From Bradyrhizobium sp. B124 (lineage in GTDB: Bacteria; Pseudomonadota; Alphaproteobacteria; Rhizobiales; Xanthobacteraceae): DNA of 64,000 nucleotides. The stretch spans positions 1,364,001 to 1,428,000 of the forward strand of contig NZ_CP152413.1 of assembly GCF_038967635.1 (NCBI RefSeq), given 5' to 3'. Position 1 is the first letter of the stretch. Every line of letters starts with the position of its first letter. Made by a program: the position numbers and the translations under genes. Positions 1-64,000 of the stretch are shown here, one piece after another. The notes below the pieces were generated by a model. It had not been told where the DNA came from. It saw nothing but the letters and a program-made list of their open reading frames with translations, and did no database searches.

Positions 1-1
1 G

Positions 2-142
2 GAGACGACGGCGCAACCGATCAAGGCCATCGCCCGCGCCACCGGCTACGAGGATGAGAGCAGCTTTAGCAAGGCCTTCCGCAAGCTGACGCTGCTGTCA
101 CCGCAGGCCTACCGCGCACAGCGCGCGATGCGCGCGGCCTGA
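2..142 (+). CDS. AraC family transcriptional regulator, C-terminal end (5' partial)
   Basis: The first 46 codons visible end in TGA at 140-142 and match the last helix-turn-helix of AraC/XylS regulators: IKAIARATGYEDESSFSKAF followed by a Lys/Leu-rich helix and 'SPQAYRAQ'. The pattern A-x-x-x-GY-x-x-x-S-x-F-x-x-x-F-x-x-x-x-G/S-x-x-P is the family signature. The N-terminal effector domain lies outside the window, so the ligand cannot be judged. It reads away from the neighbouring dehalogenase group, which is on the other strand, and the two are separated by a palindromic repeat. Confidence 0.85.
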   Translation, partial: ETTAQPIKAIARATGYEDESSFSKAFRKLTLLSPQAYRAQRAMRAA

Positions 143-164
143 GCCCGTAGAATGAGAGCTGTAA

Positions 165-240
165 GATGGGTAGAGCGCAGCGAAACCCATCATCGCACAC
201 CTTGCACTGGCGCGATGGGTTTCGCTGCGCTCTACCCATC
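165..240. repeat. Palindromic intergenic repeat, 27-nt arms
   Basis: Positions 165-191 (beginning GATGGGTAGAGCGCAGCGAA) are repeated in exact reverse complement at 214-240, with a 22-nt loop. The RNA would form a 27-bp hairpin on either strand. It sits between the end of the AraC gene and the end of the convergent dehalogenase gene. This is a type of dispersed extragenic palindrome I associate with Bradyrhizobium genomes; it may also stop transcription, though there is no T-tract. Confidence 0.8.
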
Positions 241-278
241 CTACGGGCTGCGGTTGCCCGGCTTACCCACCTCCGCGT

Positions 279-1175
279 TCAGGACAGGAGCGGCAGCGCG
301 CCCCTCAGGACATCCTCACCCCATTCCTGCACGAAGTGTCCGGCTGCGGTGAGCGTGACCGGCTCGGGGCAATTGCGGACGGTTTGCCGCATCTCCGCCA
401 TGACGGCCGGCCCGAGCACCGGGTCGGTCATGCCGATCACCATCGCGGTCTTGCCGGAGTATTCGCTTCGCCACCATTCGCGCGCCTTGCGTGACAGGGC
501 CGCGCCGCCGGCATTGGGCTGGTCCGGCACAAGATTTGGGAATCTGCGCACACCGGACTTGTAGCTGGCATCAGGGAAAGGTGCGTCATAGGCCGCAGCC
601 TCCGCGGGTGAGAGCTGCGGGCAGGCCCGCGCCATCAGTTTACCGACCGCCATGTCGGGATATGCGTTGCTCCACGCGCGCCAATCCATGAAGCCCTTCG
701 TCAGCGGGCGGTCCCCGGTCGCGAGCATGGTATTCATGACCAGCAGCGCTTCGAAGCGATTGGCCATCTCCATCGGGATGGTCAGACCGAGCAACCCGCC
801 CCAGTCCTGGCAAACCAGCGTCATGCGACCGAGCTCTAGCGCACGGATCAGGGCGATCAGGCTCTCGCGATGGAAGTCAAAGGTGTAGACGGACTCCTCG
901 ACAGGCTTGTCGGAGCGACCGAACCCGAACATATCAGGCGCGATCACCCGATAGCCGGAGGCGACGAGGCCGGGAATCATCTTGCGGTAAAGGTAGCTCC
1001 AGGTCGGCTGGCCATGAAGGCACAGCGCAACACGGGCATTGCCCCTTCCCTCGTCGAGATAGTGCATGCGCAAACCGGAATAGCCGGGAAGATCGTCACG
1101 ATAGTTGGGCGCGAACGCATAGCCGGGAAGGCCATCAAAGCATACATCCGCGGTCCGCAAAGCCCCGATCGCCAT
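279..1175 (-). CDS. Haloalkane dehalogenase (alpha/beta hydrolase)
   Basis: 298 residues, the usual length of the family. Haloalkane dehalogenases hydrolyse carbon-halogen bonds to an alcohol and halide in the cytoplasm. Visible hallmarks: the oxyanion segment HGQPTWSYLYRKM (residues 54-66), APDMFGFGRSDKP, the nucleophile elbow VCQDWGG with Asp124 as nucleophile and the adjacent Trp125 as halide-stabilising residue, a likely acid in GMTDPV (Asp251), and the base His280 in AAGHFVQEWGED. The short spacing of nucleophile and acid resembles subfamily HLD-I (DhlA/DhmA), which is an inference. The last gene of a minus-strand group with a substrate-binding protein and an M19 dipeptidase. No halogenated substrate can be named from the sequence. 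Confidence 0.9.
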   Translation of the reverse strand: MAIGALRTADVCFDGLPGYAFAPNYRDDLPGYSGLRMHYLDEGRGNARVALCLHGQPTWSYLYRKMIPGLVASGYRVIAPDMFGFGRSDKPVEESVYTFDFHRESLIALIRALELGRMTLVCQDWGGLLGLTIPMEMANRFEALLVMNTMLATGDRPLTKGFMDWRAWSNAYPDMAVGKLMARACPQLSPAEAAAYDAPFPDASYKSGVRRFPNLVPDQPNAGGAALSRKAREWWRSEYSGKTAMVIGMTDPVLGPAVMAEMRQTVRNCPEPVTLTAAGHFVQEWGEDVLRGALPLLS

Positions 1176-1232
1176 TGTCCGATGCTCCTCGTTGTTGACG
1201 TCGCTCGCAGGATGGGGGGCGAGGACTGGCCG

Positions 1233-2300
1233 TCACACGCGAAACAGCTTCGCGTAACGCGCCTTGATCTCCTCGCTCTGCGCCTGCACCTGGACCGGGT
1301 CGGCCTTGAGCATCTTCAGCTTGTCGAGCGGCACGTGCCCGGCCTTTTCCTTCACCTTGGCGTGGAACGAACGGTGCGCGAACTCGTCGGCCAGCATCTG
1401 CTGGGTTTCGGCGCTGAAGAAGTAGCTCTGGAACAGCCGCGCGGCGTTCGGGTTCGGCGCGCTTTTGAACACGCCGCTCGGCACGATGATCAGCGGCGCG
1501 CCCTCAGTCGGATAGACCACCTCGACCGGCTTGCCCTGATCCTTGGCCAGCACAAGATTGTAGTCGTTGCCGTCGGCCATGACCGCGCGCTCGCCGAGCA
1601 GGATCTTCTTCGGCGGATCGGCAGCCGACTGCACCTGCATCACGCGCTGCTGCGCCAGCTTTTCCAGATACGGCCAGCCGAGATCGCGCGCCAGCACGAA
1701 GGTCGCGGTCAAGATCGCGCCGGAGTAACCCGGGTGGCCCTTCACGATCTTGCCGCGCCATTTCGGATCGAGCAGATCGGCGTAGCTCTTCGGCGCCTCC
1801 TCGTGCTTCACCTGCTCGGTGTTGTAGCCGATCACCTCGAACCAGCCGCAGGACGTCGCCGACGTGCCATCAGGATCGATCTGATCGTCGGGAAAATGCC
1901 TGGCGACCTCTTCGGGCAGATAGGCCGCGAGCCAGTCGTTCTTCTTCCAGTCGAGATAATGCGCGGGATCGGTCGAGTTGGCGACGTCGACGGCATGGAT
2001 GCCGCTGCCCTGCTCCTGGGCGATGCGCTGGAAGATGCGTTCGGCGCCGGAGCGCTCGACACGGACGCTGATCCCCGGATATTTCTGCTCGAAGTCGCGC
2101 GCGAGACGCTCCGCCGTGTTCAATTCGAGCGCGCTGTAGAACGAGATCTTGCCTTCCTTCTTCGCTGCCGCGATCAGCTCCGGCGTCACGGTCTCAGCCG
2201 GCGGCGGCGCCGCCCGCAGCGGTTCGGCGAACACCATGCCAGCGGCCGTCGCTGCCGTCACCTTGAGCCAGTCGCGTCTCGACCATTTGCGGTCCTGCAT
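1233..2300 (-). CDS. Extracellular (Fe3+-type) ABC transporter substrate-binding protein, Tat-exported
   Basis: 355 residues from the ATG at 2300. The N-terminus MQDRKWSRRDWLKVTAATAA carries a twin-arginine motif (SRRDWLK) followed by a hydrophobic stretch and an Ala-rich cleavage site. The body resembles bacterial type 2 periplasmic binding proteins of the iron/thiamine/polyamine cluster: IAAAKKEGKISFYSALELN near the start, FEQKYPGISVRVERSGAERI, DLLDPKWRGKIVKGHPGYSG in the middle. An in-frame start 18 codons upstream would put charged residues in front of the Tat motif, so I prefer the later ATG. No permease or ATPase gene lies nearby, so it is an orphan binding protein; its ligand is unknown. 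Confidence 0.85.
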   Translation of the reverse strand: MQDRKWSRRDWLKVTAATAAGMVFAEPLRAAPPPAETVTPELIAAAKKEGKISFYSALELNTAERLARDFEQKYPGISVRVERSGAERIFQRIAQEQGSGIHAVDVANSTDPAHYLDWKKNDWLAAYLPEEVARHFPDDQIDPDGTSATSCGWFEVIGYNTEQVKHEEAPKSYADLLDPKWRGKIVKGHPGYSGAILTATFVLARDLGWPYLEKLAQQRVMQVQSAADPPKKILLGERAVMADGNDYNLVLAKDQGKPVEVVYPTEGAPLIIVPSGVFKSAPNPNAARLFQSYFFSAETQQMLADEFAHRSFHAKVKEKAGHVPLDKLKMLKADPVQVQAQSEEIKARYAKLFRV

Positions 2301-2389
2301 TCCATGCTCCCTGAATCGGGCCGTTAACCGGCCGCGCCATTGTTGTGCAGCCACAATAGATCACGATCGATGGGCCGTGTGCAGCGGTT

Positions 2390-3448
2390 TCATCGCCAGC
2401 TTTGGCGGAACACGCGCATCCAGTTGTCGAAGGCGATCTTGCGCAACGTGGCGTCATCGTAGCCGTGTGTCCGCAGCGCCTGGATCAGATTCGGGAGATG
2501 GCTTGCATCCCGGAGCGGAAGGGGCATGAGCGCGCCATCGAAATCGGACCCCAGCGCGACGTGGTCGTCGCCGATCCGCTCGACCAGGTAGCTGAGGTGG
2601 TCGACCACCGTCTCGATCGGGATTCCCGGATCACGATGCCCGTCCGGGCGCACCTCGGACACACTGAAATTGAAGCCGACGACGCCGCCCGATGCCCCGA
2701 CGGCATCGAGCTGCCGGTCGGTCAGGTTGCGGGTCGCAGGGCAGACCGCATGCGCGCAGGCGTGGGTTGCCACGATGGGCGCGGTGCTGATCGCCGCCAG
2801 ATCCCAGAACCCGCGCTCGTTGAGGTGAGCCGCGTCGAGCATGATTCCGAGCTCATTGCAGGCCCTCACCAGCGCCTTCCCCGCGTCAGTCAGACCGGGG
2901 CCGGTATCCGGGGAGCGCGGATAGGCGAACGGCACGCCGTGACCGAAGATGTTGGGTCGGCTCCAGACCAGGCCGAGCGAACGCAGGCCGCGGGCGTAGA
3001 GCTGCGCCAACCCGTCCAGATCGGCGTCGATCGCTTCGGCGCCCTCGAGGTGCAGCACGATTGAAAATGCCGCGTCCCGCCGTGCCGCCTCGATCTCATC
3101 CACGGTCGTCGCGCGGCGGATTTTTCCGTCGGCGCGGGCCACCATGGCCTCGAGCGCGCTCAGCTGGGCATCGATGGTACGACGCGCGTAGGCCGCATCG
3201 AGCGGCTCGGCGAGGCGCACCTCGTACCCGTCGGCGGTTCGGGTGAAATCGCCTTGGCGCGGATGTTCTGCCTTGGCGTACATCGCGAACAGGCCGCCAA
3301 CCATGCCGCCTTCCCGGGCACGCGGCAGATCGAGATGACCATCCTCGGAGCGCGCGAGAAAATCCCGCCCGCCTTCCCGGTATTCAACGAGGTGCTGAGC
3401 CGCGTCGTTATGGCCGTCGAAGATCGCAACCTTGCCGCTTTCCTGCAC
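2390..3448 (-). CDS. Membrane dipeptidase (peptidase family M19)
   Basis: About 352 residues. Family M19 zinc enzymes hydrolyse dipeptides; renal dipeptidase and microbial homologues are known. Visible: the first metal ligands in IFDGHNDAAQHL, a bridging Glu in VLHLEGAEAID, His residues in DAAHLNERGFWDLA and VATHACAHAV, and the late DHVALGSDFDGAL motif. Start choice: the GTG at 3448 has AAGGAG nine bases upstream and places DGHND at residue 11, as in relatives; a TTG at 3511 would add 21 residues without a clear ribosome site. First gene of a minus-strand group, 89 bases before the binding protein. Confidence 0.85.
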   Translation of the reverse strand: MQESGKVAIFDGHNDAAQHLVEYREGGRDFLARSEDGHLDLPRAREGGMVGGLFAMYAKAEHPRQGDFTRTADGYEVRLAEPLDAAYARRTIDAQLSALEAMVARADGKIRRATTVDEIEAARRDAAFSIVLHLEGAEAIDADLDGLAQLYARGLRSLGLVWSRPNIFGHGVPFAYPRSPDTGPGLTDAGKALVRACNELGIMLDAAHLNERGFWDLAAISTAPIVATHACAHAVCPATRNLTDRQLDAVGASGGVVGFNFSVSEVRPDGHRDPGIPIETVVDHLSYLVERIGDDHVALGSDFDGALMPLPLRDASHLPNLIQALRTHGYDDATLRKIAFDNWMRVFRQSWR

Positions 3449-3598
3449 CGCACCGCTCTCCTTCGCCTTGCCAGCGTCGAGCAGCGTAGCGCGCAGGATG
3501 GGATGAGCCAACGGGTCCGCGCAGCGCGCGGCCCGACGATAAACTCCGCGATATCCATCGTGTCGGGGCTTGCGAAAGCGATGGGTCCGCGCGGTGGA

Positions 3599-5902
3599 CT
3601 AATTCTTCTCGGGCGGGTTCTCGCGCAGGAAGCGTTCCAGATCGGGCTGCACGGAGTAAGGCTGCGGAACCGGATCGCCCTGAAAGTCGACCTGAAGATC
3701 TAGGCAGCGCCGCAGCATCCGCGCCAGCTCGCTGCGCCGATAGGGCTTGGTCAGCAGCGGAATGCCGTGGCCGCCACGGCCCTGTTGCGCCGGCAGCGCG
3801 CCATCGCTGTAGCCCGAGGTGAACAGCACCCGCAGCGCCGGTCGCCCGGCCATCAGCGTCTCCGCCAATTGCCGGCCATTCATGCTGCCGGGCATCACGA
3901 TGTCGGTGAACAGGAGATCGAACCCGGTGCCGCGGCTGACGATCTCGAGCGCGGCATCTGCGTTCGCCGCGACCAGCACCTTGTAGCCGAGGCTTTCGAG
4001 CTGGCCCATCACGTAGTCACGGATCGTCGGGTCGTCCTCGACGCACAGGATGGTCTCGTTGCCGCCCCTGACCGGCAGATCGTCCTCCTCGGCCGCGCGC
4101 TGCGCGACGCCGTCCGCCTTGGGCAGATAGATCCTGAAGATGGTGCCGCGCCCCTGCTCGCTCTTGACCTCGATGCCGCCGCCGCTCTGCTTGACGAAAC
4201 CGAACACCATGCTGAGTCCGAGCCCGGTGCCCTGCCCGACCTCCTTGGTGGAGAAGAACGGATCGAAGATCTTCTCCAGATGCGACGGCGAAATTCCGGT
4301 GCCGGTATCGGTCACCTCGATCACGAGATGGTCGCCGGCGCGCTCGACGCCGTGCGCCACGGCATCGGGAATCCCGAGCTGCATGTTGCGGGTCGCAAAG
4401 GTCAGCGTGCCGCCCTCAGGCATCGCATCGCGCGCATTGATGGCGAGATTGACCAGCGCAGCGCCGAGCTGGCTGCGGTCGACGAAAGCGAGCCAGGCGT
4501 TGCGGCCGAGCTCCGTCCTGATCTCGATCTGCGACCCCAGCGTCTGCGACAGCAGCCGCACCACTTCGCCGATCAGGTCGTTGACGTCGGTCTCGGCAGG
4601 CTGCAACGGCTGCTTGCGCGCGAATGCCAGCAGGCTCGAGGTGAGTTGCGCGCCGCGATCGGCGGCATCGCTGATCAGCTTGGCGATCGCGGCAAGCTGC
4701 GGGTTATCCCTGACGCCGTCGGCGAGGATCTCGATCGTGCCGGTGATCACGGTCAGCATGTTGTTGAAGTCGTGCGCGATGCCGCCGGTCAACCGCCCGA
4801 GCGATTCCGTCTTCTGCGCCTGGATCAACTGCTCTTCGGCGCGCCGGCGCTGGGTGACGTCCCTGACAAAGGAATTGATGATCCAGCCATCGCCACGGCG
4901 CAGCGCATTGAGCGACACCTCGACATAGAACCGGTGGCCGTCGCGGTGCACGGATGCGGTTTCATAGCGCATGCCCATGCCACCGGTCGCGGTCTCTTGC
5001 AGGAAGCGGGTGATGCGCTGCCGGTGTGCAACCCGCAGCTCTTCCGGGAACACCAGTTCGACCACGCGCCGGCCAACCGCCTCGGAGCGCGTCCAGCCGG
5101 TCAGCACCTCGGACTGCGGGCTCCAGTCGAGCACGATGCCGTCCTGGTCGGTCTGAACGAAGGCGTCGAGCGCGGTCCTGACGATGGCCTGCGCCATCTG
5201 CTCGCTCTCCACCAGTGCCTGATGCGCCTGACGCTCCGCGGTGACATCGCGCAGCACGATGACCGCGCCGCGCAAATTGCCGGCATCGTCGCGCAGCGGC
5301 CTGGCGTTGGCGACAAGACAGACAGCCGGTTCCGGCCGCAGGGGTTTGACGATCAGCTCGCAATCGTCGACGTCATCGCCGCGCAGCGCACGCGCCATCG
5401 GCGTCTCCGCGATCGGCATGACAGTCGTGCCGTCAGCAAAATAGTTCTGGAAGGTGCGAACGCCGGTCAGGGTGTCAAAACCGGGTTCGACACGGTACAG
5501 CCGCCGCGCCGCGGCGTTGACGATCACGATCATCGCGTGCTCGTCGGCGACCACCACCGGATCGCGGATGCTCTCGACGGTCTTCTCCAGCAGGTGCTGC
5601 CTGCTGCCCAATTGCGCGGACAGTTCGGCAAGCGTCGCAGCGAGCTGAGCGGCCTCATCGTCGCCACTCGGGCGTATCGAGACCGGCTCGCCGCGCGACA
5701 GCGCCTCCGCCGCCCGCACCAACTGGGCGGGGGTTCTGGACTGCGACCTCGCAATCATCTCAGCCGTCATCAACACCACCGAAACCACACCACCGGCGAG
5801 CAGAATGCCCGGCCAGGCGACGCCATGGATGAAGCCCAACGCGAGCAGGATTGTGACGACGGGAAGCATCATCCCGGCCGCCAGTCGGCCCGACAAATTC
5901 AT
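3599..5902 (-). CDS. Hybrid sensor histidine kinase with two PAS domains and a receiver
   Basis: 767 residues from the ATG at 5902. Order: two membrane helices (about residues 8-28 and 30-48), a HAMP-like linker to about 100, PAS domain one (about 107-220), PAS domain two (about 235-350), histidine phosphotransfer helix with GGIAHDFNNML (His377), HATPase_c with NLAINARDAMPEGG (N box), DTGTGI, FDPFFSTK and GTGLGLSM, then a receiver with acidic pair VEDD, phosphoacceptor Asp667 in LLFTDIVMPG and TSGYSDG. The phosphate would pass from His377 to the attached receiver; no output regulator is adjacent. A longer reading from 6031 begins with a non-hydrophobic stretch and is less likely. The input signal is unknown. 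Confidence 0.9.
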   Translation of the reverse strand: MNLSGRLAAGMMLPVVTILLALGFIHGVAWPGILLAGGVVSVVLMTAEMIARSQSRTPAQLVRAAEALSRGEPVSIRPSGDDEAAQLAATLAELSAQLGSRQHLLEKTVESIRDPVVVADEHAMIVIVNAAARRLYRVEPGFDTLTGVRTFQNYFADGTTVMPIAETPMARALRGDDVDDCELIVKPLRPEPAVCLVANARPLRDDAGNLRGAVIVLRDVTAERQAHQALVESEQMAQAIVRTALDAFVQTDQDGIVLDWSPQSEVLTGWTRSEAVGRRVVELVFPEELRVAHRQRITRFLQETATGGMGMRYETASVHRDGHRFYVEVSLNALRRGDGWIINSFVRDVTQRRRAEEQLIQAQKTESLGRLTGGIAHDFNNMLTVITGTIEILADGVRDNPQLAAIAKLISDAADRGAQLTSSLLAFARKQPLQPAETDVNDLIGEVVRLLSQTLGSQIEIRTELGRNAWLAFVDRSQLGAALVNLAINARDAMPEGGTLTFATRNMQLGIPDAVAHGVERAGDHLVIEVTDTGTGISPSHLEKIFDPFFSTKEVGQGTGLGLSMVFGFVKQSGGGIEVKSEQGRGTIFRIYLPKADGVAQRAAEEDDLPVRGGNETILCVEDDPTIRDYVMGQLESLGYKVLVAANADAALEIVSRGTGFDLLFTDIVMPGSMNGRQLAETLMAGRPALRVLFTSGYSDGALPAQQGRGGHGIPLLTKPYRRSELARMLRRCLDLQVDFQGDPVPQPYSVQPDLERFLRENPPEKN

Positions 5903-6151
5903 CCCGACCAACTCATCGTGAGCAGTTGCACCGGAAAATGGAAAAGCAAAACAATATCGAAAAGGATCGTCGGCGCCGGGACAATATCGGGTGGCTTGCG
6001 CCTTCTTGCTTAGCCGAGTCCGGCTCTGCAATCCGCCACTTTCGTATCCGTATAAGTACGGAGAACGCCCGCCGATGCCGGTTGAACCGCCTCCGGCGCC
6101 CGGGAGTCCAAGCCGGCGGCCCCGATTTAGGGCATCTTCGCGCGGTCGCCG

Positions 6152-8503
6152 GTGCGCACGAGCCGCCTGCGCTCCGCAAAGTCGCTCGCCGTCTCCCGGG
6201 AGGCATCGGTGCAGATCAACGTCATCTACGACCCGAGCGTCGCGTCCGCGCCGTCAGGCTTCAAGACCGCGGTCGCCTATGTCGTCAACCTGTTCGACAC
6301 CGCCTTCACCAATGACGTCACCCTCAGCATCCATGTCGGCTGGGGCGAGGTCGGCGGCTCCGCGATCGCGTCCGGTTTCCTTGGTGAAAGCGAGGAGGCA
6401 AAGGCGCCGGCCTATGACTACACAACGATCAAGGATGCCTTGATCGAAGACGGCACCTCCAGCGCCCAGCTCGCGGCCTTCGCGACCTTGCCCGCATCGG
6501 ATCCGACCGGCGGTGCAACGTTCGATATCGGGCGCGCGGAAGCCAAGGCGCTCGGTCTGATCGGCGCCAAGGACCCGGCCAATGACGGCTGGGTCGGCTT
6601 CGATGCCGCGGCGAACTGGTCCTACGACCCGACGGCCACGCCGGGAAGCAATCAATACTATCTCGTCGGCTCGATCGAGCACGAGATCACTGAGGTGTTG
6701 GGCCGCGACTCGCTGCTCGGCGTCAATGGCGAGCACTATGCCAATGGCTGGGGCGTCCCCGACCTGTTCCGCTTCTCGGCGCCCGGCGTCCGCGAGCTTG
6801 CGCCCGGCCCTGTCCATTCCACCGGCTATTTCTCGATCGACAATGGCGCGACCAGCCTTGCAAGCTGGAACAACCACATCGCCAAGGGCGATCTCGGCGA
6901 CTGGGATTCCGGCTTCGGCTCCGGCGGGGGTCCGGGCCCGTTCGGCGATGACGCCTTCAACAATGAAAGCAATTCCGGCGTCATCAACGGCTTTACCCAG
7001 ACTGATTTCATCCAGATGCAGACGCTTGGATGGAATCCGTCGGCGCCGGACAACTTCGTATTCAACGGCGAGATCTATTTCGTCGCAGCCGGCCATACCG
7101 CCAACAACCTCGTCGTGCAGGCGGGCGGCACGCTCGGCGTCGCGGGTAACGCAACCGCCGTTGCGCTTGATGGCGGCAATGCCGAGATCGACAGCGGCGG
7201 CGCGATCTACGGCATCATCGTCGATGCCGGCAGCACGCTGACCATCGATTCCGGAGGCTCGGCCGATGGCGTGACCATCGCAGGCGGGCTGGTCGACATC
7301 GCGAGCGGCGCCGTGACCGGCGGCACACCGATCGTGTTCCAGGGCGCAGGCGGCACGCTCGAGATCGACGGGCACACGCCGCCGGCCAACATCATCAGCG
7401 GCTTTGCCATCGGCGACACGATCGATTTGTACGGCGTCAACATCGGCGGCAATGCCGCGGTCACGCTGCTGCCCGGCAACGTGCTCGAGCTCGCCGAGCA
7501 CAACAGGACCTTCGACTTCCAGCTCGATCCGAACGACAATTTCGCCGGCCAGACCTTTGGTGTCGGCGGCGACGGCTTTGGCGGCACCGCGATCTTCCTG
7601 CTGCCGTCGGTGCTGTCGGTTGCGACCAGCGGCGCCGGCATCTCCGGCGGCAATGGCGACCTCAATGCCGGCCATGCCGTGACCTTCACCCTCAACTTGA
7701 GCGACGCCGTCAATGTCGACATCTCCGCCGGTACGCCGACCTTGCTGCTCAACGACGGTGGTGTCGCGACCTTTACGGGCGGCAGCGGCAGCGACGCCCT
7801 GACCTTCAGCTTCACTGTCGCTGCCGGCGACAACACCGCCGATCTCGCGGTATCAGGTTTTCTGTTGCACGGCGCGTCGCTGACAGACAGCTACGGCCAT
7901 CATGCGAGCCTTATCGGTGCGGTGACCAATCCCGGCGGCATCCTGCAGATTGACACCACTGCGCCGGAGTCCTCCGGGGTCAGCGCGGCACCGGCGACCG
8001 GCATCGAGACCGCTGGCGCGTCCGTCGCCTTGACACTGGCCTTCAACGAAGCCGTCACGGTGTCCGGCGGCACACCGACGCTCACGCTCAACAACGGCGC
8101 GAACGCGATCTTTGATGCGGTAGCGACCGCGGCGCTGCACGATCCAACCAAGCTCGCCTTCGACTATCTCGTCTCAGGGACCGACAATCCCACCGCGACG
8201 CTTGCAGTGATAGGCCTCAACGCGAACGGCGCTGCGATCGCCGACCTTGCCGGCAACGCCGCCGATCTCTCGCATGTGAATGCGAGCTTCAACGGCCTGT
8301 CCGTCAACGATGCGCCGGCCTTCTCGGCAGACGGCTTGGCCCGTCCCGAGCTGCATTTCGGCACAGCGGGCAACATCGTCCTCGACGCCGCAGCGTCGAG
8401 CTTCGCGGCGGCTTACGGCCTCGAATATCTCTATCTCGGCCTGCCCGCCGGCACGCCCTACCCGCCGGTGCCCGACACCAGCAGCGGGTTTCATCTGGTC
8501 TAG
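6152..8503 (+). CDS. Large secreted-type zinc metalloprotease with repeat and Ig-like regions
   Basis: 783 residues from a GTG; no signal peptide is evident and the exact start is uncertain. Residues about 20-320 form the catalytic part, with HEITEVLGR (His177-Glu178), a zinc-protease motif as in the bacterial NF038122-type metalloproteases. About 300-410 is a Gly/Asn/Asp-rich region with short repeats of the type GGNAEIDSGGAIYG and GSTLTIDSGGSADG, resembling AIDA-type passenger repeats. From about 480 to 715 are two Ig-like repeats, each with a 'GTPTLLLNDGG' / 'GTPTLTLNNGA' strand. The C-terminus is not a clear autotransporter barrel. Export by a type I system with an uncleaved C-terminal signal would fit, but this is inference; no transporter gene is adjacent. 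Confidence 0.75.
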   Translation: MRTSRLRSAKSLAVSREASVQINVIYDPSVASAPSGFKTAVAYVVNLFDTAFTNDVTLSIHVGWGEVGGSAIASGFLGESEEAKAPAYDYTTIKDALIEDGTSSAQLAAFATLPASDPTGGATFDIGRAEAKALGLIGAKDPANDGWVGFDAAANWSYDPTATPGSNQYYLVGSIEHEITEVLGRDSLLGVNGEHYANGWGVPDLFRFSAPGVRELAPGPVHSTGYFSIDNGATSLASWNNHIAKGDLGDWDSGFGSGGGPGPFGDDAFNNESNSGVINGFTQTDFIQMQTLGWNPSAPDNFVFNGEIYFVAAGHTANNLVVQAGGTLGVAGNATAVALDGGNAEIDSGGAIYGIIVDAGSTLTIDSGGSADGVTIAGGLVDIASGAVTGGTPIVFQGAGGTLEIDGHTPPANIISGFAIGDTIDLYGVNIGGNAAVTLLPGNVLELAEHNRTFDFQLDPNDNFAGQTFGVGGDGFGGTAIFLLPSVLSVATSGAGISGGNGDLNAGHAVTFTLNLSDAVNVDISAGTPTLLLNDGGVATFTGGSGSDALTFSFTVAAGDNTADLAVSGFLLHGASLTDSYGHHASLIGAVTNPGGILQIDTTAPESSGVSAAPATGIETAGASVALTLAFNEAVTVSGGTPTLTLNNGANAIFDAVATAALHDPTKLAFDYLVSGTDNPTATLAVIGLNANGAAIADLAGNAADLSHVNASFNGLSVNDAPAFSADGLARPELHFGTAGNIVLDAAASSFAAAYGLEYLYLGLPAGTPYPPVPDTSSGFHLV

Positions 8504-8566
8504 GCTCGCTTGAAACACGTTCGCGCCTGACATACCGCTGCCCAAACTGTGCGGTGAGCGGGCTAG

Positions 8567-9337
8567 CTACGCTGCCCGCCGCCGCTCGCGCAGTGCGTCG
8601 CCGAATGCCTCGAACAGCGCGCGGTTGATCGGGTTGCGTTGCGGATCGTATTCGGCGTGCCATTGCACACCGAGCGCAAAGCCCGGAGCATCGGCGATGC
8701 GGATCGCCTCGATGGTGCCGTCCTCGGCGATGCCCTCGATCACGACGCGCCTGCCGGGCTCGAGGATGCCCTGGCCGTGCAGCGAATTGACCCGAATGGA
8801 CTCGCAGCCGAGGATCCTTGCGAAGGCGCCACCCGGCGTCAGCGCGACGTCATGACGGTCGGCGAACACGACGGTGGGATCGGGATGGATCTCGCCGTTC
8901 TCCAGCCGCGGCATCCGGTGGTTCATGCGGCCCGGGATCTCGCGGATCTCCGGATGCAGCGAGCCACCGAAGGCGACGTTCATCTCCTGCAGGCCGCGGC
9001 AGATGCCAAAGATCGGCACGCCGCGCGCGACGCAGGCCTCCGACAGCGCCAGCGCGACGTCGTCGCGGTGGATGTCGTAGGGCTCGTGGGCGGCGCAAGG
9101 CTCGGTGTTGAAGCGGGTCGGATGAACGTTGGCACGCGCCCCCGTCAGCACCACGCCGTCGACCACGTCGAGCAAGGCACCGACATCGGTGATTTCGGGG
9201 CTGCCCGCGAACATCAAGGGCACGGCACCCGACACCTCGGCAACCGCGCGAAGGTTGCGCTCTCCGACCATCTGGACTGTGAAACGATTTTCAATGCGAT
9301 GGGCGTTTCCGATCACGCCGACCACGGGCCGTCTCAT
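8567..9337 (-). CDS. Class I glutamine amidotransferase, PuuD-like gamma-glutamyl hydrolase
   Basis: 256 residues from the ATG at 9337 (MRRPVVGVIG); a start six codons upstream is possible. Peptidase C26-type amidotransferases such as PuuD hydrolyse gamma-glutamyl amide bonds, for example gamma-glutamyl-GABA. Visible: PVVGVIGN at the start, GVVLTGARANVHPTRF, the nucleophile elbow FGICRGLQEMNVAFGGSLH with Cys113, and the C-terminal catalytic His in ALGVQWHAEYDP followed by Asn-Pro. It stands alone, without other putrescine genes, and is divergent from the AI-2E family permease, so its real substrate is open. Confidence 0.85.
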   Translation of the reverse strand: MRRPVVGVIGNAHRIENRFTVQMVGERNLRAVAEVSGAVPLMFAGSPEITDVGALLDVVDGVVLTGARANVHPTRFNTEPCAAHEPYDIHRDDVALALSEACVARGVPIFGICRGLQEMNVAFGGSLHPEIREIPGRMNHRMPRLENGEIHPDPTVVFADRHDVALTPGGAFARILGCESIRVNSLHGQGILEPGRRVVIEGIAEDGTIEAIRIADAPGFALGVQWHAEYDPQRNPINRALFEAFGDALRERRRAA

Positions 9338-9613
9338 TATTGAAGTCTCGCGCAATGATTATTCTAAGTTTGCGACTTTGCGGAGACGATCATGCCTTCG
9401 AGTTCTCCCCGGATCAACTGCCTATATCTGCACAGGGGACCTTGCAGTCCTGCACAGATTCGCAGCCCTCGAGGCCTCAAATCCGGCCTGGCGCCCCACG
9501 GTCGCGCCCGGACCACGGCGCGTCAGCGGCAAACCGGCACGGTCCGCCCAGCTTGATCCTGGCGGGATTTTCGCCAAAGACTGCCGGACACCGTCGCGAA
9601 GGGGGAATCACCC

Positions 9614-10777
9614 GTGACAGACCCGGCTGACAATCGCCTGCAGGCCCGCAACGACATGGCGTGGGCGATCGCCGTCGGCGGCATCGGCATCGTGCTGTTC
9701 GCCGCCCTGTTGACCTTCGCCTGGCAGTTCGCGGCGACCCTGTTCCTGCTTTTCGCGGGCATGCTGCTCGGGGTCGCCCTCAATGCCATGACCACCCTGC
9801 TCGGCCGGCTGACCGCGCTGCCTCACGCGTTGCGGCTTGCGATCGTCTGCCTGGCGATGGCCGGGCTATTGTCCGGCATCGTGTTCCTCGGCGGCACCAC
9901 GATCGCGCAGCAGGCCACGGTGCTGAGCAACACGATCAAATCGCAGCTCGGCAACGTCAAGGAGTTCCTCGAGCAGCGCGGCGTCGATACCAGCTATCTT
10001 GACTTCACCAATGCCGCCGGCGAGGCGAAGGGCGAAGGCTCCGCCGTGACGACGACGACACCGCCAGCGTCGCAGTCGCATGGCATCCCCGGCGCCGGCG
10101 CGCTGGCCTCGAGCGGCGGCGCCATCATCAGTCAGACGCTGAAGGTGCTGCTCGGCACCGTCAGCGTCGTCGGCAATTTCTTCATCGTGCTGTTCCTCGG
10201 CCTCGCCTTCGCGGCCCAGCCGAGCATCTACCGCGCCGGATTGTTGTTCATCGCGCCGGCCAAATACCGCGCGCAGGCGACCGTCATCGTCGACCGCATC
10301 GGCGAGACACTGGAGCGCTGGCTGATCGCGCAGATCATCACCATGACCGCGGTGTTCCTCGTCACCTGGATCGGGCTCGCCATCATCGGGATTCCGAGCT
10401 CGTTCATCCTCGGCATCCAGGCCGGCCTGCTCGCCTTCATCCCGACGGTCGGCGCGATCCTGGGCGGGCTGATCGTGGTGCTGGCGAGCCTTGCGACCGG
10501 GTGGATCGCGGCGCTGTCCGCCTTCATTCTGTTCCTCGGCGTCCACGCGCTGGAAAGCTACGTGCTGACGCCGATCATCCAGCGCCAGGCACTCGACATC
10601 CCGCCGGCAACGCTGTTCGCGTTCCAGATCCTGCTCGGCGTCGTGTTCGGCATCTGGGGGCTCGCGCTGGCGCTGCCGCTGATGGCGATCGCCAAGGTGA
10701 TGATCGACCACTTCAAGGCGGAAGATCAGGCGCCGGCGCAGACACCCGCTCCGTCGAACGTGCCGCAGCTCAGTTGA
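9614..10777 (+). CDS. AI-2E family transporter (permease)
   Basis: 387 residues starting at a GTG with GAAGGGGG about eight bases upstream. Hydrophobic segments lie at about 20-65 (two), 70-95, 170-200 and then several from 235 to 360, the usual eight-helix layout of the family (TqsA/YdiK/PerM type). The signature region includes FIPTVGAILGG and the C-terminal PPATLFAFQILLGVVFGIWG. A Gly/Thr/Ser loop around residues 140-175 is extracytoplasmic by position. The family was named for autoinducer-2 export, but many members transport other solutes, so the substrate here is not known. Its last eight bases overlap the convergent small gene. Confidence 0.88.
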   Translation: MTDPADNRLQARNDMAWAIAVGGIGIVLFAALLTFAWQFAATLFLLFAGMLLGVALNAMTTLLGRLTALPHALRLAIVCLAMAGLLSGIVFLGGTTIAQQATVLSNTIKSQLGNVKEFLEQRGVDTSYLDFTNAAGEAKGEGSAVTTTTPPASQSHGIPGAGALASSGGAIISQTLKVLLGTVSVVGNFFIVLFLGLAFAAQPSIYRAGLLFIAPAKYRAQATVIVDRIGETLERWLIAQIITMTAVFLVTWIGLAIIGIPSSFILGIQAGLLAFIPTVGAILGGLIVVLASLATGWIAALSAFILFLGVHALESYVLTPIIQRQALDIPPATLFAFQILLGVVFGIWGLALALPLMAIAKVMIDHFKAEDQAPAQTPAPSNVPQLS

Positions 10778-11018
10778 ACAGCAGGACGGTACCGACGACC
10801 ATCAGCATTACGCCGACCAGCATCATGATCGGCCAGCGGCGCCTCGCCGGTTGGTATCGTCCCTGCGCGCGGCGTTCGGCGATCAGCGCGGTCTCGTATT
10901 CATCGGAGTCCGAGAACAGGCAGGCGAAGCCGCTGCGCGCCGATGCCGCGTCGGCTTCGAGCGACATCAGGGCTGAATGCGGGTTGCGGGTGCTGATCGA
11001 CTCCACGCCCGAAAGCAT
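10770..11018 (-). CDS. Small single-span membrane protein of unknown function
   Basis: 82 residues. The N-terminal 60 residues are polar and carry an acidic stretch (FSDSDEYETALIAERRA), followed by basic PARRRWP and one hydrophobic helix IMMLVGVMLMVVGTVLLF at the very C-terminus. This is a tail-anchored layout. Codon use follows the neighbours (G/C in third positions), which supports a real gene. Convergent with the permease gene, overlapping it by eight bases, and 32 bases upstream of nothing on its own strand except the diguanylate cyclase start region beyond 12268. I do not recognise the family. Confidence 0.6.
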   Translation of the reverse strand: MLSGVESISTRNPHSALMSLEADAASARSGFACLFSDSDEYETALIAERRAQGRYQPARRRWPIMMLVGVMLMVVGTVLLFN

Positions 11019-11050
11019 GGGATCGAATGGTTAACCAGTCGTTACCGCGC

Positions 11051-12268
11051 TCACGCGCGGGCAGGCGCCGGCTTTTGCCGCGCCGATGCCGGCAGGCCGG
11101 CGGTCTTGCGCCGCCAGTTCTCCAGCGACAGCGGCAATTCCTCCGCTGCCTCGACGCGGTTGCGACCGCTGCGCTTGGCCTGGTAGAGCGCGGTGTCGGC
11201 CGACGCCAGCAGCACCTCGAGCTCGGTCCCGGCGGGTCCACCGGCCACGCCGATGCTGACCGTGGTGTCGACCGCGCCGTCCTCGCAGCTGATGTTGCTG
11301 TTCTCGAACGCTTCGCGGACGCGCTCGGCGACCAAGACGCCCTCCTCCAGCGAGCACGGCAGCAGCGCCGCGAATTCCTCGCCGCCGATCCGGCCCGACA
11401 GATCGCTGATCCTGAGACTGTTGACGACCACGGCGGAGAACAATTTCAGGATCTCGTCACCCGCGGGATGGCCGAACCGGTCGTTGATCGACTTGAAGTG
11501 GTCGATGTCGAAGATCATCACGGTGACCGGCCGGCCGGCCGTGGCCTCCCGCTCGATCACCCGCGTGCAGGCCTCGGTGAAGCCGCGGCGGTTGAGCATG
11601 CCGCTCAACGGATCGATCGACGCGGCCGTCTTGTGAACGGCGACCGCGCGGTCCGACACCATCATGAAGATCACGAACACCGTGCCGATCGCGTACAGAA
11701 CGAGTTCGATCGAGAACAGCGTGACCCAGAAGCTGCTGACGAAGTTCTGGCCGTTCAGCCGCAGCACGTCGCCGACCAGGATCGGCAGCATCAGGACGCA
11801 GCCATGAGCGACCGGGATCGCGATCGCAATCCAGCGCCTCTGCATCGAACGGCGGCGCTCGCTCCAGAGTTCGGAGGCGGTCAGCGCGGCGTAGATCGCG
11901 ACGATCCCGGCGCCGATCGTCAGGCGCATCGCCGGATCCGCGATTGACGTCGCGGCGCCGATCCACACGATCGGGCCGAGTACGAGACCCGGCAGGTTGG
12001 CCTTGCGGCCGTGGAAGATACGCGCTGCATTCCAGACCATGCCGCAGGCAGCGAAGCCGATCGCATTGAGACCCAGCAAGACGAGCGGATCGAGCGTCGA
12101 GCTGCCGACCGTCCAGAGCGCGACGGAGGCCGCGCCGAGCAGATAGGCGGTGCCCCACCATTTCAGCGCGGCAATGTTCTCCTGCCTCCCGAACAACCAG
12201 AGCATGGCGCCGAGCATGCCCGCGACCATGGTGGCGAACAGATAAAGCGTCGATGGATCGAACGACAT
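11051..12268 (-). CDS. Membrane-bound diguanylate cyclase (GGDEF domain)
   Basis: 405 residues. The first 200 or so contain six to seven hydrophobic helices starting with TLYLFATMVAGMLGAMLWLF, a membrane sensor of unknown ligand. The catalytic domain follows: TVMIFDIDHFKSINDRFGHPAGDE, then GRIGGEEF (active-site GGEEF) and ALYQAKRSGRNRV. Such enzymes condense two GTP into cyclic di-GMP. The inhibitory I-site RxxD is present as RISD five residues before GGEEF, so product feedback is expected. No EAL domain is attached. Downstream of the rplM-rpsI terminator in the direction of reading, so it is probably transcribed separately. Confidence 0.92.
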   Translation of the reverse strand: MSFDPSTLYLFATMVAGMLGAMLWLFGRQENIAALKWWGTAYLLGAASVALWTVGSSTLDPLVLLGLNAIGFAACGMVWNAARIFHGRKANLPGLVLGPIVWIGAATSIADPAMRLTIGAGIVAIYAALTASELWSERRRSMQRRWIAIAIPVAHGCVLMLPILVGDVLRLNGQNFVSSFWVTLFSIELVLYAIGTVFVIFMMVSDRAVAVHKTAASIDPLSGMLNRRGFTEACTRVIEREATAGRPVTVMIFDIDHFKSINDRFGHPAGDEILKLFSAVVVNSLRISDLSGRIGGEEFAALLPCSLEEGVLVAERVREAFENSNISCEDGAVDTTVSIGVAGGPAGTELEVLLASADTALYQAKRSGRNRVEAAEELPLSLENWRRKTAGLPASARQKPAPARA

Positions 12269-12443
12269 AGAGTCACCCCAGCCCGGTGATGCAACGTTCG
12301 CAGGCGCAAATAATACGGTGATGCAGCGCCAGTGCGAGCCCGCAAGCTAGAAGGCCCGAGTTCCAATTTCGTTTGCACGCACACGCAAGTTTTCATGAAA
12401 AACTGCGCTAATTCGCGTCGAAGCACGCCCGGTCGAGCGCAGC

Positions 12444-12467
12444 AAAAAGGGCGCCTCGCGGCGCCCT
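12444..12467 (-). terminator. Rho-independent terminator after rpsI
   Basis: On the minus strand an 8-bp stem AGGGCGCC (arms 12460-12467 and 12448-12455) with a 4-base loop runs into five T residues (AAAAA at 12444-12448 on the plus strand). It lies about 50 bases after the rpsI stop codon and separates the ribosomal operon from the diguanylate cyclase. Confidence 0.85.
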
Positions 12468-12514
12468 CTGCAACTCGATGCACGCGGCAATTGCCGCGAA
12501 TTTGAGGACTCGAA

Positions 12515-12991
12515 TTAGCGCTTCGAGAACTGGAAGGACTTGCGGGCCTTGGCCTTGCCGTACTTCTTGCGCTCGACCGTACGGGAGTCACGGGTCAGGA
12601 AGCCGCCCTTCTTGAGGACGCCGCGCAGCTCGGGCTCGAAGTTGGTCAGCGCCTTCGAGATACCGTGGCGGACCGCACCGGCCTGGCCGGAGAGACCGCC
12701 GCCGGCGACGGTGCAGATCACGTCGTACTGGCCGTTACGGGCGGCAGCGACCAGCGGCTGCTGGATCATCATGCGCAGCACCGGGCGGGCGAAGTAGATT
12801 TCGATGTCGCGGGTGTTGACCGAGATCTTGCCGGCGCCCGGCTTGATCCAGACGCGGGCGACCGCGTCCTTACGCTTGCCGGTGGCGTAGGCGCGGTTGA
12901 ACTTGTCGACCTTCTTGACGTACTTCGGCGCATCGGGAGCCGCCGGCTTGACCTGCGAGAGCTGGTCGAGGGACTGCAAAGTATCGGACAT
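12515..12991 (-). CDS. rpsI: 30S ribosomal protein S9
   Basis: 158 residues. The conserved S9 body starts at residue 30 ([21 protein letters not shown]) and runs to the universal C-terminus [11 protein letters not shown], whose basic tail reaches the P-site tRNA anticodon region of the 30S subunit. [19 protein letters not shown] and the [14 protein letters not shown] segment are typical. The 28-residue N-terminal extension before the S9 core is usual for alphaproteobacteria. The start codon overlaps the rplM stop by one base (TAATG), so the two are translationally coupled; a terminator follows. Confidence 0.98.
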
Positions 12992-13455
12992 TATGCGGCC
13001 CTCGTGTTCTTGCGATTCAGGGAGGCGATATCGACCTTCTCGGGGCTCTGGGCCTCATGCGGATGCTCGGCACCCGGATAGACGCGCAGATTGCCCATCT
13101 GCATGCGGCCGAGCGGACCGCGCGGGATCATGCGCTCGATCGCCTTCTCGACGACGCGCTCGGGGAAGCGACCCTCGAGGATCTGCTTCGCAGTGCGCTC
13201 CTTGATGCCACCGATGAAGCCGGTGTGCTTGTAGTAGACCTTCTGGTCGCGCTTGCGACCGGTCAGCACCACATGCGCGGCGTTGACGATGATGACGTTG
13301 TCGCCGCAATCGACATGCGGGGTGTAGGTGGGCAGGTGTTTGCCGCGCAGGCGCATCGCGACGAGCGTGGCGAGGCGACCGACGACCAGACCCTTGGCGT
13401 CGATCACGACCCACTTCTTCGTCACTTCGGCGGGCTTGGCCGAGAACGTGCTCAT
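12991..13455 (-). CDS. rplM: 50S ribosomal protein L13
   Basis: 154 residues from the ATG at 13455 ([19 protein letters not shown]). L13 is an early-assembly protein of the 50S subunit. Family features: [24 protein letters not shown], the loop [27 protein letters not shown] and the terminal [22 protein letters not shown] longer reading upstream to 13536 adds 27 residues that do not belong to the family. First gene of the two-gene operon with rpsI. The 150 bases upstream are A/T-richer and must hold the promoter. Confidence 0.98.
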
Positions 13456-13608
13456 GTGTGAAATCCGTGAAGAGGAAATCGGCGCCGTATGCGCCGAACT
13501 GCGGGGGTTTCTAGAGAAGCCGCGGGCGCGCGTCAACGTCGGCGCGCGCGATTTAAATCAACGAAAACAATAGCTTGTAAATATGGTGTAATAATACCGC
13601 GAAAAAGC

Positions 13609-14037
13609 CTATTGATTTGGAATGGAATAGGTCGCCGTGACATGGGCGATCGGATCCGGAGAGGTGCCGGACAGCAGGTTCACCTCGCCGACCGCAAGCC
13701 GCTTGCCGAGCTTGAGCAGCCTGGCGACCGCAAGCACGTCCTGCCCTGGCTGGCCCTTGCGCAGGAAGTTGATGTTGAGGTTGGTGGTGACGGCAAGGCC
13801 GATCGGCCCGATCGCCGACAATAGCACCACGTACATCGCGAAATCCGCCAGCCCCATCAGGGTCGGTCCGGACACCGTGCCGCCCGGCCGCAGCATGCGC
13901 TCGCTGTAGCGCTGGCGCAGCAAAGCCGTCTCGCCGTCGGCGCTTTCGATCCTGATGTCGTCGTGGGTGAATGCCTGCGGAAATTCCTTGCGCAGGAACT
14001 CCTCCAGATCAGCCACGCTCATTTTCGCAATCGCCAT
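13609..14037 (-). CDS. PaaI-type thioesterase (hotdog fold)
   Basis: 142 residues. Members of this family hydrolyse acyl-CoA thioesters in the cytoplasm. Visible: RPGGTVSGPTLMGLADFAMY, the hotdog helix with the catalytic-site Asp/Gly region, and TTNLNINFLRKGQPGQDV, the second conserved strand pair. The gene is divergent from an enoyl-CoA hydratase with a short shared control region of about 70 bases, which suggests a joint role in acyl-CoA turnover. The exact acyl substrate cannot be told. Confidence 0.85.
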   Translation of the reverse strand: MAIAKMSVADLEEFLRKEFPQAFTHDDIRIESADGETALLRQRYSERMLRPGGTVSGPTLMGLADFAMYVVLLSAIGPIGLAVTTNLNINFLRKGQPGQDVLAVARLLKLGKRLAVGEVNLLSGTSPDPIAHVTATYSIPNQ

Positions 14038-14107
14038 GCCGCCCCTGCCCTCGCTTCAGCCTGCCTGTTACATTAAGTTGTCATACAGACCAAAGTGGAA
14101 TTTCACC

Positions 14108-14935
14108 ATGTCCGCCCAAGCCGCCCGCGCGGAAGCGCCGCAACACCAGCCGATCCTGCTGCGCGAGACCGTGGGCAGTATCGCGTTACTGACGCTCAAT
14201 CGCCCCGCGGCGCGCAACAGCCTTTCCGAGGGCCTGATCGGCGAGCTGCACGCGGCGCTGAACGATATCGGCGCTGACAAGAGCATCCGTGCCGTCGTGC
14301 TCGCCGCCAACGGCCCGGCCTTCTGCGCCGGCCATGACCTCAAGGAGCTCACCGCGCGCCGCACCGACGCCGACCGCGGCCGCGCCTATTTCGCAGAGAT
14401 CATGAACGCCTGCAGCGCGGTGATGCAGGCGATCGTGCACCTGCCGAAGCCAGTGGTCGCCTCCGTCCAGGGCATCGCCACCGCCGCCGGCTGCCAGCTC
14501 GTCGCGAGCTGCGATCTCGCGGTCGCCTCCGAAGCGGCGGCGTTTGCGACGCCGGGCGTCGACATCGGGCTGTTCTGCTCGACGCCGATGGTGGCGCTGT
14601 CGCGCAACGTGCCGCGCAAGCAGGTGATGGAGATGCTGCTGACCGGTGAACCGGTCTCGGCGGCAACGGCGCAGAGCATCGGCCTCGTCAACCGCGTGGT
14701 GCCGGCCGGCACCGAACGCGACGCCGCGATCGCGCTGGCGCAAAAGGTCGCGCTGAAATCGGCCTACACCGTCAAGCTCGGCAAGGAGGCGTTCTATCGC
14801 CAGGCCGAGATGAGCCTCACTGAGGCCTATCGCTTCGCCGCTGAGGTGATGACCGAAAATATGATGGCGCGCGACGCCGAGGAAGGCATCGGCGCCTTCA
14901 TCGAGAAACGCGACCCGAAATGGCATGACAAGTGA
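14108..14935 (+). CDS. Enoyl-CoA hydratase/isomerase family protein
   Basis: 275 residues from ATG at 14108 (MSAQAARAEAP). The crotonase fold is evident: LLTLNRPAARNSLSEGLIGEL near residue 28, AVVLAANGPAFCAGHDLKEL forming the first oxyanion-hole segment, then KPVVASVQGIATAAGCQLVASCDLAV with the second oxyanion glycine, and PGVDIGLFCSTPMVALSR. It most resembles the ECHDC3-like branch; the usual catalytic Glu of classical hydratases after 'VDIGL' is replaced by F-C-S-T, so hydratase activity itself is not certain. Upstream of a CoA-binding protein and metY-type gene in the same direction, a neighbourhood I recall from other alphaproteobacteria. Confidence 0.88.
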   Translation: MSAQAARAEAPQHQPILLRETVGSIALLTLNRPAARNSLSEGLIGELHAALNDIGADKSIRAVVLAANGPAFCAGHDLKELTARRTDADRGRAYFAEIMNACSAVMQAIVHLPKPVVASVQGIATAAGCQLVASCDLAVASEAAAFATPGVDIGLFCSTPMVALSRNVPRKQVMEMLLTGEPVSAATAQSIGLVNRVVPAGTERDAAIALAQKVALKSAYTVKLGKEAFYRQAEMSLTEAYRFAAEVMTENMMARDAEEGIGAFIEKRDPKWHDK

Positions 14936-14947
14936 CGCCCTCTTGGG

Positions 14948-15026
14948 CGTCATTCCGGGGCGATGCGCAGCATCGAACCCGGAATCTCGAGATTCCGGGT
15001 TCTCACTTCGCGAGCTCCGGAATGAC
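14948..15026. repeat. Dispersed palindromic repeat with a perfect 26-bp core
   Basis: The outer arms are GTCATTCCGGGG near the left end and CTCCGGAATGAC at the right. At 14976-15001 is a perfect 26-base palindrome centred on CTCGAG, with half-site AACCCGGAATCTC. The full element is of a type I associate with many Bradyrhizobium intergenic regions; here the right arm has diverged from the left. It separates the enoyl-CoA hydratase and CoA-binding genes. Confidence 0.75.
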
Positions 15027-15041
15027 AAACCCGGAAGACAA

Positions 15042-15626
15042 ATGAACCACGACGCCTACGACGACAACTACATCCGCAGCATCCTGAACAGCGTCAAATC
15101 GATCGCGATGGTCGGCGCCTCGCCGGTCAATGTGCGGCCGAGCTATTTCGCGTTCAAATATCTGGCGCAGCGCGGCTACGACATGATCCCGGTCAACCCC
15201 GGCCATGTCGGCAAGGCGCTGATGGGCAAACCGTTCGTCGCGTCGCTCGCGGACATCGATCGCCCGATCGACATGATCGACATCTTCCGCAATTCGAGCC
15301 ACATCATGCCGGTCGTCGACGAGGCGCTGAAATTGTCGCCGCTGCCGAAGGTGATCTGGATGCAGCTCGGCGCACGCGACGATGCCGCCGCCGAGAAGGC
15401 GGAAGCCGCGGGCCTCAAGGTGGTCATGAATCGCTGTCCGAAGATCGAGTATGGCCGGCTGTCGTCGGAGATCTCCTGGATGGGCGTCAACTCGCGCACG
15501 TTAAGCTCCAAGCGCGCGCCGATTCCGACGCAGGGCATGCGGCTGTCACTCAACCGCACGAGCTTTGGCGGCGGCCAGACTGCGGCATCGGACCGCGCCG
15601 CGAAAAACAAGACCGAGACGACCTGA
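15042..15626 (+). CDS. CoA-binding domain protein (YccU type)
   Basis: 194 residues. A Rossmann CoA-binding domain: SIAMVGASPVNVRPSYFAFKY (glycine-rich nucleotide loop) near residue 18, GYDMIPVNPGH, then VWMQLGA-like VIWMQLGARDDAAAEKAEAA and VVMNRCPKIEYGRL at the C-terminus. The family resembles the CoA-binding half of succinyl-CoA synthetase but has no known enzyme activity. It stands immediately before the O-acetylhomoserine sulfhydrylase gene, which hints at a link with sulfur amino acid metabolism; this is inference from position. Confidence 0.88.
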   Translation: MNHDAYDDNYIRSILNSVKSIAMVGASPVNVRPSYFAFKYLAQRGYDMIPVNPGHVGKALMGKPFVASLADIDRPIDMIDIFRNSSHIMPVVDEALKLSPLPKVIWMQLGARDDAAAEKAEAAGLKVVMNRCPKIEYGRLSSEISWMGVNSRTLSSKRAPIPTQGMRLSLNRTSFGGGQTAASDRAAKNKTETT

Positions 15627-15774
15627 CATCGCGGCGGAATAATCGTTCCGCTTGTCCGGTATGGCGTAGGATGCCCATTCCAAAGAATGGCGGCGTCCCC
15701 AACTCGCTTGACGGCGAGCGCCGCCGCCATCAGCATGCCGCGCGTTTCGACCAGGCCACAACAGGATACAAAGA

Positions 15775-17055
15775 ATGACCGATCGCCTTCCGGGATTTTC
15801 CACCCTCGCCGTGCACGCCGGCGCACAGCCTGATCCCACCACCGGCGCGCGGGCGACGCCGATCTACCAGACCACGTCATTCGTCTTCAACGACGCCGAC
15901 CATGCGGCTTCGCTGTTCGGCCTGCAGGCCTTCGGCAACATCTATACCCGCATCGGCAACCCGACCAACGCCGTGCTCGAGGAGCGCGTCGCAGCGCTCG
16001 AGGGCGGCACGGCAGCGCTCGCGGTTGCCTCCGGCCACGCCGCGCAGCTCGTGGTGTTGCAACAACTGCTCCGGCCCGGCGACGAAATCATCGCTGCGCG
16101 AAAACTCTATGGCGGCTCGATCAACCAGTTCACCCACGCCTTCAAGGCGTTCGGCTGGAACGTCGCCTGGGCCGATCCCGACGACGTCGCAAGCTTCGAA
16201 CAGGCGGTGACGCCGCATACCAAGGCGATCTTCATCGAGTCGATCGCCAACCCTGCCGGCAGCATCACCGATATCGAGGCGATCGCGGCCGTCGCGCGCA
16301 AGGCCGGCGTGCCGCTGATCGTCGACAACACGCTGGCCTCGCCCTATCTGATCAAGCCGATCGACCATGGCGCGGACATCGTCGTGCACTCCCTGACGAA
16401 ATTTCTCGGCGGTCACGGCAATTCGCTCGGCGGCATCATCGTCGACGCCGGCACCTTCGACTGGTCGAAGGACAACAAATATCCGATGCTGAGCGAGCCG
16501 CGGCCGGAATATCACGGCATCCGGATCCAGGAGACCTTTGGCAATTTCGCCTTCGCGATCGCCTGCCGCGTGCTCGGCCTGCGCGACCTCGGCCCCGCGC
16601 TGTCGCCGTTCAACGCCTTCATGATCCTGACCGGCATCGAGACGCTGCCGCTGCGCATGCAGAAGCACTGCGACAATGCCAAGGCGGTGGCGGAATTCCT
16701 CTCCACCCACCCCGCCGTGTCAGCCGTGAATTACGCCGGCCTGCCCGGCGACAGGTACAACGCCCTGCAGCGCAAGTATGCGCCGAAGGGCGCCGGCGCG
16801 GTGTTCACCTTCAGCCTCAAGGGCGGCTATGACGCGGGCGTCAATCTGGTGTCGAACCTGAAGCTGTTCTCGCACCTCGCCAATGTCGGCGACACCCGCT
16901 CGCTGGTGATCCACCCGGCCTCCACCACCCACAGCCAGCTCGACGACGCCGCCAAGGTGAAATCGGGCGCCGCGCCCGAGGTGGTGCGGCTGTCGATCGG
17001 CATCGAGGACAAGGAAGACCTGATCGCGGACCTCGACCAGGCCCTGCGCGCCTGA
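15775..17055 (+). CDS. O-acetylhomoserine sulfhydrylase / aminocarboxypropyltransferase
   Basis: 426 residues, the length of MetY-type PLP enzymes, which make homocysteine from O-acetylhomoserine and sulfide. Visible: LAVHAGAQPDPTTGARATPIYQ at the start, the PLP phosphate-binding YTRIGNPTN (about 57-65), VIDNT-type LIVDNTLASP, and the Schiff-base Lys209 in HSLTKFLGGHG; the C-terminus has HPASTTHSQL and RLSIGIEDKEDLI. The start ATG is at 15775. I examined the 148-base leader for a known SAM riboswitch and did not find one, only a short hairpin CCATTC-CAAA-GAATGG around 15674-15689. Confidence 0.92.
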   Translation: MTDRLPGFSTLAVHAGAQPDPTTGARATPIYQTTSFVFNDADHAASLFGLQAFGNIYTRIGNPTNAVLEERVAALEGGTAALAVASGHAAQLVVLQQLLRPGDEIIAARKLYGGSINQFTHAFKAFGWNVAWADPDDVASFEQAVTPHTKAIFIESIANPAGSITDIEAIAAVARKAGVPLIVDNTLASPYLIKPIDHGADIVVHSLTKFLGGHGNSLGGIIVDAGTFDWSKDNKYPMLSEPRPEYHGIRIQETFGNFAFAIACRVLGLRDLGPALSPFNAFMILTGIETLPLRMQKHCDNAKAVAEFLSTHPAVSAVNYAGLPGDRYNALQRKYAPKGAGAVFTFSLKGGYDAGVNLVSNLKLFSHLANVGDTRSLVIHPASTTHSQLDDAAKVKSGAAPEVVRLSIGIEDKEDLIADLDQALRA

Positions 17056-17211
17056 TCCCGCCTTGGTTCCGGAGCGGTCCGCCCGCATCGCTCCGGCAAC
17101 CTTGCCCGAAACAACCGTCTCGTTAACGCTTAATACCGACGGGTCTCTCGTTAACGCTCAATCCGGCATAAAGTGGCAGTGATAGGCTCCGGATGATTCG
17201 GGAGACCATTG

Positions 17212-17616
17212 ATGCTGCGCTGGATATTGCCGCTCGCGATCGCGCTGTTTGCGATTTCGCCCGCTGACGCCGCCGACGGCCCTGTCGTCACCAAACGCGC
17301 CACCGTCAAGGCCGCGCGCCAGCTGCCGGCGGGCCTGCCGCGCCGGCACTACGCCTACCGCACCACCATTACGTCACCGACCTATGTGCGGCGCGGACGC
17401 CAGCTCGTGGTCGTCGAGCCCACGGTGATCCCGCTCAACTCAGAGCCGTACGTCCCGTACATGCAGGGTGAGCCGCTGCTGCCTGGATCGTCGTCATTAC
17501 CCGGCTATTACGGCAACTGGCACTCCTACAATTATTACGGCCCCTATTACGGCGGCGCCTATGTGACCTACTGGGACCGCCTGCCCTACGCCTGCGGCGT
17601 CTACGGCTACTGCTAG
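17212..17616 (+). CDS. Small secreted Tyr/Pro-rich protein
   Basis: 134 residues from the ATG at 17212, with GGGAGA about eight bases before it. The N-terminus MLRWILPLAIALFAISPADA is a typical signal peptide with cleavage at ADA-ADG. The mature protein is basic at first (TKRATVKAARQLPAGLPRRHYAYRT) and ends in a Tyr/Gly-rich tail (NYYGPYYGGAYVTYWDRLPYAC) with two cysteines five residues apart near the end. Short periplasmic or cell-surface proteins of this style are common in Rhizobiales, but I do not know a function. It ends 14 bases before the NAD regulator gene. Confidence 0.75.
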   Translation: MLRWILPLAIALFAISPADAADGPVVTKRATVKAARQLPAGLPRRHYAYRTTITSPTYVRRGRQLVVVEPTVIPLNSEPYVPYMQGEPLLPGSSSLPGYYGNWHSYNYYGPYYGGAYVTYWDRLPYACGVYGYC

Positions 17617-17630
17617 CCCGGGACGCGCGC

Positions 17631-18590
17631 GTGGCCAGATCGCCGCAGAAGAAAACCAGCGCACCGGCTTCGGGCAATGCTGTCACCGCCGACCTCGTCG
17701 CGGTGCTGGTCGCCGTCACCGACGGCACGCCGAAGATCATGACCATCGCCGGCGGCTCCGCGCTGCCGAGCGGCCCGTTCGAGTTCACCCACCGCTCGCT
17801 GCAGACCGCGCTGCGGGCCTGGGTCGAGGCGCAGACCGGCCATCCGCTCGGCTATGTCGAGCAGCTCTACACCTTTGCCGACCGCGGCCGGTCCGGCGAC
17901 GCCAGGACGCCGCACAGCGTCTCGATCAGCTATCTCGGCCTGACCCGCGAGGACCAGGTCGGCGAAGGTTTTGAGGCGCATTGGTCCGGCTGGTACGACT
18001 ATTTCCCCTGGGAGGATCATCGCGCCGGCACGCCGGTCTGCCTTGCGAAGATGATCGCACCGAAGCTGAAGACGTGGGCGAAGGCGGCCCCGTCACCCAC
18101 GCTGCAGCGCGAGCGCTGGCAGCGCTGCGCGATCACCTTCGGTCTCGATGACCGCGACTGGAACGAAGAACTGGTGTTGCAGCGTTACGAACTGCTGTAC
18201 GAGGCGTTGCTGATCCCGGAAGCCGGGCGCGCGCATGACCGCGAGGCGCCGATCGTGCCGGGCAAGCCGATGACGGCGGATCATCGCCGCATCCTCGCGA
18301 CCGGAATCGCGCGGCTGCGCGCCAAGATCAAATACCGTCCGGTGGTATTCGAATTGATGCCGGCCGAATTCACCCTGCTGCAACTGCAACGCAGTGTTGA
18401 AGCCCTCGCAGGCCGGCTGGTCCACAAGCAGAACTTCCGCCGGCTCATGGAGCAGCAGGAACTCGTTGAAGAGACTGGCGCAATGGCCGCCGATACCGTC
18501 GGACGGCCGGCCAAGCTGTTCCGCTTCCGCCATGCCGTCTTGGCCGAACGGGCCGTCGTCGGCACCAAGCTCCCGCTTTCGCGCACTTGA
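17631..18590 (+). CDS. nadQ: NAD biosynthesis transcriptional regulator (NadQ-type, Nudix-related)
   Basis: 319 residues. The N-terminal 170 residues have the layout of a Nudix-like ligand domain (LVAVLVAVTDGTPKIMTI, VEQLYTFADRGR, SISYLGLTRED), without an obvious intact Nudix box, and the C-terminal part (YRPVVFELMPAEFTLLQLQR, VHKQNFRRLMEQQELVE, GRPAKLFRFRH) is the winged-helix half shared with NrtR. This is the COG4111-type 'NAD regulator' of Rhizobiales, known to repress nadABC. The TGA stop is part of the nadA promoter -35 hexamer. Two matching 21-bp palindromes lie just downstream; no copy is seen upstream of nadQ itself. Confidence 0.85.
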   Translation: MARSPQKKTSAPASGNAVTADLVAVLVAVTDGTPKIMTIAGGSALPSGPFEFTHRSLQTALRAWVEAQTGHPLGYVEQLYTFADRGRSGDARTPHSVSISYLGLTREDQVGEGFEAHWSGWYDYFPWEDHRAGTPVCLAKMIAPKLKTWAKAAPSPTLQRERWQRCAITFGLDDRDWNEELVLQRYELLYEALLIPEAGRAHDREAPIVPGKPMTADHRRILATGIARLRAKIKYRPVVFELMPAEFTLLQLQRSVEALAGRLVHKQNFRRLMEQQELVEETGAMAADTVGRPAKLFRFRHAVLAERAVVGTKLPLSRT

Positions 18591-18618
18591 CACGCCTTAT
18601 GCTCAGGATAAGTATAAG
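18587..18618 (+). promoter_or_regulatory. Probable nadA promoter overlapping the nadQ stop codon
   Basis: A consensus TTGACA at 18587-18592 contains the nadQ TGA (18588-18590). A -10-like element follows within the first operator (TATAAG at 18613-18618, or AAGTAT at 18610 with a 17-base spacer). A repressor bound at the first operator would cover the -10 region. Confidence 0.6.
18597..18617 (+). promoter_or_regulatory. NadQ operator 1
   Basis: TTATGCT-N7-AGTATAA, a 21-bp imperfect palindrome in the nadA promoter. It matches operator 2 at 13 of 14 arm positions and is centred 27 bp from it. NadQ sites of the general form TTATRCTC-N5-GAGTATAA are known from comparative work on Rhizobiales; the assignment here is from that resemblance. 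Confidence 0.75.
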
Positions 18619-18623
18619 CCATC

Positions 18624-18644
18624 TTATGCTCAAGGAGAGTATAA
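18624..18644 (+). promoter_or_regulatory. NadQ operator 2, overlapping the nadA ribosome site
   Basis: TTATGCTC-AAGGA-GAGTATAA, ending one base before the nadA ATG. The spacer supplies the ribosome-binding sequence AAGGAG, so operator and translation signal are the same DNA. Together with operator 1 it forms a tandem pair with 27-bp spacing. Confidence 0.78.
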
Positions 18645-19631
18645 ATGGTTGCACTCGATACCGATCTGCTCACCCGCACCGCGCCGATATATGAGCGCGT
18701 CAAGCGCGTCATCCCACCGTTCGAATGGGCCACTTTCGCCGAGGACGTTGATGCGATCCTCGACCTGAAACGCCGCCGCAACGCGGTGGTGCTGGCACAC
18801 AACTACCAGACGCCGGAGATCTTCCACGGCGTCGCCGATATTGTCGGCGACAGCCTCCTGCTCGCGCGTGAAGCGACCAAGGTCGACGCCGACATCATCG
18901 TGCTCGCGGGCGTGCACTTCATGGCCGAGACGGCGAAGCTGTTGAACCCGGCCAAGACCGTGTTGATCCCCGACCTCAAGGCCGGTTGCTCGCTGGCGGA
19001 TTCCATCACGGCACAGGACGTGCGGCTGATGCGCGCTCGCTACCCGGACGCGCCTGTGATCGCCTATGTCAACACCTCGACCGCGGTGAAGGCGGAGTCC
19101 GATATCTGTTGCACGTCAGGCAATGCGCTCAAGATCGTGGAATCGCTCGACGTCGAACGCGTCATCATGCTGCCGGATGAATATCTCGCGCAGAACATCG
19201 CCAAGCAGACCAGCAAGAAGATCATCGCCTGGAAGGGCCACTGCGAGGTGCATGAGCTGTTCACCGCCGATGACGTGCGCCAGCTGCGTGAAAATTATCC
19301 CGATGTCACCATCCTGGCGCATCCGGAATGCCCGCCCGAGGTGGTCGCCGAAGCGGACTTTTCGGGGTCGACGGCAGCGATGCAGTCGTTCGTCGAGACC
19401 AAACGTCCGCCGCGGGTCGTGCTGCTGACGGAATGTTCGATGAGCGACAACATCGCGGCCCGCAATCCCGATGTCGACTTCGTCCGCCCCTGCAATCTGT
19501 GCCCGCACATGAAGCGGATCACGCTGAAGAACATCCGCCACGCGCTGGAGGCCAATCAGCACGAGGTCACGATCGACCCCGCGATCGCCGATCGCGCGCG
19601 CAGGAGCGTCGAAAGGATGCTGGCGATATGA
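18645..19631 (+). CDS. nadA: Quinolinate synthase A
   Basis: 328 residues. NadA condenses iminoaspartate with dihydroxyacetone phosphate to quinolinate using a [4Fe-4S] cluster. Visible: [51 protein letters not shown] (first cluster Cys), [21 protein letters not shown] (second Cys region), HPECPPEV and the terminal [11 protein letters not shown]. First gene of nadABC; the stop overlaps the nadB start by four bases (ATGA). Confidence 0.97.
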
Positions 19632-21178
19632 GTACCGATATCTCCGATCTCAGCGGCCGCCCCGTCATCATCGGCGGCGGCGCCGCCGGGCTGATGACCG
19701 CACTGCAACTGGCGCCCGAGCCGGTCGTGCTGCTGTCGAAATCGCCGCTCGGCGCGGAAGCCTCCAGCATGTGGGCGCAGGGTGGCCTCGCCGCGCCGGT
19801 CGGCGCGGATGACACCCCTGCCCTCCATCTCGCCGATACTCTTGCTGCGGGTGCCGGCCTCTGTGATGCGGCCGCAGCATCCCGGATCGTCCATGCCGCG
19901 CCTGCCGCCGTGGAGCATCTCGCCGAGCTCGGCGTCGCCTTCGACCGGCGCGCCGACGGCAGCTGGCGTCTCGGGCTCGAGGCCGCGCACGGCCGCAACC
20001 GCATCGTGCACGCCACCGGCGACGGCACCGGCCGCGAGATCATGCGCGCGCTGATCGCGGCGGTCCGCCAGACGCCGTCGATCACCTTACTGGAAGGCGT
20101 CGAGGCGCGCCGGCTGCTCGTCGAGGACAATGCCGTCAGGGGCGTGCTCGCAGCCAGCGACCGCGGTGCGCTGACGATCGTCACCAACCGCGTCGTGATC
20201 GCGACCGGCGGCATCGGCGGGCTGTTTTCAGACAGCACCAACCCCGGCGGATGTTTCGGCCAGGGGCTCGCGCTCGCGGCCCACGCTGGCGCAAAACTGT
20301 CGGATCTCGAATTCGTCCAGTTTCATCCGACCGCCTTCGACGGGCCGTCACGGCCGATGCCGCTGTTGACCGAGGCGATCCGTGGCGATGGCGCGCCCCT
20401 GATCGACGAGACCGGCCGGCGCTTCATGGCCGACCAGCCCGGCGCCGAACTTGCGCCACGCGACATCGTCGCGCGCGCGGTCTGGCGTCACCGCGCTGCG
20501 GGACATCGCACCTTCCTCGATGCGCGCAAGCATCCGGGCGCGGATTTTGCGCAGCGCTATCCCGTGATCAGCGCGTTCTGCAAGATGGCCGGCATCGATC
20601 CCGTCACGGATCCGATCCCGATCCGGCCGGCGGTCCACTACCACATGGGCGGCATCGCGGTTGACGGCTATGGCCGTAGCACGGTGCAAGGCCTGTGGGC
20701 CTGCGGCGAGGCCGCGCGCACCGGGCTGCACGGCGCCAACCGGCTCGCCAGCAACTCGCTGATGGAAGCGATCGTCTGCGCGCGCTGGGTCGCCGAGAGC
20801 ATCGAAGGCGTGAGCGCGGGTCCGCGCGCCATGCTGAACGACGACACGTTGCCGGCCGCCGCCGATCCCTCCGCCGTGCGTCCGATCCTCACCCAGGGGC
20901 TCGGCGTGCTGCGCGACCGCGACGGGATCGCACGCGCGATCCGGAGCCTCTATCCGCTCGCGCGCAGTCCGAGTGCGGCATCCGACGCAGCATTGGTCGG
21001 ATTGATGATCGCGATTGCCGCCATCAGGCGTGAGGAAAGCCGCGGCGGTCATTTCCGCACCGATTTCCCGCACACCGCTTTGTCGGCGGCGCCGTCTTCC
21101 CTCACCCGTGCCGAGGCGCTCGCCGCCGCGCACGACATCGTTGAATCCAAGCTACCAACCAGGAGTGCCCGCTCATGA
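19628..21178 (+). CDS. nadB: L-aspartate oxidase
   Basis: 516 residues from ATG at 19628. A flavoprotein that oxidises L-aspartate to iminoaspartate, the substrate of NadA. Visible: FAD-binding [14 protein letters not shown] at residues 13-26, [35 protein letters not shown], the active-site region [16 protein letters not shown] and [27 protein letters not shown] typical of the fumarate reductase/succinate dehydrogenase flavoprotein family. A much longer upstream reading in the same frame overlaps nadA and is not real. Four-base overlaps on both sides show a coupled operon. Confidence 0.96.
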
Positions 21179-22026
21179 CCCTCAATCCCCTGTTGCCGCT
21201 GCTGTATGAGCCGATCGTGCAAACCGCCTTGCGCGAGGATCTCGGCCGCGCCGGCGATATCACGGCAGACGCCATCGTGCCGGCCAGCCAGCAGGCCCGG
21301 CTGGTGATGCGGGCGCGGCAGCCCGGCGTGATCGCCGGGCTCGACATCGCACGCACCGCGTTCCAGACGGTGTCGCCGGCGATCGAGCTGCGCGCCGAGC
21401 GGCCTGACGGCAGCGCGGTCGAACCCGACCAGGTCATCGCGATCATCGACGGTCCGGCCCGCAGCCTGCTCACCGCGGAGCGCACCGCGCTCAACTTCCT
21501 CTGCCATCTGAGCGGCGTCGCGACCGCGACCGCCACGCTCGTCAAGGCTGTCGCTGGCACGCGCGCGCAGATCGTCTGCACCCGCAAGACCACGCCGGGA
21601 CTACGCGCGCTGGAGAAGTACGCGGTGCGCGCCGGCGGCGGCGGCAATCACCGCTTCGGTCTCGACGATGCCGTGCTGATCAAGGACAACCACATCGCGC
21701 TCGCCGGCGGCATCCGCCCTGCGATCGAACGCGCCAAGGCCAATACCGGTCATCTCGTGAAAATCGAGGTCGAGGTCGACACACTGGCGCAGCTTGAAGA
21801 GGCGCTGGCACTCGGCGTCGACGCGGTCCTGCTCGACAACATGACGACCGAGCAGCTCAGCCAGGCGGCGGCAATGGCGCGCGGCAAGGCGCTCACCGAA
21901 GCCTCCGGCCGCATCACCGCTGCGACCGCCGCGGCGATTGCCGCCACCGGCGTCGATTTGATCTCGGTCGGCTGGGTGACCCACAGCTCGGCCGCGCTCG
22001 ATATCGGGCTCGACTATCTGTCCTGA
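21175..22026 (+). CDS. nadC: Nicotinate-nucleotide pyrophosphorylase (carboxylating)
   Basis: 283 residues. Quinolinate phosphoribosyltransferase converts quinolinate and PRPP to nicotinate mononucleotide and CO2. Visible: [18 protein letters not shown] at the start, [75 protein letters not shown] and the final [21 protein letters not shown]. Overlaps nadB by four bases and completes the de novo pathway from aspartate. Ends four bases before the convergent ctaA gene. Confidence 0.97.
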
Positions 22027-22030
22027 TCGA

Positions 22031-23116
22031 TCAAAGCGACTGGCCGACCGGAACGAGGGTCGGCTGGTCCCGTTCGGTCCGACGCGCCGCGAAGCGCTCG
22101 GCTTGCAGAACCGCGAGCGTCAGCACGACGATCGCGACCGCCTGGTGCGTCAGCGCCAGATCGATCGGCACCTGATGCAGCAGCGTCAGGATGCCGAGCG
22201 TCGCCTGCAGCGTGATCGCCGCAACGAGCCACCGTGCGCCTGCGATCACCGCACTTCCGGCGCGTGCACGCACCGCATCGATCGCATGCGCGATTGCCAG
22301 CGCAAACAGCAGGTAAGCGGTCATGCGATGCTCGAACTGCACCGTCAGCGTGTTGTCGAACAGATTGCGCCACCACGGCGTCTCGAACCACAGCCGGTCA
22401 GCCGACGGAATCAAGCCGCCGTCGATCTCAGGCCAGGTGTTGTAGACCCTGCCCGCGCGCAGGCCCGCGACCAGCGCGCCGAAATAGAGCTGCACGAAGG
22501 TCAGCACGAGCAGCACCGCGCTCGTGATCTTCAGCCTGAGCGGCGCGATCACGGATGGACGGTCCGTCAAGCGCCGCAGCGTCCAGACGATGGCCGCGAA
22601 GATCAGGAGCGCCAGCACCAGATGCGTCGCCAGCCGATATTGCGACACCTCGACGCGCTCCGAGAGGCCGGACGCCACCATCCACCAGCCGACGCCGCCC
22701 TGCAGCGCGCCGAGGCCGAAGATCACCCACAGCCGCCGGCCGAGCTCGCCGCTCACCACGCCGCGCCACAGGAAATACAGGAACGGCAGCAGATAGGCGG
22801 CGCCGATCACCCGGCCGAGCAGCCGGTGGCTCCACTCCCACCAGAAGGTCGTCTTGAATTGCTCGAGCGTCATCCCGGCGTTGAGCTCGCGATATTGCGG
22901 GATGGTCTTGTAGCCCTCGAAGGCCTTCGTCCACTGCGCCTCGGTCAGCGGCGGCAGCGCGCCGGTCACCGGCTTCCATTCGACGATCGACAGGCCGGAC
23001 TCGGTGAGCCGCGTGGCGCCGCCGACCAAGACCATCAGCGCGATCAGGGCGGCGACCGCGATCAGCCAGACCCTGACGGCGCGGAGCTGCGATGGTTGTG
23101 CGGAAATACCGGCCAT
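22031..23116 (-). CDS. ctaA: Heme A synthase (COX15/CtaA family)
   Basis: 361 residues from ATG at 23116 ([18 protein letters not shown]). An eight-helix membrane enzyme that oxidises heme O to heme A for aa3-type cytochrome oxidases. Visible: [26 protein letters not shown] after helix one, [20 protein letters not shown] with a heme-ligand His, [23 protein letters not shown] with the next ligand His, [20 protein letters not shown] and [15 protein letters not shown] with the last two. The reading frame continues upstream through 58 codons without family character. No ctaB or ctaG is adjacent, so it is away from the oxidase cluster. Confidence 0.94.
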
Positions 23117-23182
23117 TTCGCCCTGACTTGATTGGATTTTCGGGCCCCTTATAGTCCGGCCCGCAAGCGGCGCAAGCGCCGC

Positions 23183-23285
23183 CTGAGGCCTCGTTCCGGT
23201 CGGTCGGAACGAGGCCTCAGCAATCTTTGTTTTGACGCGTTTACTTTGCGCGAACCGATGTCCGCTTCGCTCGAAAACGCTCTGG
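23183..23285. repeat. Dispersed repeat with 16-bp hairpin, copy A
   Basis: A perfect hairpin at 23183-23220 (arm CTGAGGCCTCGTTCCG, 6-base loop) is followed by a conserved block from about 23229 to 23285 containing TTTTGACGCGTTTACTTTGC and CTTCGCTCGAAAACGCTCTGG. The same block with a shorter, diverged hairpin occurs at 26874-26973. The hairpin plus conserved tail together form the unit. Confidence 0.78.
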
Positions 23286-23308
23286 ATCACGAGTCATACA
23301 TATCCGCC

Positions 23309-23518
23309 ATGGCCATACGCACCCGCAAATTGCTCGGAACCATCGCCCTGCTGATCCTGGTCGTGGTGTGGTCGCTGCTCGGCATGACGGTCGCCCAGAC
23401 CCCGTGGCTCGCCAATTCGGGGCTGCTGCAGGCGATCTTCTACGTCGTCGCGGGGCTCGGCTGGGTGCTGCCGGCGATGCCGATCGTCTCCTGGATGTCG
23501 CGGCCCGACAGCGCCTAG
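23309..23518 (+). CDS. DUF2842 domain small membrane protein
   Basis: 69 residues (MAIRTRKLLGTIALLILVVV...). Two hydrophobic helices, TIALLILVVVWSLLGMTV and AIFYVVAGLGWVLPAMPIV, end in SWMSRPDSA. The pattern W-x-x-L-G...FY-x-x-AG-x-x-W-x-L-P is that of the short alphaproteobacterial family DUF2842, of unknown function. The stop overlaps the end of the convergent deacetylase gene by four bases. The palindromic repeat copy A lies directly upstream. Confidence 0.85.
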   Translation: MAIRTRKLLGTIALLILVVVWSLLGMTVAQTPWLANSGLLQAIFYVVAGLGWVLPAMPIVSWMSRPDSA

Positions 23519-24645
23519 ATCGCGCCCTCGTCGCGCGCATGCCGCGTTGGCCGAACCGGTGCGAACATCACGCCCGAGAGCAGCACGCGCATCATCCGCA
23601 GCGACCGCACACGGCCGTCCCATGCGATGCGCGGCAATGCGTGGAGATTGGTGCGCCCCTGCGCCTCGACCACACCTGATATGGTCGACACCGCGCTGGC
23701 GAAGCCGGCCTCCTCGGCCATCACGACATGCGGACGGCGGAACGCGTCGCGGTCCCCGAACGGGAATGCAAAATGCTTGATCGGCCGCCCCAGCGCGCTC
23801 TCGGCGACCGCCTTTCCCATCGCCATCTCGCGCTGCGCGTCGGCATCCCTGAGGCTCGACAGGACGGAATAATTCACCGTCGCGCTGCCGAAGGTCACGT
23901 TCGGATCAGCCGCCAGCTTCGCCAGATCCTGCCAGTCGAGCGACGCGCCGCGTGACAATTGCGCCGCATCGGCCGAATAGCGCCGGCCGAGATCGTTCAC
24001 CGCATAGGACAGATCGGACGGCGACAGCTTGCGCAGCCAGCCGGACAGGAAATCGAACAGCTCGTATTTGTCCGACAGGCTCGTGACCACGAAGTGCCGT
24101 TCCCTGCCGTCGATCATCAGGCTGATGCGGTTCTCGCGCGCGATGATGTCCTCGAGCACCAGCCACCACGCCGTGCCCACGCCATCCGGGAAAGCCGTCG
24201 GCAGATAGAGGGTGAGGGGGACGCGGTGCTTGGCGAGCACGGGATAGCCATACGTGACGAAGTCCTTGGTCGCACCGTCGAAGCTCAGGCAGGCAAAGCG
24301 GCGGCGCTCCGGCAGGGTCACCGCGCGGCGGCAGGCCTCGTCGATCCCGACGATGTCGTACTTCCAGCGCTTCAGCGCGCGGAGGGTGCGATCGAGGAAG
24401 GCAGGCGTGATCTCCTGGGATTTCAGCGGCTGAAACCGGCCCCGGCGCGCAGGACGGACGCGCGCGAAGCGCAGGATCACCCCGGCGCCCCCGGCCTCGT
24501 GTTCCCGCAGCCTGAAGGCGCCGCTGAAATAGGCGAGCTCCATCCGGGCCCGCCGCAAAATCCCGTTGTCCGGCGTCAAGATCCCCGCCTCTGCCCGGCG
24601 GTTCCCACACCCCGCCGCGGCATTGTTATTACTCTTTGTTGACAT
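23515..24645 (-). CDS. Polysaccharide deacetylase family protein (NodB homology)
   Basis: 376 residues from ATG 24645; the ATG at 24543 (MELAYFSGAF) is also possible because both lack a strong ribosome site. The NodB-type core begins about residue 118: RRFACLSFDGATKDFVTYGYPVL (catalytic Asp motif, though the usual second Asp is replaced by Gly-Ala), LTLYLPTAFPDG, then HFAFPFGDRDAFRRPHV near residue 290. Such enzymes remove N- or O-acetyl groups from glycans. Divergent from an acetyltransferase-like gene; together with the nearby exopolysaccharide locus this suggests glycan modification. The changed metal motif leaves activity uncertain. Confidence 0.8.
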   Translation of the reverse strand: MSTKSNNNAAAGCGNRRAEAGILTPDNGILRRARMELAYFSGAFRLREHEAGGAGVILRFARVRPARRGRFQPLKSQEITPAFLDRTLRALKRWKYDIVGIDEACRRAVTLPERRRFACLSFDGATKDFVTYGYPVLAKHRVPLTLYLPTAFPDGVGTAWWLVLEDIIARENRISLMIDGRERHFVVTSLSDKYELFDFLSGWLRKLSPSDLSYAVNDLGRRYSADAAQLSRGASLDWQDLAKLAADPNVTFGSATVNYSVLSSLRDADAQREMAMGKAVAESALGRPIKHFAFPFGDRDAFRRPHVVMAEEAGFASAVSTISGVVEAQGRTNLHALPRIAWDGRVRSLRMMRVLLSGVMFAPVRPTRHARDEGAI

Positions 24646-24711
24646 TTCCCTGCGAAGGTCGGCCGCAGCCGAGACCTGTAAATTAATACCTTAAAAAATT
24701 TGGGCTCCGAG

Positions 24712-25905
24712 ATGATCATGGCGGCGGCAGTTGAAGGCCAGACGGCGGGGACGCGACCATGGCCGAACGCAGTCCGCGTTGCTGGCGTCGACATCTTTCA
24801 TGACCTCACTGCGGCCGAGGCGACCTGGCGCAGTCTCGAGACACCGCAACACAGCTACACGCCCTATCAGCGCTTCGATTTCCTCGCCAACTGGCAACGC
24901 CAGGTCGGCGAGCGCGAGGGCCTGCGGCCCTTCATCGTCGTCGCCCATGACAGCGAACGCCGTCCGCTGCTGCTGTTGCCGCTCGCCATCGAGTCCCGCC
25001 TGGGCGCGAGCTGCGCGAGCTTCATGGGCGGCAAGCATGCGACCTTCAACATGGCGCTGTACGACAAGGACTTCGCCGCCAACGCAACCGAGGCCGACAT
25101 CACGGCGCTGACCGGATCGATCGCCGAGCGGTCTCGCGTCGATGCGCTCGTGCTGTGTCAGCAGCCGCTGCGCTGGCAGGACCAGCCCAATCCGCTGGCG
25201 TTGCTGCCGCACCAGGCTTCGGTGAACGACTGCCCGCTCCTGGTGATTGAGCCCGGCGCGGCACCCGCGGCGCTGATCAGCAACTCGTTCCGCCGCCGCC
25301 TCAAGGGCAAGGAGCGCAAGCTGCAGGCGCTGCCCGGCTACCGCTATCATGTCGCGGCCGACAGCGCCGACGTCTGCCGCCTGCTCGACTGGTTCTTCCG
25401 CATCAAGCCGCAGCGCATGGCCGAGCAGAAGCTGCCCGACGTATTCGCCGAGCCCGGCGTCGAGCAGTTCATCCGCAGCGCCTGCCTTGCGCCGCGTGCC
25501 GACGGCAAGGGCTATGCGATCGACATCCACGCGCTGGAGTGCGACGAGGAAGTGATCGCGATCTTCGCCGGCGTCTCCGACGGTCATCGGTTCTCGATGA
25601 TGTTCAACACCTATACGATGTCGGCCAATTCCAAGTTCAGCCCCGGCCTGATCCTGATGCGCGACATCATCGATCGTCATGCCGGCCTGAACTACCGCGC
25701 CTTCGATCTTGGCATCGGCTCGGACGAGTACAAGCGGCTGTTCTGCAAGGACGACGAAGCGATCGTCGACAGCTTCATTCCGCTCAGCCTGCGCGGCAAG
25801 CCGGCTGCGAGCGCGCTGTCGGCCATCAGCCGCGCCAAGCGCGCCGTGAAGCAAAATCCGGCGCTGTTCGAGATCGCGCAGAACCTGCGCAGCATGTTCC
25901 GCTGA
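24712..25905 (+). CDS. GNAT family N-acetyltransferase (CelD/BioF2-like)
   Basis: 397 residues. A double-GNAT layout found in proteins of cellulose and exopolysaccharide loci: TPYQRFDFLANWQRQVGE in the N-half, RRRLKGKERKLQALPGYRYHV at the middle linker, and in the C-half MMFNTYTMSANSKFSPGLILMRDIIDRH with YRAFDLGIGSDEYKRLFC. This last GIGxDxYKxxF motif is typical of this acetyltransferase group. The start could be ATG 24712 or 24718. Divergent from the deacetylase gene across 66 bases. Substrate unknown, probably a glycan or a lipid-linked precursor. Confidence 0.85.
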   Translation: MIMAAAVEGQTAGTRPWPNAVRVAGVDIFHDLTAAEATWRSLETPQHSYTPYQRFDFLANWQRQVGEREGLRPFIVVAHDSERRPLLLLPLAIESRLGASCASFMGGKHATFNMALYDKDFAANATEADITALTGSIAERSRVDALVLCQQPLRWQDQPNPLALLPHQASVNDCPLLVIEPGAAPAALISNSFRRRLKGKERKLQALPGYRYHVAADSADVCRLLDWFFRIKPQRMAEQKLPDVFAEPGVEQFIRSACLAPRADGKGYAIDIHALECDEEVIAIFAGVSDGHRFSMMFNTYTMSANSKFSPGLILMRDIIDRHAGLNYRAFDLGIGSDEYKRLFCKDDEAIVDSFIPLSLRGKPAASALSAISRAKRAVKQNPALFEIAQNLRSMFR

Positions 25906-25908
25906 GCC

Positions 25909-26847
25909 TCAGCTCGCCGCTTCACCCTGCTCTGCGCCGCCACTCGGTACGCCGAGCCGCCTCATCGCGTCGAATAGAAGCGCCGCGGCAGGTGACAGCG
26001 CACGCTTGCGCAGCTTGATCAGGCCATAATTCTCCAGCAGGAGCCGGTCGCGAAGACGCAGCATCTTGAACCGCTGCGGATCGACCAGATCGAACACCAG
26101 CATGGGAACCGGCACGACCGCGTCGATGCCGGCGGCAATCCCGACCGAGGCGAAAAACGACTCGGTGTTGATGACCCGGCGCGGCGGCGTCACGCCGCGG
26201 CTCATGAACAGCCTCTCCAGCGCCTGGCGCATGAAGGATTCCCGCGGCTGGCAAATCCACTGCTGGTCGGCCATGTCCTCCAGCTCGACGGTCTCGCGGC
26301 CGGCCAATGGATGCTCGGCACGAACCAGCAGCACCGCCTCTTCTGCGCCGATCTCATAATAGTCGAATTGCCGGGGGTCGATGCCGGCCGGAATCCTGGC
26401 GACGACGAAGTCGAACTCGAGCGCGAGCAGACGCGTGATCAATGGCGGGCTGGTGCTGACATCGAGCGAGATGTTCACCCGGTTCAGCTTCTCGCCGAGA
26501 TACTGGATCACGTCGACGACCAGGTCGATGCTGGGCTTGGCGACTGTTCCGACGGAGACGGTGCCGAGCTCGCCGGACTTGTAGCCCGCGAACTCGTCGG
26601 TGACCTGGTCGAGATCGGCGAGCACGCTCTTGCCGCCGCGAATCAGGATCGAGCCATAGGCGGTGGGCTCGACGCCGCGAGCCGTCCGCTCAAACAGGGG
26701 AACCCGCGCCAGCGCCTCGATTTCGGCGAGCATCTTCGATGCCGCAGACTGGGTGATGTTCAACCGCTCGGCCGCCAGCTGCAGCTTGCGCTCATTGTCG
26801 AGAGCGACCAGCAGGCGCAGCTGGCGCAATTTCAGGTTATTGATCAC
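25909..26847 (-). CDS. LysR family transcriptional regulator
   Basis: 312 residues. The N-terminal helix-turn-helix is standard: LRLLVALDNERKLQLAAERLNITQSAASKMLAEIE, followed by PLFERTARGVEPTAYG. The effector domain (about 95-300) has a repeat of LGTVSVGTVAKPSIDLVV and the second-lobe segment INTESFFASVGIAAGIDAVVPVP. It resembles the GbpR/galactose-binding regulator branch. Divergent from an MFS transporter gene with a 330-base gap, so it probably controls that gene; this is the common LysR arrangement, not proven here. Confidence 0.9.
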   Translation of the reverse strand: MINNLKLRQLRLLVALDNERKLQLAAERLNITQSAASKMLAEIEALARVPLFERTARGVEPTAYGSILIRGGKSVLADLDQVTDEFAGYKSGELGTVSVGTVAKPSIDLVVDVIQYLGEKLNRVNISLDVSTSPPLITRLLALEFDFVVARIPAGIDPRQFDYYEIGAEEAVLLVRAEHPLAGRETVELEDMADQQWICQPRESFMRQALERLFMSRGVTPPRRVINTESFFASVGIAAGIDAVVPVPMLVFDLVDPQRFKMLRLRDRLLLENYGLIKLRKRALSPAAALLFDAMRRLGVPSGGAEQGEAAS

Positions 26848-26873
26848 GGCCTGCTACCATCCTGCCCGGCAAG

Positions 26874-26973
26874 GGCCTCTTCGTTCCGATTAGATCGGAA
26901 CGGGGCTCCAAATTCTGTCCTGACGCGTCTTCTTTACGCGAACCGGTGTCCACTTCGCTGGAAAACGCTCTGG
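26874..26973. repeat. Dispersed repeat, copy B, in the LysR-MFS intergenic region
   Basis: Hairpin GTTCCGATTAGATCGGAAC at about 26883-26901, then a block with CCTGACGCGTCTTCTTTACG, GAACCGGTGTCCACTTCGCT and AAAACGCTCTGG that matches copy A at 23229-23285 at most positions. The rest of the 26848-27180 gap holds no gene that I can support; a LysR-controlled promoter for the MFS gene is expected downstream of the repeat. Confidence 0.78.
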
Positions 26974-27180
26974 GGTTCCCGCGCTTATACCGCGGTGCAT
27001 CATGACAGTTTCGCCGTGGCTCCATTCCCAAATGCCATTAGGCACGCGGCTGTCGATTACACAACAATGAATGCAATACTTGCAAGGGCAAGGCGACGGA
27101 CCGCTGCGGCCGCACGAAGGTGCCGCCCGGACAGCGCGATTACCGTGCGCCGAATCGAAAAACCGGAAGGGATGGGAACG

Positions 27181-28509
27181 ATGAGCGACGATATCGAGAA
27201 GCGCGCAATCGGAAAGATGATGCGGCGGCTGATTCCGTTCCTCATCCTGTGTTACTTCGTGGCCTATCTCGATCGCGTCAATGTCGGCTTCGCCAAGCTG
27301 CACATGAATACGGCGCTCGGCCTCAGCGAAGCCGCCTACGGGCTCGGCGCGGGCCTGTTCTTCGTCGGCTACTTCTTCTTCGAAGTGCCCTCCAACATCC
27401 TTCTGGAACGGTTTGGCGCGCGGCGCTGGATCGCCCGCATCATGATCAGCTGGGGTATCGTCTCGGCGGCATTCGCGTTCATCCCACAGATGTCCGCGGC
27501 GAGCGGTCTCTCGAGCGAGTGGATCTTCTACTTCCTTCGCCTGCTGCTCGGCGCCTGCGAGGCCGGCTTCTTCCCCGGCATCATCTTCTACCTGACGCTC
27601 TGGTTCCCGACGATCTATCGGGCCCGCGTCATCAGCCTGTTCATGCTCGCGATCCCGATCTCGAGCATCATCGGGGCGCCGATCTCGGGCCTGCTGCTCA
27701 ACCTGTCCGGAGGCGGCCTGACGGGGTGGCAGTGGCTGTTCATCTGCGAAGCGCTGCCGTCGGTCCTGGTCGGCTTCGCTGTGCTGGCCTTCCTGCCCGA
27801 CTTCCCGCGTCAGGCGAGCTGGCTGCAGCCCGACGAGATCAAATGGGTCCAGAACACCCTTGAGATCGAGCGGCAGAAGAAGGAAGCGGTGGAGCACATC
27901 TCGGTGCTGCAATCGCTCACCGATTCGCGTGTGCTGGCCTGCGCCTTCGTCTACTTCTGCCTCAATGCAGCGAGCTACGGCGTCGCGTTCTTCCTGCCCA
28001 CCATCATCAAGGCGTTTGGCGTCACGGACACCCAGACCGGCCTGATCGCAGCGCTACCCTTCGTATTCGGCGCGGTCGGCATGGTGCTGCTCGGCCGCCA
28101 TTCCGACAAGACCGGTGAGCGGCGCTACCATGTCGCCGGCGCACTGGTGCTGGCGGCTGTCGGCATCGGCCTGGCCGGACTGGTCTCAAGCCCGGTGCTG
28201 ATCATCGGCCTGCTCTGCCTCGCGCAGATCGGCGTTTCGGCGGTGCCGCCGATGTTCTGGCCGATGCCGGCCAGCATCCTGAACGGCGCCTCGGCCGCGG
28301 CAGGCATTGCCGCGATCAACTCGCTCGGCAATCTGTCGGGCTTCGCGGGCCCGTTCGCGATGGGCTATCTGAAGGACCTGACCGGTGGATTCACCGCAGG
28401 CCTGTTGCTGCTCGCGGTCGTCGGATTGATCGGCGCGCTGGTCACGATCAGGCTGCGGATCGATCCGGTCCTCGAGCGATCGATGCGCGAGCCGATGATG
28501 GCGCACTGA
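27181..28509 (+). CDS. MFS transporter, anion:cation symporter (ACS) type
   Basis: 442 residues from ATG at 27181, which has GGAAGG ten bases upstream; another ATG at 27172 is too close to it. Twelve helices are visible. The start KMMRRLIPFLILCYFVAYLDRVNVGFAKL is the ACS-family signature, seen in phthalate, tartrate and hydroxyphenylacetate permeases. Further: VGYFFFEVPSNILLERFGARRWIARIM, FLRLLLGACEAGFFPGIIFYLTLWFP and LLGRHSDKTGERRYH in the second half. Uptake of an organic anion with protons is the likely role. Divergent from a LysR gene. Confidence 0.9.
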   Translation: MSDDIEKRAIGKMMRRLIPFLILCYFVAYLDRVNVGFAKLHMNTALGLSEAAYGLGAGLFFVGYFFFEVPSNILLERFGARRWIARIMISWGIVSAAFAFIPQMSAASGLSSEWIFYFLRLLLGACEAGFFPGIIFYLTLWFPTIYRARVISLFMLAIPISSIIGAPISGLLLNLSGGGLTGWQWLFICEALPSVLVGFAVLAFLPDFPRQASWLQPDEIKWVQNTLEIERQKKEAVEHISVLQSLTDSRVLACAFVYFCLNAASYGVAFFLPTIIKAFGVTDTQTGLIAALPFVFGAVGMVLLGRHSDKTGERRYHVAGALVLAAVGIGLAGLVSSPVLIIGLLCLAQIGVSAVPPMFWPMPASILNGASAAAGIAAINSLGNLSGFAGPFAMGYLKDLTGGFTAGLLLLAVVGLIGALVTIRLRIDPVLERSMREPMMAH

Positions 28510-28536
28510 GGCGCCATCAGGAAGCATGTGAAGCGG

Positions 28537-28590
28537 CCTCCAAAGCGAAGCGCGATGACGTCTCAAACTGAGCTCATCGCGCCCTGGAGG
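28537..28590. repeat. Hairpin between convergent MFS and exopolysaccharide genes
   Basis: Outer arms CCTCCA (28537-28542) and TGGAGG (28585-28590) enclose an inner stem CGCGATGA (28551-28558) and TCATCGCG (28574-28581). No T-tract follows on either strand. It lies between two genes that end facing each other and may act as a bidirectional stop or be a worn repeat. Confidence 0.45.
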
Positions 28591-28595
28591 TCCGG

Positions 28596-30932
28596 TCAGG
28601 CCGCCACTACGCGCGGACCCGCCACGACCGTTTCCGACGGCGCGCAGGGCTTGCTCAGCATCGTCACTTCGGAGAAGCCGACGGCCCTGAGCTGATCGAC
28701 CATCGAGCGGCGGGCATCCTGCGCCATGCCGGCGTCGGGCACGACCACCGCTTGCGCCTTTGCGGTCAGCAGCTCGGCCGGCAGGTCGACGGCCGTGCCG
28801 GCGTCGAGCAGCACGTGGTCGTAGACCCGCAGCAGCGCGTCGATCGCAAGCGCCAGCCGCGGCGATTGCAGATGCGAGCGATCGAAGCCCGGACGCCCGG
28901 CGCTGACGATCTGAACCCGCGACTGCCGATCCTTGGTGATGATCTGTGCGAACGTCGCCTCACCCTGCATCAATTCGGCAAGGCCGGGCGCGCCGGGATC
29001 GACCGTGGCCGCCGTCAGCGCCGGCGAGGACGCGACGAGATCGACCACCACGACCTTGGCCTGACGCGCCATCTGACGGGCCAGCGTCAGCGCGGTCAGC
29101 GTGACGCTCTCGGCGGCAGCCGGGCCGAGCACCGTGACCTTGTGGGCGGCGGGACCGGCCGCGACGAGACGCCCGGCCAGCTCATCGATCTCGTTGGCCA
29201 TCCGGGCGGGCGCAGGCTGCGGCTCGCTGACGACCGGCTCATATGCTACTGCGGGGTCGGGCCGCAGATCAGGCTCAGGCGACAGGCTGGGCGCGAGCGG
29301 CGACGCGAGCTCAGGTTCAGGCGGCAGCGTCAGTGCGGGCTCGTCGACGGTTGCGGTCTCCATGACCGGCTCGCGGCGCCGGATCACTGCGGCGGCCGGC
29401 GCGAAGGCACGGCCTACCGCGCCGGGCGCGGAGATGCGCAGCAGCTCGCCGGTGATGATGATGCCGGCTGACAGCAGCAGCGTCGCCAGCGTCGCGATCA
29501 GCACGATCGGCAGCTTCTTCGGATAGGCCGGCGTGTTCGAGACCGTGGCGCGCGAGATGATGCGGCCGTCGGTCGGCGCGGCCTCGATGTTCTCGCGAGC
29601 GGTCGCCTCGCGATATTTGGCGAGATAGGCTTCCAGCAAATCGCGCTGCGCCTTGGCTTCACGCTCCAGCCCACGCAGCTGCACGTCCTGGCTGTTGCTC
29701 GACGACGCCTGCCTCTTCGACTGGTCCAGGCCCGCCTGCTGCGCCTGGACGCGGGCATCGGCGACGCGGGCATCGTTGTCCAGCGAGCGCGAAATCTTGC
29801 CGGCCTCTTCGCGCAATTGGCGGTCGAGGTCGGCGATCTGCGCCTTCAATTCCTTGATGCGCGGATGGTTGTCGAGCAGCGTCGACGACTGCTCGGCGAG
29901 CTGTGCGCGCAACGTGCCGCGCTGTTCGGCGAGCCGGCGGATCAGCTCGGAATTGAGCACTTCCGACGCCTCGATCGGCTTGCCGCCCTGAAGCATCTCG
30001 CGGATCAGGCGCGCCTTGGTCTCGGCATCCGCCTTCAGCGCGCGGGCATTGTTGAGCTGCGTGTTCAGCTCGCCCATCTGCTGGTTCGACAGCGGGATGT
30101 TGTTGGTGCCGACGAACAGGCTCGACTTGGAGCGGAATTCCTCGACCCGCGAATCCGCTTCCGCGACCTTGCTGCGCAGCTTGTCGATCTCGCCCAGCAG
30201 CCAGGTGCTGGCGGACTTGGCCTGGTCCTGCCGCGCCGCCTGCTGCAATACGAGGTAGCCGTCGGCAATCGAGTTGGCGACGCGCGCCGCGAGCTCGGGA
30301 TCCTCCGACTGGAATTCGATCACCATGACGCGCGACTTGTCGACCGCATAGGCCTGGAAGCGCTCGTAAAAGGAATCAAGCACCCGCTCTTCCGGCGTCA
30401 GGCTGAACGGGTCACGGCCGATGCCGAACAGCGCCAGCAGCGACTTCAGCGGGGAAAAGCCCCGCAGCACCGGATCGAACTCGGGGCGCTCGGCGAGCTT
30501 GTTCTTCTTGATGATGTCGCGGGCAAGATCGCGCGACAGCAACAGTTGCACCTGGCTGGTCACGGCCTCGGCGTCGAGCGAGGTGCGCTCGAGGTCGCGC
30601 TCGCCGTTCGGACGCAGGAAGGCGTTCTCGCGGTTGTCGATCAGGATTCGCGCTTCCGACTTGTAGCGCGGCGTCACGACGTTGACGGCGGCAAGCGACA
30701 CCGCAAACACGAGCACAGTTGGCACGATGATCCAGCTTCGCTTGCGCGCCAGCGCGCGCCCGAGCATATGCAGATCGAGATCCGTCGCCTCCGCCGGACG
30801 CGTTGGCTTGTCAGGAGCTGATATCGGCGAAGCCGGCCTCGCAACGGCTTCGGCGGCAACGGGCGCAGACTTCGGCAACGCCCGTTGCACCGCAGCCTTT
30901 TCCTTGCCTCTACGCCAGAATGCAAAACGCAT
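28596..30932 (-). CDS. Exopolysaccharide chain-length/export protein (Wzz/ExoP type) with degenerate BY-kinase domain
   Basis: 778 residues from ATG 30932, chosen because GGGAG stands about seven bases before it. First membrane helix about residues 67-90 (SWIIVPTVLVFAVSLAAVNVV), then Wzz domain, long coiled-coil (about 230-430), GNVR-like DLLEAYLAKYREATARENIEA, second helix KKLPIVLIATLATLLLSAGII, then a Pro/Glu-rich linker and a C-terminal kinase-like domain. The usual Walker A lysine is missing (VLGPAAAESVTL), Walker A' is lost (VVVVDLVASSP) and no C-terminal tyrosine cluster is present; only a Walker B-like HVLLDAG remains. It therefore probably assembles polymer without tyrosine-kinase activity. 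Divergent from the export lipoprotein gene. Confidence 0.9.
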   Translation of the reverse strand: MRFAFWRRGKEKAAVQRALPKSAPVAAEAVARPASPISAPDKPTRPAEATDLDLHMLGRALARKRSWIIVPTVLVFAVSLAAVNVVTPRYKSEARILIDNRENAFLRPNGERDLERTSLDAEAVTSQVQLLLSRDLARDIIKKNKLAERPEFDPVLRGFSPLKSLLALFGIGRDPFSLTPEERVLDSFYERFQAYAVDKSRVMVIEFQSEDPELAARVANSIADGYLVLQQAARQDQAKSASTWLLGEIDKLRSKVAEADSRVEEFRSKSSLFVGTNNIPLSNQQMGELNTQLNNARALKADAETKARLIREMLQGGKPIEASEVLNSELIRRLAEQRGTLRAQLAEQSSTLLDNHPRIKELKAQIADLDRQLREEAGKISRSLDNDARVADARVQAQQAGLDQSKRQASSSNSQDVQLRGLEREAKAQRDLLEAYLAKYREATARENIEAAPTDGRIISRATVSNTPAYPKKLPIVLIATLATLLLSAGIIITGELLRISAPGAVGRAFAPAAAVIRRREPVMETATVDEPALTLPPEPELASPLAPSLSPEPDLRPDPAVAYEPVVSEPQPAPARMANEIDELAGRLVAAGPAAHKVTVLGPAAAESVTLTALTLARQMARQAKVVVVDLVASSPALTAATVDPGAPGLAELMQGEATFAQIITKDRQSRVQIVSAGRPGFDRSHLQSPRLALAIDALLRVYDHVLLDAGTAVDLPAELLTAKAQAVVVPDAGMAQDARRSMVDQLRAVGFSEVTMLSKPCAPSETVVAGPRVVAA

Positions 30933-31107
30933 AACCAACTCCCGCGGACGCCGCGATTCCATCTCAATGGCGGCGATTACAGTCCATTAAGGTTGCTGCT
31001 GGGTTAATCGGCGCGGTTGACGGATGCGGCGGCCACCACCGCTCCGTCATCGTTTGTTAACCATGAGTGCCGTTAATCGACGCCGATATTGTTGCGGGAT
31101 TCCTCAC

Positions 31108-31746
31108 ATGCGCGATCTGCGCGCTCCCCTCGTTTGTCTGATTGCTGCGCTCGCGCTGTCGGGCTGCATGGGCCGGACGTCGCCGATTGCCGGTGACCCG
31201 GCCCTCGATTCGATGGCGTATGGGCAGCCGGCCTTTGCTGCGCCCGCGCCGATGGCCGTGGCCTATGCCGACCCCGCGCCGACGCGTGAGGCCTATAATC
31301 TTGGCCCCGGTGACAGGCTTCGCGTCGTGGTCTATGGCCAGGAAGGCCTGACCAATTCCTATGCGATCGATGCAGCCGGCGCGATCACGATGCCGCTGAT
31401 CGGCTCGGTGCCGGCACGCGGCCGCACCCCTGCCGGGCTCGCCGCCGAGATCACGGGACGGCTGCGCAACGGCTACATCCGCGAGCCTTCGGTGGCGGTC
31501 GAGATCGAGGCCTACCGCCCGTTCTTCATCCTCGGTGAGGTCGCAGCCCCCGGCCAATATCCCTATGTACCCAACATGACGGTCGAGAGCGCGGTAGCGA
31601 TCGCCGGCGGCTTCTCGCCGCGCGCCCGGCGCGACGAGGTCACCCTCACCCATACCGATGCATCGGGCGCCGGCCGCTTTGTCGTTCCCTTGGGCACGCC
31701 GATCGGGCCCGGCGACACCGTCTTCGTCGGCGAACGCTGGTTCTGA
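31108..31746 (+). CDS. Polysaccharide export outer-membrane lipoprotein (Wza/ExoF type)
   Basis: 212 residues from ATG 31108 (MRDLRAPLVCLIAALALSGC). A lipobox LSGC ends the signal peptide at residue 20. Poly_export domain starts at YNLGPGDRLRVVVYGQEGLT, with AAGAITMPLIGSVPARGRTPAGLAAEI; a following SLBB-like region has FFILGEVAAPGQYPYVPNMTVESAVAIAGGFSPRA. Such proteins form the outer-membrane channel for group 1 polymers, working with the Wzz/ExoP protein encoded divergently next to it. Upstream starts at 31024 and 31063 would bury the signal peptide. Three bases separate it from the glycosyltransferase gene. Confidence 0.92.
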   Translation: MRDLRAPLVCLIAALALSGCMGRTSPIAGDPALDSMAYGQPAFAAPAPMAVAYADPAPTREAYNLGPGDRLRVVVYGQEGLTNSYAIDAAGAITMPLIGSVPARGRTPAGLAAEITGRLRNGYIREPSVAVEIEAYRPFFILGEVAAPGQYPYVPNMTVESAVAIAGGFSPRARRDEVTLTHTDASGAGRFVVPLGTPIGPGDTVFVGERWF

Positions 31747-31749
31747 TCG

Positions 31750-32889
31750 ATGGCACAGGATCAAAATGAGGAACGGCTGCTTCGCATCCTGCACGTCGTC
31801 CGCGCCCCCGTCGGCGGCATCATCCGTCACATCCTCGATGTCGCCAACGGCCAGATCGAACGCGGTCACCATGTCGGCATCGTCGCCGACAGCCTGACCG
31901 GCGGCACGCGGGCCGATGCGGTCCTCGCCGAGATCGAACCGCGCCTCAAGCTCGGGGTCCACCGGGTGGCGATACGCCGCGAGCCGCGATTTGCCGACTT
32001 CATGGTCTGGGCGCATATCGCCAGCCTGATCCGGAAACTGAAGCCCGATGTTGTGCATGGTCATGGTGCCAAGGCCGGCGCCTATGTCCGGCTGCGGCGG
32101 CGCTCGAACAAGGTGATCCGGGTCTACACGCCGCATGGCGGCTCGCTGCACTATCCGCTCGACACCTGGAAGGGCCGCTTCTACAGCCAGCTCGAGCGCA
32201 CGCTGATGAACAGCACCGACCTGTTCCTGTTCGAGAGCGCGTTTGCCCGCGACACCTATCAGCGCACCGTGGGCAAGCCCTCAGGCCTCGTCCGCTGCGT
32301 CTTCAACGGCGTCACGTCGGAGGAATTCGAACCGGTCGCCAAGGCCGACGACGCCTCCGACGTGGCTTATGTCGGCGAATTCCGGCGCATCAAGGGTGCC
32401 GATCTCCTGATCGACGCGGTCGCCAAGCTGCGCGCCGACGGCAAGCCGGTGACGCTGACGCTTGGCGGCGACGGCGAGGAGTTCGAACGGCTCAAGGAGC
32501 AGGTGAAGCGGCTGTCGCTCGGCGACGCCGTCCGCTTCATCGGCCACGTCAAGGCGCGCTACGGCTTCTCGAAGGGCAGCGTTCTCGTGGTTCCGTCACG
32601 GGGCGATTCGATGCCTTATGTGGTGATCGAGGCCGGCGCTGCGGGAATTCCGATGATCGCCGCCAATGTCGGCGGCATCCCGGAGATCTTCGACACCCAC
32701 ACCGACGCGCTGTTCGCGCCCAGCAACGCCGGCGCGATGGCCGACGCCATCAAGGCCGCGCTCGACAATCCCGCCGCGACCGTGGCGCGCGCCGAGCAAC
32801 TGCGCGAACGGATTTCCGAACATTTCTCGCAGGGTGCGATGGTCGAGGGCGTGCTGGCCGGCTATCGCGACGCATTTGCCAAATATTAA
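31750..32889 (+). CDS. Glycosyltransferase family 4 (GT-B)
   Basis: 379 residues. The N-terminal half shows RILHVVRAPVGGIIRHILDVANGQ (acceptor-side glycine loop) and PDVVHGHGAKAGAYVRL. The C-terminal half has DVAYVGEFRRIKGADLLIDAV, LGGDGEEFERLK and the E-x7-E type SRGDSMPYVVIEAGAAGIPMIAANVGG, all standard for GT4 retaining transferases. It would add a sugar to the lipid-linked repeat unit on the cytoplasmic side. Part of the plus-strand exopolysaccharide group. Confidence 0.92.
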   Translation: MAQDQNEERLLRILHVVRAPVGGIIRHILDVANGQIERGHHVGIVADSLTGGTRADAVLAEIEPRLKLGVHRVAIRREPRFADFMVWAHIASLIRKLKPDVVHGHGAKAGAYVRLRRRSNKVIRVYTPHGGSLHYPLDTWKGRFYSQLERTLMNSTDLFLFESAFARDTYQRTVGKPSGLVRCVFNGVTSEEFEPVAKADDASDVAYVGEFRRIKGADLLIDAVAKLRADGKPVTLTLGGDGEEFERLKEQVKRLSLGDAVRFIGHVKARYGFSKGSVLVVPSRGDSMPYVVIEAGAAGIPMIAANVGGIPEIFDTHTDALFAPSNAGAMADAIKAALDNPAATVARAEQLRERISEHFSQGAMVEGVLAGYRDAFAKY

Positions 32890-33004
32890 CCATTTCTTAC
32901 ACACGTAACCGTTTCTTCCGATTTGTCCCCTTAACTCGCGTCCAGGGGAATTTCGCTGCTGCGCGCGGATGCTCATCTGCAAGCACAGGAATGGACGTGG
33001 ACTC

Positions 33005-34540
33005 GTGGAACCGTTTAACGCACGCTCGATGCTGGATGCCGCTGCGTCTGCGACGGCCGCTCAGCCGCAGGTCGAACGCCGCCGCCGCCTGTCGCCGGCC
33101 GCGCTCGCCGTTACCAGTCAAAAAGTCCGCAGCGCCTACTCGCCGGTCGTGATCACTGGCGTGGTTCGCCTCGCCGATTTCGTCTTGCTCAGCCTGGTCG
33201 GTGTCGGGCTCTACTTTGCCTATGTCAGGCCGCTCGCCATCCATTGGGGTTATATCGCATCGATCCTCGGCATGTCGGCTGCGGCGGTGGTCTGCTTCCA
33301 GGCCGCGGACATCTACCAGGTGCAGATCTTCCGCGGCCAGCTCCGCCAGATGACGCGGATGATCTCGTCATGGGCCGTCGTGTTCCTGCTGTTCATCGGC
33401 GTCTCCTTCCTCGCCAAGCTCGGCGGCGAGGTGTCGCGGGTCTGGCTGTCGTCGTTCTTCTGTGTCGGCCTTGCGGTGCTGATCGCCGAGCGGCTGGCGC
33501 TGCGCTCGATGGTGCGCGCCTGGGCGCATGACGGCCGGCTCGACCGCCGCACCATCATCGTCGGCGCCGACCAGAACGGCGAGAAGCTGATCGAGGCGCT
33601 GAACGCCGACGACGATACGGATATCCACGTGCTCGGCGTGTTCGACGACCGCAATGACGCCCGCGCGATGGACACCTGTGCCGGCTCACCGAAGCTCGGC
33701 AAGGTCGACGATATCGTCGAGTTCGCCCGCCGCACCCGCGTCGACCTCGTGCTGTTCGCGCTGCCGATCTCGGCGGAGACCCGGATCCTGGAGATGCTGA
33801 AGAAGCTCTGGGTGCTGCCGGTCGACATCCGCCTGTCGGCCCATACCAACAAGCTGCGCTTCCGCCCCCGCTCCTATTCCTATGTCGGCAAGGTGCCGAC
33901 GCTCGACGTGTTCGAGGCGCCGATCACCGACTGGGATCTGGTGCTGAAATGGCTGTTCGACCGCGTGGTCGGCGGCCTAGCCTTGCTTGCGGCACTGCCG
34001 GTGCTCGGTCTGGTGGCGCTTGCGGTGAAGCTCGACAGCCCCGGCCCGGTGCTGTTCCGCCAGAAGCGCTTCGGCTTCAACAATGAGCGGATCGACGTCT
34101 ACAAGTTCCGCTCGCTCTACCATCACCAGGCCGATCCGACCGCCTCCAAGGTGGTGACCAAGAACGATCCGCGCGTCACCCGCGTCGGCCGCTTCATCCG
34201 CAAGTCCTCGCTCGACGAGCTGCCGCAGCTGTTCAATGTGGTGCTGAAGGGCAATCTCTCGCTGGTCGGCCCGCGTCCGCACGCCGTGCAGAGCAAGCTG
34301 GAGAACCGCCTGTTCGACGAGGCCGTCGACGGCTACTTCGCCCGCCACCGCGTCAAGCCCGGCATCACCGGCTGGGCGCAGATCAACGGCTGGCGCGGCG
34401 AGGTCGACACCGACGAGAAGATCCAGAAACGCGTCGAATACGACCTCTATTACATCGAGAACTGGTCGGTGCTGTTCGACCTCTACATCCTGCTCAAGAC
34501 CCCGTTCTCGCTGCTGACCAAGAGCGAGAACGCGTACTGA
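33005..34540 (+). CDS. Undecaprenyl-phosphate sugar phosphotransferase (WcaJ/ExoY type)
   Basis: 511 residues from a GTG at 33005 ([13 protein letters not shown]); the start is uncertain as no strong ribosome site is visible, and a frame start at 32969 also exists. Four helices in the N-half, a CoA-binding-like NAD fold ([17 protein letters not shown]), then a fifth helix and the catalytic bacterial sugar transferase domain: [55 protein letters not shown] and [19 protein letters not shown]. It transfers glucose- or galactose-1-phosphate to undecaprenyl phosphate and so starts repeat-unit synthesis. Confidence 0.93.
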
Positions 34541-34556
34541 GAATTGAACTAGCCAC

Positions 34557-34640
34557 CGTCATTGCGAGCGAAGCGAAGCAATCCATATCGCAGCTCGGAG
34601 ATAGGTGGATTGCTTCGTCGCTTCGCTCCTCGCAATGACG
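34557..34640. repeat. Dispersed inverted repeat, copy 1
   Basis: Left arm CGTCATTGCGAGCGAAGCGA and right arm TCGCTCCTCGCAATGACG form a long imperfect stem, with AGCAATCCA / TGGATTGCTT inside. The same element is found at 39091-39171. It separates the sugar transferase and polymerase genes. Confidence 0.82.
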
Positions 34641-34683
34641 AAGCATCTGTTGCGTGTATTGTATCGAGTTGCGTGAGTATCCG

Positions 34684-35952
34684 ATGGCCTATGCGGCGAC
34701 AGCCGGGACGTCCCATTCGCCGGCATCAGCGCCGCCAGGCGTGCTGGCGCTGCAGCGGGCGCTGGTGTGGCTCGCCGGCGCGTCGATCGCCATCGTATTC
34801 ATTGAGCCGAGCCCGTATGAACTCGTCACGCTGACCGCCTGCGTGCTGTTCTTTGGCACCGGCCTGCGCATGCAGCTCGTGTTCATGCCGCTGCTGTTCG
34901 CGCTGATCGTGCTCAATGTCGGCTACAGCATCGGCGCGGTGCCGTTCCTCGACAAGCCGGAGGTGGTGAACTGGGTCCTCACCTCCTGGTACATGGCCGT
35001 CACCGTCATCTTCTTCGCGATGGTGATGTCGGAGGATACCGAAGCGCGGCTCGACATGCTGCGCCGCGGCCTGATCGTCGGCGCGATGATTGCCTCGCTT
35101 GCGGGCATCGCCGGCTACTTTCATCTGGTGCCTGGCGGCTATGATCTGCTGACGCTGTATGACCGCGCCCGCGGCACCTTCAAGGATCCAAACGTGCTCG
35201 GCGCGTTCCTGATCCTGCCGGCGCTGTTCACGCTGCAAAGCGTGGTCACCGACCGCTTCGGCAAGGCGTTCCGCAACGCGATCGCCTTCGGCATCATCTC
35301 GCTTGCGATCCTGCTCTCGTTCTCCCGCGCCGCCTGGGGCGGCCTGATCGTCACCGCGGCCTTCATGCTGGCGCTGATGGTGTTCACCAGCCGCTCGCAG
35401 GCGCAACGCTCGCGCATCATCGTGATGACCCTGATCGCCGCGATCCTGGCCGTTGCGCTGATCGCGGTGCTGCTGTCGATCGGCTCGGTCGCCGACATGT
35501 TCAAGCAGCGCGCGAGCTTCGACCAGAGTTACGACGAAGGCCGCTTCGGCCGGTTCGGCCGCCACATCCTCGGCGCCCAGATGGCACTCGAGCTGCCGTT
35601 CGGCATCGGGCCGCTGCAATTCCACACCTACTTCCCCGAGGACACCCACAATTCGTTCCTCAACGCCTTCATGTCGGGCGGCTGGATCTCGGGCATCTGT
35701 TATCCGGCGCTGGTGTTCGTCAGCGCGATCGTCGGCTTCCGCTATGTCTACAAGCGGGTGCCGTGGCAGCGCGACTATCTGGCGATCTTCTCGGCATTCC
35801 TCGGCATCGTCGGCGAGAGCTTCATCATCGATACCGACCATTGGCGGCACTTCTGGCTGATGCTCGGCACGATGTGGGGCATGTACGCGGCTGCCGAGCG
35901 CACCCGCGCGACACCGGCCGAGGTCAGCGGCGAGATTTCGGCGGCAGCTTGA
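34684..35952 (+). CDS. O-antigen ligase / exopolysaccharide polymerase-like membrane protein
   Basis: 422 residues from ATG 34684, with at least ten hydrophobic helices. The Wzy/WaaL-type signature is visible: RGTFKDPNVLGAFLILPALF, LLSFSRAAWGGLIVTAAFM, and a large outer loop with FGIGPLQFHTYFPEDTHNSFLN, where the His-N-S-x-L motif is the family mark. Likely polymerises the exported repeat unit in the periplasm (ExoQ/Wzy role) as no LPS ligase context is present. Its last 29 bases overlap the end of the convergent MarR gene. Confidence 0.85.
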   Translation: MAYAATAGTSHSPASAPPGVLALQRALVWLAGASIAIVFIEPSPYELVTLTACVLFFGTGLRMQLVFMPLLFALIVLNVGYSIGAVPFLDKPEVVNWVLTSWYMAVTVIFFAMVMSEDTEARLDMLRRGLIVGAMIASLAGIAGYFHLVPGGYDLLTLYDRARGTFKDPNVLGAFLILPALFTLQSVVTDRFGKAFRNAIAFGIISLAILLSFSRAAWGGLIVTAAFMLALMVFTSRSQAQRSRIIVMTLIAAILAVALIAVLLSIGSVADMFKQRASFDQSYDEGRFGRFGRHILGAQMALELPFGIGPLQFHTYFPEDTHNSFLNAFMSGGWISGICYPALVFVSAIVGFRYVYKRVPWQRDYLAIFSAFLGIVGESFIIDTDHWRHFWLMLGTMWGMYAAAERTRATPAEVSGEISAAA

Positions 35953-36448
35953 GATTGGCGCGCCGCTCTGGCGGCATGTCGATCACCGCCTTCAATGCGC
36001 CGGTCGCTTCCAGCACGCCCTTGTAGCCGTCATTGGCGAAGCGCAGCAGCAGGCGCAGTTCGTCATCGGTGTAGCGGCTCCAGAGCTTGAGCATCGCCTC
36101 CTGCATCGGCACGTAGAACTTGCCGATCTCCGCCGCCTTCTCCTCCACCACCGAGATGAAGACCTTGCGGCGGTCGCTCTCGTCCCGCTCACGGCGCACG
36201 TAACCCGCCTTCTCCAGCCGATCGACCACGCCGGTGATCGCGCCGGTAGTCAGCCCGGTGACTTCCGCGAGACGCCCCGCGGTCACGCGCCCTTCAAGGT
36301 GGAGGATGTCCATGCATTCCATGTCGGAATTGGAAATTCCGGCCATGTTTGCAACGGCTTGGCCGTACATCACGCCCTGCGCGGATGACCGGCGCATCGC
36401 CTCCTCGAGTTCCTGCATCAGCGCTCCGCGCGACTTCCCGCTTGACAA
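35924..36448 (-). CDS. MarR family transcriptional regulator
   Basis: 174 residues from a TTG that has AGGAG five bases upstream; the ATG at 36418 (MQELEEAMRR) is an alternative. Winged helix: SNSDMECMDILHLEGRVTAGRLAEVTGLTTGAITGVVDRLEKAGYVRRERDESDRRKVFISV. Divergent from a FAD-dependent monooxygenase; a strong palindrome lies in the shared 97-base region. A repressor of the monooxygenase, relieved by its aromatic substrate, is the usual role for such a pair (inference). Confidence 0.9.
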   Translation of the reverse strand: MSSGKSRGALMQELEEAMRRSSAQGVMYGQAVANMAGISNSDMECMDILHLEGRVTAGRLAEVTGLTTGAITGVVDRLEKAGYVRRERDESDRRKVFISVVEEKAAEIGKFYVPMQEAMLKLWSRYTDDELRLLLRFANDGYKGVLEATGALKAVIDMPPERRANLKLPPKSRR

Positions 36449-36471
36449 AGCTGCTCCTGTATCTTACTCGC

Positions 36472-36500
36472 CTAATATCTTATATACTAAGATAATTAGC
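36472..36500. promoter_or_regulatory. Candidate MarR operator between regulator and monooxygenase genes
   Basis: TATCTTA-N5-TAAGATA at 36476-36494 is a perfect 7-bp inverted repeat, and it extends outwards to CTAAT...ATTAG with one base slip. It sits in an A/T-rich 97-base gap upstream of both divergent genes, where a MarR dimer would block both promoters. Confidence 0.6.
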
Positions 36501-36545
36501 AACTGACCTTTCGTAGGTATCCCACACGGATGCATGGAGCAAGGC

Positions 36546-37745
36546 ATGACCTCACGTCCCCGTAAAGCTCTGATCATCGGCGCCGGCATCGCAGGTCCGG
36601 TGACCGCGATGTTCCTGACCCGCGCCGGCATCGAGGCCGAGCTGTATGAAGCATGGCCCTACTCCACCGGGATCGGCGGGGGCTTGCAGATCGCGCCGAA
36701 CGGCATGCATGTGCTGGCGGAGCTCGGCCTCGCCGACGAACTGATCCGCAGCGGCTCGGTCGCGGAGTCCTTCGATTTCTATTCGCAGGCCGGCAAGAAG
36801 CTCGGCTCGCTCAACCAGAACATGCAGCAGCGTTTCGGCCAGCCCGCGGTGAACATGTGCCGCGCGACCTTGAACGAGACGCTGATCGACAAGGCCTGGG
36901 CCTCCAACGTCTCGGTGTTCTTCGAGAAGAAGCTGGTCAAGATCGAGGACCGCGGCGACCAGGCGGTCATCGCCTATTTCAACGACGGCACCACCGCCGA
37001 GGGCGATTTCGTGATCGGAGCCGACGGCGTGCATTCGGCAGTGCGGCGGCATGTGATCCCGGATGGCCCGACGCCGTTCGACACCGGGCTGATCGGTTTC
37101 GGCGGCTTCGTGCCGCGGGCCCTGATTGAGCACCTGCCGGTCGGGCAAAAGATCGCGTCTACGTTCGGGCAAAGCGGCTTCTTCGGCTACGGCCTGTGCA
37201 GCCCCGATCCGGACACGGGTGCGATGTGGTGGAGCACGCAGCCCTCGCACGGCATGACCGCGGCGGCCTACCGGCTGCAGAGCCAGGACGCGATCAGGCA
37301 GCATCTGCGCGATTTCCACGCCGGCTGGCATGCGCCGATCCCCGAGATCATCGAGGCCGCCGAGAATATCGTGGTGACCGACACGCTCGACGTCGCGACG
37401 CTGCCGACCTGGTCGCGCAAGCGCACGCTCCTGATCGGCGACGCCGCGCACGCCACCAGCCCGCATGCCGGCCAGGGCGCGTCGCTCGCGCTCGAGGATG
37501 CAATGCGGCTCGGCATCCTGATGCGCGAGGGCCAGGAGCTCGGCATGACGTTCCAGGCGTTTGAGCACGAGCGGCGGCCGCGCGCCGAGAAGATCGTGGC
37601 GATCGCCCGGCGCAATGGCAACAGCAAGCGCGAGTTCGGCCCGACCGGCGCCTGGCTGCGCGATCACCTGCTGAAGCTGCTGCTGCCGGTGTCGTCCAAG
37701 GGCATGGACTTCATGTACGCGTATAATCCGCGCGCGGCGGCTTAG
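36546..37745 (+). CDS. FAD-dependent monooxygenase (aromatic hydroxylase type)
   Basis: 399 residues from ATG 36546, which has GGAG six bases upstream; another ATG lies 12 bases earlier. Group A flavoprotein motifs: ALIIGAGIAGPVTAMFLTRAG (dinucleotide fold), DFVIGADGVHSAVRRHV (DG motif) and LIGDAAHATSPHAGQGASLALEDA (GD motif). These enzymes hydroxylate aromatic rings using NAD(P)H and oxygen. Probably controlled by the adjacent divergent MarR regulator. No ring-cleavage gene is next to it, so the substrate stays open. Confidence 0.9.
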   Translation: MTSRPRKALIIGAGIAGPVTAMFLTRAGIEAELYEAWPYSTGIGGGLQIAPNGMHVLAELGLADELIRSGSVAESFDFYSQAGKKLGSLNQNMQQRFGQPAVNMCRATLNETLIDKAWASNVSVFFEKKLVKIEDRGDQAVIAYFNDGTTAEGDFVIGADGVHSAVRRHVIPDGPTPFDTGLIGFGGFVPRALIEHLPVGQKIASTFGQSGFFGYGLCSPDPDTGAMWWSTQPSHGMTAAAYRLQSQDAIRQHLRDFHAGWHAPIPEIIEAAENIVVTDTLDVATLPTWSRKRTLLIGDAAHATSPHAGQGASLALEDAMRLGILMREGQELGMTFQAFEHERRPRAEKIVAIARRNGNSKREFGPTGAWLRDHLLKLLLPVSSKGMDFMYAYNPRAAA

Positions 37746-37751
37746 GCTCTG

Positions 37752-37860
37752 GCTGTCATGCCCCCGCGAAAGCGGGGCATCCAGTACGCCGCGGCGCATC
37801 CGCTCAAGCACAACAGTCTCTGGAATACTGGATCGCCCGGTCGAGCCGGGCGATGACAGC
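37752..37860. repeat. Palindromic repeat element between convergent genes
   Basis: Outer arms GCTGTCATGCCC (37752) and GGGCGATGACAGC (ending 37860), with inner CGCGAAAGCG and CCGGTCGAGCCGG hairpins and CCAGTA / TACTGG arms. It lies between the monooxygenase and the enoyl reductase-like gene, both ending here. One of several repeat families in the window. Confidence 0.75.
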
Positions 37861-37879
37861 GAGCGTTGTTACGAGAAGC

Positions 37880-39055
37880 TTACTTCTCGACCTCAAACGT
37901 CAGCCCGGCGTGATCGACCAGGCGCTTGATCAGCTTGTGCTGCATCGCCGCTCCCGGCGTCCAGAAGCCGGCGGCGACGTCGGGCGTATCGCGCAACAGG
38001 CAGATCGCGCATTCCGAGATCATCTTCGAGGTCGAACCGTAGCCGGGGTCGCGATCACCTTTGATGCCGGCGCGGACCATGCGGCCGTCGGGCGCGACCG
38101 CGAGATAGAGCAGATCGTAGCGGCCGTTCTCGCGCTCCTCCTTCGACGGTCCCTCGCCCGGCTTCGGCGCGCTGGGACCGGTCTTCTCCGAATTCAGCGC
38201 CATCACCCGCTTGGCGTTGGCCTCGCCCTTCTCGCCGGGACCGGTCAGGACCATCTCGTCGTAGATGAATTCCTTGCCGTAGGGAAAGCCCATCAGCATG
38301 TTGGAGCGATGGACGTTGCGCGTGTTGATCAGCGCCATCATGAACGGCGCGGCCCATGAGTGCAGGTCGTCCTCATAGGCCGGCTTGCTGCCGCGCGGCT
38401 GCTTCGGGCCCTCGAAACCCGGCGTCAATGCAAACGGGTTGTTGAGGATCGCAACCAGGCTCAGATCCTTGGCGACGGCATCGAAGGTTGCCTTGGCGCT
38501 CGCGGCCGTGCCGCCGGACAGCGTGCCGCGCATGTCGCGCACGCGGCCCTTGACGCGCTGCGCCGGCGCACCGAACACCCGCTTGGCTTCCTCCTGGACG
38601 AAGAAGGCGCCGAGCTCGAACGGCACCGAGTCGAAGCCGCAGGAGAACACGATGCGCGCACCGCTGGCCTTTGCGGCCGCTTCGTGCTTGTCGATCATCT
38701 GCCGCATCCAGACCGGCTCGCCGCAGAGATCGAAATAGTCGGTGCCGCTTTCCACGCAGGCCGCGATCAGCTCATTGCCGTAGAGCTGATACGGACCGAC
38801 CGTCGAGATCACAGACTTGGTCTGCGCCAGCATCGCCTTCAGCGATGCGGTGTCGCTGGCATCGGCAACGATCAGCGGCGTGTCGGCGGGCGCGCCGATC
38901 GCGTCACGAACCGACGCGAGCTTGTCCTTGCTGCGCCCGGCCATCGCCCATTTCAGGCTGCCGTCGCGATAATGCGCCGCGAGATATTCGGCGACGAGCT
39001 GGCCAGTGAAGCCGGTTGCGCCATAGACGACGATGTCGAGTTTCGACGAGGACAT
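37880..39055 (-). CDS. Saccharopine dehydrogenase-like / trans-acting enoyl reductase family protein
   Basis: 391 residues from ATG 39055 (MSSSKLDIVVYGATGFTGQL), with GGGAG before it. A Rossmann NAD(P)H domain occupies the N-terminus (VVYGATGFTGQLVAEYLAAH, AMAGRSKDKLASVRDAIG, VISTVGPYQLYGNELIAAC). The middle has YFDLCGEPVWMRQMIDKHEAAA and VFSCGFDSVPFELGAFFVQE, features of the family to which mycobacterial trans-acting enoyl reductases belong. Its substrate in this organism is unknown; an acyl-CoA or polyketide-type lipid is possible. Not part of a clear operon. Confidence 0.85.
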   Translation of the reverse strand: MSSSKLDIVVYGATGFTGQLVAEYLAAHYRDGSLKWAMAGRSKDKLASVRDAIGAPADTPLIVADASDTASLKAMLAQTKSVISTVGPYQLYGNELIAACVESGTDYFDLCGEPVWMRQMIDKHEAAAKASGARIVFSCGFDSVPFELGAFFVQEEAKRVFGAPAQRVKGRVRDMRGTLSGGTAASAKATFDAVAKDLSLVAILNNPFALTPGFEGPKQPRGSKPAYEDDLHSWAAPFMMALINTRNVHRSNMLMGFPYGKEFIYDEMVLTGPGEKGEANAKRVMALNSEKTGPSAPKPGEGPSKEERENGRYDLLYLAVAPDGRMVRAGIKGDRDPGYGSTSKMISECAICLLRDTPDVAAGFWTPGAAMQHKLIKRLVDHAGLTFEVEK

Positions 39056-39090
39056 GGATCGGGCTCCCAGAGGCAAATTTGCCCCGTTTT

Positions 39091-39171
39091 GTCATTGCGA
39101 GCGAAGCGAAGCAATCCATAATCACCGCGCGGTACGATGGATTGCTTCGTCGCTTCACTCCTCGCAATGAC
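39091..39171. repeat. Dispersed inverted repeat, copy 2
   Basis: Same element as at 34557-34640: GTCATTGCGAGCGAAGCGAA, AGCAATCCAT, then ATGGATTGCTTCGTCGCTTC and CTCCTCGCAATGAC. The loop sequence differs between copies while the arms are almost identical. Confidence 0.82.
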
Positions 39172-39182
39172 GCAGGATGCAG

Positions 39183-39965
39183 CTACTTCTTGTAGGACAC
39201 GCCCATGCCGGCGCGGACGTCGGCCTGGATACCATAGGGTGCGATCGGGTAGCGCAGGCCGTTCTTGGCGAGCTGCTTCATCCCCGCGATCGCCTTCACC
39301 AGATAGGCCGGCGGCAGCGCCATTAGCATCTCCTCGTCGGGCACGCCGCCATAGCGGCGCTCGGCAAAGCACGGCAGTGACAGGCTCGGCTCACCGGTCT
39401 TCAGCGCCCGGCCCCAGGAGTCCGCGCACGCGGTTTCGCCGACCACGCCCCACTCGAACTTCTTGTAGCCGGTATACTGCAGCCCGTTGATCAGGATGAT
39501 CATCTGTCCCGGCGTCGCATAGACGAGGCAGATGTCGGGCGGATTGAGACGTCCGCTGGTCAGCGGGCTCACCGCCATTGCCTGGTACTGACCGTAAGGC
39601 ACCACGTCGAGCGCCTCCTGGCGCTTGCGCGCGTCTTCGGCCGTGCCGTGCCAGACGCCGACATAGTTCTCGCCGGCCAGCCACTTCTCGTCCTGCGGCG
39701 CGAGCCCGATCACCGCGCGGCATTGCGCGCCGACCAGATCATCGCCGGTGATGCCGACGGTCCAGCCAAGCCGCGAGGCCATGCTGACGATCTGGTCCGT
39801 GGTGTGGACCGCCGACGGGCGGCGGATCTTCGGGATCGCCTCCATCTCCTCGACGCGCGCGAACATCTTGATGCCGATGACCGTGGTCTTCAACCGCAGC
39901 AGGTTGTTCAGGTCGGCCACGATTGCCGAGAGGTCGAACTGTTCCGGCGGTGTCTGCTGTTGCAT
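39183..39965 (-). CDS. DUF169 family protein
   Basis: 260 residues from ATG 39965 (MQQQTPPEQFDLSAIVAD), which has GGGAG eight bases upstream; the frame upstream is open but not family-like. DUF169 features: LRLKTTVIGIKMFARVEEM, GAQCRAVIGLAP, MAVSPLTSGRLNPPDICLVYATPGQM, VVGETACADSWGRAL with a conserved Cys, and LPCFAERRYGGVPDEEMLMALP. The function is not known; members are often near metal or tungsten/molybdenum-type uptake or redox genes, which I do not see here. Confidence 0.85.
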   Translation of the reverse strand: MQQQTPPEQFDLSAIVADLNNLLRLKTTVIGIKMFARVEEMEAIPKIRRPSAVHTTDQIVSMASRLGWTVGITGDDLVGAQCRAVIGLAPQDEKWLAGENYVGVWHGTAEDARKRQEALDVVPYGQYQAMAVSPLTSGRLNPPDICLVYATPGQMIILINGLQYTGYKKFEWGVVGETACADSWGRALKTGEPSLSLPCFAERRYGGVPDEEMLMALPPAYLVKAIAGMKQLAKNGLRYPIAPYGIQADVRAGMGVSYKK

Positions 39966-40057
39966 GGCGAAAACTCCCGTGATCGGCGGCTTGGCGCCGC
40001 CTGTTGATTTGATGTTAGCCGGATTGGCCGAAGGAAGCGACAAGCTCGTGGTGCGGC

Positions 40058-40852
40058 TCAACGTGCGGCCGGTCCCGGCAGCAGATCGTCGGTCTTGCCC
40101 GCGAGATGATAGGCAACCAGCCCGATCCACTCCCGTGTGCCGAGATCGGTGCGCGACAGGCCGTCGATCGCAAGCGTTGCAAAGCTCATGACATTGCCGA
40201 CGCGCCAGTCGACCGGATAGGCCTCGACATTGAAGCCCGCCTTGCGGAACAGCCCGACCGACCGCGGCATGTGATAGGCTGACGTCACGAGCAGCCAGCG
40301 CTCACCCGGCTTGGGATCAACCAGCGCCTTGGAGAACTCAGCGTTCTCCACCGTGTTGCGCGAGCGGCGCTCGATGGTCAATCGCGACTTGGCAATGCCG
40401 AGGCTCTCGAACATCTCGGCGGCGTAGTCGGCTTCGCGCGCGTCGTTCGAGATCAGGTTCGCGCTGCCGCCGGTGAACACGAGGCGCGCGTTCGGATATC
40501 TGCGCGCGAGCGCCGCCGCCGCGATGACGCGATCCGCCGCAGTGCGCACCACCGGCGTGCCATGCGCGACCGACAGATCGGCATCGATCGAGCCGCCGAG
40601 CACGATGATGCCGTCGGGCGCGCCGCGCGAAGCGTCCCATGGCGGGAAGCGCTGCTCCAGGACGGAGATCAGGACATTGCCGAGCGGCGAGAAGCCGCAG
40701 ATCGCGAGCAGCAGCGCTGACGCCACCATCAACCTGCGGCCGAGCCGGGCAAACCGTGTCAGCAGCAGAACGGCGCCGATCACGCCGATACCGATCAGGA
40801 AATTGATCGGCAGCAGTATGATGCCGAGCGTCTTGGAGAGCACAAAAAACAA
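40058..40852 (-). CDS. YdcF family protein (DUF218)
   Basis: 264 residues from a TTG with AGAGG about six bases upstream. Two membrane helices at the N-terminus (ILLPINFLIGIGVIGAVLLL; MVASALLLAICGFSPLGNVL) are followed by the DUF218 fold: DGIIVLGGSIDADLS, RLVFTGGSANLI, IAKSRLTIERRSRNTVENAEF and WLLVTSAYHMPRSVGLFRKAGF. Members such as ElyC/YdcF act in envelope metabolism at the inner membrane. Divergent from the amidase gene. Confidence 0.9.
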   Translation of the reverse strand: MFFVLSKTLGIILLPINFLIGIGVIGAVLLLTRFARLGRRLMVASALLLAICGFSPLGNVLISVLEQRFPPWDASRGAPDGIIVLGGSIDADLSVAHGTPVVRTAADRVIAAAALARRYPNARLVFTGGSANLISNDAREADYAAEMFESLGIAKSRLTIERRSRNTVENAEFSKALVDPKPGERWLLVTSAYHMPRSVGLFRKAGFNVEAYPVDWRVGNVMSFATLAIDGLSRTDLGTREWIGLVAYHLAGKTDDLLPGPAAR

Positions 40853-40918
40853 GCGAAGCCTCTGCGAAGTTCTGCTACAGCGTCATACGCTGCCCGAAGT
40901 GCAATCAAAAGCCGTCAC

Positions 40919-41860
40919 ATGACCCATCATCATCTGAAATCCAGTCCCGAAACCTGCCATTGGGGCTTCTTCGAAGCAAAGCTGAAACCGGTCCTGACCA
41001 TCGCGAGCGGAGACGAGGTCACGATCGAGACCATCAGCGGCGGCCCCGACGTGGTGCCGGACCGCGGCAAGTTTTATGTGCCGCCGGAGCTCGACGACAT
41101 TCATGCGAAGTGCGAGCGGATGGTGCCCGGGCATATCCTGACCGGCCCGATCGCCGTGAGCGGTGCCGAACCCGGCGACGTGCTGGAGGTCGATATTCTC
41201 GACGTCCAGCTCCGCCAGGACTGGGGCTACAATCTGATCAAGCCGCTGTCCGGCACCCTGCCCGACGACTTCCATGAGACCCGCATCCTCAACATCCCGC
41301 TCGATCGCGCGCGCATGGTCGGCCGCATGCCATGGGGGCTCGACCTGCCGCTGAAACCGTTCTTCGGCGTGATGGGCGTGTCGCCACCGCCGGCCTGGGG
41401 CCGCATCTCCTCGCTGATCCCGCGCGCGATGGGCGGCAATCTCGACAACAAGGAGCTCGGGGCCGGCGCCAAGCTGTATCTGCCGGTGTTCGTGCCGGGC
41501 GCGCTGTTCTCCTGCGGCGACGGCCATGGCGTGCAGGGCGACGGCGAGGTCTGCGTCACCGCGATCGAGACCGCGCTCACCGGCCGCTTCCGCCTGACCC
41601 TGCGCAAGGATCTCAAGCTCGCCTATCCGCGCGCCGAGACCGCCGACCATTACATGACCATGGCGATGGATCCCGATCTCGACCAGTGCGTGGTGCGGGC
41701 GCTGCGCGACATGATCGTGCTGCTCGGCGAGAAGCGCAATCTGTCGCGCGAGGACGCCTATACGCTGTGCAGCCTGGCCGCCGACCTGCGCGTCACGCAG
41801 ACGGTCAACGGCTCCAAGGGCATTCACTGCATGATCGCCAAATCGGTCGTTCACGGCTGA
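40919..41860 (+). CDS. Acetamidase/formamidase family protein
   Basis: 313 residues. FmdA/AmdA-type: LTIASGDEVTIETISGGP near residue 28, GHILTGPIAVSGAEPGDVLEVDILD, WGRISSLIPRAMGGNLDNKELGAGAKLYLPVFVPGALFSCGDGHGVQGDGEV with the conserved Asp-Gly-His metal-site region, and YMTMAMDPDLDQCVVRAL. These hydrolyse short amides to acid and ammonia. Next gene in the same direction is an acyl-CoA synthetase, 87 bases away; a shared pathway is possible but not proven. Confidence 0.9.
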   Translation: MTHHHLKSSPETCHWGFFEAKLKPVLTIASGDEVTIETISGGPDVVPDRGKFYVPPELDDIHAKCERMVPGHILTGPIAVSGAEPGDVLEVDILDVQLRQDWGYNLIKPLSGTLPDDFHETRILNIPLDRARMVGRMPWGLDLPLKPFFGVMGVSPPPAWGRISSLIPRAMGGNLDNKELGAGAKLYLPVFVPGALFSCGDGHGVQGDGEVCVTAIETALTGRFRLTLRKDLKLAYPRAETADHYMTMAMDPDLDQCVVRALRDMIVLLGEKRNLSREDAYTLCSLAADLRVTQTVNGSKGIHCMIAKSVVHG

Positions 41861-41947
41861 CGGCCGGTCGATAAGCCGCACTTGTGTTCCGCAAGCGCGG
41901 CTCGATACAATCCCCGTCCCAACGAACAAAAATGGACGGGGACGGAT

Positions 41948-43774
41948 ATGCTCAAGGACAGGCTTTCGCCGGCCGACGAGGCTACGCGCGACAAGGAGAT
42001 GCAGGAGACGCTCGCCGCCTGCCCGCGCATCCTCGATCTCATTGCCCGTGGTCCCCAGGGCGCGCCTGAGGCGGAAGCCGCGATCTATCTGCGTTCGCCA
42101 CTCGATCCCAGCCCGGTCGTGATCTCGAACGATCATCTGATGGGCTGCATCAAGGCCGCGGAGAACTACTTCCGCAGCCAGGGCATCGGCAAGGACGACG
42201 CGGTCGCCGTCCTGCTCCCGGCCTGCCCCGCGACCGTGGTCGCGATCTTCGGCGCAGCCGCCTGCGGTGTCGCCGAGCCGCTCAATTTGCTGTTCACACG
42301 CGAGGCGATTGTCGCGCAGCTCAACGCCATCAAGGCAAAACTGTTGCTGGCGCCGCCGCCAGGCATGCCGGGCGGGCTCTATGAAAGAGTCGAAGGCTTG
42401 CAGCGCGAGGTGCCGTCGCTGCAGCGCATCGTGATCGTGCCGCTCGACGGCAGCATCGCGTTCGACGGCGAGGTGCTGCGGCCCGATCCTGCGTGGCGCG
42501 ACGACTACGGCAAGTCCAAGGATATGAGCGAGGCCGACCGTGTCGCGGTGATGCTGCCGACCGGCGGCACGACAGGTCATCCCAAGGTGGCGCGGCTCAC
42601 CAACCGCGCGATGGTCGCCTCCACCGTGTCCTCACGCATGGCACTCGACTTCCATCGCGGCGAGCGCGCGATGATCACGATGCCGCTGTTCCATGTCGGC
42701 GGCCTGTTCTGCACGACGGCCAATTGCCTTTCCGCCGGCACGACGATTTTCATCCCCGGCCCGGCCGGCGCACGCGATCCATCCCTGATCACGCATTTCT
42801 GGAAGATCGTCGAGAAATACCGCGTCAACATCTCCGGCAACGTGCCGACCACACTCGGAGCGCTGGCCGACATCCCGGTCGCGGACAGCGACATCTCGAC
42901 CCTCCGTGTCACCGCCACCGGCGCCTCGATCTGCCCGCCGGAGATCGAGCGGCGTTATCTCGCGACCTGGGGCGGTGCCTGCATCCAGCAGCTCTACGGC
43001 ATGACCGAGCTCGCCGGCGCCATCACGCACGACGTGCACGGCGTGAAGCCGCGCGCCGAGAGCGTCGGCACCCGCAATCCGCTCGTCGAGCTCGCAATCC
43101 TCGACGGCGGCAATTTGCACACCGGGCCGTGGCCCTCGCCGGTCGGCGAGCTCCTGACCAGGGGTCCGCAGGTGTTCGCCGGTTACGTCGACAAGAAGCA
43201 GACCGAAGAGGCGTTCCGCGACGGCTGGCTGCGCACCGGCGACATCTGCCGGATCGACGCCGACGGCTTCGTCTACATCCTGGGCCGCGCCAAGGACGTC
43301 ATCATCCGTGGCGGCCACAACATCGACCCGCGGGCGATCGAGGATGCCGCGCTGGCGTTTCCGGGCGTGGCGCTGGCCGCGGCCGTCGGGCGTCCCGACG
43401 CCTACGCCGGTGAAGTGCCGATGCTGTTCGTCTCGGCGCAGCCCGGCGCCCATATCGATCCGAACGCGCTCGCCGCCTTCGTGCAGGACAACATCCTGGA
43501 GCCGCCGGCGCGCCCGCGCGTGGTGTCGGTGATCCCGGAAATGCCGGTCACGCCGGTCGGCAAGATCTTCAAGCCGAAGCTGCGCCAGATCGCCGCCGGC
43601 GAGGCCGCGCGCGAGCTGCTGGCTCGAGAAGGCTTGTCCGGTGAGGTCAGTGTCGAGGCCATCACCGACCCGTCCCGCGGGCTGTACCTGAGCGTGAGCG
43701 CGCCTGCGGACAAGGCCGAAACCGCTGAGCGGCTTCTCAAGAAGTTCCCGGTCAAGGTCGAGTTAAGATCCTAA
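41948..43774 (+). CDS. Acyl-CoA synthetase (AMP-forming, ANL superfamily)
   Basis: 608 residues from ATG 41948, which follows GGGGACGG. Visible: the P-loop MLPTGGTTGHPKVARLTNRAMV (about 202-223), AMITMPLFHVGGLFCTTANCL, CIQQLYGMTELAGAITHDVHG (A5 motif), DGWLRTGDICRIDADGFVYILGRAKDVIIRGGHNIDPRAIEDA (A7-A8) and the A10 lysine in TPVGKIFKPKLRQIA. It activates a carboxylic acid as adenylate and then CoA thioester. A C-terminal extension of about 60 residues after A10 resembles those of fatty acyl-CoA synthetases of the FadD-like YahU/FadK branch. The substrate is not known. Confidence 0.92.
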   Translation: MLKDRLSPADEATRDKEMQETLAACPRILDLIARGPQGAPEAEAAIYLRSPLDPSPVVISNDHLMGCIKAAENYFRSQGIGKDDAVAVLLPACPATVVAIFGAAACGVAEPLNLLFTREAIVAQLNAIKAKLLLAPPPGMPGGLYERVEGLQREVPSLQRIVIVPLDGSIAFDGEVLRPDPAWRDDYGKSKDMSEADRVAVMLPTGGTTGHPKVARLTNRAMVASTVSSRMALDFHRGERAMITMPLFHVGGLFCTTANCLSAGTTIFIPGPAGARDPSLITHFWKIVEKYRVNISGNVPTTLGALADIPVADSDISTLRVTATGASICPPEIERRYLATWGGACIQQLYGMTELAGAITHDVHGVKPRAESVGTRNPLVELAILDGGNLHTGPWPSPVGELLTRGPQVFAGYVDKKQTEEAFRDGWLRTGDICRIDADGFVYILGRAKDVIIRGGHNIDPRAIEDAALAFPGVALAAAVGRPDAYAGEVPMLFVSAQPGAHIDPNALAAFVQDNILEPPARPRVVSVIPEMPVTPVGKIFKPKLRQIAAGEAARELLAREGLSGEVSVEAITDPSRGLYLSVSAPADKAETAERLLKKFPVKVELRS

Positions 43775-43869
43775 CCCACTCATTCGTCTAGCTAATTTGA
43801 CCGCAGCGCCGCGCCGAAACCAGCTTCCGGCGCGCGCGAGCGTGCGCGTCCAGTTTCGCAGCTCGTGGC

Positions 43870-43909
43870 TTGACGGACCGTCATATTCCTAAATAGACTC
43901 TAAATAGAT
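43870..43909 (+). promoter_or_regulatory. Candidate promoter of the gcrA operon with a GANTC site
   Basis: TTGACG at 43870-43875 and TAGACT at 43894-43899 (18-base spacer) form a plausible sigma-70-type promoter. The -10 region contains GACTC (43896-43900), a recognition site for the CcrM methyltransferase, and two copies of CTAAATAGA with an 11-base period (43889-43897 and 43900-43908). Confidence 0.45.
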
Positions 43910-43947
43910 ACTTTTAAGTGCCTGCGTTCAGGGTTAAGCGTTTTCTC

Positions 43948-44148
43948 ATGGCTACAGAAAAGGCCGAAACCGACCGCGTCCCGGTCACATTGGCGCTCTC
44001 GACCATAGGCTACCTCGAGAAGCTGGTGAGACAGGGCACCCACGGCACGAGCGTCCCGGGCGTCGCACGGACATTGATCGAGGAAGGCATTCGGCTCGCC
44101 ATCAAGGACGGGTTGCTTGCAATCCGCGACAACGGACGCACGCCCTGA
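43948..44148 (+). CDS. Small conserved-looking protein upstream of gcrA
   Basis: 66 residues (MATEKAETDRVPVTLALSTI...). The core PVTLALSTIGYLEKLVRQGTHGTSVPGVARTLIEEGIRLAIKDGLL reads like a ribbon-helix-helix or small DNA-binding fold: a beta-type N-terminus, then two helices with the segment VPGVARTLIEEGIR. Forty-eight bases before gcrA and in the same direction, so probably co-transcribed. An antitoxin-like or regulator role is possible; no toxin gene is present. I do not know a named family. Confidence 0.65.
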   Translation: MATEKAETDRVPVTLALSTIGYLEKLVRQGTHGTSVPGVARTLIEEGIRLAIKDGLLAIRDNGRTP

Positions 44149-44196
44149 CGGCGTGTGCGTCGGCGCGGCGGTTCAACAGAACGTGGAACCGTCAAA

Positions 44197-44664
44197 ATGA
44201 TTACCATCGAGCCGACCTGGACGCCGGAGCGCGTCGACCAACTCAAGATCTACTTTGAAGCCGGTCTCTCCTGCCGCGACATCGCCGTGAATATCGGCGT
44301 CAGCCGCAATGCCGTGATCGGCAAGCTGTCGCGCCTGAACCTCACGCGCACGACGCCGGACGAACGCCGCGCCCGGCGGAAGAAATCCAGCGCCCACGCC
44401 GCGCAACGGGCGACCGCGAAGCAGCAGCTCCGGTTGCTTCAGGCGGTCTACGAACAAGTGCCCGACGATGCGCCGATCGTCAGCGCCAACAACTGCTCGC
44501 TGTTCGAGCTGAGCGAGCAGCGTTGCCGCTGGCCGATCAGCACGCCGGGCGCAGATGATTTCTGCTTTTGCGGCAACACGCCGCTCGCCGGCATGCCCTA
44601 TTGCTCGGGGCATTACCGCCTTGCGTATCAGGCAGGATCACGCCAGCGCGCGATGCGCGGGTAG
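44197..44664 (+). CDS. gcrA: GcrA family cell-cycle regulator
   Basis: 155 residues from ATG 44197. GcrA is a sigma-70 cofactor that acts at promoters with CcrM-methylated GANTC sites. The N-terminal DNA-binding helix-turn-helix TWTPERVDQLKIYFEAGLSCRDIAVNIGVSRNAVIGKLSRLNL is diagnostic. The C-terminal sigma-binding part starts near residue 100: NNCSLFELSEQRCRWPISTPG and FCFCGNTPLAGMPYCSGHYRLAY, with four or more Cys and one His. Slightly shorter than the Caulobacter protein through a shorter linker. Confidence 0.95.
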   Translation: MITIEPTWTPERVDQLKIYFEAGLSCRDIAVNIGVSRNAVIGKLSRLNLTRTTPDERRARRKKSSAHAAQRATAKQQLRLLQAVYEQVPDDAPIVSANNCSLFELSEQRCRWPISTPGADDFCFCGNTPLAGMPYCSGHYRLAYQAGSRQRAMRG

Positions 44665-44690
44665 TCTGACCGCAAGACGGAAGCGCTTAT

Positions 44691-44737
44691 CCCGTCATCC
44701 CCGCGCAAAGGCTTGGCCTTTGCGCGGGGGTGACGGG
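44691..44737. repeat. Perfect hairpin between convergent gcrA and SDR genes
   Basis: Arm CCCGTCATCCCCGCGCAAAGGC is complemented by GCCTTTGCGCGGGGGTGACGGG with one G·T-type offset and a TTG loop. It resembles the tail of the repeat at 37752-37860. It lies 26 bases after the gcrA stop and may end transcription of both convergent genes. Confidence 0.7.
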
Positions 44738-44747
44738 TCTTCTGTAA

Positions 44748-45710
44748 TCACCCGACCTTCCAGCCGGTCGCTTCCACGATGCCTTGGTAGAACTCCGGCG
44801 TGTAGGCCTGCTCCGGGGTCTTGCGCACGCGCTCGTCGAGCAGATGCGCATCGTCACCGACCAGGATGCGCCAGCGATCGGCCTTCACGCCGTCGAGGAT
44901 GATCTTGGCGGCGGCGGCGGCCGTGGTCGGTGCCTCGTCGTGGAAGATGCGCGCACGGTCGAGCGCGAGCTCCTGGATGTCGGCATCCGACATCTTGGCG
45001 ACGTCGATGCCCTGCCCTTGCAGACGCTGGCGGGCCTGCCTGAGCTCGTCGGGATTGAGCTGGTCGGCGCCATTCTGCACTTTGCGCGAGTTCGACACGA
45101 TCGAGGTGCCGATGTGGCCAGGCATCACGACCGAGCATTTGACGTGCGGCGCGTTGAGCCGGAGATCGTTGATCATCGCCTCGGTGAATCCCTTCACCGC
45201 GAACTTCGCCGCGCTGTAGGCGGTGTGCGACACGCCCATGCCGACCGACGCCCAGAAGCCATTGACGCTCGAGGTGTTGACGATGTGCGCCTCGTCGGCC
45301 TTCACCAGCAGCGGCAGGAAGGTGCGAACGCCGAGATAGACGCCGCCCCAGCAGATGTTGAAGGTGCGCTCCCACTGCTCGCGCGTGTTGGTGAACAGGC
45401 TGCCGCCACCGCCGATGCCGGCGTTGTTGAACAGCAAATGGATCTTGTCGGTCGCCTGCTGCTCGATCAGCTCATCGCGAAAACGCTTGTAGTGATCCTC
45501 GATCGAGACGTCGGCAATGTGGGTGGTGATGCGCAGGCCCTGCGGCAGCTTCTCGACCTCGCAGAGCCGCTTGGTCTCGGCCATCGCCTCGGCCGAGACG
45601 TCGCACATCGCGACGTTGCATCCCTCGGCAACGAGCTGCCGCGCCAGCTCCCGCCCCATGCCCGTGCCGCCACCGGTGATGACGGCAATCTTTCCGGCAA
45701 AGTCCTTCAT
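44748..45710 (-). CDS. Short-chain dehydrogenase/reductase (SDR)
   Basis: 320 residues. Classical SDR motifs: AVITGGGTGMGRELARQLVAEG (cofactor loop, TGxxxGxG), LLFNNAGIGGGG, SSVNGFWASVGMG with the catalytic Ser, and YSAAKFAVKGF with Tyr and Lys of YxxxK. The Rossmann loop followed by MCDVS suggests NAD(H) preference. Somewhat longer than the usual 250 residues because of a C-terminal region (VQNGADQLNPDELRQARQRL). Substrate unknown. Confidence 0.9.
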   Translation of the reverse strand: MKDFAGKIAVITGGGTGMGRELARQLVAEGCNVAMCDVSAEAMAETKRLCEVEKLPQGLRITTHIADVSIEDHYKRFRDELIEQQATDKIHLLFNNAGIGGGGSLFTNTREQWERTFNICWGGVYLGVRTFLPLLVKADEAHIVNTSSVNGFWASVGMGVSHTAYSAAKFAVKGFTEAMINDLRLNAPHVKCSVVMPGHIGTSIVSNSRKVQNGADQLNPDELRQARQRLQGQGIDVAKMSDADIQELALDRARIFHDEAPTTAAAAAKIILDGVKADRWRILVGDDAHLLDERVRKTPEQAYTPEFYQGIVEATGWKVG

Positions 45711-45949
45711 GTGAGATCCGTTCCTTCCTTGGTTCTTCTTGCCCTGCTTGTTCTTGGTTTCGGCAGGACGGCGGATCGCAGTCCCGGCCGCTTGGCTGCG
45801 GCACTCTACATCACCGAATTGTCGCGCAGCAACGGCGCCTGCCCTTCACGCGCAAGTGTGCCGTCAGCAGCAGATCAAGGCAGCCGGCGCTGTAACGAAA
45901 TCATTCCGCGTAGCGAACAATCCAATATCGACAAGCGGAGACAACGATC

Positions 45950-46081
45950 ATGCAGACCCTGAACAGATTGGTCGCAACGACGCTGATGGCGATCGCGGCC
46001 GGCATTGCCGCTGCGGCCGCTGTCGCCGAGGTCACACCGCCGAAGCCGCGCGACGGCGCCTGTGCCGACAACTCACACTGA
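45950..46081 (+). CDS. 43-residue secreted microprotein
   Basis: ATG at 45950 with GGAG nine bases upstream, TGA at 46079-46081. MQTLNRLVATTLMAIAAGIA then AAAAVAEVTPPKPRDGACAD: a signal peptide with a likely cleavage near AVAE, leaving about 16 residues with one Cys. Too short for standard gene finders. Supported by the ribosome site and leader peptide; the function is unknown. Confidence 0.45.
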   Translation: MQTLNRLVATTLMAIAAGIAAAAAVAEVTPPKPRDGACADNSH

Positions 46082-46224
46082 TCAGTGTCAGACAAGCGCA
46101 GAAGCGTGGCACAACACATCGTCATCGCATGCGCGCTCTCGGATGCCGGGATGATCTCGCTCGATCTCGAACGCTTGTCCGCGAACCGCGTGAACGCCGG
46201 GTCGGAGCGCGGGATCGCTCCGCG

Positions 46225-46437
46225 CTATTCGGCTGTCTCGATCTGCACGGGCGCGCGCCGCCGCAGAACGCCGGCGGCAGCGCTCAAGACAAGCTTGAGC
46301 AAGCCGCGCCACGAGAAGTCGATGACCACCTCATGGTGCCGCAACCCCTTGCCGCCCTTCACCAGCCCGAGATCCCGGATCAAGCAGTAATGGCCGCTGC
46401 TCATCCGAGCGAGGCGGCTGTTCTTGAAGCGTCCCAT
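46225..46437 (-). CDS. Small basic protein of unknown function
   Basis: 70 residues from the ATG at 46437 (MGRFKNSRLARMSSGHYCLI); a TTG at 46473 would add twelve. Codons favour G/C at the third position as in the neighbours (for example GTG GTC ATC GAC TTC). The protein is basic, with one moderately hydrophobic helix RGLLKLVLSAAAGVLRRR near the C-terminus. No clear ribosome site at either start, hence limited confidence. I recognise no family. Confidence 0.42.
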   Translation of the reverse strand: MGRFKNSRLARMSSGHYCLIRDLGLVKGGKGLRHHEVVIDFSWRGLLKLVLSAAAGVLRRRAPVQIETAE

Positions 46438-46572
46438 GAATGACGAGAATGCACTGCGGATCGATTCCGTCAAATCTTGACGACGTCGAATCGGCGAGAC
46501 GGTGTCAGCCCGGCCTGCGAGCAGTTGTTGCGATGGCCGCGCGCGTCACGATCGTCCGCGCCTTGAATCAAA

Positions 46573-46600
46573 AACCTCCGGCAGGGCATTGCCGGAGGTT
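46573..46600. terminator. Hairpin terminator, probably second of a pair after the porin
   Basis: Stem AACCTCCGGC / GCCGGAGGTT (46573-46582 and 46591-46600) with an 8-base loop; on the minus strand it runs into TTTTTG. It lies about 180 bases beyond the first porin terminator. The 46474-46835 stretch holds these two hairpins and no gene I can support. Confidence 0.7.
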
Positions 46601-46772
46601 TGGGAGGCTTAGCATGGGCTAAGAGCCATCATTCTATGTGTTGGCCGCCACGTATATAGTTTAGTAGATCAGGTAAGTAAATAAATTTGCCGCGAATGAA
46701 TCGCATGGCACGTCTTCGTTGTTCGCCTGGACCGAAATGACGCAGCCCACCTTCGTCTGCTGATCTCTCGCC

Positions 46773-46806
46773 AAAAGAAAAACCCCGGCAGTTGCCTGCC
46801 GGGGTT
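46773..46806 (-). terminator. Rho-independent terminator of the porin gene
   Basis: On the minus strand an 11-bp stem AACCCCGGCAG / CTGCCGGGGTT with a 4-base loop (46781-46806) leads into TTTTTCTTTT (46773-46782 complement). It begins 30 bases after the porin stop codon, as expected for a highly expressed outer-membrane protein gene. Confidence 0.88.
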
Positions 46807-46835
46807 CTGTAGGATCGTGATCAGATCAACCGGTA

Positions 46836-48374
46836 TTACCAGTTGCGCTGAGCGCGGAGGAGCATCTGGACGGTGTCTTGATCCTTCAGCTCGTAGATCG
46901 CCGCAGGCTTGCCGACCGAGGCAGCGGACGTCGTGATAACGCCCGAATACTTCTGATCGAGATGCGAGTAGGTCACGTCGGCCGAGAAGGTCAGGTTCTT
47001 GACCGGGGTCCACCGCGTGATCACACCGATCTGCGCGATGTTGTAGTCGGGGTTGCAGTTGGTTACGCCAGCGCCACCGGCGAACGCAGCACGGAAGGTA
47101 CCACCCACGCCGCCAACGCCGCAGATGAGAGCCTTGGACGTGTCGTTGTACGAGATCGCAGCGTAAGCACCGTAGATGCTGGTGTTCCAATAGGGATCCC
47201 AGTTGTGGGTGTACGCACCGCGCATACCCCAGGTCTTGATGCTTTGCTGCTGGCCGCCGGGGCCGAACACCGTGTCAGGCGCAGTGCCGAAGCCGACGCT
47301 GCCATACGCACCCGGGAGGTTCGAACCGCTGTAGATCGCGATCGAGCCGGCCTGGCTGGCCAGATCCTGGATGTTGTAGCGGGTAGCACCGTCCGTGTAG
47401 ACGCCCTGGATGTTGATGGTGTCGCCGGGTCCGGTCGGGATGTTCTTGATCGACAGGGCCAGTGCACCAGCCCAGCCCCACTTGTCGTCGGGATGACCGG
47501 TCAACTCGGTGCCGCCGTAGTAGGCCGCGTGGTTGTCATGCGCCGCGATCGACGCCTGGAAAACACCCCAAGCCTGGTCGACCTTCAGCGCGGCGATGAA
47601 GTCCGGCGCGATCGTGCCGGCGGTGTCGTTCGAGCCATAGGCACCACCAGCGCCGAGGTTGTTCACGCCAGCCTGCGAGTACTGCACCTGATCCTGCGCC
47701 GACAAAGCCAGCGAGACGCCGTTGCCGAACTGCGCAGTGTAGGTGAACTGGTTCACGCCGTTGGTGGTGTTCACGCCACCGACGAGGCCGTCGTAGTTGT
47801 TGCCCGGATAACCGTTCCAGGGAGCAGCGAACTGCGAGACCGCCTTACCCATGGTGAAGCCGGCGAACTGGATGAAGGCGTAGTAGACGCCGACCGTACC
47901 GGCGGCAACGTTGCCGGAACCAGCGTTGTTCGGCGCAGAGGCCGTGCCGATCGGCGAATAGATCGTCGAACCGGCGGCGGCGCCCGCACCGTAGCTGTCC
48001 GAGGTCCAGGTGAACACCGCATCGAAGTAGGTGCGGACCACGCCGTACTCGGTCGCGGTGCGCGTATCGATGTTCAGGTCTTCACGCGAACGCCAAGTGT
48101 AGCCGTTCGTGAAGCGGTTGTTGGCGCCGCTGGCACCGTTGTAGTTCGGGCCGTAGACGCTGTTGCCGTTGATGACCAAGTCAGCGCGCACGTAGCCGCC
48201 GAGCTTGATGCAGGTGTCGGTGCCGGGGATGTAGTAGAAGCCCGGACCATAAAGCGAGCAAACCTTCACGTATTCGACCGCTTTGGCCTTAACGGGAAGA
48301 TCGGCCGCCTGTGCCCCGCCGACCGCGACCAGCGCAGCGGCCGAGCCCAGAATAAGGCTCTTCGCCAATTTCAT
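46836..48374 (-). CDS. Porin (Rhizobiales Porin_2 type)
   Basis: 512 residues. Signal peptide MKLAKSLILGSAAALVAVGG-AQA, then ADLPVKAKAVEYVKVCSLYGPGFYYIPGTDTCIKLGGYVRADLVI, the fixed N-terminus of alphaproteobacterial trimeric porins with a short disulfide loop. The body consists of alternating beta strands; the C-terminus TVQMLLRAQRNW lacks the final Phe of many porins but ends in an aromatic residue. General diffusion pore in the outer membrane. Long 5' region and a strong terminator suggest an abundant transcript. Confidence 0.93.
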   Translation of the reverse strand: MKLAKSLILGSAAALVAVGGAQAADLPVKAKAVEYVKVCSLYGPGFYYIPGTDTCIKLGGYVRADLVINGNSVYGPNYNGASGANNRFTNGYTWRSREDLNIDTRTATEYGVVRTYFDAVFTWTSDSYGAGAAAGSTIYSPIGTASAPNNAGSGNVAAGTVGVYYAFIQFAGFTMGKAVSQFAAPWNGYPGNNYDGLVGGVNTTNGVNQFTYTAQFGNGVSLALSAQDQVQYSQAGVNNLGAGGAYGSNDTAGTIAPDFIAALKVDQAWGVFQASIAAHDNHAAYYGGTELTGHPDDKWGWAGALALSIKNIPTGPGDTINIQGVYTDGATRYNIQDLASQAGSIAIYSGSNLPGAYGSVGFGTAPDTVFGPGGQQQSIKTWGMRGAYTHNWDPYWNTSIYGAYAAISYNDTSKALICGVGGVGGTFRAAFAGGAGVTNCNPDYNIAQIGVITRWTPVKNLTFSADVTYSHLDQKYSGVITTSAASVGKPAAIYELKDQDTVQMLLRAQRNW

Positions 48375-48826
48375 ATCAAACCTCCAAGTTGCTCATATGC
48401 GTAGAGTCCGGGTCGCGAGCGCCCCGTGATCCTCCCGCATTGTCCAAGACCGCTTTCCCCAAACCTCGCACCCTCAGATCTATCTGTGGTGTGCGACGGA
48501 CTTGAACGATCACCGCAACGGGACGATCGAGATTCCCCTACCGCCGGGTTCAATATGCATGGGCGAGTTGCCCAATCAAAATAGTTTATAAAGTCAGGAA
48601 TGCGAATGCGGCCACACTGTGTCTCGCCGGCAACGCTCGACTTAAGCCCCTTACCTGCATGGGCAAATTTGTCGCACCCCAAATAGCCGAACCGTCACAT
48701 ACGCATCATAATTGCTTTACGTTCACTTGCCTTCCTGAGCGACTTACTAGAAAAAAAGTCCGCCGACGCGGGAATCAAGAAATAAATCAGCACAAAGCTG
48801 AGTCGGCACCTAGGGAAGGGGAAGCT
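48375..48826. other. 452-base divergent control region between porin and MarR-type gene
   Basis: No gene is supportable here. The middle is A/T-rich for this genome (AAAATAGTTTATAAAGTCAG around 48577) and is likely to hold the porin promoter on the minus strand with a leader of about 200 bases. The right part, near the MarR gene, has A-runs (ACTAGAAAAAAAGT). I could not fix -35/-10 boxes with confidence. Confidence 0.5.
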
Positions 48827-49339
48827 GTGTCAGTGACCAGGAAGGATCAGGCGCGCCTGCGCGCCATCGAGAATCTCGACATCATCAAACGCTTTACGCT
48901 CGAGATCTCGTCCATCAACTCGCATCTCGAACGGGTCCGCCAGCTCTGGGGCAAGGCGCTTGGCGCCAGCGGTCCGCAATGGATGATCCTGATCGCGATC
49001 TCGGACCTCGACAAGGATGACGGCGTGCCCATCAACGTGGTGTCGAAGCTGCTGCATGTCGATCCGTCGTTCGTGACCACGCAGTCCAAGCTGCTCGAGC
49101 AGAAGGAGCTGCTGCGCCGCGCGTCCTCGCCGGCCGATGCGCGCGTGGTCCGTCTGTCGCTGACCGACAAGACCCGAAAGCATCTGGCGGGCCTCGCCGA
49201 CCAGCACAGGGCGTTCAAGAAGACCGTGTTCGAGGAATTCAGCGAGCCCGAACTGGCCGAGTTCACGGCCAAGCTTGCGATGCTCAACAACCGCATGGAA
49301 AAGGCATGCCTGATCGCCGCGATGGATTTCGAGACCTGA
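48827..49339 (+). CDS. MarR-type transcriptional regulator
   Basis: 170 residues from a GTG at 48827 (VSVTRKDQARL) with AAGGGGAAG just upstream; the frame is open far upstream but the extra part is low in protein character. Winged helix: ALGASGPQWMILIAISDLDKDDGVPINVVSKLLHVDPSFVTTQSKLLEQKELLRRASSPADARVVRLSLTDKT. Last host gene before the prophage attachment scar. Divergent from the porin gene across 452 bases, so it may regulate it; no operator was identified. Confidence 0.88.
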   Translation: MSVTRKDQARLRAIENLDIIKRFTLEISSINSHLERVRQLWGKALGASGPQWMILIAISDLDKDDGVPINVVSKLLHVDPSFVTTQSKLLEQKELLRRASSPADARVVRLSLTDKTRKHLAGLADQHRAFKKTVFEEFSEPELAEFTAKLAMLNNRMEKACLIAAMDFET

Positions 49340-49402
49340 CGATGGCCGCATCTGGGCGTAAACAACGCCCGAATGCTCTCAAACATCGCATGCTTTGAAA
49401 AA

Positions 49403-49447
49403 TGGTCGGAGCGAGAGGATTTGAACCTCCGACCCCTAGTCTCCCAG
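49403..49447 (-). other. tRNA-Pro 3' fragment, prophage attachment scar
   Basis: On the minus strand 45 nt run from an anticodon loop CTGGGAG (GGG anticodon) through variable region, T-arm GGAGG-TTCAAAT-CCTCT, acceptor CGCTCCG, A73 and CCA. The 5' half (D-arm, left anticodon stem, CGGAGCG) is missing; sequence 49448 onwards does not pair. A C1:G72-type acceptor fits tRNA-Pro. Its 3' end faces the host genes and the broken side faces the phage genes, the geometry left when a phage inserts into a tRNA 3' end; the intact gene should stand at the far end of the prophage. Confidence 0.8.
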
Positions 49448-49571
49448 ACGCGGGAAGATACTTGAAATAGCTCAACTTTTTTGACAACTGCTACATTCTA
49501 AGGGCGCTGAAAACAAACGGTTTTCTATTCCGATTGGCAACCGGAATTTCTATGTTTCGCCGATGACTTAA

Positions 49572-49809
49572 CAGCTCCTCCTGCGGCCTACCGTGATCGG
49601 CGGCGAGACCGCGCCCGACGACCACATAGTGATTTGGGACGGCATCCAAATAGGCCGCATCTACCGGCAACAGGGCATGCAAAGGGGAAGCGCGGCCGTG
49701 CGTGGAACGTGAACTTCCCGGGCGGCAGCGCGGCAACTGCGCCGACGTCGAGGAATGTCAGCGGATGGTGAAGCTGATTTGGGCCGCGATCCGCCCCATT
49801 CTCACCTAG
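49572..49809 (+). pseudogene. Frameshifted remnant of a small protein gene
   Basis: One frame gives VIGGETAPDDHIVIWDGIQI then GRIYRQQGMQRG before a stop; a second frame supplies WNVNFPGG; a third supplies CADVEECQRMVKLIWAAIRP and ends in TAG at 49807-49809. Together these resemble the short proteins common beside integrases in rhizobial islands (a GET-x-PDD-x-V-x-WDG core and a C-terminal W-A-R helix). At least two frameshifts are needed, so it is not functional. Confidence 0.6.
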
Positions 49810-49979
49810 GACGATATTCGCAAGGCTCGCGAGAGCAACGGCGCAGCGTTTTGAAAGCAGGCCAGAAGGTCCGCGGCGGGACAGGTCGAAAGTAGCATCC
49901 GAAGCGCTTGCAAAACCACAAGAATCCTTGCAGGTTAAAGCTTTGCCGCTGGTTGGATGAAATTTTAGGTTTAGGTTCA
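49810..49979. other. Leader region of the dCTP deaminase gene
   Basis: 170 bases between the decayed gene and the deaminase start. No ORF of weight. The sequence CTTGCA occurs twice 20 bases apart (49906 and 49927 regions). In Vibrio the related avcD gene is preceded by a small inhibitory RNA (AvcI); an RNA of that sort would have to lie here, but I cannot show one by eye. Confidence 0.35.
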
Positions 49980-51518
49980 ATGGTTAGAGTGAAAAGCGCT
50001 AGCGCGTCAAAAATTACAGCCGCCAGCAATACCGACAATATCGCGGAGATTAAAGACACCCATACGAGCGAGCTCGTCATCGCCCTCTGCGGCCCAATCG
50101 GATCACCCATCCAAGACGTTGCCAAGGCGTTTAAGGAGTGCCTCGAGAAGAGCTTTGGGTATGACTATGCCGAGATCCTGAAACTCAGCCGCCAAATTGA
50201 AAAACTTAGCGGATCGGCCCCGGCCGGAAACGAATATACGCGGATCAAATACCTGATCGATAAAGGCGACGAACTTCGGGAAAGATACGGCGCCGGCGTA
50301 CTGGCAGAGCTTGCCGTCAGTGAAATTGCCCTTGATCGGCAGAAACACAAAAAAAAGGACGGCCTCGAAACGTTCGAGCCGCGGCGGGTTTGCCACATCA
50401 TCGATTCGATCAAGAATCAGCAGGAACTCGACTTGCTCCGCTTGGTCTATCGAGACATGGTTTACGTGGTGGGCGTGTACGCTCCTCAATCGCGCAGGAC
50501 TAAGGCGCTCGAGCAGAAGGGCATGAGCCTGCAGCAGATTTACACGCTCATCGACCGCGATTCGGGCGAAGAGTTCGCCCACGGTCAGACCGTCAGGGAT
50601 ACCTTCCCCAACGCCGATTTCTTCCTCCGAATCGATTCGAACTCCGGCAGCCAGGTGAAAGCGCGGGTCGAACGCTTTCTGAACCTCATCCTGGGCGTCA
50701 AGGTCATGACGCCCACCTACTCAGAAACGGCAATGTATGCTGCCGCCTCAGCTGCGGGTAACTCGGCCTGCCTTTCCCGTCAGGTCGGTGCCGCGATCAC
50801 GGACACACAGGGTGACGTAATCGCGACCGGCTGGAACGATGTCCCCAAGTTCGGTGGAGGCCTCTACGCAGCCGACCCCAATGGCGACCCTAAGTCCGAC
50901 CACGACCTACGCTGCTGGAACAAGGGCGGCAAATGCTACAATGACGACGAGAAGCACCTGATCGCCGAGATGCTCGTCAACGAGCTCGTAGGAGCTAAGA
51001 CAATTGTGGAGGCAGACAAGGAAAAGGCGAAAAACGCAATCCTTGCAAATGGAAAGCTAAAAAACCTCATCGAATTTTCCCGCTCGGTTCATGCCGAAAT
51101 GCACGCTATTATCAATGCTGGGAAAAACGGAGTGGCTCTAGGGGGAAGCAAGCTGTTCGTCACGACCTATCCGTGTCACAGCTGCGCTAGGCATATCGTC
51201 GCTGCCGGTATTTCGGAAGTTTATTTCATCGAACCTTATAGAAAGAGTTTGGCAACCAAGCTCCACGATGATGCAATTACCGAAGACGAGTCGGACATGA
51301 AGAAGGTTCGCGTGCTTCCATATGATGGAGTGGCGCCCGCCCGATATTTAAAGCTGTTCCGGGTACCCCCGGACAGCCGCAAGTCCAAAGGCGTACTTTT
51401 GGCGATCGATCCCCGCCATTCCCAGCCCCGTTTCGATAAGACGGTGGAAGCTCTGCCGACCCTTGAGGCAGTCGTTGTAAAGAGGCTAAGAGAGAAGAAC
51501 TTAATTGAGGCGGGGTAA
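49980..51518 (+). CDS. Anti-phage dCTP/dCMP deaminase (AvcD-like)
   Basis: 512 residues from ATG 49980; a TTG 24 codons upstream is less likely. N-terminal P-loop-like domain (VIALCGPIGSPIQDVAKAFK, residues 33-52, no Walker lysine; IDSIKNQQELDLLRLVYRDM at 141-160). C-terminal deaminase domain: zinc ligand and proton shuttle in SVHAEMHAIINAG (His371, Glu373), then TTYPCHSCARHIVAAG (Cys399, Cys402). Two-domain proteins of this size and order are the dCTP deaminase defence family (AvcD), which empties dCTP pools when phage attack. Ends facing the lysis cassette, beside the attachment scar. A/T-ending codons and A-runs are more common than in the neighbours, a sign of transfer. Confidence 0.85.
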   Translation: MVRVKSASASKITAASNTDNIAEIKDTHTSELVIALCGPIGSPIQDVAKAFKECLEKSFGYDYAEILKLSRQIEKLSGSAPAGNEYTRIKYLIDKGDELRERYGAGVLAELAVSEIALDRQKHKKKDGLETFEPRRVCHIIDSIKNQQELDLLRLVYRDMVYVVGVYAPQSRRTKALEQKGMSLQQIYTLIDRDSGEEFAHGQTVRDTFPNADFFLRIDSNSGSQVKARVERFLNLILGVKVMTPTYSETAMYAAASAAGNSACLSRQVGAAITDTQGDVIATGWNDVPKFGGGLYAADPNGDPKSDHDLRCWNKGGKCYNDDEKHLIAEMLVNELVGAKTIVEADKEKAKNAILANGKLKNLIEFSRSVHAEMHAIINAGKNGVALGGSKLFVTTYPCHSCARHIVAAGISEVYFIEPYRKSLATKLHDDAITEDESDMKKVRVLPYDGVAPARYLKLFRVPPDSRKSKGVLLAIDPRHSQPRFDKTVEALPTLEAVVVKRLREKNLIEAG

Positions 51519-51523
51519 CGCCA

Positions 51524-51718
51524 ATGGCCAACAAATCGGACGGACAGCTCAGCTTGGACCTAAATCCTCCTATTTCCGTCTCAAGCGAGCCCAACGAACG
51601 CGGCAAGAGCTCCATACTCTCGCTTTCCGCCCACCGCGAACGCAGAGAGGACGCGGAACGCGCCCGGCACTTCTCCGAAATCATCAAGCTTGCCGATCAC
51701 CTCCAGCGCAAGGCCTGA
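51524..51718 (+). CDS. 64-residue protein coupled to the dCTP deaminase gene
   Basis: Starts five bases after the deaminase stop; the GGGG of the ribosome site lies in the end of the upstream gene, so translation is probably coupled. MANKSDGQLSLDLNPPISVS is a polar, likely disordered N-terminus; the C-terminal half (SILSLSAHRERREDAERARH, FSEIIKLADHLQRKA) is predicted as two charged helices. No signal peptide, membrane span or known domain. It ends one base before the end of the convergent DUF6127-like gene. A partner, inhibitor or regulator of the deaminase is possible, but nothing in the sequence proves it. Confidence 0.7.
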   Translation: MANKSDGQLSLDLNPPISVSSEPNERGKSSILSLSAHRERREDAERARHFSEIIKLADHLQRKA

Positions 51719-51719
51719 A

Positions 51720-52013
51720 CTACCGGGAGCCGCCCGGCGCGGAGATCGTTGACGGCGCCGCTGCGCTCGCCTTGAAGCCCGTCCAGAACGCCCAGACGCC
51801 GCCGCTCACGGCCGCGCCGAGCACGCCGGCAATGATGACGTTCCGAACGTGGCGCATCCCGTAGTGGATGTTCCGGAGCGTCGCGAATTGGTTTTGAACG
51901 GAGATCGGGTCTTTCGTGTCGAGCCCGAGCGTGAGAAACGTTTCTGTAACGGCCTCTTTCGCGGCCATCTTCGCAATCTTCTCAAGATCGGTGTGCGTCG
52001 CGGGCGGCATCAC
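51720..52013 (-). CDS. Phage DUF6127-like membrane protein
   Basis: 97 residues. A soluble N-terminus with helices (DLEKIAKMAAKEAVTETFLTLG) is followed by QNQFATLRNIHYGMRHVRNV, one membrane helix VIIAGVLGAAVSGGVWAFWTG and a short tail. Small proteins of this layout (DUF6127-type) are found at the end of lysis cassettes of alphaproteobacterial phages. Overlaps the start of the spanin lipoprotein gene region by four bases (ATGA). A holin accessory role is inference. Confidence 0.7.
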   Translation of the reverse strand: MMPPATHTDLEKIAKMAAKEAVTETFLTLGLDTKDPISVQNQFATLRNIHYGMRHVRNVIIAGVLGAAVSGGVWAFWTGFKASAAAPSTISAPGGSR

Positions 52014-52351
52014 CGAGCCCCGTAGCTGCGGCGCACGTCGTCATACCAGGCGGGCACCCCTGCAAGCCGGGCCTGCAGCTCGATTGCGTAAGAGGTCGTT
52101 AGCTCGAGCATCGCGCGCGCGTCCTTGTCCTTGCAGCCCGCGACCCCACGCCAGGGGAAACGGCATCGCGTATCGAGGTACGGCACCGGCGGGACTTTCG
52201 CGAGCTTATCGGGCGCCGCTGGAAGCTGGCGCTGCACTTCCCGCGGGGGCGGAAGATCCTCGCGCGGCGCGCTCGCGCACCCTGCCAAAAGGATCAAACT
52301 TGCAACGATCGTCAGCCTCAAGCTGCCCGATATATTCAACGTCGGCTGCAT
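52010..52351 (-). CDS. Outer-membrane spanin lipoprotein (Rz1-like)
   Basis: 113 residues from ATG 52351 (MQPTLNISGSLRLTIVASLI). Lipobox LLAGC with Cys25, then a Pro-rich stretch (SAPREDLPPPREVQRQLPAAP) typical of Rz1-type outer-membrane spanins, and a C-terminal helical part. The first 146 bases lie inside the i-spanin gene in another frame. With Rz it fuses inner and outer membranes at lysis. A longer reading from 52483 lacks the signal peptide layout. Confidence 0.8.
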   Translation of the reverse strand: MQPTLNISGSLRLTIVASLILLAGCASAPREDLPPPREVQRQLPAAPDKLAKVPPVPYLDTRCRFPWRGVAGCKDKDARAMLELTTSYAIELQARLAGVPAWYDDVRRSYGAR

Positions 52352-52688
52352 ATTGTGCCTGTGCCCCTTCGGCGATTGCGTCGGCTCGCGCAGCCTCATC
52401 AGCGCGTGCTTTGCGTGAATTTTCCAAGTCGAAATCGCGCGCCGCGAGGGTTGCCCGCAGGCTTTTCGCCACTTCGCGCTCATCCGAGACGCGAAAGCCG
52501 ATCATGAAGAACAGGAGCGCGGCGACCAGGACGGAGACGAGCCGGGCAACGTTGACGTAGGGCGCGAGCTGCGCCGAGTAGCGCAGCAGCGGGAAATGCC
52601 CGATGACGAAAGCCACGACGAAAACGAGGCCGTCGAGCCCGAGCGCGAAATACGACGTTGCAACGTCCCAGAAGAAATCGCCGAGCAA
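52206..52688 (-). CDS. Inner-membrane spanin (Rz-like)
   Basis: 160 residues. Two hydrophobic helices (GLDGLVFVVAFVIGHFPLL and ARLVSVLVAALLFFMIGF), rather than the single one of lambda Rz, then a long charged coiled-coil (EREVAKSLRATLAARDFDLE, NSRKARADEAARADAIAEG) reaching into the periplasm. Its end overlaps the Rz1-like gene in a different frame, the hallmark of spanin pairs. Follows the endolysin gene by three bases. Confidence 0.75.
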   Translation of the reverse strand: MLGDFFWDVATSYFALGLDGLVFVVAFVIGHFPLLRYSAQLAPYVNVARLVSVLVAALLFFMIGFRVSDEREVAKSLRATLAARDFDLENSRKARADEAARADAIAEGAQAQYAADVEYIGQLEADDRCKFDPFGRVRERAARGSSAPAGSAAPASSGAR

Positions 52689-52691
52689 GGG

Positions 52692-53201
52692 TCAATCCTC
52701 CCGGAGACACCACGGACGTTCGCCCCACATGGCATCGGTCCGGCGGTTGTAGAGGCCTTGGAGGAAGGTGCCGTTGGCGTTTACGTACTTCACCATCGCG
52801 TCGCACGCCTGCTTGACGCGGCCTTCGCGCAGATCGCGGCCGATCGACGTCCCGCAGATTTTCCCCTTGCCGAGATTGACCGCGAACGACGCAATCGAAG
52901 CCTGACGGTGCGGCGGATAGGTGGACAGTTCCGGGAGACACTCAGTCGCAACGTCGCTCGCATAGCGCTGCCCGACCGTGGAAAGCGCCTCCTGACATTG
53001 GGCCTTCGTGTAGACGTCGCCGACCTTGAGCCACGGCCAATCGTAGTTCGTGATGCCACCGCACACCGTGATCACGCCAGGCGGATCAAACGGCAGGTGC
53101 TTCGCAACGAGGTTCATGCCCTCCCAATGGGAGATCAGCACGCCAGCCAGGGCGGCGGCCGCCGCAGACAATCCGACGACACGTTTTCGCGCAACAGCCA
53201 T
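52692..53201 (-). CDS. Phage endolysin, GH24 lysozyme
   Basis: 169 residues. An N-terminal weakly hydrophobic helix (GLSAAAAALAGVLISHWEG) suggests a signal-arrest-release type. Catalytic Glu in SHWEG is followed by a Cys-GG-x-T motif (VITVCGGITNYDW) as in the E...C/D...T triad of T4/P1-type lysozymes. ASIASFAVNLGKGKICGTSI and LQGLYNRRTDAMWGE are further family marks. Cleaves the glycan backbone of peptidoglycan at lysis. Overlaps the holin stop by one base. Confidence 0.9.
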   Translation of the reverse strand: MAVARKRVVGLSAAAAALAGVLISHWEGMNLVAKHLPFDPPGVITVCGGITNYDWPWLKVGDVYTKAQCQEALSTVGQRYASDVATECLPELSTYPPHRQASIASFAVNLGKGKICGTSIGRDLREGRVKQACDAMVKYVNANGTFLQGLYNRRTDAMWGERPWCLRED

Positions 53202-53416
53202 TACTGAGCCCCCGGGCGCTTGAGGTAAACCGCAACCCCGTTCGCGACAGACAGCAGGACGCCGCCGACGATGTAGGTTCCGGAAGGAAGGGCTTCGGAG
53301 AGGTGCGGCCAGATCAGCAGGAGGCCACCCACGGCGCTCCAGAACACGGCCTGTTCAATCGCGATGCGCCGACCATGCCGGCGGCGATATGCATTGATGT
53401 TGCTGACGAGCTTCAC
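53201..53416 (-). CDS. Holin-like small membrane protein
   Basis: 71 residues from a GTG at 53416 (VKLVSNINAYRRRHGRR). Two hydrophobic helices, AVFWSAVGGLLLIWPHL and SGTYIVGGVLLSVANGVAVY, with a basic N-terminus and a short basic tail. First gene of the lysis cassette, with TAATG overlap to the endolysin gene. The frame is open upstream to 53539 but that part is shared with the SGNH gene leader and less protein-like. Confidence 0.75.
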   Translation of the reverse strand: MKLVSNINAYRRRHGRRIAIEQAVFWSAVGGLLLIWPHLSEALPSGTYIVGGVLLSVANGVAVYLKRPGAQ

Positions 53417-53570
53417 ATGGCACCCGTTCCCGAAAGGAATTGCGTTCTCGAAAAGGGCTACCGCGGCGCGGTTAGTGGATGTTTCGGCGACCGGTACGGG
53501 GTTACTAAATGCTGCTGTGGCGTTGCCAAATATTGTCAATCATGGGTTGTGGTGCTACGCAGATCGGGAA

Positions 53571-54203
53571 ATGAAGCGTGCCCTGCCCTGGTTGTTATCC
53601 GCCGTTCTGTTCGTCGCCTTCGGCGCGAGCTTTTCAGAACTCCAGCGCATGCGAACACGGTTTGGTGAAGTCACCCGGCACAGCTTCCATGACCATCAGG
53701 ACGTCCGGAAAACAATGATCCGGTACGCTCTGAGCGGCTTGGATCGCCCTATCGTGTTCATGGGCGACAGCATCACGGAAATGGCGCGCTTGCCCGAGAC
53801 AATCAACGGGCGCCCGGTCGTTAACGCCGGGATCGGCGGCGCAACGGTCGATGACTTCGATGCGGTTGCACTCTCACTGCTGGATGATCGCAAGCCGTCC
53901 GTGATCGTCGTTGAGCTTGGCACGAACAACGCAGCGGGGACGATCGGCGCTCGCTACCGCTCCCTGTTGCGCAAGCTGAAAGGCACCTCCGCAACCCTTC
54001 TCGCCATCGGCGTGACGCCGCAGGCCGAAGCCGCCGAAAAGAACGCCGAGATCGAAGCGGCGGCCAAGAGCGAAGGCATCCGCTTCCTCGCCATCGACAT
54101 TCCGGCCGGGTCGACATTCCCGAACGACGTCCATTTGAACGCCGCCGGCTATGCCGCATGGACGCCGGTGATCGCCGCCGCAATCGCGGATCTAATCAGC
54201 TAG
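53571..54203 (+). CDS. SGNH/GDSL hydrolase (prophage cargo)
   Basis: 210 residues from ATG 53571. A leader MKRALPWLLSAVLFVAFGAS may be a signal peptide or anchor. SGNH blocks: I VFMGDSIT, II NAGIGGATVDDF, III VVELGTNNA, V DVHLNAAGY with Asp-x-x-His. Such hydrolases remove acyl groups from glycans or lipids. It faces opposite to the late genes on both sides and lies between the tail fibre and the lysis cassette, a usual position for a moron gene that alters the lysogen's surface. Overlaps the tail fibre gene end by four bases. Confidence 0.85.
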   Translation: MKRALPWLLSAVLFVAFGASFSELQRMRTRFGEVTRHSFHDHQDVRKTMIRYALSGLDRPIVFMGDSITEMARLPETINGRPVVNAGIGGATVDDFDAVALSLLDDRKPSVIVVELGTNNAAGTIGARYRSLLRKLKGTSATLLAIGVTPQAEAAEKNAEIEAAAKSEGIRFLAIDIPAGSTFPNDVHLNAAGYAAWTPVIAAAIADLIS

Positions 54204-55189
54204 ATAATCCGCATGATATAGTTGCAGACGATCGACGGTTGCACCGTCGCAAATGGCTGGCTACTGCCGCCCTGTGGCGAGCCCGAGAAACCTGCGGAAA
54301 CGTTCAAGCCTGCGGTGAATGCCCCTTGGTTGTTTACCGAGCCCGGCGGCTGCGCAACCTGCACGCCACTGGCGCTGCCTTGACTGATCGCCGATGCTAC
54401 GAGCGTCGTGATTGTGCCAGATGCAGAAACGCTGCCCGCCGGCGTATAGGGCGGAAGATTTGACGTGTTGAGTGTCTGCGTCTGCGAACCGCCAACGCCG
54501 CTAAGACCGACATAATTAAAAGCGGCACCGCTGATCCGTCCAGCGCCACCATCAGCCGCAACAGAAGCGCGCCCGCGCTTGTCGGGCAAGTTGAAGGTGG
54601 TCGATCCATCCCCAACACCGAATGTAGTCCCAACCATCGCGAAAAGCGCTGAATAGGTGGTTCTTGAGATCGCTTGCCCCACCGGGAAAGCGAATGAACT
54701 ATTCGGGGTCGAGAAGCCCCAGTAGTCCATGCCGGCGGCGAGCGGCACATTGTACGGGTTGCCGTAGAGACCCCGCAAATAGAATGCATTGTCCGCGTTC
54801 CGATAGAAAGCAACGTAGGGCGTCCCTTGAATGAGAACGCCAGAAAGCAGCTCCGCACCGGGTGCGGTCCGCAATGGCTGCACCCCGAGCCCATCAACGT
54901 TGAGCGTCACCGGACCGGCCGTGTTGGTCGCATGGGGCGTAAACGCGATCATTGCGCCGTCCATGTGCGCCAGCGTGTCAAAGCCCTGGTTGCTCGAAAT
55001 CACGTAGGCCGTTGCCGACCCTGTGGTGACGATCGCGCCCGAAATGTCGTCGCGATATTTCGCCGCGGCGGCCATCATGCCGCGCGTGCCGTCATTCAAC
55101 GCCGAAGGCGCCATACCTTCCGGAAACGGGCAAGTGCTGTCAGCCGTCGCGTTCGCACCGGCGGTCTTACTCCACTTCCAAAACGTCAT
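54200..55189 (-). CDS. Phage tail fibre with collar domain
   Basis: 329 residues. N-terminal virion-binding part (MTFWKWSKTAGANATADSTC), a beta-rich centre (FTPHATNTAGPVTLNVDGLG), then the tail-collar motif FPVGQAISRTTYSALFAMVGTTFGVGDGSTTFNLPDKRGRASVAAD near residues 165-215. The rest is a Gly/Ser-rich tip ending FATVQPSIVCNYIMRII, the fixed C-terminus of the collar family. Recognises the host surface. Confidence 0.9.
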   Translation of the reverse strand: MTFWKWSKTAGANATADSTCPFPEGMAPSALNDGTRGMMAAAAKYRDDISGAIVTTGSATAYVISSNQGFDTLAHMDGAMIAFTPHATNTAGPVTLNVDGLGVQPLRTAPGAELLSGVLIQGTPYVAFYRNADNAFYLRGLYGNPYNVPLAAGMDYWGFSTPNSSFAFPVGQAISRTTYSALFAMVGTTFGVGDGSTTFNLPDKRGRASVAADGGAGRISGAAFNYVGLSGVGGSQTQTLNTSNLPPYTPAGSVSASGTITTLVASAISQGSASGVQVAQPPGSVNNQGAFTAGLNVSAGFSGSPQGGSSQPFATVQPSIVCNYIMRII

Positions 55190-55193
55190 TCCT

Positions 55194-55892
55194 TCATCCC
55201 CTCAACGAAAACGGCGCGAGCTTTAGGCCGTAGACGTTAGGGCGTGCCGGCAAGAAATTTGTGCCTTGTGGGACCGCCGTGAGCTGCGCCAGATTCATGG
55301 CTGGCGCGCCGCCGCCCGAGCCGGTGATTTGCACCGCAGGCGACGCCGGCTGCGCTGGTGCAGTAGCGGACGCGCTCGCGCCAGCAGGAGCAGCCGCCGG
55401 CGCCGCGGCCGCGGCCGGCCCGGCGATCGACATGGGCGCGGCCGAGCCCTTCCCGCCCATCTTCCGGTCCGCCCAGGCGGCGAGATCGCCAGCCGACATG
55501 TTGGCGACGAACGGGTTCGCCTTGACCACCTTGGCACCGAGCACGGCGCCGGCCGGCGTTGACGGATCGGCGCTCAAGATCCCGACCGCACCTTGAGGCC
55601 CGGCGAAATGTGCGAGGTATTGCGTTCCGGGCGTGACAGGAAGCCCGGCGCCCTTTAGAATCCCGCCATTGTCAGCGGCGTAAGCCGCCGTCATTTCGCG
55701 AGAGAGGGCCGGATCGGTCTTGAGCGCAAGCAATTCGTCACGTGAGCCGGTGATATCCGGCCTGTGCTTGGCCAGCATGTCGAGCCAGGTGCCGTCAATG
55801 AATTGCCCCGGCCCCGCCGCGGAAGAGTTCGCGTTTCTTGCGTTCGCGTCCCCGCCGCTTTCCACACCCACAATCTGATCAACGAGGTTCAT
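55194..55892 (-). CDS. Phage transglycosylase-like protein
   Basis: 232 residues. The lysozyme-like start MNLVDQIVGVESGGDANARN has the catalytic Glu in ESGG and the AGPGQFIDGTW motif, then YLAHFAGPQGAVGIL. The C-terminal 100 residues are Ala/Pro-rich (SIAGPAAAAAPAAAPAGASA) and probably unstructured. A virion-bound enzyme that opens peptidoglycan during DNA entry is the likely role. Preceded by three large ejection-type genes. Confidence 0.85.
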   Translation of the reverse strand: MNLVDQIVGVESGGDANARNANSSAAGPGQFIDGTWLDMLAKHRPDITGSRDELLALKTDPALSREMTAAYAADNGGILKGAGLPVTPGTQYLAHFAGPQGAVGILSADPSTPAGAVLGAKVVKANPFVANMSAGDLAAWADRKMGGKGSAAPMSIAGPAAAAAPAAAPAGASASATAPAQPASPAVQITGSGGGAPAMNLAQLTAVPQGTNFLPARPNVYGLKLAPFSLRG

Positions 55893-56069
55893 TTGCGCAC
55901 CCGAATTCTTGCCTGTGTCGTTCTCTTCGCCGTCGCAATGGAAGGCATCCGGCTTGCCGCTAAGGGCATCGTCGGAGAGTTCGGTATCATCGGCGGGTTA
56001 GTGACCCTTGCGCTCATGTACGCCGCCGCCTCCTGGTACGATCACCGCGAAGAGCGCCGCCGCTGCTGA
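55893..56069 (+). CDS. Small two-span membrane protein on the opposite strand (tentative)
   Basis: 58 residues from a TTG with GAGG five bases upstream, directly abutting the divergent transglycosylase ATG. Helices RILACVVLFAVAMEGIRLAA and IIGGLVTLALMYAAASWY are followed by a charged tail (DHREERRRC). The 149 bases between the two minus-strand genes are otherwise empty. It could be a small phage moron, or an accidental reading; low certainty. Confidence 0.4.
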   Translation: MRTRILACVVLFAVAMEGIRLAAKGIVGEFGIIGGLVTLALMYAAASWYDHREERRRC

Positions 56070-59000
56070 TCCTCGATCGACAACAGGCCGCGCCCGAGAA
56101 TGCCGGCGCCCGTTGCAAATCGCGGATCGACCGCGCGCCGCGGCTGATCGCCGAAAAATAGCTCCGTTGCCTTGCGGGCCTGGTTGGCGTTCGCGACCCG
56201 GCTCAAGCCCTTGTCGACGCCGAGTGCGACGGCCGCGCCAGGAAGCCCCGCGGTGTTGAAGCCGAGCAGCGGCAGGAGCGACGAGCGCGCGCCGTTTGCG
56301 ATCCGCGCCAGCATCGGCGCCGTCCCTGACGGGTTGGTGGTGCCCTTGACCGGGATCATCTGCTTATAGACGGCCGCAAGCTGCTTCATCAGCGCGCGTT
56401 CCTGTTCGGAATAGAGCACGCCGGCGAGCTGCGAGCCCGCGCCGTTCAAGAACTCATGCAGCCGTTGCGAGAGGGCTTGCGCCTCGTACTGGATCTTGCC
56501 CTCGCCCGCATTCGTGAGCTTTTCCCACACGCCCTGACGCAGCGACGTCCACCCTTCCGGCGAAAGCCGCTGTTTCAGCGCCGAGGCGATCAGCGGCGCG
56601 TTGACGCCGTTACCCTTGCCGGTCGCGCCCATCAGATCGTTTATGATCTTGTTGGACGAGGCCGGCGGCGCGCCATCGGTGCCAGCGTAGCGCCGCAGGA
56701 CCGCAGCAACAGCACCGGGCTCGTTCGGTTTCGGCGCGAGGCCGGCGAGCCGATCCGCATAGCGGCCGAGCGAAGCACGTTCCGCCGGCGACAGCACCGT
56801 TTGCGCAAGCAAGCGGCCCTTGCCCTCGAGGAATGTCCGAATACGCTCCGCAGCGACTTCCGGTTCGCCCGCCCGCAGATGCGCGAAAAGACCCTGCTTA
56901 TAGGCGCCGAATTCCGCCGAGTTACGGCCGAAAATGCTTTCAATCCGCTGGGCAATCTGCACCGGCATTTGACCGCCCGGCGAGCTCGCCGAGCCATAGG
57001 CCAGCTTGACAACCTCGTCCGGCGTTGCGCGCGTATCGGAGAACCGGCCAAGGATCTTCTCAACCGCCGCGCCGATCGTGTCGCCAGGGCCGCGCTTTGC
57101 GAATTTCGCCTTGTAGTCGGCGAACGCCGCGCGCGCCTCTTGCTGCATTTTCAGGACAGCCGGGCCATCACCGGAGAACTTGCCTTCCGCGAGCATCTTT
57201 TCTACCCGCGCGTCGAATTGGTCGCGGATGTGCTCGAGCGCGTGAAGATCCGAGCCCGAGCCACCGCCGAGCATGGCGCGGCGCGCGTCGCCGTACAGCG
57301 TCGAAATCTGCTTTCGGACGTGTTCGACGTCGCGCATGGTGAAGCCCGAGCCGGCGGCCGGCGCCGCAGCGGCCGGCGCCCGATCGCCGGGGAAGTCAGA
57401 GCCGTGCACCGCCGCGCGCGCCGCGTCCTCTTGCTCGAGGCGGTGCAGGGCGTGCTCTACCGCGTCATCGGCGCCCATGCCTTCGTCAGCCATCAGGCGA
57501 ATGGCGCGGCTCTTGACCTCCGGACCCAATTCACCATGACCGGCGGCGGCTAGATCGTCCTCGAGGCCGCGCATGTGCGCGTCAAATTCGTGCTGTTCGC
57601 GCTCCGAGCGCGCGGCACCCTCGCGCTTGCCAACGTGCCCCTCGAAACCCTCCGGAAAGCGCTTTTGGCCGCGCATTTCCGCGTCGATCGCGTCGAGAAG
57701 ATCGTTGACCGTCGACGTTCCGGTGTGGTTTCCGCGGAGATAACCGGCCTCTTCCGCCGCCTCGCGCGCGTAGTCGAGCGGCCAGCCGCCTTGCCGAACC
57801 AGCTTGCGGCGCCCGACGCCCTCGACGTTGACGGTGTGACCCTCGCCGCCAATCGCCGCCAGTTCAGCATCAGGCCCCAAGCCGCCCTTGGACGCGATGA
57901 ATTCGAGCAGGCTTTGTGCCTTCGGCGCCGCGGGAGCAGGCGCAGCCGGCGGCGCGGCCGCGGCCTTCTGCCGATCATATGCCGCCGCGACGTCATCGCC
58001 GAACTTCGCGCGAATGTCCGCGACGTCCTGCGCGTGCGTCGCCGAGCCGCCCGGCAATTCGCGAGGCTGGCCCGGCGCCACCCCGTTCAAATGCTCATCA
58101 ATGACGCGAAGCGCGTTCAGCGCCTTCGGCGTGTTGGTCTGATCGAGCGAGACCGCCGCCGAGCGCAAGCCCTGTTGAACGTCGTTTCCGAACCCGCCGG
58201 CCGAGCCCGGCGCGAACTCGCCAGGCGCCGCATCGACCGCCGCATACTTCCCGCGATAGTCCGCTTTTGCCGCATCGCGCGCCGCCGCGAAGCGATCGGA
58301 GAGCACTTCGCCCGCGTCGATCGGTGAGGCCGCGCGCAACTGCCCGTCAGGCGCCAGAGAGCGCGCCATATCGGCGCCCTGCTGCGCCGGCGACATCGGG
58401 CCGGCATGAACGCCGGCCGCCGCCGCTTGCTGCACCTGTTCCTGCGCGATCAATTCGGCAGCGATCCGCTCCGCGGCCTCGTTCGGCGTGGTGCGCGCCG
58501 CGGTCCCGGTCGGATCGAGGCCGGCGGCGATTTGGTCACCCGCCTGCCCTACCCGCTCGTCTTGAAGCTCCTTGAACGACTGCGCGCGCGCCTGGGCGGG
58601 TTCACCGCGACCACCGCGAAGCAAAACCTGTTCCTCGGCCGAGAGCGCCGGATTTTGCGTGATTTGGGACTGCGAAAGCGGCACATCGACGCCGCCGACG
58701 TTGACGACGTTGCGAAGCGTCGCCGCGGCCGGGTTGAAGCGATCGGCGACCGCGGCAACCACCTTGCCGACGCCCTTACCGACCGGGCCCGCAGCACCGC
58801 CGATGACGCCGCCAACAGCCGCCGCCGGGCCGATATCCTCGCCGCGCACCGCCGCATCAGCACCGGACAGCGCAGCGCCCGAGAGCGCGCCATTGCGCAC
58901 CATCTCGCGCATGGTGCCCGTGACGCCGAAAGCCTTCGGAGCCGCCATGACCGCGGGCGCCATCGAGGCGACGCCGCCAGCAAGCTGCGCCGCCGTGTCA

Positions 59001-59377
59001 ACGATCGGATGTTCAGCCGCGAATTTCTTGTCAGCGCCTTCCTGCTGGCGCAGCGAATTCTCGTAACGGTCATGAAACGTTTCGCCCTGCAACTGATCGT
59101 CAGGGGCAAAAAACCGATTGAGGAGCGGCGCGAGCGCGGCATTCGTCGCCGCGTCGAGCTTGTTCAGCGCGCCGCCGACGATCGGAACGCCGGTTGCGGC
59201 CGAGCGCGCGACATTGTTGAGCGTGACCGGAGCCGCCGGCGGTTCGGCCGGCGCCGGCGCCTTCGCGCCGATCGAGGAAGCGATTTCCTCAACGGTCGTG
59301 TTTTGCTGGTCCGGCGAGAGCTTCAAGAACTCATCGCCGACCGTCACCGATTTATCGCCGATCGTGAGAACAGCCAT
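56042..59377 (-). CDS. Large phage ejection/internal virion protein
   Basis: 1111 residues, rich in Ala, Gly and Glu. The start MAVLTIGDKSVTVGDEFLKL (a short N-terminal domain seen in phage internal proteins) is followed by AAQLAGGVASMAPAVMAAPK and glycine-rich hydrophobic stretches (AVGGVIGGAAGPVGKGVGKV), then long helical regions (KMQQEARAAFADYKAKFAKR; AVLRRYAGTDGAPP). No enzyme motif is obvious. Size and place next to other Ala-rich virion genes fit a DNA-ejection protein of a short-tailed phage. One of the longest ORFs in the window and clearly coding. Confidence 0.78.
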   Translation of the reverse strand: MAVLTIGDKSVTVGDEFLKLSPDQQNTTVEEIASSIGAKAPAPAEPPAAPVTLNNVARSAATGVPIVGGALNKLDAATNAALAPLLNRFFAPDDQLQGETFHDRYENSLRQQEGADKKFAAEHPIVDTAAQLAGGVASMAPAVMAAPKAFGVTGTMREMVRNGALSGAALSGADAAVRGEDIGPAAAVGGVIGGAAGPVGKGVGKVVAAVADRFNPAAATLRNVVNVGGVDVPLSQSQITQNPALSAEEQVLLRGGRGEPAQARAQSFKELQDERVGQAGDQIAAGLDPTGTAARTTPNEAAERIAAELIAQEQVQQAAAAGVHAGPMSPAQQGADMARSLAPDGQLRAASPIDAGEVLSDRFAAARDAAKADYRGKYAAVDAAPGEFAPGSAGGFGNDVQQGLRSAAVSLDQTNTPKALNALRVIDEHLNGVAPGQPRELPGGSATHAQDVADIRAKFGDDVAAAYDRQKAAAAPPAAPAPAAPKAQSLLEFIASKGGLGPDAELAAIGGEGHTVNVEGVGRRKLVRQGGWPLDYAREAAEEAGYLRGNHTGTSTVNDLLDAIDAEMRGQKRFPEGFEGHVGKREGAARSEREQHEFDAHMRGLEDDLAAAGHGELGPEVKSRAIRLMADEGMGADDAVEHALHRLEQEDAARAAVHGSDFPGDRAPAAAAPAAGSGFTMRDVEHVRKQISTLYGDARRAMLGGGSGSDLHALEHIRDQFDARVEKMLAEGKFSGDGPAVLKMQQEARAAFADYKAKFAKRGPGDTIGAAVEKILGRFSDTRATPDEVVKLAYGSASSPGGQMPVQIAQRIESIFGRNSAEFGAYKQGLFAHLRAGEPEVAAERIRTFLEGKGRLLAQTVLSPAERASLGRYADRLAGLAPKPNEPGAVAAVLRRYAGTDGAPPASSNKIINDLMGATGKGNGVNAPLIASALKQRLSPEGWTSLRQGVWEKLTNAGEGKIQYEAQALSQRLHEFLNGAGSQLAGVLYSEQERALMKQLAAVYKQMIPVKGTTNPSGTAPMLARIANGARSSLLPLLGFNTAGLPGAAVALGVDKGLSRVANANQARKATELFFGDQPRRAVDPRFATGAGILGRGLLSIEDQQRRRSSR

Positions 59378-60841
59378 TTAGTTCACGCTCCAGGAAACGC
59401 CGCTTGAAGTCTTGCCGCTCGCCGCCGGCGCAGCCGCAGACGGCGGCTTGTAGCCAGGCCCGGCCGCGCGCTGCATTTGCTGGATGGCCGCCGCGCGCAT
59501 CTGCGCTTTCTGCTGCACTACGGCCGGCGCGTCGCCAGGCTGCGGGAACATTTCCTTTTCGTAGCGGTCGAACTCGCTTTTGTTGATCGCCGCGCCGCTC
59601 TCCTGCCGCAGCATGGCGGTGATGAACGCCGAGGCCGCCGTTTTGTACTTCTGGTAATCGGTCGATTGCAGGTAGTTGCCGGCGAACGGGATCTCTCCAG
59701 CGATCTTTTGCCCCGCGCTCAAGCCCTGATTTTGCAGGCCGCCGAGGATCGCCTCGGACTGCTGCATGCGCGCAGCGAAGGACGAGGCCTTGGCCTGCGC
59801 TTCCGTGGCTTTGCCCGTCGCCGCATCCGCGTTCGCTTCCGATACCCGCTTGACGAACGTCTTGCGATCGACGCCAGGCGGGATCGCAATCGGCTTTCCG
59901 TCCGGCCCCATGACGGTCCCGGGCGAGCCCGCGCCGGCAGGCGCCGCGGCAGCGGGGATCGGTCGCAGCGTTCCATCCAACTGGTTTTGCTGCATGTAGA
60001 TTTCGTTGCCGTCCGCGTCCTTACCGGTCTTGACCACGGACCACTTATCCTTGCCGTAATACTGGTCAATCAGTGCCTTTTGCAGCGTGGGATTGTAGCG
60101 AGCGGCCTGCACTTCTGCCGCCGACGCGCCCTTTTTCAGCAGGGCTTGAGCGGTCAAACTGTTCTGTTCCGCAGCGATCGAGGACGGGTCCGTGTTCTGC
60201 CCGGTGATGAGAGCGCCGAGGCCGCCAGCAAGCGCGCCAATCGGACCGTTTCCGAGATTGCCGAGGAAGCCGCGCGTTGCTTTTCCGAACCGATCGCCGA
60301 CACCAGCACCGGCGAGCGAGAACGGGGCCGAGGCCGGCGCGCCAGGAGCAGCGGAGACCGGCGCGCGCGTAGCGGGAGCCGGCGGCGTGCTTTCCTCATC
60401 ATCCTCCGCGGCCAAAGGAGCCGGCGCACCATTCCGGAAAGCCGGCATCTGGTAATTGCCGACCGGGATGTAATCGTCCGGAGCGCGGCCCGGCCGGTTG
60501 ACGGATGACGCATCCGTGAGAGGCGCCGCAGCGGCAGGCGCAGGCGCGGCAACAGGAGGTGCGACCGCCGCGGCCACCGCAGGAGGAGGCGCCGAGAGCG
60601 TCGACGGATCGACATTCATCGAGCCGGGCCCGGCAAAGCTGAAAGGCGTTGCGCCGGCGCCGAACGTATCGGGCGCAGGCGCGGAGCCGCCACCGCCGCG
60701 AAAGCGCCGCGCGAGCACCGACGCGGCAACGTCGCGCGCCTGCTGCGCCTGATCCGCCTCGCCTTGCAGCGGCGACGGATAGAGCGCGCTGAATGGCGAG
60801 GCGCCGGTTTGCCCCGTAAGAAAATCGAGAAGCCCAGGCAT
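59378..60841 (-). CDS. Phage ejection-type protein with C-terminal 'SAFITAMLRQESGAAI' motif
   Basis: 487 residues. The first 220 are Ala/Pro/Gly-rich and low in complexity. The ordered part holds RKTFVKRVSEANADAATGKA and SFAARMQQSEAILGGLQNQG and then the widely shared ASAFITAMLRQESGAAINKS with FDRYEKEMFPQPGDAPAVVQ, which I recall from many podoviral and siphoviral ejection or internal proteins. Ends one base after the start of the 1111-residue gene (59378/59377), so they are consecutive in one operon. Confidence 0.78.
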   Translation of the reverse strand: MPGLLDFLTGQTGASPFSALYPSPLQGEADQAQQARDVAASVLARRFRGGGGSAPAPDTFGAGATPFSFAGPGSMNVDPSTLSAPPPAVAAAVAPPVAAPAPAAAAPLTDASSVNRPGRAPDDYIPVGNYQMPAFRNGAPAPLAAEDDEESTPPAPATRAPVSAAPGAPASAPFSLAGAGVGDRFGKATRGFLGNLGNGPIGALAGGLGALITGQNTDPSSIAAEQNSLTAQALLKKGASAAEVQAARYNPTLQKALIDQYYGKDKWSVVKTGKDADGNEIYMQQNQLDGTLRPIPAAAAPAGAGSPGTVMGPDGKPIAIPPGVDRKTFVKRVSEANADAATGKATEAQAKASSFAARMQQSEAILGGLQNQGLSAGQKIAGEIPFAGNYLQSTDYQKYKTAASAFITAMLRQESGAAINKSEFDRYEKEMFPQPGDAPAVVQQKAQMRAAAIQQMQRAAGPGYKPPSAAAPAASGKTSSGVSWSVN

Positions 60842-60844
60842 TCA

Positions 60845-61711
60845 CTATCCCCCGAACGAAATATTACCCTTCGGCCAAAGCGAGCCGATGCCGCTCGCGA
60901 TCGTCGCGAACTGCTGCGCGCCCGACATCTGGCCTTCCGTGTTCGACGTGCCGTTTTGCGTACCGAACTGCGCGGCAACCGGCGCAACCGAGCCGAGCAG
61001 CGTGGTGAGCTGCGAGGCCGGAATTCCGAACCGCTGCGCTTCCGCCGCGAGCGTCGCGTTCGCTCCCCAATTCTGACTATCGAGCGCCGTTCCAGCCGTC
61101 CCCACGCCGTTGGCGAAGTTCTGGTTTGCCGTCGCGTTGTTCGCGTTCAGAATGCCGTAGGTCGTGTTTCCGGCACCGTAGAGCGTGTTCGCGGCGTTGA
61201 GCGCATTGGTCGTGTCAGTGTTGTACTGCTGCGCGATCACCGGAGCGACGCCCGACGCGATACCGCGCCCGAGCGCCTGGGAGTTGCCCGGCGAGCCGTC
61301 GCGGCCCGCCGCGGCCCATGCCCCATTGGTCGAATTGGTGACGTCCGTGGTGATTTGGTCGAGCTGGGCTTTCAGCGCCGGATTGTTGCCGATATTCGCG
61401 CCGCTCGCGGTCTGCCCAACGATGCCGTTTTGCAGCATCCCGAGGTTCGACTTGATCGCAGCATCGTTGTTCGTCGCACCGCCGCCATTGAGCAGCCCAA
61501 GCGTCCCGGACGTCATCGGCGAGGCAAACGGGTTGTTGTTCGCGTTCGCCTCGATCGTGTTGAGCGCGCCGTTCTGCGCCGGCGTGGCGCTACCGGCCGA
61601 GCCCGCCAGATTGGAGATCCCGCCGAGAAGGCCCTTTAGCGCGCCCGACGCCGGATCATACGGCGACAGCGAGGACGATTGCGTGGTGGTGCTGGAGCTC
61701 TTGCCGCCCAT
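60845..61711 (-). CDS. Phage virion protein, Asn/Gly/Ala-rich (injection-type)
   Basis: 288 residues from ATG 61711 (MGGKSSSTTTQSSSLSPYDP). Asn/Gly/Ala-rich, with ANANNNPFASPMTSGTLGLL, LDQITTDVTNSTNGAWAAAG and NNATANQNFANGVGTAGTAL; the beginning resembles the N-terminus of gp7/gp16-like injection proteins, which is weak evidence. Start overlaps the stop of the upstream GNAT-like gene by one base (TGATG). No enzyme motif. Confidence 0.72.
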   Translation of the reverse strand: MGGKSSSTTTQSSSLSPYDPASGALKGLLGGISNLAGSAGSATPAQNGALNTIEANANNNPFASPMTSGTLGLLNGGGATNNDAAIKSNLGMLQNGIVGQTASGANIGNNPALKAQLDQITTDVTNSTNGAWAAAGRDGSPGNSQALGRGIASGVAPVIAQQYNTDTTNALNAANTLYGAGNTTYGILNANNATANQNFANGVGTAGTALDSQNWGANATLAAEAQRFGIPASQLTTLLGSVAPVAAQFGTQNGTSNTEGQMSGAQQFATIASGIGSLWPKGNISFGG

Positions 61712-62121
61712 CAGAGCGCCCTTTCCATGACGATGTTCGAGACGTGATAGCCTTTGAGGACACGCGCCCAGCCGGCGCGACCCATCAGGCGCAGCCGCTT
61801 GGCGCCTTCCGCCCGCGCCCAATCCTCGATTTGCTCGAGCAGCGGCACCCAGCGTTCCCGGTTTTCGCCGCCGAGCGCGGTAATCAGGCAGACCAAATGC
61901 CGATCCGTTCGCGTCAAGAGCGTAATCGCCGCGGCCTCGATCTTGTCGCCGTCGCAGGCCAGCCAGAGCAGCCCATCGCCCTCGAGGACGTCGCGCGCGA
62001 TGTCCGCCGTGTGGCTGAGATCGGTGCGCAGCACTGCACGCCCAAGCATCGCCTCGACGCGCGGCCAGATTTCATGGACGCGCTGCGGCGGGACGCAGAT
62101 CAGATCAGCCAAGGCAGACAT
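61711..62121 (-). CDS. Phage GNAT-like protein
   Basis: 136 residues from ATG 62121. MSALADLICVPPQRVHEIWP, then a GNAT-type sheet with LLWLACDGDKIEAAAITLLT, HLVCLITALGGENRERWVPL, LLEQIEDWARAEGAKRLRLM and GWARVLKGYHVSNIVMER. Small 'acyltransferase-like' proteins of this type are found in the head-tail region of phages and usually lack proven activity. Overlaps the next gene by 17 bases. Confidence 0.75.
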   Translation of the reverse strand: MSALADLICVPPQRVHEIWPRVEAMLGRAVLRTDLSHTADIARDVLEGDGLLWLACDGDKIEAAAITLLTRTDRHLVCLITALGGENRERWVPLLEQIEDWARAEGAKRLRLMGRAGWARVLKGYHVSNIVMERAL

Positions 62122-62413
62122 AAAAGAATGTGCGGTCCGTTTGAGCGTTGTTCGCGTGGGTGATCGTGAAAGACTGCTTGCCGGCAGTCCCCACGAACGT
62201 TCCCGACAATGCCGCCGCGGCGTTAGCAGTTCGTGGGAAGAGGAAAACCGCGCTCCCGGACGCGCAGTTGATCGCCGAGACCGTCGTTGACGTCGCCCCG
62301 CTGGCAAGCGTCACCGAGCCCGTCGCGTTTGACCGCCCGTTCGCCAATTGCTGGAGCGAAATCGCGTATTTCGACAGATCGCGCTCGTTGGTATCCGGGA
62401 GAAAAACGCTCAT
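62105..62413 (-). CDS. Small phage virion protein
   Basis: 102 residues (MSVFLPDTNERDLSKYAISL). Ser/Thr/Ala-rich beta-type sequence: GSVTLASGATSTTVSAINCA, SGSAVFLFPRTANAAAALSG, HANNAQTDRTFFYVCLG. Looks like a small structural or decoration protein; similar short proteins with a 'TFFYVCLG' end occur in phage structural modules. Overlaps the 493-residue gene by four bases (ATGA). Confidence 0.72.
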   Translation of the reverse strand: MSVFLPDTNERDLSKYAISLQQLANGRSNATGSVTLASGATSTTVSAINCASGSAVFLFPRTANAAAALSGTFVGTAGKQSFTITHANNAQTDRTFFYVCLG

Positions 62414-63891
62414 CGCTTGCCCTTCGCGGCCAGGTCGACCGGCTCAACCCCATTGATGAACGTCCAAACCGTGCCGGCGGGGATCCGGCAGCGGAAACGG
62501 CTGTAACGAGTGTCGACCAGCATGTTGCAAATGCCCGTCACGGCATTGACCAGCCGCTCAACGCCGGCCTGCACGGTCGCTTGCAGGTTTTCGCGGCGCG
62601 AGGCCGAGCCGTAGACCGCCGGCGCATCGGAGACCGGCCGGAAGCCGATCTTGAGCTTGACCCGGCGCCCATCGGTCCCCTGTTCGGCGGTCTCAAGCGT
62701 CGCCTCGAGGTTCGGACCACGGAAAAACGATGCCTTGTGATCGGTCGAGAACGCCGCCAGCTCCGGAACGATCACCGTCGACAGGCTGTCAAAGGACTGG
62801 ACGATTGCATCCAGGTTCGACCCGATCAGCGTATCCACCGCCTCGAGCGTGATGCCAGGCTGCGCCATCTTGAACAGAAACTCACCCGAGATTTGCAGCG
62901 GCGTGAATTTGTCCAATACCTGGTCGTAGACCAACGCCTTGTCGAACTGGTTCACCACGCCGTTGACCGACTTGTAAGCCCAGAGGACGCGCGAGCTGCG
63001 CGGATCGGCGAAGCCTTGGAAAAGCTGCGGGTTCGTCGCGTCGAGATCGGTGGAAAACGTGCGGTCGACGCGCTCGCGGCCGATCGGCACCGGCACCCCG
63101 CCGGGGTCGATCCGGTGGAAGCCCTTCAACGAGTAGAAGAAGATGCTCGAGCCAGAGCGCACAAGGCTCCCGGGCCCATACACGCCGAGCCCTTCGGCGA
63201 TCTTCTGGATTTGGAACACGCGGGGATCGCCCGGCAGGTAGATCATGCGCCGGATGATGTTGTCTTGCAGGATGACGCCCGTTTCCCCGCCGGCGATGCC
63301 GCGGCAAAAGCCGCCGTCCGCCAAATCCTGGTAATCCGCCGAGTTGATGCCGGGCGTCCATGAATTCGGGCCGTTCACGTCATTGAGGCCCGACCACTGC
63401 ACGCGGTTCGGATTGGACAGCAGGCCGCCCAGGACCACGAACCGACCCACGATGTCGATGTAGCGCGCCTGCGGCGGATTGCCGGCCACGTTCGCGAAGG
63501 CGGTCGAACTGGAAATGTCGAAATATTGCAGAACGACGTTCGCTTGGGTCGCGATCACCAGGTTGTTGAACTGGACAAACTGCCAATTGTCGTTGGCCGA
63601 GACCGCGGCATATGGGCCGCCGGCAAGCGACACCTTCGAAAATCCATAGGTGGTGTTGTCCATCAGCCAGAGATCGGACGCCGTTGCCGCGAACACGACA
63701 ACAGAACCGTCCGTCTTATAGGCGGCGAACGCGCCGCGGCACTGTGCGCCGAGCGCCTGCGAGAGCGCGGTGAGGCTTGGAAACGGCCCGTAGCCGTCGC
63801 CGCGCGGCACCACGTTGAGCACGTTGCGGCCGGTCTGCGCCTGGTAGTCGCTGAGATCGGGACGGTAGTCGGGAAACGGGATGACCGGCAT
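62410..63891 (-). CDS. Phage DNA-stabilisation / tail protein (P22 gp10-like)
   Basis: 493 residues (MPVIPFPDYRPDLSDYQAQT). Features: DYRPDLSDYQAQTGRNVLNVVPRGDGY, repeated beta strands with Trp/Phe/Tyr and WSGLNDVNGPNSWTPGINSA, QIQKIAEGLGVYGPGSLVRSG and FFYSLKGFHRIDPGGVPVPIG. This resembles the packaged-DNA-stabilisation or tail-hub proteins of podoviruses, which close the portal after packaging. Begins with a TGATG overlap to the gene upstream. Confidence 0.75.
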   Translation of the reverse strand: MPVIPFPDYRPDLSDYQAQTGRNVLNVVPRGDGYGPFPSLTALSQALGAQCRGAFAAYKTDGSVVVFAATASDLWLMDNTTYGFSKVSLAGGPYAAVSANDNWQFVQFNNLVIATQANVVLQYFDISSSTAFANVAGNPPQARYIDIVGRFVVLGGLLSNPNRVQWSGLNDVNGPNSWTPGINSADYQDLADGGFCRGIAGGETGVILQDNIIRRMIYLPGDPRVFQIQKIAEGLGVYGPGSLVRSGSSIFFYSLKGFHRIDPGGVPVPIGRERVDRTFSTDLDATNPQLFQGFADPRSSRVLWAYKSVNGVVNQFDKALVYDQVLDKFTPLQISGEFLFKMAQPGITLEAVDTLIGSNLDAIVQSFDSLSTVIVPELAAFSTDHKASFFRGPNLEATLETAEQGTDGRRVKLKIGFRPVSDAPAVYGSASRRENLQATVQAGVERLVNAVTGICNMLVDTRYSRFRCRIPAGTVWTFINGVEPVDLAAKGKR

Positions 63892-64000
63892 CAGAACTCC
63901 GTTGCCTTGATCTTGCCCGCCGACATGCGCGCCGAGGTCTCATAGTCGAGCTTGCCTTTGTAAGCGGGGATTTGGAGCTGCATGCGCTGCATCCCGTCCG
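63891..64000 (-). CDS. Phage structural protein, C-terminal end (3' end only)
   Basis: The last 36 codons are visible: ...GMQRMQLQIPAYKGKLDYET, then SARMSAGKIKATEF and a stop that overlaps the next start (TGATG). The remainder lies beyond the window. By position it should be a head-tail joining or virion protein of the same late operon. Confidence 0.7.
   Translation of the reverse strand, partial: DGMQRMQLQIPAYKGKLDYETSARMSAGKIKATEF

Follow-up and report, generated by a model that had tools for sequence, protein, structure and literature searches.

The window, by which we mean the whole 64,000-nt stretch of Bradyrhizobium sp. B124 DNA analysed here, contains the attL end of a prophage and, between the attachment scar and the phage lysis genes, a deaminase gene followed at once by a small open reading frame (ORF) (Table 1). 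The attL core is one copy of an exact 51-bp repeat; the other, at genome positions 1452845-1452895, lies within the intact tRNA-Pro(GGG) gene. The 39,497 bp (39.5 kb) between the two copies carry genes for endolysin, tail, virion, major head, portal and terminase proteins, with an integrase near the far end. The deaminase gene, cargo at the attL end, begins 530 bp beyond the scar and close to the lysis genes, with the integrase at the other attachment end. The initial annotation, made from the sequence alone, had placed the gene at a prophage edge beside an attachment scar and against the late genes, and both placements are borne out. Its further remark on lower G/C is right for the gene itself (56-57% at 50-52 kb versus 62-71% at 1-45 kb); an equally low 57% is seen, however, at 48-50 kb, in DNA surrounding the scar and immediately to its left. 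The interval of about 450 bp from the scar to the cassette (49450-49897) falls outside the blocks homologous to the two relatives described below. On the opposite strand to the prophage lysis and tail genes, and between them, an ORF at 53364-54203 (+) with the segment ..VFMGDSITEM.. appears by eye to be SGNH/GDSL hydrolase-like.

Table 1. Features at the attL end of the prophage (window coordinates).
Feature	Position	Strand	Remarks
attL core	49399..49449	.	51 bp of tRNA-Pro(GGG), identical to genome 1452845-1452895
Conserved cassette leader	49898..49979	+	homology starts at 49898 with B. pachyrhizi (L033) and at 49936 with Bradyrhizobium sp. 138 (L034)
Anti-phage dCTP deaminase (AvcD/dCTPase family)	49980..51518	+	512 aa
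P-loop NMP-kinase-like domain (predicted)	50073..50693	+	residues 32-238
Degenerate Walker A, GPIGSP	50091..50108	+	residues 38-43; residue 44 is not lysine
Zinc deaminase domain (predicted)	50709..51386	+	residues 244-469
HAE zinc/proton-shuttle motif	51090..51098	+	residues 371-373; sequence and alignment, 66/66 rows
PCHSC zinc motif	51171..51185	+	residues 398-402; sequence and alignment, P398/C399/C402 in 66/66 rows
Small partner protein (probable)	51524..51718	+	64 aa; five bases after the deaminase stop codon
QLSLDL, sliding-clamp-binding-like motif	51545..51562	+	residues 8-13 of the small protein
Prophage gene phrog_6420	51720..52013	-	unknown function; convergent with the cassette
Prophage endolysin	52692..53201	-
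Prophage tail collar/fibre protein	54200..55189	-
Prophage virion structural protein	62410..63891	-	phrog_3287

The deaminase frame is open upstream as far as a TTG at 49908, and the ATG at 49980, from which the 512-residue protein had originally been read, is common to two Bradyrhizobium relatives. The product had been named an AvcD-like dCTP deaminase, with a search against dCTP deaminase models proposed as a check. That search supported the name, the protein matching NCBIfam NF041025 at 476.9 bits (curated cut-off 400; profile positions 1-432 of 437) and the PADLOC dCTPase model, a match to one gene, at 2.7e-169 (positions 133-551 of 630). We take both models to include AvcD, and the comparison with AvcD was made through them rather than through the Vibrio cholerae AvcD sequence. 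The predicted fold and the conserved motifs agree with the two-domain order originally described, a P-loop kinase-like domain that lacks the Walker lysine and, after it, a zinc deaminase domain. At residue 44, the lysine position of GxxGxGK, lysine occurs in 0 of the 63 aligned rows that have sequence there, so that its loss is a trait of the family; residue 45 is lysine in nine rows. H371, A372, E373, P398, C399 and C402 are invariant in all 66 aligned family members, placing HAE where the initial annotation had it and confirming PCHSC as a motif, although the latter had been placed at 399-402, one residue late. The VIA list for the deaminase structural model held mostly deaminases, and parts of the model may have other folds. 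Although the catalytic domain has the fold of ComEB and dCMP deaminase, the alternative against which the first identification had been set, an ordinary enzyme of that type is ruled out by the model scores: the ComEB equivalog model gave 53.9 bits, far below its cut-off of 219.45, and the protein has the extra P-loop domain. Taken alone, the deaminase is a further member of an already known prophage-borne defence family, reportedly founded by two papers in 2022, from which we infer that it would deplete dCTP and defend against phage.

Among 391 genomes of the bacterial family the distribution of the deaminase is patchy, with matches at E 1e-60 or better in 30 genomes, 25 of them above the cut-off. 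One genome (G083) carries two full-length dCTP deaminase genes, at C1 1091895-1093241 (+) and 1136941-1138278 (-), one on each strand with about 44 kb between them. An alignment-based scan found relatives on 24 IMG/VR contigs, and a viral-contig scan with a single-protein query returned none. In plasmid records, 50 of 61 matches span at least 80% of the query. Very small plasmids (∼4.6-4.7 kb) with the deaminase recur in Klebsiella (records H51-H70) and E. coli (H74-H76); the two that we inspected (L054 and L055) have a small ORF upstream and few other annotated genes.

Comparison with two other Bradyrhizobium loci defined the extent of the cassette. The block homologous to B. pachyrhizi runs from 49898 to 51724 (90%) and that homologous to Bradyrhizobium sp. 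138 from 49936 to 51719 (83%), with unrelated flanks in both cases. Since homology stops there, the unit consists of a leader of 44-82 bp, the deaminase and the ORF at 51524-51718. A Pfam scan of ten neighbouring ORFs in the two relatives placed five above cut-off and one below, with no match for four; the five are ordinary enzymes (PCMT, anthrone oxygenase, chorismate-binding, amidase and PALP), and from these neighbours the cassette is independent of this particular phage.

The ORF at 51524-51718 behaves as a gene. Three pairwise comparisons gave dN/dS values of 0.32, 0.37 and 0.34, against 1.29 and 2.28 for the two other frames in the one pair for which these were calculated (window and Bradyrhizobium sp. 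138) and 0.05-0.11 for the deaminase. By these sequence comparisons it is a real protein gene under purifying selection that evolves faster than the deaminase, and a chance ORF is ruled out by selection, conservation and spacing. Its 64-residue product occurs at a single place in its own genome and in 3 of the 391 family genomes, adjoining the deaminase in all three. It also matched 22 other database clusters, and for seven of these the longest contig is exactly as long as that of a deaminase relative, which suggests that the two lie on the same contig. The structural model (overall pLDDT 72.1, pTM 0.35) has no structure before residue 35 (pLDDT 54-64), then a predicted helix at 35-63 with block means of 82-96 from residue 41 onward. 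Searches gave no match in Pfam and, in PADLOC, one weak match to PDC-M02B (E 0.016). Among the matches listed, open-access titles and abstract openings did not mention a small protein partner of the deaminase; most subscription papers lay outside this search. In our judgement the small gene, hereafter gene 2, is very probably a functional partner of the deaminase.

We surveyed 70 deaminase loci for similar genes, dropping near-copies (L073, L078, L079 and L081) and leaving out the window; two loci had too little downstream sequence. The rule accepted an ORF of 45-100 aa that starts between -60 and +200 nt from the deaminase stop and whose first 30 residues include either Q[LFIM]x[LFM]x[LFI] or a motif of QxxLF form. 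Among loci whose tblastn score was at least 300 bits, 19 of 33 had such an ORF, as did 1 of 11 at 240-300 bits and none of the 24 below, and the same rule applied elsewhere in the loci succeeded in 6 of 1932 windows. The patterns were composed after examples were known, so that this control carries more weight than the hit rate. By eye we assigned small ORFs downstream of 26 deaminases (type A) and upstream of 12 (type B), and each of these proteins except that of the window was confirmed as an ORF in its own locus. The deaminases of types A and B fall into a single clade of 42 rows (98/88) in a maximum-likelihood tree that contains 66 deaminases and was rooted only at its midpoint. An assigned small ORF (partly by eye) is present in 38 of these rows, and the other four have no upstream sequence. 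L077, labelled n in the tree, has an ORF nearly identical to that of L081. The sister of this clade comprises five rows (98/94) with a different partner, together with L083, beside which none was seen. Small genes, likely relatives, recur beside deaminases of the same clades, downstream in two clades and upstream in a third that includes Vibrio and enterics. No small partner was seen by eye at the 18 other, deeper-branching deaminases, which implies that the enzyme may work alone.

Several comparisons indicate that types A and B likely share descent. A type A profile searched against the 12 upstream proteins mixed with 1826 decoy ORFs from the same loci placed upstream proteins at ranks 1-6. 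The reverse search with a type B profile returned first L077, which is nearly identical to a type B protein and had stayed among the decoys, then the type A proteins of L045 (3.6e-4) and L067 (5.2e-3), then an unrelated decoy (0.54). Two of the 26 type A proteins thus lay above the first unrelated decoy, and the profile link between the types is uneven. Alignment of the two profiles by hhalign gave E 4.9e-5 and a probability of 68% over 35 columns of the C-terminal strand-helix part. In a shuffle test 8 of the 12 type B proteins beat all 200 of their own shuffles; for the four failures the number of shuffles that matched or did better was 95 (L056, from Vibrio), 30 (L052), 12 (L049) and 4 (L081). 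One protein, L068, combines a type A N-terminal QLDLDF with a type B C-terminal ..KLSW, and in the tree its deaminase takes a basal position in the type B clade. A C-terminal tryptophan was found in 9 of 48 upstream ORFs, all nine of type B, and in 41 of the 1826 decoys. An alignment search with type B found 57 proteins, the named ones being hypothetical proteins from Vibrio, Proteus, Klebsiella, E. coli, Salmonella and others.

The N-terminal segment of gene 2, modelled as unstructured at low confidence, contains QLSLDL, which fits the hexapeptide QLxLxL and not the pentapeptide QL(S/D)LF. The latter is given as the bacterial clamp motif in a review, where much wider variability is said possibly to be accepted (PMC9690074). 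PMC3836487 reports that the hexapeptide QLSLPL of E. coli Hda is needed for DnaN binding and that QFKLPL near the N-terminus of Caulobacter HdaA is needed for its interaction with DnaN. Q8 is invariant in an alignment of 39 downstream-type proteins, a selected set that includes 23 close Bradyrhizobium-type relatives and leaves out L040-L043, L046, L050 and L066. Among the 26 type A loci, 22 carry the broad Q pattern (shuffled rate 0.75%), 14 QLxLx[LF], 6 QLxLxL and none QL(S/D)LF; the four with no Q motif are L041, L042, L043 and L066. Within the window's own genome an HdaA-like protein (95.4 bits, below the Hda model cut-off of 194.8) has ..RQLALALP near its N-terminus, and none of three DinB-type loci has the motif by our search pattern, so that the HdaA-like protein is the sole basis for the comparison within this genome. 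The clamp pattern gave one internal match in the 66 deaminases themselves.

The partner gene of the sister clade (L021, L023, L057, L059 and L084) abuts or overlaps the deaminase stop and encodes 172-179 aa in three loci; in L021 and L023 it continues past the end of the locus and encodes at least 463 aa. Neither of two such proteins searched against Pfam matched, nor did PADLOC match any of three, or one upstream-type protein. All five have a motif starting at residues 32-37 (QLSLF, QNSLF, QNTLF, QGMLF or QLSFNL), of which QLSLF alone fits the strict pentapeptide; as a control, 3 of 449 mechanically called ORFs carry these patterns in their first 60 residues. The best argument for DnaN binding is that two unrelated partner families in sister clades carry a clamp-type motif; the best argument against it is that the motif occurs in 0 of the 12 type B proteins. 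From these sequences we put binding of gene 2 to DnaN at slightly below an even chance; another possible role for a strand of alternating hydrophobic residues is to pair with the sheet of the deaminase itself.

On balance we lean towards a two-gene anti-phage module, carried as prophage cargo at the attL end, in which a dCTP-depleting deaminase is combined with a dedicated small partner that would control it. The C-terminal strand-helix module of gene 2 would restrain the deaminase in the uninfected cell, and its N-terminus (QLSLDL) would dock on the sliding clamp DnaN, an arrangement that would tie deaminase activity to the replisome or to infection. Once released, the deaminase, as a two-domain (d)CTP/(d)CMP enzyme, would turn the pool of deoxycytidine nucleotides into deoxyuridine nucleotides, which would starve the incoming phage of dCTP. 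We give even chances to inhibition of the deaminase by gene 2, which we judge from the anatomy of the protein, and regard targeting or activation of the enzyme by gene 2 as rather unlikely. Published data on the Vibrio system partly contradict a protein antitoxin. AvcD is reported to be activated by rifampicin and not by spectinomycin (PMC10511110), and the latter result speaks against a labile protein antitoxin because such a protein would be lost too.

The spectinomycin result is compatible with the best-surviving alternative, in which gene 2, instead of inhibiting the deaminase, is a subunit essential to its targeting or activation, for instance by way of DnaN at the replication fork. The clamp-type motif shared by the two unrelated partner families of the sister clades would suit such a role, and the modelled unstructured motif and helix resemble an adaptor. 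However, two reports (PMC9455884; PMC10511110) describe filamentation and impaired genome replication when AvcD is overproduced in the Vibrio system without AvcI. Because overproduced AvcD acts without AvcI, an activator is unnecessary in Vibrio, and we consider an essential subunit unlikely here.

Still less probable is an ordinary AvcID arrangement, in which an RNA antitoxin restrains the deaminase, the small ORF being either incidental or no more than a reading frame that overlaps this RNA. Such an RNA is published for Vibrio: according to PMC10511110, AvcI is an upstream noncoding RNA of slightly under 300 nt, needs about 171 bases at minimum to function, complexes with AvcD and inhibits it in vitro, and AvcID depletes dCTP. 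The 280 nt upstream of type B deaminases are, moreover, mildly structured (mean folding z -1.23 over 12 loci, relative to shuffles). At the window, however, the folding z is 0.01 for the same upstream interval and -0.36 for the small ORF, neither of which is unusual, and upstream conservation extends over 44-82 nt as against ∼171-300 nt for AvcI. With no Rfam match at the gathering threshold across 44-56 kb either, conservation, folding and Rfam lend no support to an AvcI-sized RNA upstream of the window deaminase; an RNA here may be non-conserved or may overlap the small ORF. The small ORF is, furthermore, selected as protein, as is the ORF in the AvcI position of L054 and L055 (dN/dS 0.29 versus 2.2 and 1.1 in the other frames). 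ORFs of 56-64 codons occupy the AvcI place upstream of the deaminase in L048, L051-L056, L072, L074, L080 and L081, nine of the 11 ending in tryptophan. The Vibrio-type ORF (L056, P0146, P0156, P0158, P0178 and P0181) has 57 codons, or 171 nt, and so agrees with minimal AvcI in length, the property by which the two were compared. Selection on a protein and function as an RNA at this position are compatible and do not exclude one another.

We regard as very improbable that the deaminase is a single-gene system, as PADLOC lists it, with the small gene hitchhiking. The 18 deeper-branching members with no visible partner would fit this, as would a PADLOC match confined to one gene, but the cassette boundaries are common to two relatives, and a small ORF, assigned partly by eye, is present in 38 of the 38 A/B-clade rows that have sequence on the needed side. 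Least probable of all is a phage nucleotide-metabolism enzyme that supplies dUMP for the prophage's own DNA rather than for defence, since in spite of the prophage location and of matches to the protein in 124 of 50,697 phage records (two of them at 80% coverage or more), the score exceeds a curated anti-phage cut-off, the Pfam-matched neighbours in the two relatives are ordinary metabolic enzymes and the gene and the integrase are at opposite attachment ends.

The window deaminase resembles the anti-phage dCTP deaminases (NF041025, PADLOC dCTPase, Vibrio AvcD) in its domain order, degenerate P-loop, zinc motifs, curated match and mobile-element context, and departs from the family as known in that a conserved small protein gene lies directly downstream and a conserved upstream RNA of AvcI size was not seen. 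It shares with the type III toxin-antitoxin system AvcID of Vibrio the enzyme family and an adjacent small regulator locus; the Vibrio regulator is reported as an upstream noncoding RNA (PMC10511110), unlike the downstream protein gene found here, and the 57-codon ORF on the Vibrio side is probably related to the window's small protein. The candidate QLSLDL recalls the N-terminal QLSLPL/QFKLPL-type hexapeptides of Hda and HdaA as given in PMC3836487, but the small protein has no AAA+ domain and its clamp binding is predicted from the motif. The toxin-antitoxin systems SocAB (PMC9690074) and RipAB (PMC12795458) are likewise two-gene modules, a putative link to DnaN being the further likeness; their toxin, however, is reported to act on the clamp, whereas here the motif belongs to the partner and the targets of the enzyme are nucleotides. 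What is new here, and worth testing, is that a protein partner is conserved, that a related-looking ORF stands at the avcI position in other bacteria and that the partner has a clamp-like motif.

A broader generalization, which we offer as speculative and doubtful, is that a large part of the deaminase family is not a set of single-gene systems, nor under RNA control alone, and has a small, hitherto unannotated protein partner, encoded downstream or, in Vibrio and enterics, at the avcI position; that the downstream-type and sister-clade partners dock on DnaN and so couple the system to replication; and that the ∼171-base AvcI is wholly or partly the message of a 57-codon partner. If the partner is real, a second component of a studied defence family would have been overlooked because it has about 60 residues, evolves fast and changes side, and the question of how the enzyme is silenced and triggered would be reopened, including whether AvcI should be read as an antitoxin with no coding role. 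A working clamp motif would link defence by nucleotide depletion to the replisome.
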